Source: Eremomyces bilateralis CBS 781.70 (lineage: Eukaryota; Ascomycota; Dothideomycetes; Eremomycetales; Eremomycetaceae). Taken from it: a stretch of DNA of 64,000 nucleotides. Below are positions 1 to 64,000 of this stretch, piece after piece (the stretch's first letter is position 1; every line of letters begins with the position of its first letter). The translations under genes were made by a program, and so were the position numbers. The notes below the pieces were generated by a model that saw only the letters and a program-made list of their open reading frames with translations, made no database searches and was not told the origin of the DNA. Where the stretch lies: positions 642,808 through 706,807 of the forward strand of contig NW_022985067.1 of the NCBI RefSeq assembly GCF_010015585.1, written 5' to 3'.

Positions 1-207
1 CCACCCTCCGCGACCAGTCGATCATCTCCGGGATCGCTTGCTGGTTGAGCTGGAGTCCATCCTGGCGAAACTTCTCCAAGACCTGGAAATTTGTCTGCAG
101 TGTGTTCAACGCGGCCACGGCTGCCTATGCAACTACATCGTTAGCCGAGGGACTCCAAAACTTAGGGTTTCGAGATGGCGATGACGGACACTGTAGTCTC
201 GTGCCAT
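1..207 (-). CDS. Folylpolyglutamate synthase, N-terminal part (runs off left edge)
   Basis: Partial gene. Exon 1 is 190-207 and exon 2 runs from 124 to the window edge. The 65-nt intron (125-189) has donor GTCCGT, branch point GCTAAC and acceptor CATAG. The joined product begins MARDYS and continues AAVAALNTLQTNFQVL, then QQAIPEMIDWSRRV. This matches the conserved start of fungal folylpolyglutamate synthases (Met7 type), where a short helix carrying ALN-LQ-N precedes PEM-EW and the later GTKGKGS ATP loop, which lies outside the window. The enzyme adds glutamates to folates in cytosol and mitochondria. Only about 47 residues are visible, so the assignment rests on this signature. The weak donor is the least certain point; the reading phase across it is intact. 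Confidence 0.7.
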
Positions 208-1073
208 GGTGGCGTATGTGCGGTACGCGTGGTATTTTCTCGGCGGTAGGATAGGTGTATGACGCGCAAGCGTTGCCAATTTAAAAGGAATGGCTATTCG
301 CATTGGTGGACAGGCCCAGGACGCGAATGATGCCGACGTTCATGTGAAGCGAAATGGATGGTTGAAAAGTCCACTAGCTGCCGGTTCTGAATTGAGGATG
401 AAACAGGAGCTCTGGAGTCTGGAGTATGGAGGGATGTATTCCGTACCAAACCTTCGATAATAATCTCGATATGTAATAATAGTACCAAGGTGTCACGAGC
501 TAAGTCCTAGTGAATCCGAACATCGGAATTCAGATCCCCCACAGGGGCCTCCAGTATCAGCTGTCGACTACCAGTACCACCATCTATCACCAAGCGATCG
601 CGGGCAGAGTACTCCAGCCTCTGATCTTGCGGGGAAACATGTGGCTTATTCTTCGTCTCCAGTTATCAAGACGAATGACGAAACAAGTCTCAACTCTGGG
701 GATACCCTTGCTATTTACTCGAATCCTATCACATTGTATATTCGTATTGCTCGGAAAACAGTGAAAGCATCAGCATACTACGTAGGCCTGTATGATACTA
801 GATGGAGATTCCTGGTATCGCCGAGGTTTCATATGCGATGCCCGCCCGCTCGCCATGCCTTTCACATGGAGCACGGAGAGTTGGCACTCAACCTCCTCCG
901 TTCGAGTTTAGTTATTTCAAAAGCCTCAAGTCCCGTTGGGTGACCATGATATAATCGAGATTTATACTGGTGGCCCTCTGTGTCCATTTCGTCTCGCTGT
1001 CTGAGCCCGTTGTTAAGAGGCTAAGCTAAAAGAAGATTCCCCTTGACCACCAGTTACCACCATCGCCGCCATA
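208..1073. other. Intergenic region between divergent FPGS and P450 genes
   Basis: About 870 bases that should hold two divergent promoters. Short open frames (for example 510-764 and 641-943, plus strand) have no recognisable domain and no supporting splice context. I see no RNA gene or repeat. Confidence 0.5.
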
Positions 1074-2825
1074 ATGGCGTCTGGAAAGCTTCCATTGTTA
1101 ATTGGGTCATCCCTAATCGAGTCTCTTGCTATTATTACGTTTCTCCCTCAATATCTCCCTGCAAACCCGCTAGTATGGACATTGTCACGAGTCTTGGCTG
1201 TGAATAGTGGGATTCTACTGGTTTACTTGATATTCATATATCCATTCTATATCAGCCCCTTGCGCCATCTTCCGTCGCCTGGTGTAAGTTGAACACGTAT
1301 AAATCCATGGCTAGTTCTCGAAATTGACACTATTAGAATGGAATTCCGATTATAGGGCTAGGGGCGGCCATGTTCAAGCGACCCCCAGGGCAAGACTTCT
1401 TGAACTGGGTCACCAACGTCCCGAACGATGGCCTCATCCTCTTCCGTGGCCTCTTTCACAGGAACATTCTCCTCCTGACGAACCCAAGGACGATTGGAGA
1501 AGTCCTGGTGACCAAGTCCTACGAGTTCCAAAAGCCAACCAAGGTCCGGAACTTTCTCCGTCGCATCTTGGGCGATGGATTGATCATCGTGGAAGGCGAT
1601 GAGCACCGATTCCAGCGCAAGCACATCATGCCTGTCTTTAGCTTCCGAAATATCAAGGAGTTGTACCCCATGATATGGGGCAAATCTGTTGCTCTGACTC
1701 AAGCTCTCAAGGCGGAACTCGAGCATGGCAAATCGGCTTCCACGGGTGAGCTGGAGCTCAACCACTGGGCGAACAATGTTACCATGGACATTATTGGTGT
1801 TGCCGGCCTTGGGCGCGATTTCAATGCGCTGAAGAACTCCGATGACCCCCTGATCCAGAACTACGAGGAGATTCTCGAGCCCACGGCCGAGAAGGTTGCG
1901 TTCTTCGCCTGCCAGATCATTCTACCACAATGGTTCATTGAGATGCTCCCGTGGGGGTTGAACGAGCGGGTGAAGGTGACAACCACTAATCTCACCAACA
2001 TCTGCCTGCAGCTGGTCCGCGACAAGCGTGAAGCCATCAAAATGGGGGGAGAGGAACACTTCGATATCTTATCCATTCTCATCAAATCCGACAATTTCTC
2101 GGACAAGCAGCTCGTTGACCAACTTCTGACCTTCCTCGCCGCTGGGTAAGCCTCTGCCAGGCTCTAACCATCTTCATTATGCTGATTATGTTGACAGCCA
2201 CGAAACCACCTCCTCCACTTTCACTTGGACTGCATTTCTCCTTGCCAAGTACCCCCACATCCAAACCAGGCTCCGCGAAGAAGTGCGCGCCTATCTCCCA
2301 GCTGACCCCTCCAACGAGCCGAACCTGGCTCAAATCCTCGAGTCCATGCCCTTGCTCAACGGTGTGTGCAACGAAACCCTCCGCCTGTACCCAACCGTCC
2401 CCATTACTGTCCGCGCCGCCGTGCGCGACACCACGGTCATGGACCTGCCGGTCCCCAAAGACACCGAGCTCGTCCTCTGCCCCTGGGCCGTCAACCGCTC
2501 TCCTCATCTCTGGGGTAAGAACGCCAGCGAGTTCGTACCCGAGCGATGGATCGATTTCGACGCCGGCGCGGAGAAGGAGGGGCGCCCGAACAATACGGGC
2601 GGTGCGAAGAGCAATTATGCCCAGTTGACGTTCTTGCATGGGCCGCGGAGCTGCATTGGGCAGAACTTCGCGAAGGCGGAGCTGCGGGCCTTGACTGCAG
2701 CGCTTGTTGGGGCGTTTGAATGGACGTTAGCGAACCAAAGCGAGAATGTGATCCCTGGGGGCGTTATCACGACGAAGCCGCAGAATGGCATGCATCTGAA
2801 GCTGAAGCCAATTGCAGATTGGTGA
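1074..2825 (+). CDS. Cytochrome P450 monooxygenase
   Basis: Three exons, 1074-1281, about 1356-2145 and 2198-2825, give about 541 residues. The first intron starts GTGTAA; two acceptors six bases apart keep the same frame. The second starts GTAAGC and ends TTGACAG. The N-terminus is hydrophobic, as for a membrane anchor in the ER, followed by a proline-containing hinge (LRHLPSPG). Visible P450 landmarks are the I-helix oxygen motif AGHETTSS, the K-helix ETLR, the PERW meander and the haem loop FLHGPRSCIG with the Cys ligand near residue 485. Substrate is unknown; the sequence looks like a fungal class II enzyme of the kind found near secondary-metabolite genes. Its 3' end faces the ethylene-forming-enzyme homologue about 460 bases away, but no backbone synthase is visible nearby. 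Family assignment is firm; role is not. Confidence 0.93.
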
Positions 2826-3287
2826 ACATGGGAGACAGGGGGACGGGAATTGGAGTTTCAGGAACTGGTCTGTTTTGCTGGACACCATAGATGCCAGAGC
2901 ACAATCTAGCATGATCGCGACGAATTATTGGACGTACAAATTTATCAAATATTATATTGCAATGACGCCAGGATGCTATAGAAAAGGCATAGTGAAGAAC
3001 TAGGATATCTCAATTTGCCCCATCGTTCTCACAATGTGGTCCAGTGGTAACCGTGCCAAATAATCGTACCTCTCAAACCAATTCTCGTACAACCCGCTTG
3101 CTCTCAAACCAGATAAAGCAACATCCAGTACTGTTGCGTACGGTACCTCCCTATGTAAACGAATGTAGATTGCCCAGCAAATCCAAGAAGAGGCTCGCAC
3201 GCCCAGCCGTGGACCCCTGAAATGGATCCCTGCCAGACTCCGCTACGTCTCTATGAACAAGATTAGCCACACACGTCGTATGGGCGT
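2826..3287. other. Convergent intergenic region with an exon-like open frame
   Basis: Space between two convergent stop codons. On the minus strand, 3000-3237 reads open after a possible acceptor (GACGTAG at its upstream end) and encodes a tryptophan-rich, non-repetitive stretch (SWICWAIYIRLH, then LYENWFERYDYLARLP). I do not recognise it. It could be chance, a decayed exon or an unannotated last exon. Confidence 0.3.
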
Positions 3288-4676
3288 TTAAACAGCAACT
3301 TGGTTACTGAAGAACACCTCCTCTGCCTTATTCTTGACCGCATCGACAATCCTTTGCATGCCGCCCTCCGCTCCCTGCTCCTCTTTAGGCGCTGGCTTCG
3401 GCGCCGCACCTAGGGTCTTCAGCTCGGGGGTATGAAGGACTGCCATGCGGTTCTCTGCGCGGATACGCTTGGCGGTGATACGCTGCGGGTAGTTCCTCAT
3501 AGACATGTTGGTGAAATGAGTGCCGTAGTGGATGCCCCTGGAGTTCTCATCGCTCTCAAACCCGGGCAGCGCCTCCAAGGTAGCCTGAAAGTTGGGCTCA
3601 TGGAAGTAGGCGAAGGCGAAACGCTGGTCATTGTTGAGCCCGACCTTATGCGGAGTGGATGGGAGGTAGGAGTTGGTGATGTATTGCATCATGTCGCCTA
3701 AAACGATTGTTAGTTGTTGCTAGTTAAAAAAAATAACGAGGCGACTGGGCTTACCTGGGAAAACAGTGAAGACGTTAGGGACCGGCGGTACATATACCCA
3801 GCGGTGATCATTCTCATACGCGCCGGCGACGCTCTTCTCCCAGTTGGCGTACTTCTCGTCCTTGTACGGTGGGCGGATGAAAAGTCCTCCCACACTGTCT
3901 TGCGAAGCGATAACCAGAAGGCCATAGTCGGTGTGGGAGCCGATGCCACGGCCATCCTTCCCCTTGCCGTTGGTCTTGTCGCGGGCGGGGAAGCGCAGTA
4001 CCCGAAGGTGGTGCCATCCATCTCGGGTATACTTGGTGAGTTCATTGATATCGGGCAGCTCAAGGCCACAGGCGATGAGCTGGAGGATCTTGTCACCGGA
4101 GTCGCCAAGATGGTTCATGTATGTCTTGATAGAGCTCTTCATCCTAGTATCTGGCCATGGACAAGGGCCATGGCATGGCCACTTCGCCTTCACGCGCGGG
4201 TCGGACTGAGGAAGATCCTTGGTGACGGTAAAGATTTCCGAGTAGTCGGCGATGTTGTCAGTGAGTTCTTCACCCGAGGCGATATATCCCGAGAAGCTCT
4301 GGTCATTGACACAGCTCGCCTTGCGGTCGTATGGTATGTCGAAGTAGCGCTGGGACGTCGCAAATGCCTTGTCTGCGACGCTGCGCTGGGATTCGTCCAT
4401 GGATACTTGAAGGATCCCATCACGGCGCCATGCGTTGATCATGGCTTTGCCGAGAATAATGTCGCCACGGGAGCCAGTGACCTGCTGCGGGATCTCGAAA
4501 GTTTGGAAGGCTCCAGCTTTGGCTTTGTAGCCTGGAGGCATAGTCGCCTGCTTGTCCTGCATAGTTGCAAACGGCCTGGTGAACTTGGTGATGGCCTGGT
4601 AGCATTTGGCAAAATTCTTGCATTGGTAATTGCGGCATCCTGCCACAGCGGAACGAAGGGCGAGTGAGGCGAGCAT
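3288..4676 (-). CDS. Ethylene-forming enzyme homologue (2-oxoglutarate/Fe(II) dioxygenase)
   Basis: Two exons, 3755-4676 and 3288-3697, flank a 57-nt intron (GTAAGC donor, CTAAC branch, TTTTAG). The product is 443 residues from the ATG at 4676, or 405 from the one at 4562. It is collinear with Pseudomonas syringae EFE: FQTFEIPQQVTG at the start, SGYIASGEELT, EIFTVTKDL, WPCHGPCPWP, TRDGWHHLRVLRFP, GSHTDYGLLVIASQD, STPHKVGL, AYFHEPNF and HFTNMSMRNYP. The iron ligands (His248, Asp250, His324), the 2OG arginine (Arg333) and equivalents of EFE Glu84, Thr86, Arg171, Tyr192, Phe283 and Arg316 are all present. EFE makes ethylene from 2-oxoglutarate and also oxidises L-arginine to guanidine and P5C. 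Unlike the bacterial enzyme, it has an N-terminal extension rich in Arg, Lys, Ala and Ser without acidic residues, and a C-terminal tail of about 40 residues. Confidence 0.85.
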
Positions 4677-6260
4677 TATGCTGGCGATAGCTATGCTTAG
4701 TGAGTAAGATAATTCTGGGAATAAACGAAAGTCAAGGACTGCAAACGAGTGACAAGAACAATAGAGTTTTGCAGTATCTACCAAACCACTCATTGCTCTT
4801 CCTTTGGGATGTCGATGATATAATCCAACAATGTGAGTCAAGCATCTCGAATCATAAAAGGGGCAAATAAAGGGAGAGAAAGTTATTCCAACAAGGAACA
4901 AAATTTTGCTTGAAAAATATGACTGAAGGGATAGAAAGAGGTTGTACATGTGACAATGAATGTGGATTTATACTTACTCAAAGTGGATATCAATATCAAC
5001 AAGAACTCGAGCCGTCGCTGATGGGAAGTCTGCTCGGGTCCACCGAAATGACATATCATCTTGGACGTATCTCAGGGCCACCGGAGTGTAAATATATTCC
5101 CTCGAGCTGTTAATGCCGTTCTCTCCTCCAGAGGGACCGCCACCTCCTCCACTCAAACCTACCATACTTGGACTTCTTGGCCTATTCATCACAGGCTCGT
5201 ATATCAGGTTATACACAAGCGTGAATAGCCGGCATTGTTGCAGTGCTCGTCGAGTGATTGAGCTCTCGGCGTATTCTCGCGTCTTAAAACACCAATGAAG
5301 ATGTTCACGCGGTGAATCGGTCCGATGTGGCAGGGGATGCCATCATTTCCGTTCTTGCGTCTCCATGAACAGCTATCATGGAGGCCAACTAGATCAAACT
5401 TTTGCTCCATTTGGATAGAGCGAGCCCTAGACGTCTGGCACCGGATGCAATGCAGCCCTCCCCCCGATTGTGACGAAAAATGGACCACTGCGAGGTGCGT
5501 TGAGTAGTGATATGTTGTGTAACTGTTTTCGTAAATTCGGCCAATGACGACAATGCGACATGAGGACAATGGTGGCCTCTCCGCGGGCATCCTTTTCTCG
5601 GCCGCACATCGGTCGTTTCTTTCATTTGAATAGTCCGACGAGTCGACAGGTAGAATCGGGATGAAAAAGTAAAGATCGACAAACCCTCGCGTCTCGGACG
5701 ACGCGCGCGGTTGGGCGGTTGCTCGCGCATGTAGTCGAGCGGCCGCAACATCTTTTTTGGCCTAAACAGGGCATTTCAGATCCTTCTGCGATGCATCCAA
5801 TTAGGAATTCGGGATATTCAAGGAAGCGAATGCATCTACCCGAAGTTCTGTGGAAGAAACGGGCGTGATGGCGTAGATGACATATGCGCGCTCTGTACAT
5901 GTGGATGCAATCCATTGGATAGCCAAATGTCTATGAAGTGACGCCTTGAAGATGTGCATTAGACTTCCGTTCTGTAAGAACCGTTGGAGCGTGGAGATAA
6001 GACTATTAGACGCCACCTGAGATAACAACATCAGTGGCGGGAAATGACGTCTGTCGCTGACGTTTGATCTGGGAACGCTCCTCGTTGACTCGGACAAGGG
6101 TAGAAGCGGAAAGATTGTAACAAGCGCTTAGGTTGATAATCGCTGAAGGAAAGGGTAGGCCGAGGAATGAGAGGAATGCCCTGATCGACCTAACAACTGC
6201 ATCGTCAGTGAGCATGCATGGGGCGAACTAGAGGAACACTCTGCTTCTCCCGCCGCCCAG

Positions 6261-6278
6261 CGGATATCCGGATATCCC
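6261..6278. promoter_or_regulatory. Palindrome containing CGG-N4-CCG
   Basis: Bases 6261-6270 form CGGATATCCG, a CGG/CCG inverted pair with a four-base spacer; GGATATCC then repeats immediately at 6270-6277. Everted or inverted CGG triplets are the usual half-sites of fungal Zn2Cys6 dimers. It lies 1.6 kb from the nearest start codon, so relevance to a gene is speculative. Confidence 0.25.
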
Positions 6279-8638
6279 GCTTGAAGTGTTAATCACTCCC
6301 CAGGGTGAAGTGCCTGACCCCTTGCACTGGAAGAAATCCTGGTTCGAAATGCTGCATGTAAGAAATAGTCCACTGTGTAACCGGAGTGCAGACAACGCTC
6401 CCGGATGCTAGGTTTATATGTTTGCTTAACCAATCGTAATATTCTCAACGGCCACCTTCGACGCAGATCGATGTGCGCGATCATCCGTACAATCTGCTTC
6501 AGTGCGTAGATCATCGTTCGTGCTACCATGATCGTCGCTGCGCTGTACACAATAGTCGTATTTATTTGACTGAGAGTCTGAGACGGATGTTGAGGAAGGG
6601 AGCTTGCAGACAGCTGTAACGGAGTGGGGGACAGCGGCACAATCAAGCAACGGTTCCGGATCAACAAAAGCCTTCGACGCCGAACATAGCCACTCAGATT
6701 CCGAGTCTGGTCGGACCGGGCCTGGGTTGCATAGATGGGGCACCAGGGCTTTCCTGACCACTTCGACATATCAGACGACGACAATCAACTGAGCGTGTTC
6801 GCACACCAATTATATTGCCATAGTATCGAAACGGTGTTGGGATCTTGAGGGTCGCTCATATGCCTAAGTGCCGTCTAAAGATTCGTCGTCTGGATGGAGC
6901 TTGGCCCAACAGCCTTAGACACGTTGCAAGGCTTCTCTACCGTCGTCCAGAGCTCAGTCACCCTGCATATCGATGGTTCAGCAGCAGCGAGTGTGACTTC
7001 ATTTGCAAGACTGCATATTCGAAGCGCGGTCAACCAGCAAGACTGCGTCGAAAGGACGTGACAGACCGTACACAAAGCCCGAGGACACCGATGTATTACA
7101 ATGACATAACCGACCTATCCCAGCGATAGGCTGTCATATCAAGCCAACCAAATGAATCGATTTTTTGGCCGGACTTGACTTTGTGTAAATCAGGGAAGGT
7201 CCAGCTGACCATTAGTACTGCCTATGTAGGCTCCCGTCAGTTTAGTATCGCTAACGAGCAGCAGACTAGATTCGCAAATAGCCAGGCCCAACTCGTTTGC
7301 CTCCTTTCACATGGGAAGGAAAGTCGTCAAACAAAAATGAAGAATTCAGCATTCGTCATCGAGGCAATTGGAGTCCTTGATCTGGGCACCGTTATTTCTC
7401 AGCTGCATCCTTGTTTCTCCTTCCAGTTTTTTAATTCTGCCTGTCTTCCTTTTTCTTACCTCTTTGGATCCTTTCTATTGCTGCTTCCAAGTTTGGATCG
7501 AGGAGCTGCAGGATAAAACATCGAGACGGCAGATGCGGCCTGTTTCGGAGTCAGCTGAAGTCCGGGGCGGCGGGGCCTTTGGTTGTGATTGTTAGGCGGC
7601 TTGGAGTCTGGGATCCTTTGCTGCCCGAATCACACTTGCGTCCCGCCAATGAGTCCTAAAAATCGTCGGATTGGAAGAAATCGTAATTGGGATAGATTTT
7701 TCCCAAAGAGATTCTTGGTGACGCATTCGAGGGCTGATTCGGTATTTATACAGTGAGCACTAGCTGAGGAACTGAGCACGATGACCGTTCCTCGCGATAG
7801 AGGGTATGAGGCTGGTACCGAAAATGAGAAAGGTCCCTCGGCCACAGCCTAAAGGGGGGTGGTGAAACCTTCGAAATAAAAGTGATAACCAATATATTTC
7901 TTCACCAGCAATTTGGCTCCCCACTATCTGAACCCTCCATGCCAGATGTCCACTTCCGTGTGCTAGGTCTCCACCCTGGCATCATCCTCTGCACCACTCT
8001 TACTGCTATATTATGATCAGATAACAAGCGTACAACCTCTTGAGCTATCTCCAAATTTTCTGGTTCGAATGTGCTAAGGATACCCAGTGGCAAAAGGCCC
8101 TTTAAGAGAAAAGCAAGCCCTCATGTTGACCACAGCAGCATACATAGCATGCTCGATTAAGATAGTATAGAATGGAAGCAGTAGATAAAGGCCGCATACT
8201 GGTAATAGGAAAGGTTGAGAACCAGCAATGAAAAGATACAAGACGAATTTGGCTTGAGCATGTATCAAAACGAACAGGGCTTTTCAGACACATGGAAATT
8301 TTGCACCGGAATTAAAACAAAAGAGCCACACTGTGTTTGACTTTGGCAAATGCGCTCCCCAGATGTTGAATGATTGACTTGTACCGGTAGGTGTTGGGTT
8401 AAGGTACCTGTAGTAGTACACAAGTTTGAAGTTTGTAGCCTGGAAGAGGTATTATCCATGGATCCTGACGATTCTACAGGGTGCCCAAAAGGCTGGAGGT
8501 TAGTGCGCGTGAAAGAAAATAGGATATTAGGATTTAAGAGTTATTGCAGATGTTGAAGACATGAAGCTATCAATGAATCCTTTGATGATTTGACGTGGTG
8601 GAACTCATGGTAGAGGTGAAACATGCCAAGAAACCCGC

Positions 8639-8655
8639 TCAGGCAAAACGCCTGA
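8639..8655. promoter_or_regulatory. Inverted repeat TCAGGC-N5-GCCTGA upstream of UBA1
   Basis: A perfect six-base inverted repeat (TCAGGC at 8639-8644, GCCTGA at 8650-8655) separated by AAAAC, about 440 bases before the UBA1 splice donor at 9098. A CCAAT box (ACCAATAC) follows within 40 bases. It resembles a dimeric factor site; no factor is identified. Confidence 0.3.
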
Positions 8656-8879
8656 CCTCTCCGCCCTCCTATACGCGGACCAATACCACACCTCACACCG
8701 CCACACTGGCTAATCCGGGCGGAGCGGAGATCGGGATGGTTCATTGATGTGATGGAAACCTAGCGAAGGCAACAGACTTGCCATCAAGTGTCATCCAGAT
8801 GACAACAAGGAGTTCCAATTTCACTTATATTCTCTCCCCACTCCTTCTACATACTCTGTTGTAACTGTCTTCTCTACAG

Positions 8880-9097
8880 CTGCATCACCGAATCCCTCAT
8901 CGAATACCTCACTGAATACCTCTCACCCCATCGTCACAGCCCCTCAGTTGTTGACTAAGGCTTATCAGCGCCTTCCCATCGTCACCATCTCTTCCCCCGA
9001 GAGTTCCGAGCCCTCAACTGTCGTGAAAGTCGTCAAGCTGGGGAAAAGAAGGTTTTCCGGTGACGGCTGTCATAGCCCTAACAAAAAAGCTATGACT
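8880..9097 (+). other. Upstream open exon of UBA1 with NLS-like stretch
   Basis: This stretch is open in the frame that splices, without phase change, onto UBA1. The donor is GTAAGT at 9098 and the acceptor TTCCAAG at 9255-9261, joining ACT to GAA just before the 9265 ATG. It encodes TISSPESSEPSTVVKVVKLG followed by KRRFSGDGCHSPNKKAMT. The only in-frame AUG is at 9092, two codons before the junction, which would give MTEMQVDS as N-terminus. Reading of the basic part therefore needs an AUG in a further upstream exon or a non-AUG start. It may also be simply 5' UTR. Human UBA1 makes a nuclear isoform from an upstream start preceding an NLS. Confidence 0.45.
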
Positions 9098-9264
9098 GTA
9101 AGTCTACCTGTTGGCTATTCACTTAGTGATGCTATATATGCTCTTGATCCCCCTCCAAGCCTCAAGCCTGAGCTTCAAAGCTCCGAGTGCTCCCGCCCCA
9201 GTCCTTTACTCGCTCATCTATCGCTACGGCTCTTTGAGACACCTACTAATACTATTCCAAGGAA

Positions 9265-12200
9265 ATGCAGGTCGACAGCCCTGCGGCGGCTGCCGAGCAG
9301 ATCAAGAATTCGAGTGGCGAGATCGATGAGGGCCTGTACAGCCGGCAGCTCTACGTCCTTGGTCATGAGGCTATGAAACGTATGAGCTCTTCGAACGTCC
9401 TGATCGTCGGCTTGAAGGGTCTTGGTGTCGAAATCGCGAAGAACATCGCTTTGGCCGGTGTCAAGTCTCTCACCTTATACGATCCCCGCCCCGCCGAAAT
9501 CTCCGACCTCTCCGCACAATTCTTCCTTTATCCCGAAGATGTCGGCAAGCCTCGAGCGGACGTGACGGTCCCTCGTGTGTCCGAGCTGAACCCCTACACG
9601 CCTGTCCAGGAGCATCCGGTCAAAGATCTGACATCGAACCTCGAGGAGCTCAAGCGATATCAAGTTGTCGTTCTCACCAACACGCCGCTGGCAGATCAAA
9701 TCAAGATCTCCGAGTTCTGCCACCAGAATGGGATCTTCGTCGTCATCGCAGATACTTTTGGGTTGTTTGGCAACATCTTTACTGATTTCGGAAAGAACTT
9801 CTCTTGCGTGGATCCTACCGGAGAGGAGCCGTTGACTGGCATTGTTGCCGGCATTGACGACGATGGTCTTGTGTCTGCCCTCGATGAAACGCGACACGGG
9901 CTCACCGATGGCGATTACGTGACTTTCACCGAGATCGAAGGCATGGAGGGGTTGAACAACGCTGCTCCCCGCAAAATCTCCGTCAGTGGACCATACACTT
10001 TCAGTATTGGCGATGTATCGGGGCTTGGCCAATACAAACGTGGTGGACTATACACCCAGGTTAAGATGCCTAAAATCATTGACTTCAAACCCATTACCGA
10101 GTCCTTGGCTGATCCAGAATTCCTCATCTCCGATTTTGCGAAGTTCGATCGTCCGGCGCAGCTACATGTAGGTTTCCAAGCCCTCCATGCATTCGCTGCA
10201 AACAACGATGGCAAAATGCCTCGCGCACACAACGACGAAGATGCGAACGCTGTCATCAACATTGCCAACGATCTGGCTAAGAAGGCAAAGGAGCCTGTGG
10301 AACTGGACGAGAAGATCATTCGAGAGCTCAGCTATCAGGCACGTGGTGAAGTAAGTCCGGTGGCAGCTGTTTTCGGCGGCCTTGCTGCCCAGCAGGCCCT
10401 TGAAGCGGTGTCCGGCAAGTTCCACCCTATCGTCCAGTGGATGTACTTGGATTCATTGGAGTCATTGCCTACGTCGTTTAAGCGGTCCGAAGAGCTATGC
10501 AAGCCTCAAGGAACTCGTTACGATGGCCAAATCGCGGTCTTCGGCGCAGAATTTCAAGAGAAGATCAGCAATATGAAACAATTCCTGGTCGGTGCTGGGG
10601 CCATCGGTTGCGAGATGCTGAAGAATTGGGCTATGATGGGTCTTGGATCTGGACCGAACGGTCACATCACGGTGACGGACATGGATCAAATCGAACGGAG
10701 CAACCTCAACCGACAGTTCCTCTTCCGTCCCAAAGATGTTGGGAAACTGAAGGCCGACTGCGCGGCTGAAACTGTGCAGAAGATGAACCCCGACCTCAAA
10801 GGCAAAATAACCCGAATGAAGGATCGCGTTGGACCGGATAGCGAGCATATCTTCAACGAAAACTTCTGGGAATCATTGGATGGTGTGACGAATGCTTTGG
10901 ACAACGTTGAAGCCCGTACATATGTGGACAGGAGATGCGTGTTCTTCCACAAACCCCTGCTCGACAGCGGCACATTGGGCACAAAGGGCAACAGCCAGGT
11001 CGTTCTCCCCAGACTCACCGAGTCTTATTCAAGCTCCCAGGATCCTCCTGAGCAATCGTTCCCGATGTGCACACTGCGAAGTTTCCCCAACAGAATTGAG
11101 CACACGATCGCATGGGCCAAGGATCTCTTCCATACGTACTTTGTTGGACCCGCTGAAATCGTCAATCTGTACTTGACGAAGCCTAACTACGTGGAATCCC
11201 AACTCAAGCAGTCAGGCAACGAGAAGCAAACCTTGGAGACCTTGAAGGAATTTTTGGTCACCGAGAAGCCACTGACGTTCGACGACTGCATCACTTGGGC
11301 ACGGATCCAGTTCGAGAAGCAGTACAACAATGCGATTCAGCAGCTGCTCTACAACTTCCCCAAAGACTCCCAGACATCGAGCGGCCAACCGTTCTGGTCC
11401 GGGCCGAAGCGAGCTCCTGACCCATTGAAGTTCGATCCCAACAATCCAACGCACTTCACCTTCATTGAAGCGGGAGCCAACCTCCATGCGTTCAACTACA
11501 AGATCAACCCGAAGGGTGTTACGAAGGAACACTACCTGAAAGTCCTTGCCGACCAAATTGTTCCGGACTTCAAGCCTGATCCAGGCGTCAAGATCCAAGC
11601 GTCGGACAACGAACCGGACCCCAACTCCGATGCATCCCGAGCCAGCGGCAACGAACTCTCCGATATAATCGCCAGCCTGCCTCCTCCCAAGTCCCTGGCC
11701 GGCGTCCAACTGGAACCCGTCGAATTTGAAAAAGACGATGATACCAACCACCACATCGACTTCATCACCGCGGCCTCCAACCTGCGTGCCGAAAACTACA
11801 AGATCGCGGAAGCCAACCGCCACAAGACCAAGTTCCTCGCCGGGAAGATCATCCCCGCCATAGCCACCACGACCGCGCTGGTGACCGGCCTCGTCAACCT
11901 CGAGCTGTACAAGATCATCGATGGAAAGACCGACCTCGAGCAGTACAAGAACGGGTTCATCAACATCGCGCTGCCCTTCTTTGGCTTTAGCGAGCCGATC
12001 GCGAGCCCGAAAGGCACGTACAAGGGGAGTAATGGCGAGGACGTCGTGATTGATAAGCTGTGGGATCGGTTCGAGACCGAGGATGTGACGCTGCAGCAGT
12101 TCGTCGATGACTTCAAGGCGAAAGGGTTGGATATCACGATGATCAGCTCGGGGGTTAGTTTGCTTTATGCAAGCTTCTATCCACCAAGTAAGCTGAAGGA

Positions 12201-12403
12201 CCGCCTGCCTTTGAAGTAAGTCTTCTCTCTGATAACTCCCACTTCTTATGCTAACGAGTTCTAGGTTGAGTGCGCTTGTGGAAACCATCAGCAGGAAGCC
12301 CATCCCCGAGCACCAGAAGAACGTCATCTTCGAGATCACTGCCGAAGATAGTACGGAGGAGGACGTGGAAGTCCCGTATGTGATGTTGAAGTTGAGGAAG
12401 TAA
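9265..12403 (+). CDS. uba1: Ubiquitin-activating enzyme E1
   Basis: Exons 9265-12215 and 12265-12403 with a 49-nt intron (GTAAGT, CTAAC, CTAG) give 1029 residues, the usual E1 length. Order of parts: inactive adenylation half ([29 protein letters not shown]), first catalytic-Cys half domain, active adenylation domain with [19 protein letters not shown] and [17 protein letters not shown], the catalytic cysteine at about residue 602 in [12 protein letters not shown], second Cys domain, and a C-terminal ubiquitin-fold domain carried over the last intron. It adenylates ubiquitin with ATP, forms the E1 thioester and charges all E2 enzymes, in nucleus and cytosol. The ATG at 9265 is a safe minimum start; an upstream exon can extend the protein (separate entry). 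Confidence 0.97.
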
Positions 12404-12895
12404 AGACCCTGGATGATTGCAACGGCTACATGAGCAATGTTTACTCGGACGCTGTCTATAGCAGCGATGCGATGGATTACGGTGGGGTTGAGGAACCAAC
12501 CAAGCAGTGTATTATCCTATTCTGCAGTAACCATAGATAGACATTAGCTATACGGCACAGTAACGAAAATGTATTTTTCATCTACTTTAATTGCCTAGTA
12601 GAAGTGATGGAGACCGTCGAACAAGCATATATTGTAAGAAATGAGAGCCTGATCTAGAGTGATTCCATATACCATGCATTTGCCAAACTCATACGGTACC
12701 GTCCATGCCATTGTGATCATCGCCCATAAGTCATGAACTACAAGATCCGCGCCTGCTTATAGCCGTATCGCACACCATCTCCGACGTGCCGCGCAGAACC
12801 AACACGGAACGCCAACTCTCGCTGAAAGACATGGTAAATCACGCCCAAGTACGCCAACCGCAGACACACGACAGTATTCCCACAGTCCGATGCGA
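12404..12895. other. Convergent 3' intergenic region
   Basis: About 490 bases between the ends of UBA1 (plus) and the WD40 gene (minus). It should contain both 3' UTRs. No further gene, repeat or hairpin stands out. Confidence 0.5.
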
Positions 12896-14659
12896 TCACA
12901 GCTTGACTCCCCACACCCCTCGTCCACCAACCACACCCACCCACTCCCCCCCATGCCCCGTCAACGAACTATGCGGCGCCCAACTCAAATTCGACACCTC
13001 ATAATCACACTTCCACGCACTCATCGGCCCCTTCGCCGCGACGTTCCCTCCCTGTGCCTGCCCCTGCGCCGGTCCCTGCGCCACCGTCTGCGCACCCGGC
13101 CCGTTCCCTCCCGCCCCATTCTCCCTCGCGCCGCCCGTGCCTGCGCCGCCCGTGCCTGCGCCGCCCGTGCCCGCGCCGACCGGCCCATCCAACGCAGCGC
13201 CGCTCCCGCCGAGCAGATCCCAACCGAGCACCTGGCAATCGTCGGCGCCGGTGACGAGGACGCCGCGGCGGCTGGGGGCCCATTCGACGGCGTTGACGGC
13301 GGCGGAGTGGCCGCGGAGCTCGAGGAGGGCTTGGCCGGGTTGGCGGACGTCGAGGATGCGGACGATGGGGGAGTCGGCGGCGAAGGTGGCGAGGAGGTGG
13401 GCGTCGTGCGGGGAAGAGGCGAGGCGGAGGAGGGGTGGGGGGGTGGTGAGGGTGTGGGAGGTGGCGCTGGATGAGGTGGTGGCGGGCGTTTTGGTTGGGG
13501 AGTTTCGGGAGGGGGTGGGAGGGGTGTCTGTGGGGTGTTAGTGGGGATGGAGGAGGTTAGGGAGGGGGTGGAGCTACCTTTTGATGGGTCGGGTTTCTCG
13601 GCCGGTTCGTAGATGATGGTAGAATGCTCGAGGCTGCGGAGGTCAAACATGCGGACGCTGCCGTCTGCACCGCAGGAGACGAAGACATCGACGCTGCCAG
13701 CGCAGAAACGGACGTCAAAGACCTCCTTGTCGTGAGCGATGAGTTGGGTCTTGGCGGTAAGCGTCGGTATGTCCCAGATGGTGCATGTGGTATCGATACT
13801 GCTGGTGATGATGAGCTTCGGGGAGACCTGGTTCCAGTCAAGGCTGGTTAAGGGAGCCGTGTGTTCCGGTGTTTTGGAGTTCGAGAGGAGAGCGAGCGGG
13901 GTTAGCTTCGCCGTGGGCGGACCGCGCTGGTTGGCGGTGGACGTTCGATTAATGCTGTTCGAGAGGGTCTGGGAGCTTGCTTGGGAGGAATTCGGTAGTG
14001 ACCATAACCGTAGATGGTCGCCTGCTGTTGCGAGGAGATCCGACTGTTTCGATGCCGAAGGCGGTTCCCACAGTATGCGGGTGACGGGGTATGAGCACGT
14101 CGCCTCAGCGACTTTGACATATTCAACGCCATAAGGTACCCCTCCCGATGTATTCATGTCTTGCTGGTTAATCTGAGTGTCAAGGATTTGGATCTACAAT
14201 GCACTTGGTCAGCATATTGCTGTCCCTCAAAGTAGATAGGTGAAAAGCGGGCAGACTCCAAACGACGCATCGTGAGTATGTCGGGCCACGATCCCTTCCA
14301 GACATGATGACACTCACGAAATTATGCGGATCTTCCAAGTAACTCCCAATTGCCATCTTTCCCGCGCTTCCCAGCCCACCGGCTCCTCCACCAGGGGTGC
14401 TTCCACCATGCACCGTCCACTTGCACCAATCGAACGCGAATATCGGCCAGGGCGCGACATAGCTACAGTTCCCAGGAGTCACGTTCTCGCGGTAGGTACT
14501 CCCCATGCTGATGTCATGATTCTCGCTGTTGGCACGCGGTCGGATCTGGTCCAGCGCGAGCGGCATGCTGTGGGCGTGGGAGGGTGGTGGACGAGACTGC
14601 GGCGCGGGGGGCACGCCGCCGCCTGCTTGGAGGCTTTCGGGAAGGGCTTGATTCTGCAT
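12896..14659 (-). CDS. DCAF7/WDR68 (AN11/TTG1)-type WD40 protein
   Basis: Exons 14318-14659, 13578-14193 and 12896-13527, with introns starting GTGAGT and GTAGCT, encode 529 residues against about 340 in animal DCAF7. The diagnostic family sequence is clear: APWPIFAFDWCKW near the N-terminus, DLLATAGDHLRLW, APLTSLDWNQVSP, SSIDTTCTIWDI, KTQLIAHDKEVFDV, GADGSVRMFDLRSLEHST, LLRLASSPHDAHLLATF, RILDVRQPG, AVNAVEWAPSRRG, and NLSWAPHSS at the end. Family members are scaffolds for DYRK-type kinases and for CUL4-DDB1. The extra length comes from a proline/glutamine-rich N-terminus, a Ser/Thr/Pro insertion at the second intron and a Gly/Ala/Thr/Gln-rich loop before the last blade, which holds three copies of a 15-base unit (about 13128-13175). 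Confidence 0.85.
13128..13175. repeat. 15-bp coding tandem repeat in the WD40 gene
   Basis: Three head-to-tail copies of a unit read on the plus strand as CGCCCGTGCCTGCGC, the last with one change. On the coding (minus) strand they encode repeated Gly-Ala-Gly-Thr-Gly units in a disordered loop. The unit length is a multiple of three, so copy-number changes would keep the frame. Confidence 0.7.
13432..13469 (+). other. G-quadruplex-capable G-run cluster
   Basis: Plus strand shows GGGG-T-GGGGGGG, then TGGTGA, GGG, TGT, GGG: four runs of three or more G with loops of 1, 6 and 3 bases, which fits the classic G4 rule. It lies in the template strand of the WD40 gene, where the protein is proline-rich. 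Confidence 0.4.
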
Positions 14660-15050
14660 GGGAGGCAGTATCGGTATAGAGTCGGTAGGAGGAGAGAAAG
14701 GATAGAGGGTAGAGGGTGAATAGAGGGTGAATAGAGGGTGAATAGAGGTGTGATTCAGGTCATTACCAGCACATCGAATGGCTTTTACAGGGATGAGGTT
14801 GATGATTGTTGATCAAATGGCAGGGGGTGGAGACTGGAGCTCCTCACACTATGGAACCCAAAGCACACGGCATCAACTCCTTGTCATGGACAATCGGTTA
14901 GGATGTTTTTCAAGCAAGAGTAGTGTAGATGAGGATCGAACAGTCTCAGTACAGTTGAAAATATTAAGACAAATACATCGTTAACTCATTAACTTAATCG
15001 TTCAACTAATAGCAGGCCATCCGAGAGGCTCCCCAAGTCATACCATCATC
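14660..15050. other. Region between WD40 gene start and Ame1-like gene end
   Basis: About 390 bases holding the WD40 gene's 5' region, with a minisatellite at 14701-14750, and the 3' UTR of the neighbouring minus-strand gene. Nothing else is recognisable. Confidence 0.5.
14701..14750. repeat. 11-bp minisatellite upstream of the WD40 gene
   Basis: Unit GAATAGAGGGT is repeated about three times with partial copies on both sides (GATAGAGGGTAGAGGGT at the left, GAATAGAGGTG at the right). It lies 42-91 bases upstream of the WD40 start codon, so it would fall in the 5' UTR or core promoter. Confidence 0.75.
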
Positions 15051-17211
15051 CTATGTCACCGCTGTCCCTTCTATAACTTCGGCTGCTCTCTCCAACAGCC
15101 CATTGAACTCCTTCAATTTGCCGAGCAACCCATCATCCTCTTTCCCACACACCCTCATAGCCACATCCTGCAGCTGCAGCGAGAGCCTCTCGTTCATGTG
15201 CGACTCGTCCTGCCCCGTCTCCTTAACTCCATCCTGCACCTGATCCAACGCAAAACCCACCCGCTCCCACCGCCGCACCAGGTCGCGTCTCCGCACTGTC
15301 TCCTTCTCCGCACGCGAAAACCGCGCCCGCACTTCGTCCATTCGCAGGGCCGCATTGTCTCTCTCCCGCCGCACGGTCATCAGCTCTTCCCTTCGCAACG
15401 CAAGGTCCGCTCTCGCACGCCGCAGCCGCGACTCGAGTACGTCGGAAGCATATGCCGTTTCGGCAAGCTCGAAGAGAGTGGTTTGTAGGGTTGAGTCAAA
15501 GGCACGGAGAATGTTGGACTTGCGAGCATGGGCTGCGGGCCCAGTTGGTGGCTGTTGGATGGCAAGGTGCGTTGCAAGGAGCCGATGGGTTAGCTCGGAG
15601 GTGACTTGTGCAAGGACCTCTGGAGCGGTGACTGCGGTGCTGGTTGGATGGCTGGGAGGGGGGTTGGCGAGGCGGTGCGTAGTGATGGGGATGGAAGTCC
15701 CTGACGGTATCGCCACGGGATCTGGTGACGGTTCTCGAGAGGGAGGTTGAAGTTCCACCTGGATGGTGATCCGCTGCCGTTTGGTTAGGGCGAGTTCTGC
15801 CGGCAATTCATCTGATCGACGCTTTCGTGGGATGTAGTGCGTCTCCGGTTCGTAGGATGGGTCGGTGAATGTAGTCATGGCAGACATGGCTGGAGAGGGG
15901 GCAATGGAATCTTCCAACGCGGCATGCAGGAGCTGCCTTTGTGGAGGGTTCCGTCGGCGTGTTAGAACATCCTCATCAAGTTCGTCACCAGTACTGGCGT
16001 CATCGATTATGGTGGCTTCGGGTCGATCGGGCTCCATTTCAGCTGTGATTCGAGAGGATGGGTGAAGACTAGGTGTCCTTGGTTTAGGAGTAACGAACAG
16101 CGGGGATGTAGTGATGGGATTTCGGGTAATCTCAGCAGCGAGGCCTTCCCGCTCCATACGTTGGTTGTGGACTGGAGTCCCCAACATTTTATCAATGTGA
16201 CGTTCGATAGAGGCGTCGTCGACCGTCGATTCATGATGTTTGTCGGGCTGCCTATGCGGCGATGCCGATCCCAGAGCAGCAATCGGCTCTGTTGATTTCG
16301 GGGAGTTGAGGATCGCTTCCTCCAAGTCCTCCAGAGGCAGTCTTGTCCGTCTCCGGCCTCTTTCGACGCTAGGCGGAGCGTGTTCGGATTCGGTAACATT
16401 CTCTTTGCCCTTCAAGAACGATTTCGTCTTGAGCGGGGTGCCAATATTGGCCGAGGGAACAATACTCCCTCCCATGGACGCTCTGGTCTTCCCTAAGTTC
16501 AGACTACTCATACTAAGTCGTCCGTTTGATGCCGCCGGGAGCGGTTTGGAAGGAACCACGTGGTATTTCTTTCCGGTCGATTTGGCCTTTGCGGATCGTA
16601 ATGTTCGCTTATTACCAAGTGTTTTGGGCCCCTCGTCCTCTTGTTGAACTTGGCCATTTTGACCTAGTGTCTGCTCCGGTGTGTGTTGAACAGGTATCTT
16701 CTGCTGCGTACGAACATTCGGGGTTCGTTGCTCGCGCTCTTCTGCGACAAGAGGATCCGTGTCGTTGTGATCGCTAAGTGCCCTATTGCCTTCTGAAGCC
16801 GACACAACTACTTCAGGCTCCTCCTGGACGGGAGCAAAACCACCGGAGACCTCACTATCGCCTTCTGCTTGTGCCGACCATCCCGCGTTCTTCGTAGATG
16901 TCGATTTCGTTGAAGTTGCGGGAGTCTTTCTGGCACTCCTTGTTTTTGTAGAAGCTGGCGTCTTCTTTGACACCCCACTCCCTCGATTTCGGGGAGTCTT
17001 CCTTGACGACGGCTTTGGATTCAATGGCGCAGGTGTTGGAGCCTCTCTCGGCGGAATCGATGGACCAAAGGAGAATCCGAAGTCCGCATTCTTGATTTCG
17101 CGTGTGCCTGCGCCTCGCTGGCGGAGGAGTCGTCGCTCTTGTCGGTCTGATATTGCGATTAGCATTGGTGAAATCCAGGGTTCCAGGTCATTTATTACCA
17201 TTTGGCGCCAT
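15051..17211 (-). CDS. Inner kinetochore protein of the Ame1/CENP-U family
   Basis: Exon 1 is only 13 nt (17199-17211), spliced across a 52-nt intron (GTAATA donor, GCTAAT branch, TATCAG) to exon 2 (15051-17146), giving 702 residues. The start then reads MAPNDRQERRLLRQRGAG, followed by ADFGFSFG. Without the intron the open frame upstream has no conventional start before residues that spoil this motif. Yeast Ame1 begins with a comparable basic arginine-rich RLRGSHSRR motif that contacts the Mtw1 complex. After it come a long Ser/Thr/Pro/Lys-rich disordered region and, near the C-terminus, a heptad-rich coiled coil (LESRLRRARADLALRREEL), as in CENP-U where it pairs with Okp1/CENP-Q. Assignment rests on N-terminal motif plus architecture, so the protein is probable rather than certain. 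Confidence 0.6.
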
Positions 17212-17579
17212 TTCCGTTCATGCGCATGCCGACTTGCATCAGTGCATGTCAAGAATGATTGAGTTTTTGACAGAATGCAACACTACAGATACAGTGCATC
17301 TCCACAACCGCGACATGGGACGCGTCGAGGGCATTGGAGGTGGAACTGAGTCAGGTGTAAACAGTCTTGGCGTTGTACAATGATAAATGCGCGAGTCATG
17401 TGGCCTCTCCTCTCAGCCTACCAGTTGTACGAGCTGGTCACGTTCATTGTTCACAAGGCAGCATCATCCTCGGATTACATCGCTATACGGGGATATATTA
17501 GCGTTATCTCGAGGTTAAAGCGTCTTTCTTTCCATCACTCCGACTATGAAGCCGCAATTCCTTTCCCTGCTGTAATCCG
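17212..17579. other. Divergent promoter region, Ame1-like / Atg28-like
   Basis: About 370 bases shared by two divergent start codons. No recognisable cell-cycle box, repeat or RNA gene. Confidence 0.5.
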
Positions 17580-19229
17580 ATGTCTGCATTCCGCTCCTGG
17601 CTCCCTCCTTCAGGAGTCCATCGCGCAACCCATGAACTCCCACTGTATCACTCTCCACCAACCTCTCCTCCTCCAGGTCAGCGGACGCTCTCTCCTCATC
17701 AATCAGCCCCTCGTGCGTCGTCCTCGCTGTCACCGTATCGTAGGACAGACAGCCCTCGAACTAATCGAGGACAGGCCGCGGAATCGATCCATGCCTCCAC
17801 GCTTCGACTCCAGCATGCACGGGAAACTCCCACCGAGCTTCTGGCTCTCGAACGAAAGGCCACGGAGTTGCAGGAGAGGCTCCAGCATTTAGTCGACGCG
17901 CAGTCCGAAGCTCTCCTGGCGGTAAATGGCCCTCAAGGAGCTACCGATCCCGAGCTAGATCCCGAGCTGGGAGACTTCCCTGACTACCTCGACGATGCCG
18001 ACAACAGCAGCTTGACCGGAACAGCGTGGAGCACGCCTTCATCTAGGTCTCCAGCAGGCCGCGGTCATCGCCTGCCACCGCATGTATCAGGGAAGCCAAA
18101 ATCCCTCCACTCGACGAGACACAATATCTACAAAACCATGCTACGGCTCTCACGCCTGAAGTCTCGCGAGCATGAGCTCCTAACACCGCAACTATCCTCC
18201 CACACGGCCAACCTCCACCGGATTGACACCTGGGACCGCCAGAAATCACGCATCGCACGCGCCGCGTCCGAACTCCAATTCTCGCCGGATGGCCGACGCG
18301 CCCAAGAGCTCGGGGAGGAGGTGGATCGTGTAGATCAAGAGATTGAGGAGCTGCAGACGCGGTTGAATCAGCTGAAGTCCCAACGGGACAGACTGGATGA
18401 TGAGCATCAAAAATTGTTGAATCGCTTGGAGGCACAGCAGGCGAAGTTCCGGCGAGAAGAGCAGAACGTCGAGGCGGAAGTCCGGGACTTTGTGGGTAGA
18501 GCTCCGGAGAACCTCGGAGATGGTGCCAAGGGTGGCAATGGACGCATGGGATGGCGGACTCGCGAGGATGTAGATAATGCTGATGGACAGGGAGCGATCT
18601 GGAATATCAAGCCGGAACGACGGACGTTGGAGATGGCGAAGGACTATTGGGAATGGCGGTTGGAAGGCTCAGAGAGACGGGTTAAGGCTGCTGAACGCGA
18701 AGAAGATGCATTAAAGGACGGTGCCCAGATATGGCGACAGGTCGTTGAGAGAGTCAACGAGTTCGAGAGGTCACTCCGAGAGTCTCTCCAAGCGATCGCT
18801 GCGTCCACAAAACCTGGTGCCAATATGGAAAGCGTGTCGAAAACGTCCCGATCGATCCAAAACGCTATGGACGAGGTGGCATCCTACCTGGAAGAACAGC
18901 ACGAAGTATCCATCCAGAAGGGCTGGAACCTGCTCATTACCTGTATTGGAGCCGAATTGGAGGCGTTCAGGCAGGCGCAGGATGTCTTGGGTCAAACGCT
19001 TCAGACATTGCAGCAGACAGAGTTATCTGAGCTGCCGTCATCGCCGTTTGGAAAGGGTTTAAGGAGGCGTAGCAAGCGTATGTCACAACCGGTGAGCGAT
19101 GCATCGACTGCGACAGTCATCTCGCCTTCCAAGCAAGTTGTCATATCGCCATTGGATGATGATTCTGAGGATGCGGATCCAGATCCGGATTTGCTAATCT
19201 CACATCTGGACACGGATCCGGAATCATAA
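17580..19229 (+). CDS. Atg28-like coiled-coil autophagy protein
   Basis: Single exon of 549 codons. The N-terminal 75 residues are Ser/Pro-rich and disordered. A first coiled coil follows (LLALERKATELQERLQHL), then a conserved central block (YKTMLRLSRLKSREHELL, then SHTANLHRIDTWDRQKSRI), a second strong coiled coil (DRVDQEIEELQTRLNQLKSQ), a tryptophan-containing segment (AKDYWEWRLEGSERR) and a helical region ending in an acidic tail. The central block is what I recognise from filamentous-fungal proteins named Atg28, after the Komagataella factor needed for pexophagy. Family members carry no catalytic motif. Function by name is family knowledge; the sequence itself shows only a coiled-coil scaffold. 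Confidence 0.55.
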   Translation: MSAFRSWLPPSGVHRATHELPLYHSPPTSPPPGQRTLSPHQSAPRASSSLSPYRRTDSPRTNRGQAAESIHASTLRLQHARETPTELLALERKATELQERLQHLVDAQSEALLAVNGPQGATDPELDPELGDFPDYLDDADNSSLTGTAWSTPSSRSPAGRGHRLPPHVSGKPKSLHSTRHNIYKTMLRLSRLKSREHELLTPQLSSHTANLHRIDTWDRQKSRIARAASELQFSPDGRRAQELGEEVDRVDQEIEELQTRLNQLKSQRDRLDDEHQKLLNRLEAQQAKFRREEQNVEAEVRDFVGRAPENLGDGAKGGNGRMGWRTREDVDNADGQGAIWNIKPERRTLEMAKDYWEWRLEGSERRVKAAEREEDALKDGAQIWRQVVERVNEFERSLRESLQAIAASTKPGANMESVSKTSRSIQNAMDEVASYLEEQHEVSIQKGWNLLITCIGAELEAFRQAQDVLGQTLQTLQQTELSELPSSPFGKGLRRRSKRMSQPVSDASTATVISPSKQVVISPLDDDSEDADPDPDLLISHLDTDPES

Positions 19230-19476
19230 ACATCATCTGCAACACAGCGACATACTAGGTAGCAAATTAAAGCAAAGCAAGATACTTCAATTGTTACACG
19301 GAACTAAAGGTACAAAAGAAAGTCGACCGCTGTCGATGGTGATCCTACTATGTGAATCGCTCCAACCCAAATGACCGCTACACATAACCGAAACGCCTCT
19401 CTGATCACCAGAGCATGTCCACCACCAGCCCACAGAAAACCCAAGTCAATCTGAACAAAAAAAAAAGGGGTATCTT

Positions 19477-22400
19477 TTACACTTCTTCCGCTTCCGCCAT
19501 GATCCTCTCCCCTTCATCCAGCAAATCCATGATCATCCCCAGATCCCCCACCATCTCCTTCGCCTGCGCCTTCAGCAACAACTTCTCTGCATTGGCAGGC
19601 AAGCCCAGGAATGCGGGCGGTTCTCGCTCAGGCAGGACGTTGACCCAGTCCATAAACGCTTTCCACGACGTTTGCGGCGGTACGGCGAGGCCATTCTCCG
19701 CGTCTTTGCTCGGCTGAACGAGGAGATGGTTTTCCTCGAATGCATCGGGCGTCATGAAGGATGAGACGAGATTGCTCAGGACCGCGTGATCCTCTTCGTC
19801 ATCGATTTTGCCGCCGTACATCTCCGTGATAAGAACGCGTATGATGTCCCATGGGATGGAAGTGGGGTTGATGTTGGAGCGGGATTGGGCGGCGGAATCG
19901 ACCCAGTAGTCAATGATAAATGCGCAGCATTCGTACTATTGAATTCGTGTTAGCGACAATTGAGGATACTTTGTGAGGCGGAACACTTACGTCGCTGTCA
20001 TTGAACTCCCAGAACCCCTTCCAACCCAACCGCGGCGCATACCGCAACCTCTCCTGCACCACCGCATGTAGGAAAGAGAGCAAAAAGTATATTCTTGCTC
20101 TCTCGACCGGCTCCTGCGTAGCTCGGTTCGCCGCGCTAGCAAGCGAATCTTTCATGTTCGCCCGAATGCCTGCTGGCTGCTCATACATCAAGACTCGGCT
20201 TGCCCGGAGCAAATTGACCGGGATCTTTGGACTGGTCTCCATGCTCAAAAACAGGCGGAAATCCTTGTGCGGCTTCAACGAGTCGATGCGTTTCTCAAGA
20301 CTCTGAAGCCAGGTGGGTGCAAGATGCACGTTTTTGACGAGCACCCACGAGCCGGTTGCTGCGGCGTTGCTCACTGCCTTGTCTGCACTGGCGAGGCCTT
20401 CCGAAGAACCCATCGCAATGTTCGTGCAATGAACACCCATGCGCTCGACGAGGTTGTCGACCTTGTAGCTGGCGTCGAAACCAGGAGACGAACTGAGTGC
20501 GATGGGCGTAGTTGACTGGACTTGGTCCACTATATCGCCCAGATCTCCAGACGCGTCGAGGAGATCTTTACCGAAGACGGTGGTCACAAAACGCTCCACC
20601 GCAGGAACAAGACGGTCAATGCGGAAGATTTTGACCAGCACGAGTGACCGCAGTTGTTGATCGTATCGGTCGACATTGGAGCTCCATACCGGTGGGATAT
20701 GTTGTTCGGCGAGTTCTTCGGTGGAAAACTTGTCCCAGGCTTCGGAAGGAATGGCGTTGATGTGGTCTTTGAACACCCGGAGCTTCATTGCTCTCGCCAT
20801 TGCTTCATCCTTGCGCGTAGTCTCGGTAGACACATCGAGGCCTTCAAGGTCCTTGTCGAGCACCAAGTCAATTAAAGTTTTGTCCATCTTGAACGGAGCT
20901 GCTTGCGCAAGAAGCATCGCGAGCGTGACTCGATCCTTCTGCAAAAGTGACATGGAGGTACGCCGATAAGTGTTGATGAACAGCTCGCGAATGATGAGGT
21001 CGATCCGCGCTTGATGGTGCGTCTCCTTAGCTTGCCGCGCACGACTGAGGACGGTTTCGAAAATGTCGATGAAATACTGCAAGGAGAACTGGTAGAAATG
21101 ATTGATGTGATGCACTTGCTCCAGAACAGCAAAGATTGCAGCGCATGAGCGAGCAATGCCAGTGTACTGTAGGGTAATGTTCTCGACTTCAGTCATAACA
21201 CCTTCTGTCTCTTCAACCTTGGCACTGATTTCTCCCGCTTCTTTTTTGAGTGTTTCAAGGGTCTCAATAACATTGTCATCATCGAGGATATTGCCCCGAG
21301 ACTCGTTAAGGGCCTGCAATAGCTGCTTCTCAAGCTGTCGGAGATGAACGTTGAACTCTCCCTGCATCTTGATGAGGTTCGAGCGCCTCTCATCGACATC
21401 TGGTCTTTCGGACTTGAGCACCTCATTGAGCGATTGGGTTCGAAGACTGCTTTGGGTAATGGTGAAGTTGACAAAGGTGGTGCGGCTGCAGATATCCGGT
21501 GCGAAGGTCGCTGAGGGATCCCGGGTTGACAGGTACAATTTGAATGAAGGCGAAAAATCGATCTCTTGCTTTCCAAGTTGGATAAGAACACGGCCACCGG
21601 TCTTCTGGTATTCTTTGTTCAGGACATGAGTCAGGATTGGATCGAGATGCTCGGCATCTTGGATGAGAATCGGGTTGCCAAATCGTAATGAGCTCTCGAG
21701 TTGCTTCACGAAGGAATCGTCTAAGAAGCTGGTGACGGTGAGACGGCGGTCCTTGCACTCATTCTGTAGGAACTCGTTCACTCGGCCCGATGGATCGATG
21801 ATGAGAGGATAACGGTTGAACCTCTTGAGGATGATTGCGTTCTCCGTGCACAGATCATCCACAGGCAACGTATTCGCCTGCCATTTCAAGCGCTCATCCG
21901 CGGAAGAGAGATATTCCGTAACTGGGTTGAGAGGCTTGAACTTGATTCCGGAAAGCGTGAGCTGTTGGCGCCAGTCATCACTCATCTTCTGGCGGTATTG
22001 TTGGTCGTAGAAGCCTCCATACGTGACGAAGGCCGCCGCAACGAGAACGTCGCCAACAAGCGTGTCAATCTGTGTCTCAAACGACTTGCTCGTCTCCTCC
22101 CAACGCCCTCGCTCCGAAGACAAGCTCTCAAGAAGTCTGACGCTTCGGTCCACCTTGTTTTGCACTCTCTTCATCTCCGTTGAGATGGATTGGGTTTGGC
22201 TGATCAAGGCCGCATATTCCTCCTTGTATCGTCCAATGCTCGCCTCGAGCCTCTTAACTTCGTTCTCAACAGCCATCGCCTCCGCCTTGGTTTGCTCCGA
22301 ATCATCCTGCAGCTGGACAACCTCCTCGCGGAGTGGTCCGACTCGATCAAGAATCTCGGAGAAGTTGACTTGAGCCTCGACCCATTGTACAAGAGGACCG

Positions 22401-25400
22401 CATGCCCTGCTTGCACGATTAACCCGTTCGAAGGTGAACTCCTCCTTAGACAGGAACTCGTTCCTCATACGAACACGGAGGTTCTTCGTCATTTGGGCCT
22501 CATTGTCGTAGGTAACAATGCTAGCAATAAAATCGTCGCGACGGATGATTGCTTGAATGGCCCTCCAATCTGCAGCTTTATGTCCTAGCAGTGTGCAGAC
22601 AGACTCCAATGCGAGCTTCACGCCAGCCGGAGGGCTCGTCATGGATCTGACCTCAGTCAAATGCTGCCTCTTGATGTTGCTGACGCTCTTCTGCGCTTCG
22701 AGGACTGCCGGTTCTGCCCTCGCCAGATCCTGCTCCACGACTGCGCGACGAGCAGTGATTTCCTGCTCTTGCTTCTCCAACGCTTCCCGGATTTCAAGTG
22801 ACGCCGCTTTGCGCTTCTCCGCTTCACGTTGATCCGCAATCATCCGTTGGAGTTTCTCGTTTGCTTCGGCATCCTTTCGCTCTAATTGGCTCTTCTTATC
22901 AGCAAGGCTATGCCGAAGATCGCGGACTTTGTCGACAGTCTCGCGCAATTTGTCCAGACCAACGTTCAAATGCCGCTGTTGCTCCTCTAGGTCTTCTCGT
23001 TTCTCGTGGTGGAGTTTCGCGTATTGTGCCACAAAGTCTAGGAAGTGACGAGGTGTGAGATACGTCGTCTTGTTATGCTGCTTCTGGAGGCGGGAGTTGA
23101 GATGGGCAATTGAATGATGTATGAAGACCATAGAGTTGACCACTGCATCGCGATGTGAAGGCGGGAGGATGAGGTCTGGGTATGCCGCAGGCAGGGTATC
23201 GGGCGCCGTGTAAGACGATCGATCCAGGTCGATTGATTGTGTGAGTTCCGAACCAACCTGGAATAGAGCTTGATCTGACCAGTCGCCGAACCAATTAAGG
23301 ACGCAACGATTGAACAGTGCAGGGCTAGTGGCGGCTTTGGATGAAAGACCTTCTTCTGGCGGATTCATTGTGAAGACGACGTGCAAATTCTTGATGATCT
23401 GCTGCGTGAACCACTTATAGAGCTCCTCATTGGAGTCAAGGAGGAGACCTTGCCTCTGAGCCCCTTCACGACACGATGTCATGAGCGTGGCGTATTCGTC
23501 GCCTTCGAACAATCCAGGAACCTCAGCATTGGCAAGCAGCGTATTCATGCGTTCCAAGAAGCCAGAATCCAAGACGTTCGACTCATCCATGATGAAGCAA
23601 ATCTTCTCGCCTTTGCAGCCACATCTTCGAAGCACGTTTCGAAGGTCGTCATCGAAATCGGCCGCTGAGTATTTTCCGTGCACTTTGATCTGATAGACCA
23701 TCAGGCCGTTCATCCATGCGACAAACCGGGACAGGGTCGTCTTTCCACTTCCGCTGACTCCAATAAGGATAAGATGACCTTGTGGTTGACGGAAGACACG
23801 GTCAATACGGAGGACATGTTCCAAGACATCATTGAACAAGATCAATGGCACGTCGAGCTCTTCCTCGCAGAATGTCTTGAGTCTCGCTTTTACGAATTCG
23901 CGGAGTTCGCCTCTGTCCACGGGCACGTAGTTCTTGGAAAGCCAATTCGAGAATAGAATCGGTCCACCAAGTGATTTTTCTTCATCAATGACAGGGAAGT
24001 GCTCCAGCGCCACGCGGCGAATACAATCCTCAGTCCAGTTTCGCTCGTCCTCGTCCACGAGTCGATCCTGGAATAATCGTAAAGCTTCGTGGGCCCAGAT
24101 GCGAACCAGGCCCTCCACAGACAGGTTCTCCAGTGGCTTGATCGCTTCGTAGAGACCTCTCACCCAGCGGGTTAGTTCACGAGGAGAATAGACGTAGTGG
24201 GGTTGGATGTCTGGCGTAAAGCGTTTCTGCGACTCGGCATAAAGCTGAACCATAGCCTTCGTGAGAGCATCTGCATGACCACGCAGGGAGGGAAGAATCT
24301 TGAGCACGGCATTGTTGAATGTCCCATAGATTTGGAGCAGAGACTGCTGTCCGGGATAATCGACCATGATTAAAGGAGCATGTCGTAGGAAACGTGAGCC
24401 CATCGGCGTCCGGCCGGCATCCGTAGGAGGGTTACATGCGCCAACAAATTGAATGCGGTCCAAGGTCACCCATGTCTTGTCAGTTGTCCTCCAGAAACCG
24501 TTTTGCTCCACCAACTGTCGGAGGAAGGAGATGGCACGTTGAGTACCATACTTGTCCGGGGCCGGAAGATTGATTTCGTCACAGAAGACGACGAGCCACC
24601 TGCCGATCTGCCGAGGCGAGAGAATAACCCCGTTGAGTGTTTTCTTATACTCACAGTGTTGTTCAAAGGTCTTAACGAGCAGCTCGGGGGTCGTTGCACT
24701 TGAGAAGTTCAGACCGACGGTTTCCATGTTTGGAAGTTTCCTGAGCGCGCTAAACAGCGTCATCGTCTTGCCTGATCCAGGTGGACCGCACAGCAGCAGA
24801 GGCTTGTGTTCAGCGAGCCATGAGTAGAGGACTTCTTCGTGTCTCACCGTATCCAATGTTGGAATGACAACGTCCGTCTGGGTAACCGAATGGGTGTTCA
24901 CTTCAATCGCCGGCACCTGGTTCTGCCACATAGTCCATTCAGCCCTTGGCAATAACACTTCGTAGTCGATAAGGGAGGACGCATCGGTCAAGACAGGAAC
25001 ATCGACGGTGGTCAAGCCAGCAACCATGTCTCCAAACGTCTTGCGGTCAGCCAACGGGCAATCCCCAACTAGAGACCAGACGAGCGCGATGAGCAGCTTT
25101 TTAGACAAAAACGCTTCGATCTGCTCCAGCTCGAGCGGGAAGTCCGCATGCTGGATGTTGTACTCCAAAATAGTCCGGCATGCTTTGTTGAGCAACGAGA
25201 AAAGCGTATTGAGCGCTCGGATCGCGGTGAATTCCATAATATGACGGAAGTTGCGCGCTTGCTCGAGAGTCTTCTCGATGAAGTTGTCGCGATCGACTTT
25301 AGCCTGGAGGAAATCGGCAACGTGGGATTGAACCAGAAGGTTCTTCTGCTGCAGCTCGGCTGGGGGAACGGAATCGTCCTCCACGTCTTCGATGGGAACT

Positions 25401-28400
25401 TGGCGGAGGTTGGCGAGATAGTTGGATATCATCATTTCCGTCGTTACAGTATCGGCACTAAACCAGACCATACCGCAGCGACTGACGGTAGCCAATGTCG
25501 CGTACTTGAGAGTCTCGACTTCGAACATAATCCGGACATTGGGAGGAAGGCTCAAACGCTCCCCATTGGGTAGAGTGAGGAGCTTGTTGTCGTCCAAGAC
25601 CGAATTCAAGTTCTCGACCCATTCAGGGTCAACATCTCCATCGAAAATGATCCAGTGTCTCCTGGTATCTTCGCCGCGAAGGTTATCGACAATCTTCCGC
25701 AGGATGCTCGTGAATAAACCGTCGGTCCATTCTCTCGTCGTGCTATCCAATGTGCCGTACAGCTCTTCTTTTGACATGACTTTCGGGTCAATGACATGGG
25801 ACACTCCTTCGACGCCTTCGACTTTCTGAAGCGCTTGTAATAACACGCTCCACGCGCTGGATTTTCCTGACCCAGATGCACCGACCATCATCACACCGTG
25901 ATGCAACCCCTGAATCTGGAAGAGCTGAAGGGTTTTTGCCAGCCAGTCATCATTGACAACGAGTCTCCTCTCTGCAGCAACTTCTTTGATGGCCTCCTTG
26001 AGGTCATTCAAAGGTGCAGGGACATACTCAACGCCTGGGAATGAGTCATGCTCAATTTTATGCATTTCAATCACATCTTGCCCAATTAGCTTTGGTCCCA
26101 TGGTTTCCCGGAGGCTTTGCACGATGATCTGGGGTTCCACAACGTCTTCTTTTAGACTCTCGCTATCCTGAGAAGCCAGTCTTGCTCGCTTCAAGCCACC
26201 AGAGCTGACCAGCACACTCTTTAACGCACGCAGGCCGAAGTCGTAATGTGCCTGCTTCGATAACCGCCGAGCGCATAGATCGAAGAACGGAACCGTTTGT
26301 CGGGAGAGTTCTTTGGCACAGGAGAAACCTTGCGAGTAAAGCATGACCTCCGCAATGAGCTCCTTGTCCGGCTTCGACATGGCGACACTCCGGAAAAGCT
26401 TCTTCAGGTTATCCGGAAGGTTGGATCGGCCGGCATACCCTGGATTCATGGTGATGAAGATTCCCGTGTTCGGCTCCACGCGAAGATTCCGTCCAATGAG
26501 GTCGATCTGATGTTTGGGGTCCTGTTGTCCCTTTCGGAGACCCAGCTGGATGTTTTGGATTTGCTGAGACACAGCCGACAGGATCCGCTCTTCGAGACGG
26601 TTAAATTCGTCGAAGCAACCCCATGCCCCGACTTGACAGATACCGAGGAAGATGCGTCCCATTGCTTGGAAATCGAACGTGTCGTCACAACAGAACACGA
26701 GCGTAAAGCGTCCCAGTTGAAGCCCGAGTGCCTTGACGGACTCAGTCTTACCAGTTCCTGCGGGTCCGTACGGCGAACCTCCGAGACGTTGGGATAGAGC
26801 CTGTGTGAGAGTCATGAAGCATCGGTCCGTAAGTGGAGTGCGAACGAGACGATCAGCAACGCCGAGATATTCGTACCCGTACACGAGGCTGGCATTGGTC
26901 ATGTCGACGTTCAGTCGCTTCAAAAGCTCCTGATCTGGCTTGTACGCATACCGCATCTGGGCTAACCAAAGGTAATGTGATGGCGAGTCTGCATGCACTT
27001 TCTGCAGATTCTCCGTCACATCGCGCTGGTGCACGAACTCCGTGATCAAATGCTCGTACTTCTTTCTCTGCAACGCATCGAGGTCGGTGAGTACGCCGCC
27101 AGCGAGAATGCGAAGCAGCGCAAGTTGTTGTGAGTGAAGCGCGGACAGTCCCTCGCCGCCGCTACGTAAGCACGCTTCCACAGAGTTGGTCCAGCAGACC
27201 TGCGACCCAAGAACGACGATTTGGGCGGGGAACGTCGAAACGTATTCATCGAATGAAGCTGCATCGATCGTCGGCGCAGCGAGGATTTCTGTAAACTGAG
27301 CTACGGCGTCTGCAAGGAGCTCTGCGAGAGTCGTCTTCATGCTAAGTTCCAGAGCGGCGAGCCACTCGTTAACTTTAGGGATCTTAACAAGGGAGACTTC
27401 ACGCCTGAGCATCACTTGCTCACCCTCTCGCGATGTCAACCCCAAGATTATGTTGTCGTCATTTGTGATGAGGCCTGCGATGCCGGCGAACATCTTTCGG
27501 AGATGCTTGGCGACACGTGTAGTGTTGTTACTGTTGCCGATAATCTCCAACAGATCCTCGTCCCCGACGAAGTAGAACCGAGGGAACGAGACGCGCTCGC
27601 GCTCGAGATACTCTCCAAGCGCTTTCTGGATCTTGCCGAGGAGCTGCGCTAACCGCTCAAGTTTCTCCTGGACTCCCGGGATGGTGAGCACTTCCAGAAC
27701 GAACGGCGAACGAACGACCTTCTTCATCAGGTCGAGGAACTCGGAGTTGATGTTCTGGAATCGGCCGGACTCCATCGGAAGCAGGTGCTTGATATCTGCG
27801 TTGCCGGTGAACACGCCTTCGAGATAAACCCATTGCCGCTGCACATCGATCCAAACATCGAAAAGCACATGGACCCGATTCAGCTTCTCTTCCCAGTTGC
27901 TTGCCTCTTCCTCGAACTCCTTATAGTACGGGGAATGACGCATCGCCTGCAACGAGTTGAGATTCTCGCTACACTTCGCGAAGAGGTCGTCCCATCCTCG
28001 GATGAGCCGGCATTTCGTCTGGTAAGGGATCAAGTCCAATGCGTAGGTTGACCACGTTTCGCGAACCTGTCGCACGAACTCTTCGAGAGCCATTTCGCCT
28101 TGCGCTTGCGCGATCACGTCCCGGATGATATTCTCGGACGGACCGAGCTGCAGGTCCCAGACGTCGCCTAGGGTCATACTCAGCTGGCTATACCGCTTGC
28201 TAGGCTTCAACATCTTGAAGATCTTGATCCAGTGTCGCTCTCGGACGGCTTCGGATCGCATGTCTTGAAGGAGAGGATTGACCTTGAGTAGTTGGCGCAA
28301 CACGTTCTGGACGTGCTCGAACGCCGCATATTGCCGCATGCGAGCCGGCATATCTTTCGTCATCTGGATGAGTTCTTCCAGGCCCTTTCGCAGACGCCGA

Positions 28401-31400
28401 GGTTGGATGGAAGTCCATAGCGTCTCTCGAAGGTCGTTCAATCGCGACCAGATCGTGCTCAGTGCGCTCCAAACGGATTTGAAGTCTTGAACCTCCTCAA
28501 GAAGGGCTATTAACACTGTCTCCGGAGAACCGGGAAGATCAAGTGCCTCCTTCGCCTTCGCCACCATCTCGGACTCATTTCGAAGCTTCAGAAGCCGTGA
28601 ATCGAACGACTGCAGTCGTGAGCTGGCTTCCTCCGGAGGGATTGTCCCTGACACCGGTTTCTCTTCCGCCCACTCCCGTGCAACATCCGCGATCTTCTGG
28701 CTCACAGCCCGATCTTCCGCCACGATCTTGGCTCGCAGTGCATCGGTCTGATCCTGGACGATCTTGGCCTTTCGCTCGAGGATGTCGTTGAGCGTCGCCC
28801 ACTCATTCTCGACCTGATCGACATGTAGCCATTCGGACGGGAACTGATAGCGCTGACGGGACAGCGTCGTTTGGCCGGACCGGAAGGTTTCGATTTCCGG
28901 AGCCCATGTCTTGACGCGTCGTTTGCACTGCTGGACCGTGGTGATGAAGCTGACGGCGTGGGCGGTTGACGAAGCTTCCAGGGAATGCGTCTCGAGGTCT
29001 TTTCGCGCCTTCTCGAGCTCGTTGAAAACGTCTGTCATACGGGCACCCAGTCGCGAGGCGAAGTTGATGAGGATCTCATGTTGCCATTGGTCGTACTTGG
29101 CATTCACCTTCACCTGGACCTGCTCGTAATCGACCGTTAAGAACCGGCCGAATCTCTTGCTATTGGCCGATGTATCGAAGGTCGATCGGCTCTTCCGGAG
29201 CTCTTGGAGAAGTTGCAGCCACCGTGCGAGGTCGTCGCCGAGATTGTCGTAAACGTGCTCCGACCGGAGATCCCACAAGCTTTGAAACTGTAGCCATTTG
29301 GCAACGTACTCGCTAGTTTCGGCGACGCGAGCTTCCACGCTGCTGTACACCGTGGTCAGGCTATTGGCGCATTTGCTCGTGAGCTCGGAGAAGGTTTCCT
29401 CCACGCTGGCGTCAGTACTAGTCTCAACTCGCAATTCATATCGGGTTGCTTTGATCTTCGGCAGCGCGCAGATGATGGATAGCCATTTATGCAGCTGCTC
29501 GAGCCAACTGGCCCTAGCGAATTCCAGCGGTGGGTCCAAGTATATCAATTGATTCTTCATGCAGACCTCTAGTAGAATCGCGTTCAACTGCGGCAGGTAC
29601 TTCGAGGGCTCTTTGTCTGGCTCGGCTTGCTTGAGGCGAGCCTTGGCCGCGTCGGACAATTCCTCAGAATCAAAGAGCTCAATCCATTCGGCGATGGCAT
29701 GGTCTAAACGCGCCCGCAGAATATCTGCGACGCGGTCATTCATCCCAGCAACCCAATGAGGGAGGTTGACATAGTTTTCGAGATTTAGTTGATCGACCGC
29801 GCCCTGGATGGTCCCAAGATGTCTTAGCAGGTCTTCGCTGGTGCAGTGGCAGGTCTCCAGGTCGCGCAGCGCAGCTTGGACGGTTGCGAATATTGACGCC
29901 AGGGTAGCGACCTTCGTTTGCAACAGCGATACTGCCGAGGCGAACTCGCGGATAAATTGGACGTGTTTGCTCTCGCCCCTCGAAACGGGTGCGGAGCCGT
30001 CTGCCGAAGGGCCGGCCGGGAACGGCTGGCGGAAGTGGATGTCGTAGGAATGGACAATTGATTCCCATCGCAGCGGAATTCCTTTGGCAATCAAGCTTTG
30101 AGCGTCGTTTTGATATCCGGAGAGGAGTAAGGAAACGTCGGTCATGCCGCTGATGACGCGGGATGTTTGCGAGTAGGTCCGAACCGATTCCATGAGAGAG
30201 ACTGCGAATGGGTATACGCGCTTTGCCTCCTTCGAGATGTTCGCAATGGCGTGAGGAACCTGATAGTTCAGCCAGAGTAAATTGCGGACCTCCTTGAACA
30301 GCGTGATGATCTGAGGATCGAAGTTTACCGCGATTTCGTAAAGGTTTCCAGACGCTCTTGTCTTGTTGATTGCGAATAGTCTTCCCGAGATTGTAAGATT
30401 CCGTCTTGCAACCTCATGAAGCCATGCGTCGAACACGGGTCTCGTGTCGAGCTTCTTTCGGAACATGTTGCTTTCGCTCTGCAACTTCTGCCCCTCTGCA
30501 TGGAGATCCCATTCTTTGCCAAGAATATCCTCGACGCGCTTCATGTACCCTTCCAACTGCCTCTCGATTTGCCGGGCCCAGATCACGGCGCCTGACACGG
30601 GGGGTAGGTCATGAAGCTGAGCCATCCCGTGGGCCTCGGAGTGGCCATACTGCTGCTTAAATCGTTCATGAAGCGCCGAGATGTCCGCTTTCACGTTGTC
30701 GATGAGCTGCGTTTGATATTCATGAATGGCGCTGCGAATTTTCGGTCGGACAAAGAGCGCATTGAACTTGGAGAAGACCCGAAACATTTCGTTCGCGTTC
30801 CGGGCAGTCGCAAGGCGATCCCGTAGTCGTGCGATGATGGAGTTCTCCACTCGTTGGGTCCGGTCATTGTAGGCAACTTCAGCGTGAGCCCACGTCTGCG
30901 TCCCCTCCATGGTAACATCGAGGACATCAATGTCTTTAACAGCAGCGTATGCTTGGGCAACCTCCTCGACAGCGTCAACATCGCCCATCTCCGCGACAAG
31001 AACAGCATGGGTGCCATTGATCGAATCGGACAGATCTTTGACGACACCAGAGCTCGCAGGACCAAGCACGTTGATGATGGTTCTCTGGAGCTGTTCGTGG
31101 TTGTGGCGGAATTGGCCGATATATTGGAGTCGCTCTTTCGTCTTCAGATGGTTTGCGTTGACCTTGACGGGGATGAAACCATCTTTTCGGCGTTTCAATG
31201 TCTCTCGAGCGACATTCGTGAATCCCCTCAGTTGGTCTTCCCAAGCAATCCAGATTCCGTTCGTGATTTCAATGACCTGCTGGAACTCGCGGTACTCCAG
31301 GTGCATAAGTCGCCGTCCATTGACCAGAGAATGGATCTTCGCGTCCAGGTCGCTAGAAATGGCCTCGACAAATGGAATCGCTCGTTTAATCGGATATGGT

Positions 31401-32676
31401 GACGCGCGGAGCTTCTTATTCAGGTGCGAGAATATGAGGATAATCGCCTCTTTCACCTTTGCCAGCGACTGGGAGGATAGCAGCTCTTCCAAGGGAAAAT
31501 CGCGCATAAGCAAGTTGTACTTCTGCACCATTTCCATCGTCTCTTTCAGTCCTGTGTCTGCGCTGAAGCTAACCGTAGCTTGGAATCGTTTGGCATGCCG
31601 CAAGACTTCCAGAGTCAACCGCACCCCATCGCTCCGCAATTGCTCTTCGATATTCTCCAGCGCCGACTCGAAGCTGATCCAAAAATTAATCTCTTGCGAG
31701 GCACTTCCTGTTGCTGGATCCCGTGTCGTCTTGGTGATAGTTTGAATGTTCCGGATCCAACCGTTCACCGTGGCTTGCAACTGGTTCAACAAATGGGCAT
31801 CGGTGAACAACTTCTGGGGAACCAAATCTATTTTAGGACGATCGTCTGAGCGTGTCTGGGCTGCATCCAGTCCCATCTGAATAAGCGGGTGCATCGGTAG
31901 CGATAAAGCCGGGATCTCAATGTTCTGCTGCAGATGTTGAAGGCTGAGTTCGAGCTCGGCCAGCTTCTTCTTCGCGCCAGGGATTCCGGTTCGAGAATCC
32001 GACTGGCCTTGAGATACCCATGGTCCTGATTCATCGAGTTGTCCCCGTTCGTATGCATCGAAGAATGGGCCGAGGGTGTGGTGAAGGAAGGAATGGAAGA
32101 CCTGAAATGGATTCGCTGCTGGGACGACCGAAGAAGACTGCGCTCCGGCCGCACTCAAGCCAGGGAGGTTTATCAGGCGAATCTGGTCGGCTATCGGGGC
32201 GCTGGGATCGAGCATTTCCGCTTGTTTGAGAAACGCGACGGACGTGACGCAAGTCGTGGTGGGCTTGAACTCCCCGGAGAGAACATATCGAAATCGGTCG
32301 CTGCTAAGTCCTGTATTGCTGTGATTAGTTACGCAGATAGAACCATGGTGAGATAAATCGCACCTTGCTCCCCATTCACAGCATCCGTATCATCTTCTAA
32401 ATATGCCTCTTTGAAGCAATATAGGGCAACAGCGCCCTCCTTGGAAAACCATGTACATTGCGAAAGGGTATTCTCAATTTGTGACGGGGTTAGGATGCTT
32501 CGATTCTGTTCCAAGTCCTCCTTCGTGGCGCCCAAAGTGACTTCCAGCACCCGAGTGATATGATCGAGGAGAATGTTCGGGTCGACAGCTGCGGGTGGTG
32601 AAGGGAGGCCGGGCGTGTCTGTTGGGGAGATGCCATTGGAGTTGACCCCTGGAATGACCGCCAGAGGGCCGTCCAT
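19477..32676 (-). CDS. nudA: Cytoplasmic dynein 1 heavy chain
   Basis: Exons 32364-32676, 19991-32310 and 19477-19935, with introns of 53 and 55 nt (GTGCGA and GTAAGT donors), encode 4363 residues, as in Aspergillus NudA. The tail and linker occupy roughly the first 1800 residues. The motor has P-loops [11 protein letters not shown] near residue 1950 (AAA1), [11 protein letters not shown] near 2245 (AAA2), [11 protein letters not shown] near 2615 (AAA3) and [13 protein letters not shown] near 2955 (AAA4), then the coiled-coil stalk and microtubule-binding region, then AAA5 and AAA6. All four P-loop lysines are present. It is the minus-end microtubule motor that moves nuclei, endosomes and spindles in hyphae. 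The last exon restores the C-terminal domain ([12 protein letters not shown] to the stop); reading through the last intron would truncate it. The long open frames on the opposite strand are shadows. Confidence 0.98.
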
Positions 32677-33350
32677 CGTGATTTAGGATAACAGTCGTGT
32701 TTCGGAAGGCATCTGTTGGTTAGGAGCTTGGTAGAGTGGAGGAGAGGAGGAGGAGAGGAGTGATAGAAGAAAGGGCGGTATGACGAGGAGAAATCATTCA
32801 CGATGGTTGTAGGAATGGAGATTGTAAACGTTTCGATCCATCGGTTGCAGTGAGAGTTTACAGTGAGAGTTTACGGCAGCCAGTAAGCAAGTCGCGTGTC
32901 GCGTTCAAGGGTCGCACCTGCCATGCGGCTTGACTAAACGTGGCGTACCAAGAAATAAACGGCAAAAGATTACAGAGTCGATCCAATCATAGAGCTCCAA
33001 AATTACATCTTGAAGCTTAGACCATCGACCTGACCTCGTGATGGAATTGGTGCCTCAGGCTTTTATCCTCGACTCTTGCTTTGGCGCGATGCATACAATA
33101 TCACAGGCACCTCAAGAAGTCAAGATAAATAACAGTGTTGGTCTGAGGCAAAGTTCTCGCTAGTGGTGGAGTACCTGATACTCTATTGCATTGCCTCATG
33201 TTAGGCAAGCTTGGCTAATTAACAATCCGCTCTCCTCGCACAATCCAATTATCGATTTGTCGTCGTTGTCTGACAGCACAGGGCAGGCCAGGGCAGGCCA
33301 GCATTTCGTGAGACTGCATAGAATTTATCATATATATGTGTGTCAGTTGT
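32677..33350. other. Intergenic region upstream of dynein gene
   Basis: About 670 bases between the dynein start and the FAD synthetase stop, both on the minus strand. It contains the dynein promoter and a ten-base direct duplication (GGGCAGGCCA at 33281 and 33291). No gene is evident. Confidence 0.5.
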
Positions 33351-34363
33351 CTATTTCTCTATCTCGCTATCATCAGCGATCGCGTCATCCAGATTCCCGC
33401 TCCCTTGATTATGATTGTGCTCCCTTCCCAACCGCTCCTCATCGTCGTCTACCAGCTCATACGCCGGTCGAAACTCGATCATCGACCGTCCGGACTCCGA
33501 TCGCGATTCGCGTCGTAGAGCCGGGTTTCGATGCGTGTCGGTGGTGCCTCCGAGAGACGTGTAGCCCTGGTCATACAACGGACAGTACGGGATATTCAAG
33601 TGTCGTATAAACTATCCCAGGTCAGTGTGCGGTGCGAGGGTCAGCGTCGGGTGGGAACGTACCGTCCAGATTTGAACATAGTGCCAATCAATCACTGGGT
33701 GAATCCGCATGAAGCTGGGCCATCCATGATCCGTCGGATCGAAGTGCGTCAAAAGTGCTCCGTGTGGATCGGTCCGTCGAGTGCCGACGAAGATGGCTCG
33801 GATGTTTGTGTGCTGGTCCAGGTACTCGGTAAAGGCCGCCTTCATCGGGGACGAATATCGCACCAGGGAAAGGTGATAGGTTTTACATGACGAGGCAACA
33901 AAGTCTTCAACCTCGCGGAAGGGGTCTGAGGACTGGATATATACGGTTTGGAGGAGAGTGGGGTTCGCGTCGTTGGGGGGTTGGAGAGTCGAGAGGGCCT
34001 GTCGGCGGTGGATAGCGCAGAGGTAGAGGATCAGGAGGACAAGGCAGTCTTTCCCGCCATTATAAGAAAGCGACAGCGCATTTAAACTAAAAGTACGATC
34101 AGCCACATCTTCAAACAAACAGGAGGACGGCAAGAGACACGATTTACATACCCATATCTGTCCAGAGCGCTGTCAATGACCCCCAATGCCACCTTCGTCT
34201 GTTCCTGTACCCTCTTCAATCTCTCCGATCCCGGCTTCTGTGCCAAGAACGCTGTTATTCGGGCATCGATCCGTTCGCAAAGCTCTGGCAGAGGGATATT
34301 GGACGGCTCATCGACCAATGGCGGGAAAGGGTAGGAGTCGGAGCGGTTTGTCGGAGCCTGCAT
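33351..34363 (-). CDS. fad1: FAD synthetase (FMN adenylyltransferase)
   Basis: Exons 34152-34363, 33663-34086 and 33351-33611, with introns GTATGT...TTTTAG and GTACGT...GATAG, give 298 residues, the usual length for yeast-type Fad1. The PAPS-reductase-like fold is marked by the pyrophosphate loop SLSYNGGKDCLVLL, by the segment FVGTRRTDPHGALLTHFDPTD, and by PSFMRIHPVIDWHYVQIW with LNIPYCPLYDQGYTSLGG, which reads across the last junction. It makes FAD from FMN and ATP. The acidic C-terminal tail is poorly conserved in the family. It is divergent from the sulfite reductase subunit gene at 35225, whose holoenzyme depends on flavins. Confidence 0.93.
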
Positions 34364-35224
34364 CGCGGGACTCGACGTATGGAAATGGAAGGCTACCAGG
34401 AGCTCATGGTACCATGATCATATTACGCCAGGTGCGATGGGAACGATAGAGGGATCACCAGCAAAATTCCGTTACGGGATTGGATTGAATTGATGCTTTG
34501 TCGGGTTGTAAGGCCTGGATAATAATAGGTAATCCGGAATATTGCGCGAGTTGTCACCAAGTATCAGGCCTGTATCAGACCCGAACCCATCCCCCTCCAG
34601 TCATCGTCGGTGACGTGCGGCATCGGACAGCCGAAGCAATGCCCCCCGTTTCGGCGTTTCCCCGTTTCCCCCCACCAATTCGGCTTTCGTCCCAGCTGAC
34701 CATCCTCGTTTCATGTTGGCTCAAAACTGGGGATGAGGAATAGGTAATGTGAGAACAACAGGAAACATATTGTTGGGAATAATAACGGAAGCCAAGTCTT
34801 CTCGGGATTGCACTCTTATGACACAGTATGAGAGCATAAATAATAACCAAGGAATAGCAAGGCGACGTTCTTCTTTTCGGTTATTCTCATTGCATCACGC
34901 TTCAATCGTGCGAGAAGCCGAAAGTGCAGTGGAAACCTTCTGGAATCCCGAGATCCAGACCCTTACCCATCCGTAAGAATAATAACGAAATCTGAATAGC
35001 GTGGGAGCCGACGATGATGTGCTTTGCGCTTGGCCAATGAAAATCGACATGATCAAACAAAATTCCAAAATTCCATTGTCATTGATCAGCCACGCCGACA
35101 ATATAACCGTACGTGCTAGTCAATTTTCCATCGCAGATTTAGTTTCCTCATCAACTCTCTGAACCCGGAATTCGTGTTGCATGTCCGCGTCGCAATTCCG
35201 TTTTGCACAAGTCATTGGAGAACA
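34364..35224. other. Divergent promoter region, FAD synthetase / sulfite reductase
   Basis: About 860 bases between divergent starts. A CCAAT box lies at 35034-35038 in TTGGCCAATGA, about 190 bases before the sulfite reductase ATG. The ten-mer AATAATAACG occurs twice (around 34780 and 34978). I found no clear match to the MetR/Cys3 palindrome. Open frames here are short and unrecognisable. Confidence 0.5.
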
Positions 35225-38200
35225 ATGGCTTCCATCTCCTCTGCTGGAGAGGCTGGTATGTGGTTTGCGCCCCTCTATTGTTCTTCACAATGGCTCCCCC
35301 GCAATGCGAAGCCTTCGTAGACAGTAATTGTCGTGAGAAGAACCATCGCTAACAGATACAGTGTCGCGAGTCGCCTACTTATCCAGCGATGCAGTGGTGT
35401 CCGTTCAACCATCTCTAGCTCAGGATTCGGAATTCTCCTCGCATCTCCGAGAATACGCTACGAAACAGTTACTGAGCATTGTCTCACGAGACACGCCCGA
35501 GGCAAGTCCATTGATGATTGTTTTTGAAAGGATTTCTATATTGACGAATGACTCAGATCCTGTCGGTACGACATAATGCGGATCCTCTACTTTCCGTATT
35601 CGATCCAATTCGAAGCGGGAAGCTCGTCTCGGTGACCACCACGTCCTCGGTTCTCCTCCGTGCCATCCCCTACCTCTACAAACTCGCCCACTACCCGGTC
35701 GTCATCCACGTCTCGCTAGAGCCGGGCGAGTACCCCGACTACTCCTCCATCACGTCCATCCGTCAATGTGGATTCATCTTCCTTCAATCGGAGAGCCTCC
35801 AGGAAGTGCAGGATCTGGCCGTGTCGGCGCACGCTCTCGCGATCAAGTCCGGGAAAGGCGTCATCCACTTCTTCAATTCCAATGCCACTGACCAGGATAA
35901 TGAAATCAAAGACGAGACTCGTGAGCTCGTCAAGCGTGTTGTTGATGTCGATGGAGCTCGACTTTGGCAAGCGGCGAAATCCGATGACTGGGGAATCTAC
36001 GCCGACGAAGGAAGGCGAGCCACCACGACGGTTTTCGGCGAAGAGAAGCCCCTCATCACCGGCGTTCCTTCTCAACTGGATCCCGCTGTCTCAGAAAGAC
36101 TAAAGCAGGACAACGCAAGCGCAAGAGAATCGTCGGCGACCTCCTCATCAAATGCAGACAGCAGCGGTGACAGCGCGCCAATCTCTTCCGCAGCCACTTC
36201 AATCGAGCCAGCGTCCACCCGCCCGATCAATACCGATGATATCTCTAAGCACATCGGCCAAATATGGGACACGATCCACGATTTGACCGGGCGGACGTAC
36301 GAGCCCTTCTCATACTCGGGATCCAGCCGGGACCAGGCCGCTCTGTTTGTCTTCGGCGCAGATACGGCGCTTCTAGCCAAGGCTATCGATTCAGCGGGCT
36401 CGACCGATCAGTTCGCTAAGGTCGGCATTATCACCGCACGGTTATACCGGCCTTGGTTGACGCTCAGCCTGGCTGATTTACTTCCGAAATCGTTGAAGAA
36501 GATCGCCGTTCTGGAGCAGGTCCGACGGAAGACGACGAAGTGGGGTCCGTTGCTGCTTGATGTGCTCGCAACGATCAGGACTCCGGGCTCCGCGAACCCT
36601 AGCATTGTTGGCTATCAGCTTGGATATATCACCGAGGCCACCGCTCAGCAGGCTTTGAAAGGGATCTTCCAGAATCTCGCACTAGAGACTCCGATCCAAA
36701 ATCTTACCGTTGGCCAGCCAGATGGCCCAAACGAGGAGCAGCTAACAGGACAGCTCCAGCAACCTGAATTGGAGAACGCCTACTTCAAGATCTTGGACCA
36801 GCTGTTCCCCGAACGGCTCTATGTTGCCAACCGGTTGGGAAAATCGACTGCTGGTTTAGAACCAACCACGTCCAACAGCCCGGAGTTTGGTCTCGGTTCC
36901 TTGATCTCGCGACAGGAAGCAGAAGCACGCTTCGTCGAGAAAGTCAAGCAACTCGTCAAGAACGCAAATCCCTTTATCACCTCGGCCCCCCAAGATTGGC
37001 TCTCAAAATGGCTCTTGGCTCGCCAGGAGCCTAAGAAGCTGCCTGCCGTCGCACAAGATACCCTCTCGCGCCTCAATGTCGACGGGTCTACCGCTGCCTC
37101 TGATCTTCTTTCACAAAAGTCTTTCTTCCTCAATGAAAGCCGCTGGCTGATCGGTTCGGATGCTTGGGCTTACGACCTTGCCAATAGTGGCGTGCATCAC
37201 GTCCTCGCCTCCGGACTCAACATTAACATGTTGATCATTGACTCCACGCCCTACTCAGAGAAGGCTGCCGCCGATGCATCCCGAAGGAAGAAAGACATCG
37301 GCCTCTATGCGATGAACTTTGGGAATGCATATGTTGCGTCCGTCGCCGTTTACGGAAGCTATACTCAAGTCCTCAGCGCCATGTTGGAGGCCGACTCGTT
37401 CGATGGGCCGAGTATTGTGATGGCGTACTTGCCGTACTTCAGCGAAACCGAGAGCCCCTTGACCGTCATGCAGGAAACCAAGAAAGCGATCGACATCGGC
37501 TACTGGCCGTTGTATCGCTGGAACCCCAAGGCGGAAGAGAACAGCGAGCCTAACTTCCATTTGGATAGCGAACGGGTCAAGCAGGAATTGAAGGAGTTCT
37601 TGCGCCGAGATCAGCATATGAGCCAGGTCATGCGCAAGCACCCGGAATTCGCACCGGCCCTAAACAAGGATTATGGAAAGGAAGTGAGGGCGCTGCAGAA
37701 GCGGAAGGCGAAGGATGCATATGCTCAGCTGCTGGAGGGACTCGCCGGAGCTCCGATGACCGTGCTGTTCGCCAGTGATAACGGGAATGCCGAGAACTTG
37801 GCCAAGCGGCTCGCGAACCGAGGCAAGGCTCGCGGCTTGAAGACGATCGCCATGGCCATGGACGATTACCCCATTGAGGATATCTCGACTGAAGAAAACA
37901 TTGTCTTGGTCACCAGCACTGCCGGACAGGGAGAGTTCCCGCAGAATGGACGGTCGTTCTGGGAAGCGGTCAAGAACTCCACCGATATCGACCTTGTCAA
38001 TGTCCACTTTGCCGTCTTCAGCTTGGGAGACTCGCATTACTGGCCCCGAAAGCAAGATAAGATCTACTACAACAAGCCGGGTAAAGACCTTCACACGCGT
38101 TTTCTCGCTCTGGGTGGCCAGCCTTTGGTCGACTGCGGTCTTGGAGACGATCAAGACCCTGATGCCTACCAAACCGGCTATCAAGAGTGGGAGCCCCAGC

Positions 38201-40035
38201 TATGGCAAGCATTAGGAGTTTCGAACGTCGAGGGGCTGCCGGAGGAGCCTCCGCCAATCACCAATGAAGACATCAAGATTGCAAGCAATTTCTTGCGCGG
38301 CACAATCGTGGAAGGGCTGAACGATCCGACCACTGGAGCGATCAGTGCCTCCGATTCTCAGCTCACAAAATTCCACGGCACCTACATGCAGGATGACCGA
38401 GATCTGCGAGACGAGAGGAAAGCTCAGGGTCTTGAGCCCGCATATTCCTTCATGATCCGATGCAGACTACCGGGTGGTGTCGCTACTCCCGACCAGTGGA
38501 TCAAAATGGATGATATCGCGACGACGCTCGGTAACGAGACGATGAAGTTGACCACGCGACAAACCTTCCAATTCCACGGAGTGGTGAAGGGCAAGCTCAA
38601 GCCGGCCATGCAAGCGATCAACCGAGCACTCATGACGACCATTGCGGCCTGCGGTGACGTGAACAGGAACGTCATGTGCAGCGTCATTCCTGATCAATCC
38701 GCATTCCATGCGGAAGTGCACGCAGTGTCGAAGCGTGTCAGCGATCACCTGCTACCGAATACGACTGCGTACCATGAAATCTGGCTGAAGGATGAAGACG
38801 ACAAGAAGACGCTAGTTGCCGGAGACGCGGTCGTGGACAACGAGCCGCTATATGGGCCCACCTACCTTCCTCGAAAGTTCAAGATCACTATTGCTGTGCC
38901 ACCCCACAACGATACCGACGTGTATGCCCACGACATCGGCCTGATCGCCATCAAAGGCAAAGACGGCAGCCTGGAAGGGTTCAACGTCACTGCTGGAGGA
39001 GGAATGGGCGCGACGCATAACAACAAGAAAACGTATCCGCAAATCGGCCGCATGATGGGCTACGTCGCGAAAAAAGACACCCACATAGCCTGCGAGAAGA
39101 TCATGCTCGTGCAGCGCGACCACGGCGATCGCAAGAACCGCAAGCACGCCCGTCTGAAGTACACCATCGATGACCTGGGCGTCGACGTCTTCCGGTCCAA
39201 GGTTGAGGAGATCTGGGGCAAGGCGTTTGAACCCGAGCGATCATTCAAGTTCGAGAGCAACATCGACACGTTCGGCTGGCAAAAGGACGAGAACGGCCTC
39301 AACCATTTCATGCTCTTCATCGAGAACGGCCGCATCGAAGACACGCCCGAGTTCCCGATGAAGACCGGGCTGCGCGAGGTCGCGAAGGTGCATAAGGGCG
39401 AGTTCCGCCTCTCTCCCAACCAGCATCTCGTCCTGTCGAAGGTCGCAGACGAAGACGTCCCGGTGATGAAGGAGCTGCTGAAGAAATATAAGCTGGACAA
39501 CACCGATTTTAGCGCCCTACGACTGAGCAGCTCGGCATGCGTTGCCTTCCCCACTTGCGGTCTTGCGATGGCGGAATCGGAGCGGTACCTCCCGGAGCTG
39601 ATTACCAAGCTCGAGTCGACGATCGAGGAGGCGGGTCTCCGCCAAGATAGCATCGTCATGCGCATGACAGGTTGTCCCAACGGCTGCGCACGACCATGGC
39701 TCGCGGAGGTGGCGTTTGTGGGCAAGGCGTTCGGGGCGTACAACATGTACCTGGGCGGCGGGTACCATGGACAGCGGCTCAACAAGCTGTACCGCAGCAG
39801 CATCAAGGAGGACGAAATCCTGGAGATCCTGAGGCCGATGATGAAGCAGTACGCGAAGGAGCGGGAGGAGGGGGAGCGGTTTGGCGACTGGTGCGTCCGG
39901 GCCGGGTATATTAAGGCAACGAGAGAAGGGAGGGATTTCCATGAAGATGTAAGTGCTTCAATCTACTCACGATGATGGGATGCAGTGCTAACGATATTAC
40001 AGACGGCTGAAGTGGAAGAAGACGACGAGGAATGA
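35225..40035 (+). CDS. met5: Sulfite reductase [NADPH] hemoprotein beta subunit
   Basis: Four exons, 35225-35255, 35362-35501, 35557-39948 and 40003-40035, give 1531 residues. The first intron is GTATGT...ATACAG, the second is GC-AG (separate entry) and the last is GTAAGT...TTACAG; phases agree throughout. Order of domains: an N-terminal pyruvate-ferredoxin-oxidoreductase-like region without obvious catalytic motifs, a flavodoxin domain (TVLFASDNGNAENLAKRLA, VLVTSTAGQGEFP), then duplicated nitrite/sulfite reductase ferredoxin-like halves. The siroheme/4Fe-4S cysteines are complete: SSACVAFPTCGLA (C-x5-C) and TGCPNGC (C-x3-C). With the Met10-type flavoprotein it reduces sulfite to sulfide for cysteine and methionine synthesis. 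The acidic C-terminus (AEVEEDDEE) is supplied by the last exon. Confidence 0.96.
35502..35556 (+). other. GC-AG intron in the sulfite reductase gene
   Basis: Exon 2 ends GAG and is followed by GCAAGTCC; the acceptor is ATGACTCAG, and the next exon opens ATCCTGTCG in the frame that leads into the conserved protein. No GT donor nearby keeps phase with SIVSRDTPE before and ILSVRHNADP after. AG|GCAAGT is the strong consensus expected of rare GC donors. The intron is 55 nt, so retention shifts the frame. Confidence 0.7.
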
Positions 40036-40913
40036 GCGGATTATGATTTCCGTCATGATTGCATTGGGAGGAAGCATGCGAGCATATCGCGTACATTTCT
40101 GCATTTGAATAACGGCGCTTGCATGGAGCATAATAACTAGTTGTTTCCAATGATACCATTCTCCTCATACGACCTAAGGATGTGCCGTCGTGAATTTCTA
40201 ATACATTCAACCTGTGGCAACTCGTCGCGCTAGCCCCTGAGCTCCGGTTATTCCAATCCGACCACAGAGCCGAGGACATCAATATGCCTCCCAAATCCCA
40301 GCGTCCACGCCACCGAACATTAGTCATGCAAAGACAAACCCGTCTGTGCAGGCTATGCCGCATGAAGACTGAAAAGCCGACGACCAGTAACCGATAACGC
40401 CGTATTAACGCGAGAAGGCGAGGCCATCACAGTAGTCAGCACCTAGAGATCCTAATTGCTAAGCACGAACTTCAACCGAACTAAATCCACGAGTGACATC
40501 ATCGAATCTGTTGAGACCTTATTGCCTGACGACAATCATTTCGTACTCCGCTCCCTGTTGTTGTCCACTGCAATCGGTCTGTAAGCATTCATATCCCCAT
40601 TTAACCTGTTCAAATATTTAGGTACGTACCGAGTGCCGATCATTCGATACAACCATGAGCATTCGCGGATCCGTAATTATCCCCGAGTTCGTGAGTGGCT
40701 TGGGGTTCATTGGAAATCAAAGTGGTATAGAGACTAATGATATGCATCATGATGATCGGACCCATGACAGCCGGCCCCCATATCGTCAATACAATTGATC
40801 ATGTCAGAATATAAAAGGGCTGCAGAACTTCAGCGGTCTTCGAAAAGCGCGAATTAACTCAGTTGACGTTTACAACACAAGCGTTCTATCCATCTCACAG
40901 ATTCTCGTTCACA
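40036..40913. other. Intergenic region upstream of MDR oxidoreductase
   Basis: About 880 bases. A minus-strand open frame (39911-40363) overlaps the end of the previous gene and looks like a shadow. A TATA box is listed separately. I see nothing else. Confidence 0.5.
40810..40817 (+). promoter_or_regulatory. TATA box of the MDR oxidoreductase gene
   Basis: TATAAAAG lies 97 bases upstream of the ATG at 40914, a normal distance for a fungal TATA element with a short leader. TATA promoters in fungi tend to belong to regulated rather than constitutive genes. Confidence 0.5.
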
Positions 40914-42246
40914 ATGGCTCCAAAATCCATGAAGCAGTGGTCGTTGCCCGATTTCAACGGGTTCGACAGTCTGAAACTGGAAGAAGTCCCGGTGCCCGAA
41001 TGTGGAGATGATCAAGTCCTCGTCAGACGTAAGTAGGCGTGTCAAATTGGCAGCTTCGTGGAATTGTGACTAATTCCTCATAGTGACTGCCGCTTCTCTG
41101 AATTACCGTGATCTTATCATCTCCAAGGTGGACTTTCTCGAGACACGGAGACTTCGTTTCTATAGATCGACTGACATCTCGTACCTAGGCAAAATATCCA
41201 TTTCCGACGAATCCAGGCGTTGTCCCAGGAAGCGATGGTGCCGGCGTCGTCGAAGCCGTGGGCAAGCGTGTCCGGCTGTTCAAACCTGGCGATCGTGTTG
41301 TCACGCTATTCAACCAAAGACATCTGGCCGGACGGCTGACAGACGACATGATCTACAATGGTTCGCTCGGGGGTAATGCCGACGGTACCCTTCGAGAGTA
41401 CGGCGTGTTCTCGGAACATGGGGTTCTAAAGACGCCCAGTAATTTGAGTGACGTGGAAGCTAGCACGCTGACTTGCGGTGAGCTCAATCTCGAATTCGCC
41501 TGGAGGTTTAAACACTAATGGAAATACAGCTGGTGTGACTGCTTGGAACGCGTTGTTCGGTATGAAAGACCGGGCGATCAAGCCGGGTGACACCGTTTTG
41601 ACGCAGGGCACTGGCGGTGTCAGCCTCTTTGCCGTCCAGGTACGCATTCCATGGTCTCCCTCGGGTGGATTAATGCTTATATACGCTTGCAGTTCGCGAA
41701 AGCGGCCGGCGCCACCGTCATCGCAACGACCTCATCCGAAGAAAAAGCCCAGCGACTCAGGAAGCTCGGCGCGGACCACATCCTCAACTACAAGGAGAAC
41801 CCCAACTGGGGCGAAGCAGCGAAGAATCTGACCCCGAACAAGGTCGGCGTTGACCATGTAAGTCACCATCCCGCATTTTCCGAGCCTGGACTAGGAAGTC
41901 AGGTGCTGACTCGATCTAGGTGATTGAAGTTGCCGGCCCAAAGTCCATGGAACAGTCCCTCGCCGCCGTGAGGATCGAGGGTGTTATCACTATAATTGGC
42001 TTCTTGGGGGGGGTCGTAGCGCAGAACGAGCCCGGATTTCTCAATGCGCTAACTCACCAGTGCACTATCCGAGGATTGCTGGTTGGATCACGCCTCCAAT
42101 TTGAGGATATGAACGCGGCGGTCGAGTCTCAAAACATCAAACCAATCGTCGACGAGAGGATCTTCAAATTCGATCAACTGAAGGAGGCATATCAGCACAT
42201 GTGGGATCAGAAGCATTTCGGCAAGGTTGTTGTCAAGTTCGATTGA
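40914..42246 (+). CDS. MDR-superfamily zinc-type alcohol dehydrogenase/quinone oxidoreductase-like protein
   Basis: Six exons, 40914-41028, 41084-41127, 41189-41477, 41530-41639, 41693-41857 and 41920-42246, give 349 residues; all junction phases agree. A GroES-like N-terminal domain (VLVRLTAASLNYRDLIISK, PGVVPGSDGAGVVEAVG, FKPGDRVVTLF) is followed by a Rossmann NAD(P) domain (GVTAWNALFG, QGTGGVSLFAVQFAKAAGA, LGADHILNY, IGFLGG). The cysteines that bind catalytic and structural zinc in classic alcohol dehydrogenases are not in the usual places (N replaces C in the LNYRD segment), so it is probably a zinc-independent reductase of the quinone-oxidoreductase kind. Substrate unknown. The second intron has an unusual GTGGAC donor but is required by frame. 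Confidence 0.88.
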
Positions 42247-42922
42247 TCTGCAAATAGGAAGAGTTGTCTGGCTTCGTTGCAACTGATATTGTCCCCCAAT
42301 TATTGGCTATATAGTGGTAAATATGCAGGAACGAGCTCCGGTCTATAGACATATTGTTCTTTCTAAGTTACCTCCTGTTCACTGCTCGCAATCCAATCGA
42401 ATAAAAGGCATTTTCCTTGGCTCTAAATCCGTGACATAGGGCTAAGTGGCCGCACAGAATGACCAAACAATTGTACAGGTATTGAAACCTATTCCGCTGG
42501 TGCCAAGTCAATTTATCTAAAGGGTTTGGAGCGTATACTCTCCTCTTCACTTGCACATTAAAATGCGCAAACACCATTATTGGTCAGTCATTCGCTTTTC
42601 CTAAAGCGAACAATCCTCAAGGCCAATCTATGTATAGCGTGCCCCAATCAACTTTGTTGTATAATTAAGGTTTTATTAAGCTTAAACAAACCATCCCCCT
42701 TGTGGAACAATTAATTCCCTTGAATTGAGTTCCTAGATACCCTAGCTCTATTACGGTTGCTCGTTTTCGCTCGACATTGAACTCGGACCCAGTGAACGGT
42801 ATATTCTTTCGACTCCTGTGACGGCAGACATCGAGATATGATTATATATATATAAGCATTGTGCGCCTCCTCCCAAATTGCCTGGCTTTTGAAGTTCAAA
42901 TTGAGTGAGCCCTGCATTAGCC
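42247..42922. other. Intergenic region upstream of SURNod19-like gene
   Basis: About 680 bases, AT-rich. A TATATATATATA run at about 42844-42854 sits roughly 70 bases before the next ATG and may be its TATA element. No gene is evident. Confidence 0.5.
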
Positions 42923-44469
42923 ATGAAGCCCTTCGTAGTCCTATCAGTCGCGGCCATTGCTAGCTCTGCAGCCGTTCCGAATCTTGGTAAGCCACTTCCC
43001 CTCGCCTCTTGGATGGTTCGACTAAGTCACACACAGTCTCTCGCCAACTTGGAAACTTTCTATCCCTGTTCGGCGTCGGTGGTGCCGTCCAAGCCCCGAT
43101 CCTAAACCAGGAGCTGAAGCCACAACACGACCCGGCAGCGAAGCGTGAACTCAAAGTATGGGGACCGTTCAAACTCCAGCCCGCCAACGTGAGTGCCAAC
43201 CAACAGTGATCTGCACATCCCCAACAACTGACATTCCCTAGAGCACGCACGGAAAACCGAATGGGCTGAAGCTCGATCCAAGCAGTGATGTTGTCAGCGC
43301 GGCACTGAGCGGTATCTGCAATGGGTGTATGGTACTGGAAGCCCAGGGGCAAATGTCGTTTGCGAATGGCTCCCGCCAGGATATTCAATTCGGAGTGTAT
43401 ACGCATCACATCCTTTTTGCTGATATCGGGCGTCCGGCAGTCAGTCTACCCCTCGGAGCTGTCTGCCCCGACGGTATTAAGAATGCAGGTGGCTTCGCAG
43501 GCCAAGGTGCAGCCCTCGCAGGCAGTGGTCCACCGCCAGGAGTGACTGCAAGTGGCCCACCAGGGCAGAGCGAAGGTCACTCTCATGGACGCAAGCGCCA
43601 GGCGCCACCGGGTTCTAAAATCCCTCCAATATCCATCTTAGTCGGGAATGGAGAAGATGCATCTCCACTGGTGTTTGCGTCGAAGGACCCATCAGTCAAG
43701 AGCGGGTTCTACATCGGCGAGGAGGACAAGTTCGGCCTCATGGCAGAAGTGATAAATTATGACAACCACGATAAGGATGTCTGGTTCTCAGTCGATATCG
43801 AATACATCGAGGGGCCTCGTGAGCCGGACTATTTGGACGTCGGTGGTGGAGCTTTGAATATCGATGGCTGCAGTCGTGGACTGGCATTCCGTTCGTTCCA
43901 AGCTCTTGTGTATCGTTGGTCAACATGCTAACTGTGAATCCAGATCCACCAGCTGATAAAGCGGTCTCCTATACTTCGAATGACTTTATCGTCGGCGCAG
44001 ACGGATACCTTCTAAATTTTAGTCAGTTCTTAATCTACTTCCTTGGCCAAGCATATCAAGCTGACATGTCAACCAGCCCCTCACCTCCACGATGGGGGTA
44101 TAAATATCGAAGTGTTCCGTAATAAAACACTGGTATGCCACTCAGACGCCGTCTACGGTGACGGCGAAGGTACGACTGCGATCGGCGGGGAAGCATGGGA
44201 GACCATCACAGCATATACACCTTGTGAGAAGGCCGTAAAGGTGTCAAAGGGGGACATCCTCAGTATGTCTGCGGAATATGACCTAACGAAGCACCGACTG
44301 TGAGTTCAGAATCTCGATCTGCCAGTTGCCCAGTTCGTTCTGCTAACTCATCTCCAGGCGGCCCGATTCCAATAACCATGAAATGGGAGCCGAAGCGATG
44401 GCGCTTGCAACATACGTGTACGCACGAGAGCCTGTTGCACCGGCACCGGCACCGGCAGTGGAGGAATAG
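42923..44469 (+). CDS. Secreted SURNod19-like protein
   Basis: Six exons give about 420 residues: 42923-42986, 43037-43188, 43242 to about 43875, 43944-44021, 44077-44299 and 44358-44469. The fourth exon's upstream donor is ambiguous; several GT sites keep phase. A signal peptide is clear (MKPFVVLSVAAIASSAA). The later part shows the pattern I associate with the stress-up-regulated Nod 19 family: HHILFADIG, a DGC/PP segment, DGYLLNF, TPHLHDGGINIEVFRN, LVCHSDAVYG and SKGDILSMSAEYDLTKH. A Gly/Pro/Ser-rich insertion in exon 3 carries GRKRQAPPG, a Kex2-type KR site, so the protein may be cut during secretion. Biochemical function of the family is not known to me. Confidence 0.6.
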
Positions 44470-45330
44470 GAACCTCGCAGCTCAAAAACTGTGGTCTCTT
44501 GTTGTGGTTCGAGATATTATCGTGTATATTAGAAATGCTGCCACAAACATTGATGCGACAAAGATCTCATCGCATTGCCATGGCAAATACGGTACCAACC
44601 CGATTGAGATGTTTAGAGTGATGTCCGCGGATACTTGTATCCTCAACCCTTTCCAAATGCGGCACCAAGGGAACGCGTCCAGCGTCGACTGGAGTTCGAT
44701 CCAGCTGTGGCCGTCCGAAACCATTGTTTAGCAGTGATACCTAGCTAGCAAACGCACTGCTCACCGTCATTGGCTTCTCTTTCATCATGGGGATATCTTC
44801 CAGCGTCACATGTAGGATGGGGACGCGACGAGGTGACTAGAGAGCAGAGCGGAGACTAATGACTTAATGAGTGTCATGGTCGACGTCCCAAAGCGGTTAG
44901 TGCATTCCGACCTTCACTCTTTGTTTTAGTAGCCCGGCATGCGATCATTCAATCTGGAGCCTTTGTGAATTCACTTACCTTAGTTCCATTGGTTTTTGCG
45001 ATTTTACAGATGAAACTACTAGGATACTAGCCAACCAGTTGTCAATATCTTAGATGGTCAAGTGTATTATTGACATGTGAATCATGCTTACTATGTGAAT
45101 TCAATCTGCACATGAGCTGCGTCTCCCACGCATCAACAGACAACAAGTGAACGTGGGCTATGTTCTATTGCCAGCGCGTTTCACTTCACTTTCGAATGAT
45201 ATAAGTATTATGATTAACTCCAATACCTACCACCCATCCATCTCTCTCCACACCTCCTTTATCACAGGGCCAGACACCGCATTCTCCCAGTCTGCTCGCC
45301 TCAAGAAACAGCACAATCACACGGACGACC
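44470..45330. other. Intergenic region upstream of H4 variant
   Basis: About 860 bases. The plus-strand open frame 44300-44731 is a read-through of the previous gene in another frame and is not supported. No histone-type promoter element that I recognise, no repeat, no RNA gene. Confidence 0.45.
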
Positions 45331-46239
45331 ATGGCGAGACTAAATGAGAATAACCTTCGTCGGGCCACCTTTAGCTCGCTTTTCCGATCGAATGGCGGGC
45401 AAGGGAAGGGGAAGGGAAAGGCTGTCCCTCGCCGACACCGGTAGGTGAGATCATGATAGCGCTGAACTCCACATTGGTATATCGTTGACCCTTTAATTAT
45501 ACCAATCCGTATAATCGCGGCTAACCAAACCACTCACTTCACAGTATCTTACGCGACGATATCCAAGGCATCACGAAGGGTTCCATTCGGTAAGGAGCAG
45601 CGTGCGATCTCATCATGATCCATATGAAATCCAGAAACTAATATCCATTTCTGCTTAGTCGACTGGCTCGTCGCGGTGGAGTGCGACGCATTTCGGCCAC
45701 GATTTACGATGAGATTCGCAAGGTGATCAAGATCAGGGTCCACGAGGTATGCATTTTGTTACCCATCCATCCTAGTCTACTGTTGAGCGCGTTCGCTGAA
45801 TAATGGTGTCCGACTAACTTGCTATGTAGACACTGAAAAACATCACGATCCTTCTTGGTACGTGCTGTTGAAACGAAGAACGGTTATGAGTGACAAATGA
45901 ACTATCTGACTTAATAATAGACCACAAGAATCGCAAAACTGTCATGACCCGAGATGTGAGTTGCACCGGTCCTATTTTCGAGATTGACATGACTGACAAT
46001 TGCTATTCTAGGTGGTTTACGCGCTGAGGAGAGTAAGCCGATTCTTCCAGGTTCATGTGATGCGGCAGATGATGGCTAATTCTCGATTGCGATATTTACA
46101 GATGGGCACGCCAATCTACGTAAGTCTTGGTGCTCTCTTACAATGGAACCCCCCGATTAGCTTCTTACAGTTGTGATAGGGGTTTGGTTCCAATGATTTC
46201 CTCGCTCGACACAAGGAGGTCCTTGTTCACGGCCACTGA
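45331..46239 (+). CDS. Divergent histone H4 variant
   Basis: Eight exons, 45331-45440, 45545-45589, 45659-45746, 45830-45857, 45921-45955, 46012-46032, 46102-46119 and 46180-46239, give 134 residues against 102-103 for H4. All seven introns have GT-AG ends and phases agree. The histone fold is unmistakable: ILRDDIQGITKGSIRRLARR, GGVRRISATIYDEIRKVIK, DHKNRKTVMTRD, VVYALRR, MGTPIYGFGS. Differences: a 20-residue N-terminal extension before GGQGKGKGKAVPRRHR, Arg in place of Lys16, no residue at Lys20 (RRHR joins directly to ILRDD), changed helix 2/loop 2 (IRVHETLKNITILL) and a C-terminal tail NDFLARHKEVLVHGH. Exons 6 and 7 are only 21 and 18 nt. Filamentous ascomycetes are known to carry an H4 variant (hH4v in Neurospora); whether this is its orthologue is untested. 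Confidence 0.85.
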
Positions 46240-46676
46240 TTCGTCATCGAACGTTTCTTGGTGCAACACCTGTGCGGTCGCATATCTCTACGGTTTTCGC
46301 GACGTCTTTTAGCCTTGGGGGTCCATGGTTATTGGTTGATTGTAATCCTCCCTATGGTTGTCTATGGCTGGAGGGTTCCATGAGATGGGAGATTTCTATC
46401 TGTTAGGGGCTCAAGGCAAATCTATAGGATAGCATGATTATAATGCTAATGATGGACGAATAACATGACGGGATGTCTGGGCTGTCCTATCTGGGTCCGA
46501 AAGAGGATTCAACATGTTCAAAGATCAGGTGTGAAGGACACGCCGGTGTGAATTTGGCGTGTACGGCAAATAGGAAATTGAGTTGAGCACCGAGCTCCTC
46601 CAATATGCTCAATGAGCTAGCTCGTCACTTCATTATTCCAATCCTAACAATAACGCGTTTCGCCTCGCAAAAAAGA
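46240..46676. other. Convergent intergenic region
   Basis: About 440 bases between the stops of the H4 variant (plus) and the ABM monooxygenase (minus). Presumed 3' UTRs; nothing else is recognisable. Confidence 0.5.
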
Positions 46677-47801
46677 TCAGACAGCGTAGGGATTATCGCC
46701 GTATTTTTCATGCTCCTTCCCATTGGACCTCGACATCCTACCTGCACTGCTTCTCAGCACCCCTCGGCTAGCATCTACCAGAGGATTAACCCAAATATCC
46801 CTGCCTTCCGGCTTTTCGGATGGGATCTTATATCGAGCAGCACCTTGGGTATGTCAGCAACCTTGCTCCTCTCGCATTTTTCTAGACCATAACACTTACC
46901 ATGCGCAACAGGGTGCGAGTTGATGTAAACACTCTCCCAATTGCCCGATGGCACCGAATAGACCTCATGCCAGATCGAAAGGTAGTCGGCGGTCCCTTCT
47001 TTTACGATCTTGTTCCACCATTCCCAGCCACGACGGTGAATTGGGTCATGGGCGAACTTGTGAACACCCCTGGAACTGTCAGTTGTGGTATCATCGTGGT
47101 GGATAGAGAAATGCCTTACTCAACGTCCCGGAAGTAATACAGGTACATTATACCGTTGGAAGTCGATCGTTCTCCACCGCCCAGCCAGGCACCAGAGCCG
47201 AGCATGCCGTACTTGTCCATTTCCTCTATCCGCAAGTTTAGACTTGTCCACCTCATGTCCGCGGGTATCATGAACTTACTCTCCAGACTCTTTCCCATCT
47301 CGGCGAAATATTCGCCAATCTTTTTTCCGTTCGGCGAGAAAACGCCCATCGGGCTATCCACTACTCGTCAGCACAATGCGATGCCTACAGGTACCGATAT
47401 AAAATGGGGCGAACGTACTGATTTATCCTTACCCCCAGCAGCAGCACCACGACACTTCCATCCGACGGCTTATCCCCAAACTGCCCTCCAGCGCTCGGCA
47501 CCTGCGCGGATGTCTTCCTCCCCACCGCCACATTCTCCAAGTACTCGTTCTTCTTCCACCCCTTCGTCTGGGCGACGGTGTCGATCGTGGCCCAGGTCAG
47601 CCAGACGAGTCCGGGAAGCAGGGCAACGCGAAGAGGAAGAATGAGAGTAAGGATGCTCTGGAGAACAGCGCCGATGGCAATTATGGTGGGAAGAGCGAAT
47701 TGATCGCGCAGAACGGCCAGGCCGAAGGAACCGCGGACTTGGCGGGTAGTTTCTGAGGGGATGGGATTTGGGGACGGGGAGAGGAGCGGTGAGAACGCCA
47801 T
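46677..47801 (-). CDS. ABM-type monooxygenase (Af470/Fma-ABM-like, DUF4188)
   Basis: Exons 47419-47801, 47120-47353, 46900-47069 and 46677-46843, with phases agreeing across donors GTACGT, GTAAGG and GTAAGT, give 317 residues. The N-terminus has a hydrophobic double segment (ALPTIIAIGAVLQSILTLIL, then PLRVALLPGLVWLTW). A DUF4188 core follows: VVVLLLGVRINHPMGVFSP, YGMLGSGAWLGGGERS, MYLYYFRDVEGVHKFAHDP, HRRGWEWWNK, IWHEVYSVPSGNWESVYIN and a C-terminal LVDASRGVLRSSAGRMSR. Fumagillin-cluster Af470 has the same layout and acts as a cofactor-poor monooxygenase. Here the substrate is unknown. It is transcribed in the same direction as the benzaldehyde-lyase-like gene about 565 bases upstream. Confidence 0.75.
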
Positions 47802-48366
47802 CGTAGACAATCAGAAGCGATGACTTGGGTGAAGATGGAGTTTGCAGTATTTCAGATGATTCTCAAGGATTTATAAAGATACTATTAATGGTCTTTAGGA
47901 CTTGCGACAGAGGACCGCCTAGTTCGAAGACGTAAATGGTGAATTCGTGACTGAGACACGCATGTCGGCGTACTCCTATGTACGATGATACGGCCGAAGC
48001 AAGGGTTGAAACCGCCACCATTTGTCCATTTGTCCCGATCCCGACTGCATCTGATGATCACTAATAATGTCTAAGTTCAACACCCAAACTTCATCATCGA
48101 CTTGACGACTTCACGCTGTTTCTGTTTCAGTACAGAATACATCCTATGATGCATTCAAACTACGATATCGATACCAGAGATACTCTATACAATTACGATT
48201 GTTGGCAGTATTGTGGTCATATGTTTTGAAGACTTACTGTGTTACTACAAGTAGCAAGCCTGATTGCCTTGGTCACAGATCATATCGTTTGGGAGAAGAC
48301 GACTTCGGAACAGAAGACGCGAGCTTTTGAAATTCGATGACTCTAAGCTAAAATGATGACCTTTCC
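47802..48366. other. Intergenic region between ABM and ThDP-enzyme genes
   Basis: About 565 bases between two minus-strand genes, holding the promoter of the monooxygenase and the 3' UTR of the upstream gene. Nothing further is recognised. Confidence 0.5.
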
Positions 48367-50235
48367 CTAGTTCTTATATCGTGGTCGTGGCAGGTTGTCA
48401 TAGTACGGCACAACAATCGTGTCCGGATCATCCGTCACACTCACCATTATCGCTGTGACGGGATGGATGGGTTTCTGATCCACAACCAAGTTGATGCACG
48501 ACGGTCCTGGGGTTCCCTGCAGCTTCTTCACGGTGCTCTCGACGTCGGCAATCTTATCAACCTTCGCGGCAGCATTTCCGAGTCCCTTTGCGACCGTCTC
48601 GTATTCAGTGGTGGGACTCAAGTCGCTGACCGGACGAGCGGGATTCTTAGTTCCATAAATGAGCTCCTGGCCATTCGAGCTCATGCCCCAGCAGAAGTTG
48701 TTGACCACGATGGTCATGATGTTGAGGTTGAAGCGCTTGTACGTGTCTAGCTCCATGAAGTGGAATCCAGCGCTCCCGTCTCCTTGAATGTTAATGATCT
48801 TGCGATCGGGAGCGGCGATGGCACAGCCGAGCGAGTATCCGAAGCCGTTCCCTAGGAACCCGAGATACCCACATGCCGACATCACCGCGAACGGCTTGGA
48901 CGTGGCAGCGAGTCCGTTGGACCAAGCTCCGCACTCACCACCGTCATTGATGATGATGCATCCAGGCTCGATAGATGAATAGACCTTCTTCAAGGCGTGG
49001 TATGGGTGAATTCTGCCAGGACTTTGTTCCTCCGGTGCAGTGTCGAACGGTGAAGGGAGCGATTTTACGGAGAGGGCAGCTTGGACCCAACTAGCATCCA
49101 CTGATCCTTGGAAACCAGATTCGAGGCTGGCATTCAGCGCATTCGCCATCTGAGTCACATCCGAGGTGACGCCTAAATCAGTAGGCAGAGTTCGTCCGAT
49201 CTCGCCGCTATCGACATCCACATGAACGATCTTGCATCCCTCATTGGGAATGATCCCTCCACTCTTCCCGCCCAGGAACATACCCGTCCTAACCCCAAGC
49301 AGCAGCGCCAGATCCGGCTGCTCCTTCTTTAGAAGAGGTAACACGCCCAAAAGTCCCGCATGCGTTCCGAGGAGCTCGAAGTCCGCCGGCACGGTCGCCA
49401 GGTATTTCTGGCTATGGAACAACGGAATCCCGCACGTCTTCGCCAACTTCATCAGTGCCTCTCCCGCCTCCTTCGATCGTCCTCCCGTCCCAGTAATGAT
49501 CACCGGCCGCTTCGCCGCCTTCAATAACGCTAGCGTGTCCTCCACTGCCTTCGCATGCGGTCCCGGCGCATATGACAACGGCGACGTGATCGATCCCCAG
49601 GAGATTAACCGCTCCGTGACGGGGCTAAACAACACGTCGATCGGGAAATCCAGCAGCACTGGACCGGGAGCCCCGGCGAGCGCCGTGCGGATGGCATGTG
49701 ACACAAGCCGTGGCGCGTCTTCTGCGTGGGTGACCCGGTGAGCAAATTTCGTGAGCGGACGTGCGACGACCACCTGGTCGATTTGGCCCTGCAAGCTGTT
49801 GTTCTCGGCATCACGCAGCGGCGGAGACGAGGTGATGCAGAGGATGGGACTGCGGTCCGCATACGCGGTTGCAAGGCCGGGGAGACCGTTCGAGTAACTG
49901 GGATGATTTAGTGTTTATGTATCTTGAAAGGAAAATCCATATATATGGAAGAGAAGCGCGTGGGAAAGTACCCACCCACTGTTCGCAGTGACGAAGCAGA
50001 CGCCGATGGTATCCCTGATTTTGGAGTAGCCTTCCGCTGCTTGCACTGCCACTGTCTCATGTCGTGTGTCAATGAGTTTGATGCCGATGGACTCGCATCC
50101 CATGAGAAAGGCATCAAGATGTCCGCCATGGAGACCAAATGCCACCTCGACGCCCATATGCTTCAGACATTGAGCGAGGAGGTCGCCTCCGGTAAGCTCC
50201 CGGGTGCTGGGGTGTTCCAAGGTGAATCCAGCCAT
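48367..50235 (-). CDS. Benzaldehyde-lyase-like ThDP-dependent enzyme
   Basis: Exons 49976-50235 and 48367-49897 with a 78-nt intron (GTGGGT...CATCCCAG) give 596 residues. The layout is that of ThDP enzymes: Pyr domain (FGLHGGHLDAF, LIDTRHETVAVQAAEGYSK), central domain (GAPGPVLLDFPIDVLF, LALLLGVRTGMFLGG) and PP domain with GDGSAGFHFMELDTYK ending in VVNNFCW. The cofactor-activating glutamate is Glu60. His36 and His39 match His26 and His29 of Pseudomonas benzaldehyde lyase with a constant offset of ten, and later blocks (NGLPGLATAYADRSPILC, NSLQGQIDQVV, KFAHRV) also follow that enzyme. Such enzymes make or cleave alpha-hydroxyketones; relatives include 2-hydroxyacyl-CoA lyase, but no C-terminal peroxisomal SKL is present. 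True substrates unknown. Confidence 0.82.
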
Positions 50236-50914
50236 GGTCAGGGATAGTTCAGTCTGGCTTCCAAAGGTAAATGTTGAGATGGGTTAACGTTTGTTAATTG
50301 AGGAATCTCGGGAATTCACCGGGAATATTCGAATGGCCGTTATTTTATTTATTTATGCCTCAAGCGGATGTCGTGCATATATATCGCGACGCGGCACCAT
50401 CTGCGGGGCTACAGGTAGAGATCCGAAGTACCGGTATGCGGGGAAGTGGCGGTACCGGAAGAGTGAAGACCGCCCAGAACATCCTCTCCACTCCGGATAT
50501 CTTTGTCCTGGAATCGAGTCGAAAATATTGGTAGTCTATGGCCTGATCAATTTCTTTTAGTCTACAGATGTATTGGCATGGTCAGTTGTTGCCGTATAAT
50601 CCGTGCAGGCCTATTAGGAGGGGTTCTGGGACCATGAGGTGAATCCCAGCAAGCACCGATGCGTCTATCCCAAATGTATCATATCCCATCAGTCACTTAC
50701 CCAGCTACATCAAGGAGAAAAGGTGGCATATTTTGAATGAATGCGGTACCACTCGCTTTATCGTCTTACGTCAGAGCACCTGCTCAATATTTTCTACACG
50801 TCCCGCCTGCCCAATACCGAGCCAATACTACGGATGCCTCCAACACCAGACATGAGAAGTTGACCCCAACCCTTCACCCAGCGCTAAGAAAGCCGCCGGA
50901 TCCGGAAATAACAT
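50236..50914. other. Intergenic region upstream of ThDP-enzyme gene
   Basis: About 680 bases. The minus-strand promoter of the ThDP enzyme should be at the left; an AT-rich ATTTTATTTATTTAT run at 50342-50356 lies about 110 bases from its ATG. Short open frames are unsupported. Confidence 0.45.
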
Positions 50915-51417
50915 TTATAGGTCCCGACGTCTTGATCTCGCGACATAGAGCCGCGCGTGAACATCGCGATGGCCACTGGACTCGACTGAAACGAATCGAG
51001 TGGTGACGCTCGTATCCTGGAGATGGACTCGGTGAGTGTGCAGGTCGCGGTGCACTGTGCGAGTAAATGGTGGCCATGCCTGCCGCCCGCAATCCTGAAA
51101 CGGGCAGAGGATGGATTCTCTGCCGCGGCCGGTAGGTTTTGTATCTCTCGATCATGCCGCAGAGGACCGCTCATGAAACTGAAACCCTCCAAATGTTCGC
51201 ACCCGGCCTTCTTACATCTGTACAGACAGCGATTGCCATGCGTTCTGCGAACCTCTCGCACATGTCGGAAAAGAGCGCCGGAGGAAGTGACGGTTTCGTG
51301 ATGTTCGCACCCGGGATTATTGCACATGTATAGGCCGGACGGTTGGATCGTCCAATGATCTATAGACGGATCAGGTTTTGGTACTTGAGATTCTAAGAAG
51401 GGCTCTTTGGAAGCCAT
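50915..51417 (-). pseudogene. C2H2-type zinc-finger gene, reading frame disrupted
   Basis: From the ATG at 51417 the frame encodes two fingers of one design: YMCNNPGCEHHE...LFRHVREVRRTHG and YRCKKAGCEHLEG...PLRHDREIQN, both C-x4-C with a basic helix. A third finger of the same C-x4-C design (LCPFQDCGRQAW, then FTRTVHRDLHTHRVH, about 51023-51117) follows directly but in another frame, which then runs to a stop at 50915-50917. The first frame instead continues for about 75 residues without any finger pattern. I found no intron with acceptable signals that joins the two, so a one-base shift near 51115-51150 is the simplest reading. Alternatives are an unusual intron or a sequencing error. Fungal relatives of this type are usually uncharacterised. 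Confidence 0.45.
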
Positions 51418-51509
51418 TGTAATGATCCGGATTCTTCAGTGTCGTCGAATCGGCTTGTCGAACCGGACGAATTGCGCGGCCGTCAGCACTTCATTACAAT
51501 TTACAGGGC

Positions 51510-53625
51510 TCAAATATCATTGGCCACCTTCTCCACCCACGCAAAGTCGGGATCATACCCAACATGGATGCGTATGGGAAAGGTTCCTGAAATATCCCGG
51601 TACAAAACCTCACGCGTCCCATCCCCTCCACTCTTGATCTTTTCCGCCTTCTTCATCCCCTTCTTCTTCGTTCCCTTCTCCGGTTTTCCGAATTTGGACG
51701 CAACCTCCCATACTTTGTAGGTCACGGATACGCGCTGGAGTTTGAAGTGATCCTCCCATATGAACTTTCCACTCCCGCTGCCATCGGCACGAGACAGGAA
51801 ACCATTGACAATGCCAAGTAGGATATTGCGACCAGGCTCATCTGGCTGAGGATGCCTTGCCCAACTGTCATGGGGGAAGCAGGTGATGGATGTCAGGTTG
51901 GTGCCACGGGAGAGCGCTTCTCCAATTTCATTCTATGTGTGTTAGTACGTTTGGTAGGATTTGACCCGTAGAATAATGGACAATCCCTACAATTTCTGCT
52001 TCTTCTGGTGCAAACTCGAGATCCTGCAATTGAGGCAAGTTATCAATGATAGCCGCCACAGTTGTTGCTGATAGGTATGGAATCTTGCAGCCGCTGACCA
52101 TCCCCTGGTACGATATTTTCAGACTTCTCAGATTTTGATGCTTGAGAATAGCCTGCAACAGCGTGTCCGGCAGTCCAGGATTAGTGGTGATTGTATTCGG
52201 ATATTGATTATAATCCTTGACTTCCAGGGTCGTCAAAGTGTCGAACGCAGAGATGAAGCGACATTTAGCCTCGAAGTTTGTCTGGATATGTTCAGGTGTC
52301 TCCCCGTAGCGGTCATCTGACATCTCCAAGCATAAGCTTCGCAAGCTAATGCCTGTAGCACTATTATGGGACGAGGTTGCTAAGTTCGTAAGATGTTGAA
52401 AGAAGAGGTGTTTGCCATCTGACAAATGTCCAAGTGTGAGCTCACACAACCCCATATAGTCAATGGCCCTTTGCAACGAAGTGATGAAAGTCGCATCAAA
52501 TGAGACGCCACTAAGAGTGAAAGACTTTAAGACGGTAAGACTATACTCTCGTTTCGCAAGAGCATCGTCTGCAGAGACCTTCTTCTCCCAATCTTGCAAA
52601 AAACTGATCGCATAGCCGTTTCCCTTTACGACTAGGCTCCGAAGTGTTGACGTCGAGTTCAGAAGTATGGACTGAACGATGTTATTGTTGAAGCTGCTGT
52701 TCTCAACACTTAAATGCTTCAAGTTCTTGATTTTTGCTAACGGTGTCATGGCTTCAATTTCGGGCTCGTGTAGTCGCAAAGCTTGGATGTTCTTTAGTGA
52801 TGCAATGCTCTGACCCATTGACCTGCGAATTTCGTGAGCAAGCTGCAACTATAACGAGGATGAATATGCAGGGTGTCGACGAAGTACTTACTTTGTAAGA
52901 AAATACACCTCCACAATCTCCAGATTGTTCACATTTTTAAACACCTCTTCCACGTATCTATGGACAATGTACTGATGCTTTCGTCCTGGATCTGCAACAC
53001 CAACCACCATCTCGCGTACATGGGATGCAGAAGCTGGTTTGGCGTTCGCATCGAGGTGGCTTGGATATCGTTCTTGTTGACCTTTGTAATTGCCTTCTTT
53101 CTTCAACTGCCTCTTCTGTGCTATGGTGAGATGTGGTTCAAGGGCACGAATGAGCTTTGAAATGTGCGCGTGAAACATGACAGCGACAGCGACGCGCTTA
53201 TGAAGCAGTGGCATCATGAGCGAATAGTATCTTTTGCAAGTTCGACCCAGTTTGCCTATGGTTGATGGGTCTTTGATCTAGGGTTTTTGAAATTAGTAGA
53301 GTAAGGATATGATGCCTTGAGTTCATCTACTCACGTTGTCTAGAATCAGGAACAGTATTTCTGCCGGCAGAGACGATAGAAGGTCATTGGATGAGCTGAA
53401 CTGGGCTTGAGAAGGCGGCTTGATGCCCTTCCCAAGTGTATTCCCAATTGCCGGTTTTGTCGCTTTTTTCTTTGGCCCGGTACTCCCTTCTGCAGGAGGT
53501 GCTGGAGCTTTACGCTTCTTGTTGTTCCTGACCACTTCAACAGGCGGAGGTCTCTGGACCTCGACTGGTTCCGGGCCATCTTGGGTCACCTGATTTTGAA
53601 GTCTGGTGCTTCTTCTTAATGACAT
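51510..53625 (-). CDS. F-box protein with leucine-rich-repeat-like region
   Basis: Exons 53335-53625, 52892-53277, 51991-52822 and 51510-51932 give 643 residues. Introns start GTGAGT, GTAAGT and GTAGGG; the second ends at TTCGCAG (52823) rather than the earlier ATAG, because only this keeps the frame. The N-terminus is basic and proline-rich. A spliced F-box follows (LLSSLPAEILFLILDNIKDP, then GKLGRTCKRYYSLMMP). Degenerate leucine-rich repeats come after it (NNLEIVEVYFLT, IKNLKHLSVENSS, LTVLKSFTLSGVS, LCELTLGHLS, LTTLEVKDYN, HQNLRSLKISYQG, LPQLQDLEFAPEE). It should act as a substrate receptor in an SCF ubiquitin ligase; target unknown. Its start is divergent from MCM6 about 660 bases away. 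Confidence 0.8.
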
Positions 53626-54283
53626 TTTAGTTCGCTTGAAGTTTTTAACCTGGATGTAATGTCAAGGTTAGTGCCGTGTCTAGTTAGGTGAAGTTGTCAA
53701 CTCAACTCTGTCAAGGTGAGGCAGAGCAGCAACGAGGTTAGGCAACCACGCTATCACGTGCTCGCGTGCTGATGGCAAGCCTCCAATCGCCAAGTGCAAA
53801 TATTATATGTATTGATTGAGAGATTCAAAAAGTATGGGAGAATTATGGAGGAGTAAAAGAGTTGAAATAGATATGGTTGGATGGCGATGATTACCAATAA
53901 CCACCTCGGCTTGAGATCGAACGCGTCGAAACGCGACCGAACGCGTCACAGCGCGTCGCACTTGCCAAGCCACATCAGCAGGGGTTAAGGGGATGAGATG
54001 TCGAAATTGTCCAGCCAACTGAAAGCAATGAGGGACGATGCCATTTCATAGTGCACCAACTTATGAGCTACCGTCAAACGGAAGAGAAATCCGTAATTCG
54101 TTATCCCAAAGATCGGAAACTCGGATGAAATAAGATCACCGTTCACAGAGTCCCTTCCCTGACTTCAGGGTCATTGACATCCCCCACGCCGGACCGTAAC
54201 CCCTCCAACTTTGCCAGCATCCACGCCTCGATTTCGAAACGATTCCCATCACACACACAAACAACAGCAACTGATTTGCAACC
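53626..54283. other. Divergent promoter region, F-box gene / MCM6
   Basis: About 660 bases. A CCAAT box lies at 53894-53898 and a cluster of MluI cell-cycle boxes at 53921-53956, listed separately. No gene lies between. Confidence 0.55.
53921..53956. promoter_or_regulatory. Phased MCB (MluI cell-cycle box) array upstream of MCM6
   Basis: Hexamers ACGCGT, ACGCGA, ACGCGT and GCGCGT begin at 53921, 53931, 53941 and 53951, exactly ten bases apart. Two are perfect MCBs and two differ at one position. MCBs bind the MBF complex (Mbp1/Res-Swi6) that drives G1/S transcription, and MCM genes are classic MBF targets. The array is about 330 bases upstream of the MCM6 ATG. Confidence 0.7.
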
Positions 54284-57204
54284 ATGCCTTCTGTCGTTGC
54301 TGAAGCTCCGGGGAGGTCTTCCTCCATGCCTCGTGGCCCCCCTTCGGGGAGCGTTCCCCCTGGAAGCGATGCGCAGTTCTTCGGAGGAGATGACGAGATC
54401 GTCGGTGCGAGAGGGACCGTCAAGAAGCCAGTGGGACCTCGTGGTGAGGTTCAGCGAGTTGTAGATGTGACCGGAGAGACCCTCGCTGAGCGGTTCCAGG
54501 ATTTCCTCGAGTCGTAAGTATATGCGCTGCGGAAAGTTGGATTCCAGATACTGATGATACGCTGCATCCAGATTCGCAGAAGAGTTGTCCTCATCAGGCG
54601 CTCCACCCTCGTCCAGCATGGGAACGGATAAGTTCTACATTGGTCAGATCCACGGAATGAAACTATACAATCTCTCGACGCTCTACGTGGACTTCAAGCA
54701 TTTGGCGAGATATCAAGAAGGCGTCCTGGCAAACGCCATTGTTGCCGAATACTTTCGGTTTTTCCCTTTCATGACCCGGGCTCTGCACAATGTACTTGCG
54801 AAGTACGAGCCACAATACTTCCGACAGCATCGGCAGCCATTGTCAACGACAACGGGCACCGACACGTCACTTGCAGGGGATGCCTCGCAAAGCGATATGT
54901 CACGTAAGACGACGAACCAGCAAACCGATCGCCTCTTCACCATCGCATTCTACAACCTTCCACTCGTTTCACGCATTCGGCAGCTACGCACCAGCAACAT
55001 TGGCCAGCTCTCATCTATCTCCGGCACCGTTACCCGAACCTCAGAGGTGCGACCCGAGCTCTCGCTTGCGACCTTTACCTGCGAAGCATGCAATACGGTG
55101 GTCCCGAATGTGGAGCAGATATTCAGATACACCGAGCCTCCACAATGCCCCAATATGACGTGCGGCAATCGGCAGGGGTGGCGGTTAGACATCCGACAGA
55201 GTACATTTGTGGATTGGCAGAAGGTGCGAATTCAAGAGAACAGTAGCGAGATCCCCACTGGAAGCATGCCACGGACTATGGATGTGATTCTACGCGGAGA
55301 AATCGTCGATCGGGCGAAGGCTGGCGAGAAGTGCATCTTTACCGGCAGCCTCATCGTCGTCCCCGACGTCAGCCAGTTTCGACTCCCTGGAGTTCGTCCT
55401 CAAGGGACAAGGGATAACGGATTCGCACCGAGAGGCACTGACGCCGGCGGAACTGGCGTTACTGGACTAAAGGACCTTGGAGTTCGTGATCTCACATACC
55501 GTATGGCATTCCTTGCTTGTATGGTGACCCCCGATGCGAGTACCCCGGGGCAATCAGCGAATCAAAATATGGTCGGCCAAGCGGGCAACATTCTGGCGTC
55601 CCTGAATCAGGTGCAGCTGTTCGACAGTCTGACAAGCGGAGAAGAGGCACAGCGGGAATTCCTCGCCACCCTTAGTCCACCGGAGATCGAGGATTTGAAA
55701 TATATGGTCCACCGGCCGAATGGATTTATGAGGCTGGTCGACTCGATTGCACCTATGGTGTATGGCCATCAGGTCATCAAGAAGGGGCTCCTTCTACAGT
55801 TGATGGGTGGTGTCAGCAAACAGACCCCCGAAGGAATGGCTCTCCGAGGCGACATTAACATTTGCATTGTGGGGGACCCGAGTACCAGCAAGTCTCAGTT
55901 CCTCAAATACATCTGCTCCTTCCTTCCTCGCGCCGTCTATACTTCTGGAAAAGCCTCGTCCGCGGCTGGTCTCACCGCCGCCGTGATTAAAGACGAGGAA
56001 ACTGGCGAGTTCACCATCGAAGCCGGAGCGCTCATGCTTGCCGACAATGGCATTTGCGCGATCGATGAATTCGACAAGATGGACATCAAAGACCAAGTCG
56101 CCATCCACGAAGCCATGGAACAGCAGACCATTTCCATCGCCAAAGCTGGCATCCAAGCGACCTTGAACGCTCGAACGAGCATTCTCGCCGCCGCCAACCC
56201 GGTCGGCGGCCGCTACAATCGCAAAACCACCCTCCGCGCCAACGTAAACATGTCCGCCCCCATCATGTCCCGATTCGATCTCTTCTTCGTCGTGCTCGAT
56301 GAATGCGACGAGGCCGTCGACCGTCACCTAGCCGACCATATCGTCAACATCCACCGCCTCCGCGACGACGCCGTCGAGCCGGAGTACAGTACCGAACAAC
56401 TACAGCGATACATCCGGTTCGCACGCACATTCCGCCCGGAGTTCAACGACGAGGCAAAACGGACGCTCGTGGAGCGGTATAAGGAGCTGCGACAGGACGA
56501 TGCGCAGGGCGGGATCGGCCGAAACAGCTATCGCATCACGGTGCGGCAGCTGGAGAGCATGATTCGGCTGAGCGAGGGGATCGCGAAGGCGAATTGCGTC
56601 ACGGAGGTCACGAGCGAGTTCGTCCGCGAGGCGTATAATTTGCTGCGGCAGAGCATCATCTCCGTCGAGAAGGACGACGTGGAGGTCGAAGAAGACACGC
56701 AAGAGCCGGAGGACCGGGCCATGGACGGAGCGGACGCTGAGGATGTGGGAGAGGAGGACGATGACTCACCGATGGCCGATGGAGGGGCGGTGGATGGGGC
56801 GCAGGAGCCGGCGAAGGAAAAGACGAAGATCACGTATGACAGGTACATGTCGATTCTGAACCTGTTGGTTCGACGGATTGTCGACGAGGCGGAGGATTTG
56901 GAGGACGGGGTGGAGGAAGAGGAGCTGCTGGTGTGGTATCTGGAGCAAAAGGAAGCGGAGATCGACACGGAGGAGGAACTGGAGTTTGAGAAGGCATTGG
57001 CAAAGAAGGTGTTGAAGCGGATGGTCAAGGTAAGAAGATTGTAGGCTTCTGTGCTCCGGACGATTACTGACGTTGAACTAGGATCAAATCCTCATGCAGA
57101 TCGCAGGCGAAGGGTTGGCAGACCAGCAGGGCGATGGGTTGCAGCAGGAGGACAAGGTTGTCTACGTTCTGCATCCCAATTGCGCGGTCGACGAAGTGGG
57201 ATGA
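54284..57204 (+). CDS. mcm6: DNA replication licensing helicase subunit MCM6
   Basis: Exons 54284-54513, 54572-57029 and 57082-57204, with introns GTAAGT...TCCAG and GTAAGA...ACTAG, give 936 residues. After a disordered N-terminus comes the MCM N-terminal domain with a zinc finger (CEACNTVVPN, then CPNMTCGN). The AAA+ core has the MCM Walker A loop GDPSTSKSQFL near residue 512, Walker B (GICAIDEFDKM) and the arginine finger SRFDLFFVV. MCM6, not another paralogue, is indicated by NSYRITVRQLESMIRLSE and VREAYNLLRQSIISVEKDDV followed by an acidic linker and a winged-helix C-terminus. It is one of six subunits of the CMG replicative helicase in the nucleus. The last exon supplies the end of the winged helix (DQILMQIAGEG ... 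YVLHPN). Confidence 0.96.
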
Positions 57205-58121
57205 TTGGATCGTTCTTCGTTACTTGGAGTTTGGACAACGGCTTTGGCCTCAGGTAGGCTGTTTAGTGCGGTATTATAAGGTGTAATGAATGAAGAATGA
57301 ATGAAGAACAGAATCGACGCCTAGAATAGGTATCATGCTTTTGAATGCTCCATACTCAACGGATGAACTCGATAGTACACCATAAACCTACTCCTCAAGA
57401 CTATGTGTCCAAAGTTGTGTCGACCTGTCTAGCGGAAAGGGGATGAAACGGGAATCCGTTCACTACAGCGTGGTGTAGCCAGGCAAGCATGGCAACGATT
57501 TAGGAGATTCCTATGCTCGGAAGGTGTGCCTCACGGCCATTACTATCCTTTCCCCAAGAGGTATTCAGAATTCCAGACCAGTCGACACTAGGACGACTAG
57601 GTGAACCGAAATCCGAGGGACGTCTCACGGGTAGGGCTAGGGAGGAACTAGGAAGAGAATGATGACGTAAGCGGCTAGTTCTAAGTTGCACGTGACCCGA
57701 ATTGTCATCAAAAGCAAGCTCTTCAATTCTTCACAGCTCGAAAATTTTATTCCTTCACAAACACCTATGAAGCCTTCCGCCTACCAATATTCAACGTAGC
57801 CCACAGGTTTGGAGTTGGCCAAAAAATGATGAACTAATGATACAATAAAGTCTTTGCAACTTGACAGCCCGCATCTGGGCACCATCCGCTCGCTTCTGTA
57901 CGTATTTTTACCCTCAGCACCACACCCCCTCCGCATTTGAAATGATTAAGACTCAATATCTGTCAATCCTCTGAGCCTATGGCGAGAATGAAGATACCAA
58001 ATGAGTTGGTCGACTAATGATCAAACCTTCCCTATTATCTTGGAATTATACCGACAGTTTGACAATGATCCCCGGCTAATGCAAAATTCAGATCCACTAC
58101 CCGTGCTCTCTTAAACCAACA
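57205..58121. other. Intergenic region, MCM6 to Sen34
   Basis: About 920 bases between two plus-strand genes. No long open frame, RNA gene or repeat recognised. Confidence 0.5.
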
Positions 58122-59096
58122 ATGACTGATTCACCCGACCCCGTATCCCTCCCCATCCCCATCTCCCACCTCGCCCACCGCTACTTCCTCTACTCACCTC
58201 CCAATATCGCCTATCTCCGCCGCCACCACAATGTCTGCGGCGTCCTCATCGGCTCCCTCCCTCAAGTCCCTTCTCAAAACGTCTTCATGGGCCTCCCCCT
58301 CGAGCTGATGCCCGAAGAAGCGCGCGTGCTCGTCGAGCGCGGTGTGGCGTACATCGTCGACGATGTCGCGGCGCATCGAGAAGGGCTAGAGAAGCTGAAG
58401 ACGGCGGACGGGGCGGAGCGGCGGCGGGAGTATATGCGGTTGCTGCGAGATGTGGGGCGAAAGGATGCGGAGGAGGTGATGCGGAAGAAGGAGGAGGTGA
58501 GGCGCGGGGCATTGGAGCGGGCGGCGAAGAAACGGGCTGAGCAGCAGAAGAAGAACGGCGAAGATGTAGGCGCGGAACAACGCGTAGAGGGAGGCGATGC
58601 GCAGGACGTGGATGACGGGACAGAACTATTCTCTCAGCGTTCAGGCAGCGTGGCGTCTAGACCCAGTATCCCAACCGAGTCATACAATTTCATCACCCCC
58701 ACCTCCTCCTCTCCCCTCTTCGACGTCCCTCCGTCCTCCGAGTGCGCCAGTACCTCCCCCGCCGCCATCCCCGTCCCCGACTCGTATCCCCTCTTCGCGC
58801 ACCTCCATGCCAACGGCTACTTCCTCTTCCCCGGCATGCGGTTTGGATGTAATTACGTCGCGTATCCCGGCGACCCGCTGCGGTTCCATTCGCATTTTTT
58901 GTCAAGGGGCGTCAAGTGGAATGAGCAGGTGGACCTACTAGATATCGTGGGAGGAGGACGATTGGGGACAGGTGTTAAGAAAGGGTACTTGCTTGGGGGG
59001 AAGGTAGAGGCTGAGCAGGCCGCGAGAACGCGGGATGGAGATGGGATATCCGAGGACGATGTACGGGTTTTCTCGTTCGAGTGGGCTGGCATGTGA
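58122..59096 (+). CDS. sen34: tRNA-splicing endonuclease subunit Sen34
   Basis: Single exon, 324 residues. The N-terminal domain (VSLPIPISHLAHRYFLYSPP, then YLRRHHNVCGVLIGSLP) and the C-terminal nuclease domain (YPLFAHLHANGYFLFPGMRFG, then NYVAYPGDPLRFHSHF and VKKGYLLGG) match Sen34. They are separated by a charged helix (RRGALERAAKKRAEQQKK) and a Ser/Pro-rich linker. The catalytic triad is present: Tyr in VAYPGDP, His in FHSHF and Lys in VKKGY. Sen34 cuts the 3' splice site of intron-containing tRNAs, with Sen2, Sen15 and Sen54. Confidence 0.93.
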   Translation: MTDSPDPVSLPIPISHLAHRYFLYSPPNIAYLRRHHNVCGVLIGSLPQVPSQNVFMGLPLELMPEEARVLVERGVAYIVDDVAAHREGLEKLKTADGAERRREYMRLLRDVGRKDAEEVMRKKEEVRRGALERAAKKRAEQQKKNGEDVGAEQRVEGGDAQDVDDGTELFSQRSGSVASRPSIPTESYNFITPTSSSPLFDVPPSSECASTSPAAIPVPDSYPLFAHLHANGYFLFPGMRFGCNYVAYPGDPLRFHSHFLSRGVKWNEQVDLLDIVGGGRLGTGVKKGYLLGGKVEAEQAARTRDGDGISEDDVRVFSFEWAGM

Positions 59097-59627
59097 GGTC
59101 CATCTCAATCAGCATCGCTTTTTATAATACCTACTGGTTTTCTCATGGAACCTGCGGGACTAAATCATGCGTGAAATTCAATGATTATGATGAATATGCG
59201 ACCCAGAAATCCATCGAGGCTGTTGTGCATGATTGATCCATGATAACCAGACTACATGTGTTCCAAGATCGTGGTTCGTGGCCAACGAATAGCCCAACAG
59301 TTTTGGCTCGCGAGTCACAAAAGGCTACACAAAACCAGTTCTAGCCCGATGTCCGTTGATGCGCTTTGATTGATCGCCACTGTCCTTGCCTTGTATCACA
59401 GCTAACGGTACTGAAGTAAACACTAATAATGCATATTCAGCAACGGCCTCCCTGTCGAATGCTGCGAAGTGCAAAATATCGGAACCCCCCGTCCCGTCCC
59501 GTCCCTATCATCCCTCAACAGCGGCCCGTCCATTTGAATACCCTCGGCCGCAAACCCCAAGCTAAGCCACGTGCGCCATAATACAGGCCCCATCTCCGGT
59601 CGACCGTCGCAAGTGCGTTGGAGTGGA
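59097..59627. other. Convergent intergenic region
   Basis: About 530 bases between the stops of Sen34 and the eIF4E-binding-protein-like gene. No gene recognised. Confidence 0.5.
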
Positions 59628-62117
59628 CTACATGCCATATCCGGGCGGCATGCCTCGTCCCGGCCCAAATCCACCCGGTCCTTCAAAACCCCGACGGAGC
59701 ATCTCAGGAGGCGGCGGTCCACCAGGCGGTATCCCCGACCCCATGAACCCAGGCGGCGCGCCCCCGGGACCAAAGGGAAAGCCAATGTGCGGCGGCATCC
59801 CAGGCAGGCCGTTCGGAGCGCCCGGGGGCGGGCCTTGGCCGGGCGAAAACAGCGGGGCCATGCCGGGCGGTCCGCCGCGAGGTCCGCCGGGCATGCCGGG
59901 ATGCGGGCCGGGCATTGGCGGCGGCATCCCAGGGGGGAAGCCGGGGGGATGGTTGACGCCCATGCGGTTTCGGAAACCGGGTGGGGGGCCGACGTTGCGG
60001 TCGGGGGGGTTGCTGGGGGGTGGGTGTGCGCCCGCGGGAATTCCGGGCGGCGGGCCGTGGCCCAAGCCGTTTTGTTTGGGATTGGACCAGTACGGGTCTT
60101 GGGGGGGGAGTTGTTGCGGGATGCCGAGATTCATGGTCATCTGTGGTCCGCGGGGGTTGACGGTTTCGGCCGTATTTCGTCGTTGGAGGGCAGCCAGGAC
60201 GTTGTCGTCGAAGAGACCCGGCGGAGGCTGGGGTGCGCCTCGCTGGGATGACTTACGGGAAAGTTCATTGCCGATCGGGTGATCGCCCTCGGAGAAGGCA
60301 TTGGGTCGCTCTTCGAAGAAAGGAGGAAGATTCTGTAGATGGGGACGGTTCTTTGGTGGCATCTGCGGCAACATAGGGCCGGGAGCCGAGTGTTGGCGGT
60401 TAAGGGTGCTATTGCCATTGTTGACTTGACCATGTTGCTGGTCAATTTGCTGCTCAAGCTGCAGATGTGGCGCGTTCGGATGCTGTCGCATAAGATTCAA
60501 AAGAAACTGGCTGTCCTGGTTGAGCAAATGCTGTGGAATACCACCGGCACCATGCAACCCAGCCATGGGTGCAGAAGCGTTTCGGTGCACCGGTTCCTGC
60601 TCTGCTTCCCGCGATCGTCTCTCTCCATGGCCTCCGGGCGGACTTTCACCGTTTATGTTCGGCATGGTTCGAAGCATTTCAGCGGCATCGAATGGATTTC
60701 GACCACCTTGGTTGGGGGAGACAACGGTCTCGTGATCGGCCCCATTACGTCTCACATATTCGGGAGGCGAGTGTACCGTTTCTGATCGACCTGCTGCGTT
60801 CTCCATTGGCGGTGGTCCCCTAGGAGTGAACTGGGCATTCCCACCTGCAGTAGGCTGCGGCGATTTGGATTTGCTGTTGAGCATGGCTAGGATTTTCTGG
60901 AATCCCAGAACATCTTCGTTGGCCTCGGGGAGCGTAGCAACCTCCACAGGAATCTGAGGGGGTTCGGGTCTGAGAGGTGCAGGAGCAGGCTCGTCCTTTG
61001 CCGCGAAGAAACCGGCGAAGCGCGACTTTGACTTGGCTGCCGCATCGATTTTCGGCGTCGGTACAACCTCTGGGCTGTCCACATCCGCCTTCTTCTGGTC
61101 TCCCCAGGTAGAGAACTTATCAAATCCGAGATTCATGTCCTTGATAGAGAGTTTGTCGGCTTGATGGTGTTCCTGTGTCCCAGTAACCACATCTTTCCGA
61201 AGGTTCGACTTCTCATCAACGCTCGGCTTTTGAGCGCGCATTCTCTTCTTCCACTCTTCAAAGTCCTCTGCGGTCTTCGACGACTGTTGCCCGTGATTCT
61301 TCTCCTCTTTGATTGGTTCCTCTGCCATCCACTCCGGGTCTGCTTCGACCCTGACTTCTCGTCCTCGAGTCCATTCGCGATCGTCTCGATGCTCTCGATC
61401 ACGCCAGCCGTCGGTTCGAGAGCGCATTTGGGAAGGCTTCCCTTCAGTGGGTATCTCTTCTCGCCACCTTCCCTGCCCGTTCCGTCGGTCAGAGGGCGCC
61501 TTGTCTCTCCAACCGTTAAGATCCTCAGGGCTCGTTAAATTATCCCATCTCCCCCCACCAGTTCGAGCTTCGCCTTCATTCCTTCCCATTCTACGGCCAT
61601 TTGAAAGCCCGCTAGCATCGCGTGACCGTTCCGGGTCACGCCTTGGCTTTCCAAAGGTATGCCGATCAGATCCCAGCACAAAATCGTCGGACGTAGGAAT
61701 GCCTCTATCGCCGGATTCGTGGCTGCGGGTATTGCCCCTTGCAGTGGATGCAAATGGTGTCCTTGGAGGGCCGAGAAGAAGAAAATCGTCGGCTAGATAA
61801 ACAGTCAGCAAGCATTCAGCAAGAACTTCCGGAACACCAACCTGTTGCAGAGCCTCGTGACTTGTTCTGATGGGGGAAAGGGCGTGACGAGCTATTTTCG
61901 CCCTCATCACCTCGGTTGATGCCAGCTGTTCGTGTCTTGCGTTGGGTGGCGTCGTTTGAAGAACTGTGCAATATGTTAGCCGCTAGATCAAACGGAACGA
62001 AAGCGTATCCGCTCACTCTATCCATTGCTCGATGGATGGGAGAGCGTCCGGTTTGTGTACTAGCGGTGATTCGCGTAATGTGAGCAGCTGCTCTCGTGTG
62101 TATTGGATAAGTGCCAT
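59628..62117 (-). CDS. eIF4E-binding (4E-T/GIGYF-like) low-complexity protein
   Basis: Exons 62017-62117, 61842-61963 and 59628-61792, with introns GTGAGC...TTGCACAG and GTTGGT...TATCTAG, give 795 residues. The first exon, too short to notice as an open frame, carries MALIQYTREQLLTLRESPLV: YTREQLL fits the eIF4E-binding motif Y-x4-L-hydrophobic. Then KPDALPSIEQWIE, an Arg/Gly/Trp/Asp-rich region (RWDNLTSP, GWRDREHRDDREW), DPEWMAEEP and EDFEEWKKRMRAQK, patterns shared by 4E-T and GIGYF translational repressors. The rest is Gln- and Pro/Gly-rich, ending in about 170 residues of PPG-type repeats. Likely role: translational repression or P-body recruitment by binding cap-bound eIF4E. No GYF domain was seen. 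Family placement is moderately sure. Confidence 0.6.
60003..60025 (+). other. G-quadruplex-capable runs in PPG-coding region
   Basis: The plus strand (template for this minus-strand gene) has G7, TTGCT, G6, T, G3, enough for a four-run G-quadruplex; further G6-G8 runs lie at about 59932-59948, 59982 and 60101. They reflect CCC proline codons in the encoded Pro/Gly repeats. Confidence 0.4.
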
Positions 62118-62834
62118 CACAGGATTGGGCTCTCGCCCGATGGCGACGAAGAATCGGAGGTTTGGGTCAAGTATTCGGTGGCGGGAAAATGTGTAGGGAA
62201 GGATATGGCGCGAATGAGGATGTTAATCCCCGAGAATGGGGAAATACACAGCCAGCACAGAGCAGTATGCAGACGAGAAAGGCTAGGCCCTCAAGGCTGA
62301 AATCGGAAGAGCAGATGGTGATCGCAGATGCAGAGTGAAGGGGCGAGACGGGAAGACCCTTTGCTTCCACTGAGAGAAGGGTATGGTTGTGACTTTGGTG
62401 AGCGCGCCTGGTGGAAAGAAAACTGGTAGATTTAAGTGGCTGCGGATGTCTGGTTTTGTAGCATGTGAGGTTCTGTGTCGAGAAATGAGTCTTGTTGTAG
62501 CAATTTGACTGGAAGGTTATCGTCTGCTTTGAAGGTTGATGTCTCTCTCTGTCTCTGCCGCTCCGCACCACCAAGGCACGAGTGGGCTTGGCACTGTCCT
62601 GATGCACGTGATTGATTTGTGGCGGAACATTAGTGGAACGGAGCGGAGCGGATATTGTGTTGTCTTGGCACGTCATAGCGGAGCCCTCACGTGACACTCT
62701 GCTCCAGAGCTCCAGCATGCAAGTGAAACTCAAACTTTTGGGAATGGGTTGCTGTCCAACGACAAAATTATCAACCGCTGCGAAACACCACAAAACCTCC
62801 CGGGCCGTTCATCGTACCTGTCATCGTAAGTGCG
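62118..62834. other. Divergent promoter region, eIF4E-binding protein / mS26
   Basis: About 720 bases between divergent starts. The minus-strand open frame 62167-62793 has no recognisable domain, and I treat it as chance. Confidence 0.5.
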
Positions 62835-63884
62835 ATGACCACACCATCTTGCGCGCGGAGGTGCCGCTCTAATATCCCTACCCTATTCTCCTCTCCTGTC
62901 GTTTCACATGTCCGTCGCTATACCGCTGGCAAATCCTATCTCCATACTCCTGGGACATCGCCGCATATGAATGGCCTTGTCGGCCGCAGTGGACGGTATC
63001 GGGGCCGGTCGTTTAGCTCATCTCCTCGAGCGCGATCAATTGCTCCTGAATCGCCGAGATTCATCGATATCCCTCAACCTCCCCAGCGGGATGTAGTGAA
63101 AAGGCCCATAGTGAAGGGTGTCCTGCCCGTGCCCCGTCAGGTGTTTCGAAGCAACACTGGAAACAACATGATCGATCCTAAGACGCTATCACTCAGCACA
63201 ATGGAACCTTCGAATCCCGAGCAGGAGTTGGACACCGATACAACGACCCTATCCAGAAGATCGTACAAGGCAAGGGCAGCACAAACGAGAAGGCAAAATC
63301 TACGACAGGGTGTAATGGATCTATATACTCGGCAAGAGACGCAAAGAACGCGTTCGGAGCGAAAACAGGCTGCCATCTTCAAAGCACACAATGCAGCTCG
63401 AGTTGCCCCCGAGCGTGACGACGAGCGATTTACCCGGACCACGGTCCCCCAAGCCGTTTTGGACCTTCTAACGAAGCAGCCTACCTCCGGACGGAAATCG
63501 GATCCCGAAGCCATGGAACGGAGTCGAATGAATTATCAGCGTGACCTCCAGAAGAAATCCGAGCGTCGGCGGGAAGCCCTTCAGTCTCTCTACGTCCATG
63601 CCAGGAATTTCATCGTCAACGAAGCCCAGCTTGACGAAGCCATTGAGAAGACGTTCGGCACCGAAGAGAAACCTATCCGATGGTCTACAGGATCCTGGTC
63701 CAAGTTCGAGACTACAAGCATCTGGGCGATGGGCACGCCAGACACGACGAATGATATGCTTGCGAGGTTGAACCGAGAGGGAGACAGCAAAACCACACAG
63801 AGGATCAGGGACAGGCCAATGGGTACCTCATCGGAACGATTGAAGAAGATTGCCGAGGTTTTGACCGGAGGAAAGTCGACCTAA
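62835..63884 (+). CDS. Mitochondrial small-subunit ribosomal protein mS26 (Pet123 family)
   Basis: Single exon, 349 residues. The N-terminus is Arg/Ser-rich with no acidic residue for about the first 70 positions, as for a mitochondrial presequence. The family signature PRFIDIPQPPQ, then KRPIVKGVLPVPRQVF, is followed by a long, highly charged helical region (RRQNLRQGVMDLY, ERKQAAIFKAHNAARVAPER, SERRREALQSLYVHARNFI). This is the architecture of yeast Pet123, a mitoribosome small-subunit protein. The family assignment rests mainly on the proline-rich signature. Confidence 0.75.
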   Translation: MTTPSCARRCRSNIPTLFSSPVVSHVRRYTAGKSYLHTPGTSPHMNGLVGRSGRYRGRSFSSSPRARSIAPESPRFIDIPQPPQRDVVKRPIVKGVLPVPRQVFRSNTGNNMIDPKTLSLSTMEPSNPEQELDTDTTTLSRRSYKARAAQTRRQNLRQGVMDLYTRQETQRTRSERKQAAIFKAHNAARVAPERDDERFTRTTVPQAVLDLLTKQPTSGRKSDPEAMERSRMNYQRDLQKKSERRREALQSLYVHARNFIVNEAQLDEAIEKTFGTEEKPIRWSTGSWSKFETTSIWAMGTPDTTNDMLARLNREGDSKTTQRIRDRPMGTSSERLKKIAEVLTGGKST

Positions 63885-64000
63885 GGACCAGGATATATGG
63901 AGTCAACTTGTGCACGGAGCGTAGTGTATGTTTGCGCTATTTGCTTCTAAATCAAAGCATTGGAGCGGATCGGGCGTTTGGATCGATTTGTACGGTGCCA
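63885..64000. other. Right edge, downstream of mS26 gene
   Basis: Only 116 bases of presumed 3' UTR. No feature seen. Confidence 0.4.

Follow-up and report, generated by a model that had tools for sequence, protein, structure and literature searches.

The described systems closest to the gene reported here are H4E, a fungal variant of histone H4, and, by analogy rather than by family kinship, engineered H4 alleles of Zymoseptoria tritici, a Dothideomycete. H4E occurs across most of the Pezizomycotina, and H4v of Neurospora crassa, an H4 variant with an intron layout unlike that of canonical H4, is treated as its orthologue (Flipphi et al. 2024, PMC10878826). In the published H4E gene model, phase-2 intron i1 is followed by a 29–32-nt exon, a second intron (i2), 16 nt, a phase-2 intron (i3), 88 nt and then phase-0 introns; the figure legend gives 3′ exons of 60, 18 and 21 nt, and the text describes 63 nt followed by a step of 19 nt (early classes and Lecanoromycetes) or 18 nt (Dothideomycetes) (PMC10878826). 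According to the same text, the gene is flanked by nudA and svf1 in both Eurotiomycetes and Dothideomycetes, position 16 is Arg or a non-polar residue in many members, and an insertion of 5–16 residues in the fold is confined to the Eurotiomycetes, some species of which lack it, rather than being a family-wide trait. An intron of the eurotiomycete genes divides the 63-nt exon into 45 + 18 nt, and no stable H4E tree was obtained by Flipphi et al. (PMC10878826).

In Aspergillus nidulans, H4E localizes to the nucleus, interacts with H3 in split-YFP assays and does not substitute for H4.1; its expression is low, and highest in nitrogen starvation at 37 °C (PMC10878826). The second system concerns the mark carried by lysine 20. 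In Z. tritici, all H4K20 methylation is made by Kmt5, and Ash1-dependent H3K36me3 requires H4K20me3; an extra H4 carrying K20L or K20M removed H4K20me3 outside facultative heterochromatin, and an extra H4 carrying K20Q had no effect (PMC10553808).

The gene that we analysed occupies positions 45331–46239 on the plus strand of a 64-kb stretch of DNA (the window), and the exon–intron reconstruction returned the same coordinates as the initial annotation. Eight exons of 110, 45, 88, 28, 35, 21, 18 and 60 nt (405 nt) encode 134 residues and a stop in an intact frame, and all seven introns are GT–AG. Exon 1 (45331–45440, 110 nt) encodes the divergent N-terminal tail, MARLNEN...GKGKGKAVPRRHR, and ends in phase 2 with its final codon split, as at H4E i1. 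Intron 1 (45441–45544, 104 nt) runs from GTAGGT to CACAG and contains a CTAAC branch-like site; the Lys20 codon is missing from its junction. Exon 2 (45545–45589, ILRDDIQGITKGSIR) has 45 nt, equal to the 29 + 16 nt of the H4E model without i2. Exon 3 (45659–45746, 88 nt) covers α1, loop 1 and the start of α2, which continues through exon 4 (45830–45857, 28 nt) and ends, followed by loop 2, in exon 5 (45921–45955, 35 nt). Between the latter two lies intron 4 (45858–45920, 63 nt), a phase-1 intron that divides the conserved 63-nt exon into 28 + 35 nt. Exon 6 (46012–46032, 21 nt) encodes VVYALRR, exon 7 (46102–46119, 18 nt) encodes MGTPIY and has the length of the Dothideomycete 18-nt exon described in PMC10878826, and exon 8 (46180–46239, 60 nt including the stop) encodes the C-terminal extension GFGSNDFLARHKEVLVHGH. 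Retention of introns 1 to 5 would bring in a stop at codon 38, 53, 100, 95 and 126, respectively, and retention of intron 7 would replace the C-terminal tail, with a stop at codon 134. Intron 6 (46033–46101, 69 nt) is the sole intron whose retention preserves the normal stop; it would add 23 residues ahead of MGTPIY, which is probably due to chance.

The encoded protein is recognizably an H4: a phmmer search against solved structures gave an H4 match at E = 8e-30. As in canonical H4, the 81 residues corresponding to H4 21–101 align without a gap, with 46/81 and 48/81 identical to two reference H4s (roughly 57–59%), and R17-H18-R19, R45, H75, R78-K79-T80, Y88 and YGFG are kept. The variant differs from canonical H4 in that its core is not near-invariant, Lys 5, 8, 16 and 20 are not at their aligned places and α2 is changed. 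The substitutions are concentrated in this helix, where 20 of 28 positions differ from both references, versus 12 of 53 elsewhere in 21–101 (Fisher p = 3e-5), and its net charge shifts from −2 to +2; the changed dimer-contact helix proposed in the initial annotation is thereby borne out. The direction of its hydrophobic face is retained (12 versus 10 degrees; 243/20000 shuffles were as close), with modest support from two other α2 measures (1393/20000 and 735/20000 shuffles), although the hydrophobic moment drops to 0.23, from 0.37 in H4. In α3, the moment is rotated by about 34 degrees relative to H4. Pfam assigned no family to the variant at E ≤ 0.001, and at E ≤ 1 returned only TAF (0.0023) and CENP-T_C (0.033), both below cut-off. 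This null result says little, because a canonical H4 itself scores 24.9 bits against the Pfam core-histone model, under the cut-off of 26.4.

Both tails are longer than in H4. The N-terminal tail has 37 residues before ILRD versus 21 in H4 including Met, so that an extension is present as annotated but amounts to 16 residues net rather than 20. Canonical H4 has one residue after GFG; the variant has 16, in agreement with the annotated C-terminal tail past GFGS. Within the N-terminal tail, Arg34 aligns with Lys16, as had been claimed, K8 is replaced by Gln and K5 by Asn, and K12 is retained as K28. The tail carries three lysines (26, 28 and 30), of which K26 and K30 are new; acetylatable lysines therefore persist even without K5, K8, K16 and K20. 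Where canonical H4 reads KRHRK-ILRDN, the variant reads RRHR-ILRDD, with no Lys ahead of ILRD. In a gapped alignment K20 is absent; in an ungapped one P-R-R-H-R stands opposite K16–K20 and K20 is replaced by Arg. Because Arg precedes I21 with or without the gap, the absence of Lys is the same whichever alignment is chosen, and the closest upstream Lys (K30) is 8 residues off. On sequence grounds, then, the earlier statement that K20 methylation and K16 acetylation could not be placed on this protein stands; their absence in vivo would follow from it, and lysines 26, 28 and 30 remain in the tail. One H4 in the structural database, chain B of PDB 6yov, aligns as KRHRVLRDN, likewise without Lys20, perhaps a peculiarity of the deposition or construct.

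The exon layout, 110 (phase 2)–45–88–28+35–21–18–60, follows the H4E model with three departures: i2 is missing, a phase-1 intron is added and the order of the small 3′ exons is 21–18 rather than the 18–21 of the legend in PMC10878826. The 63–21–18 order found here is closer to the text of that paper than to its legend. With the A. nidulans-type gene (hheA, PMC10878826) the locus shares the positions of i1 and i3, the spans of 88 and 63 nt and the 18-nt 3′ exon, and with the H4E proteins described there the longer, divergent tails, the conserved core, the basic patch and the change of K16 to Arg. It differs from hheA in lacking i2 and both the eurotiomycete insertion, of which the ungapped alignment of residues 21–101 with H4 gives no sign, and the eurotiomycete intron, and in splitting 28 + 35 nt by the intron at 45858–45920, which the text of PMC10878826 does not describe. 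The 18-nt exon, together with the missing eurotiomycete insertion, points to a probable dothideomycete origin, going by the text of PMC10878826. Of the two published neighbours, a nudA-type dynein heavy chain has its main open reading frame (ORF) on the minus strand at 19913–32389, about 13 kb from the variant. At least four Pfam-matched genes separate the two, a difference from hheA, and svf1 was not seen among the 35 distinct ORFs scanned, a selection of those in the window.

Judged by intron layout and sequence rather than by a tree, the variant is almost certainly a member of the H4E family. The relationship to Neurospora hH4v suggested in the initial annotation is upheld through this layout and the published orthology of H4v with H4E (PMC10878826), the comparison with H4v itself being one with its description. 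Database searches added no further members. With the variant as query, 0 of 39 pattern stretches were confirmed in the viral_contigs collection and 0 of 435 in genome_contigs; with an alignment (A1) as query, 2 of 273 were confirmed in genome_contigs and 0 of 148 in viral_contigs, none of them an H4E relative. Both A1 matches come from records of bacterial metagenome-assembled genomes (MAGs) and presumably represent eukaryotic contamination.

What such a histone might do is suggested by analogy with Z. tritici, and we put the following forward tentatively, as a mechanism that is somewhat less than an even prospect when taken as a whole: as a minor H4 paired with H3, the variant would give rise to nucleosomes in which Kmt5 cannot methylate H4K20. 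The protein would be produced at a low level, apart from the main histone supply, and would dimerize with H3 through the conserved α1 and loop 1 and the substituted α2 with its retained hydrophobic face. It may then be incorporated into a minority of nucleosomes, which would keep the RRHR basic patch but be closed both to K16 acetylation and to H4K20 methylation by Kmt5/Set9, the one fungal enzyme for that mark, and would form local gaps in a domain of H4K20 methylation and of the H3K36me3 that depends on it. Because the helix that contacts H2B is changed, altered nucleosome stability is proposed as well. Like the K20L and K20M alleles (PMC10553808), the variant would in principle supply an H4 that is unmethylatable at position 20 alongside normal H4; those alleles, however, are engineered and otherwise canonical, whereas H4E is a natural gene that diverges throughout. 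The absence of an effect of K20Q (PMC10553808) implies that an H4 without Lys20 need not act in trans. A bolder version, in which H4E is deposited at chosen loci during stress or development and interrupts facultative heterochromatin dependent on Kmt5, H4K20me3 and H3K36me3 as a mark-proof nucleosome, strikes us as very unlikely.

Alternatively, H4E could work mainly off the nucleosome as another partner of H3, either a reservoir or a chaperone substrate. The only interaction shown for the A. nidulans protein, that with H3 by split YFP, suits this reading (PMC10878826), and the changed α2 may weaken the H4–H2B contact needed for the octamer. However, overexpressed H4E–GFP overlaps an H1 marker, and growth is mildly impaired when the hhfA promoter drives expression, an effect for which the authors suggest incorporation as a possible cause (PMC10878826). 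We regard a mainly off-nucleosome role as unlikely. A gene of the H4E family without Lys20, combined with the proposed exclusion of the mark from H4E nucleosomes, is in our judgement the likely best explanation overall, the exclusion itself being the more tentative part.

That explanation presupposes a functional gene, and the divergence of the sequence could instead reflect decay: a near-neutral H4 paralogue in which relaxed selection removed Lys20 and altered α2, and whose protein does little. In A. nidulans, neither deletion of H4E nor its overexpression from alcA produced a phenotype, and the family has been lost or is absent in Penicillium, Botryosphaeriales and Ophiostomatales (PMC10878826). 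The aligned core of what is otherwise a very conserved histone has diverged by about 40%, and, while the codon usage of the variant is coding-like, all four neighbouring reference genes slightly exceed it in mean codon bias and GC3. Against decay, we simulated neutral drift of canonical H4 to the same identity in two sets of 5000 runs with sites treated as independent. The frame remained free of stops in 914/5000 and 886/5000 runs, but only 2/5000 and 1/5000 also left all 28 splice bases (14 splice ends) untouched, as they are in this gene. Stop-free runs with α1 and loop 1 as conserved as observed (at most 4 differences) numbered 43/5000. The intron layout is, moreover, conserved across the subphylum (PMC10878826). 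As gauged by this simulation, relaxed selection seems unlikely and the H4E gene is probably intact and under selection; decay as a full account of the locus seems to us decidedly unlikely.

The claim that the Lys20 codon is absent at an exon junction also depends on the junction itself. All GT, GC and AT donors in 45400–45499 were paired with all AG acceptors as far as position 45579, with introns of about 40 nt or longer and the downstream structure held fixed. Only three AG dinucleotides occur within 45501–45590 (at 45543, 45566 and 45577), and four joins read in frame through to the stop. The obvious choice among these joins GTAGGT (45441) with CACAG (45544) and gives CAC CG|T ATC, that is, H-R-I; in each of the other three, exon 1 is shortened and exon 2 loses roughly half of its length or more. 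A Lys ahead of ILRD results from none of the four, and in each the absence noted in the initial annotation holds. Alternative splicing that restores Lys20, which the annotation had named as a possible refutation, was accordingly rejected for the donors and AG acceptors paired here. It is extremely improbable that the loss is a gene-model artefact hiding a different junction with Lys20: the junction is known from genomic sequence and the test covered AG acceptors, but no in-frame join yields Lys, retention of intron 1 runs into the stop at codon 38 and the 45 nt of exon 2 equal the published 29 + 16 (PMC10878826). An intact, intron-dense H4E member with Arg at position 16 and no Lys20 codon is well supported.

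As the family has already been published and a change at K16 already reported (PMC10878826), the novelty of the gene is smaller than the initial annotation implied. The point of interest is a natural H4 without Lys at position 20, which the text of PMC10878826 does not discuss: the terms 'Lys20', 'H4K20' and 'lysine 20' are absent from its main text. No paper on the loss of K20 in H4E was among the open-access matches listed. By hand count, the exon bounded by i1 (CG|T) and i2 (A|CC) has 32 nt when it includes the Lys20 codon and 29 nt when it does not. The range of 29–32 nt in the published legend leaves one codon of play, from which it follows that other H4Es without K20 probably exist and should show up in the published alignment (PMC10878826). 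If the absence recurs, it would offer a concrete hypothesis, local exclusion of H4K20 methylation, for a variant for which no function has been found, and species with exons of 29 and 32 nt would become comparable.

Elsewhere in the 64-kb window, no H3 gene was found, the best tblastn match having E = 0.8. An ORF on the minus strand at 15054–17282 matches the CENP-U family (E = 6e-9) and is likely an inner-kinetochore gene. Immediately downstream of the H4 variant, the minus strand at 46775–50283 carries a match to an af470-like monooxygenase together with a thiamine-pyrophosphate enzyme.
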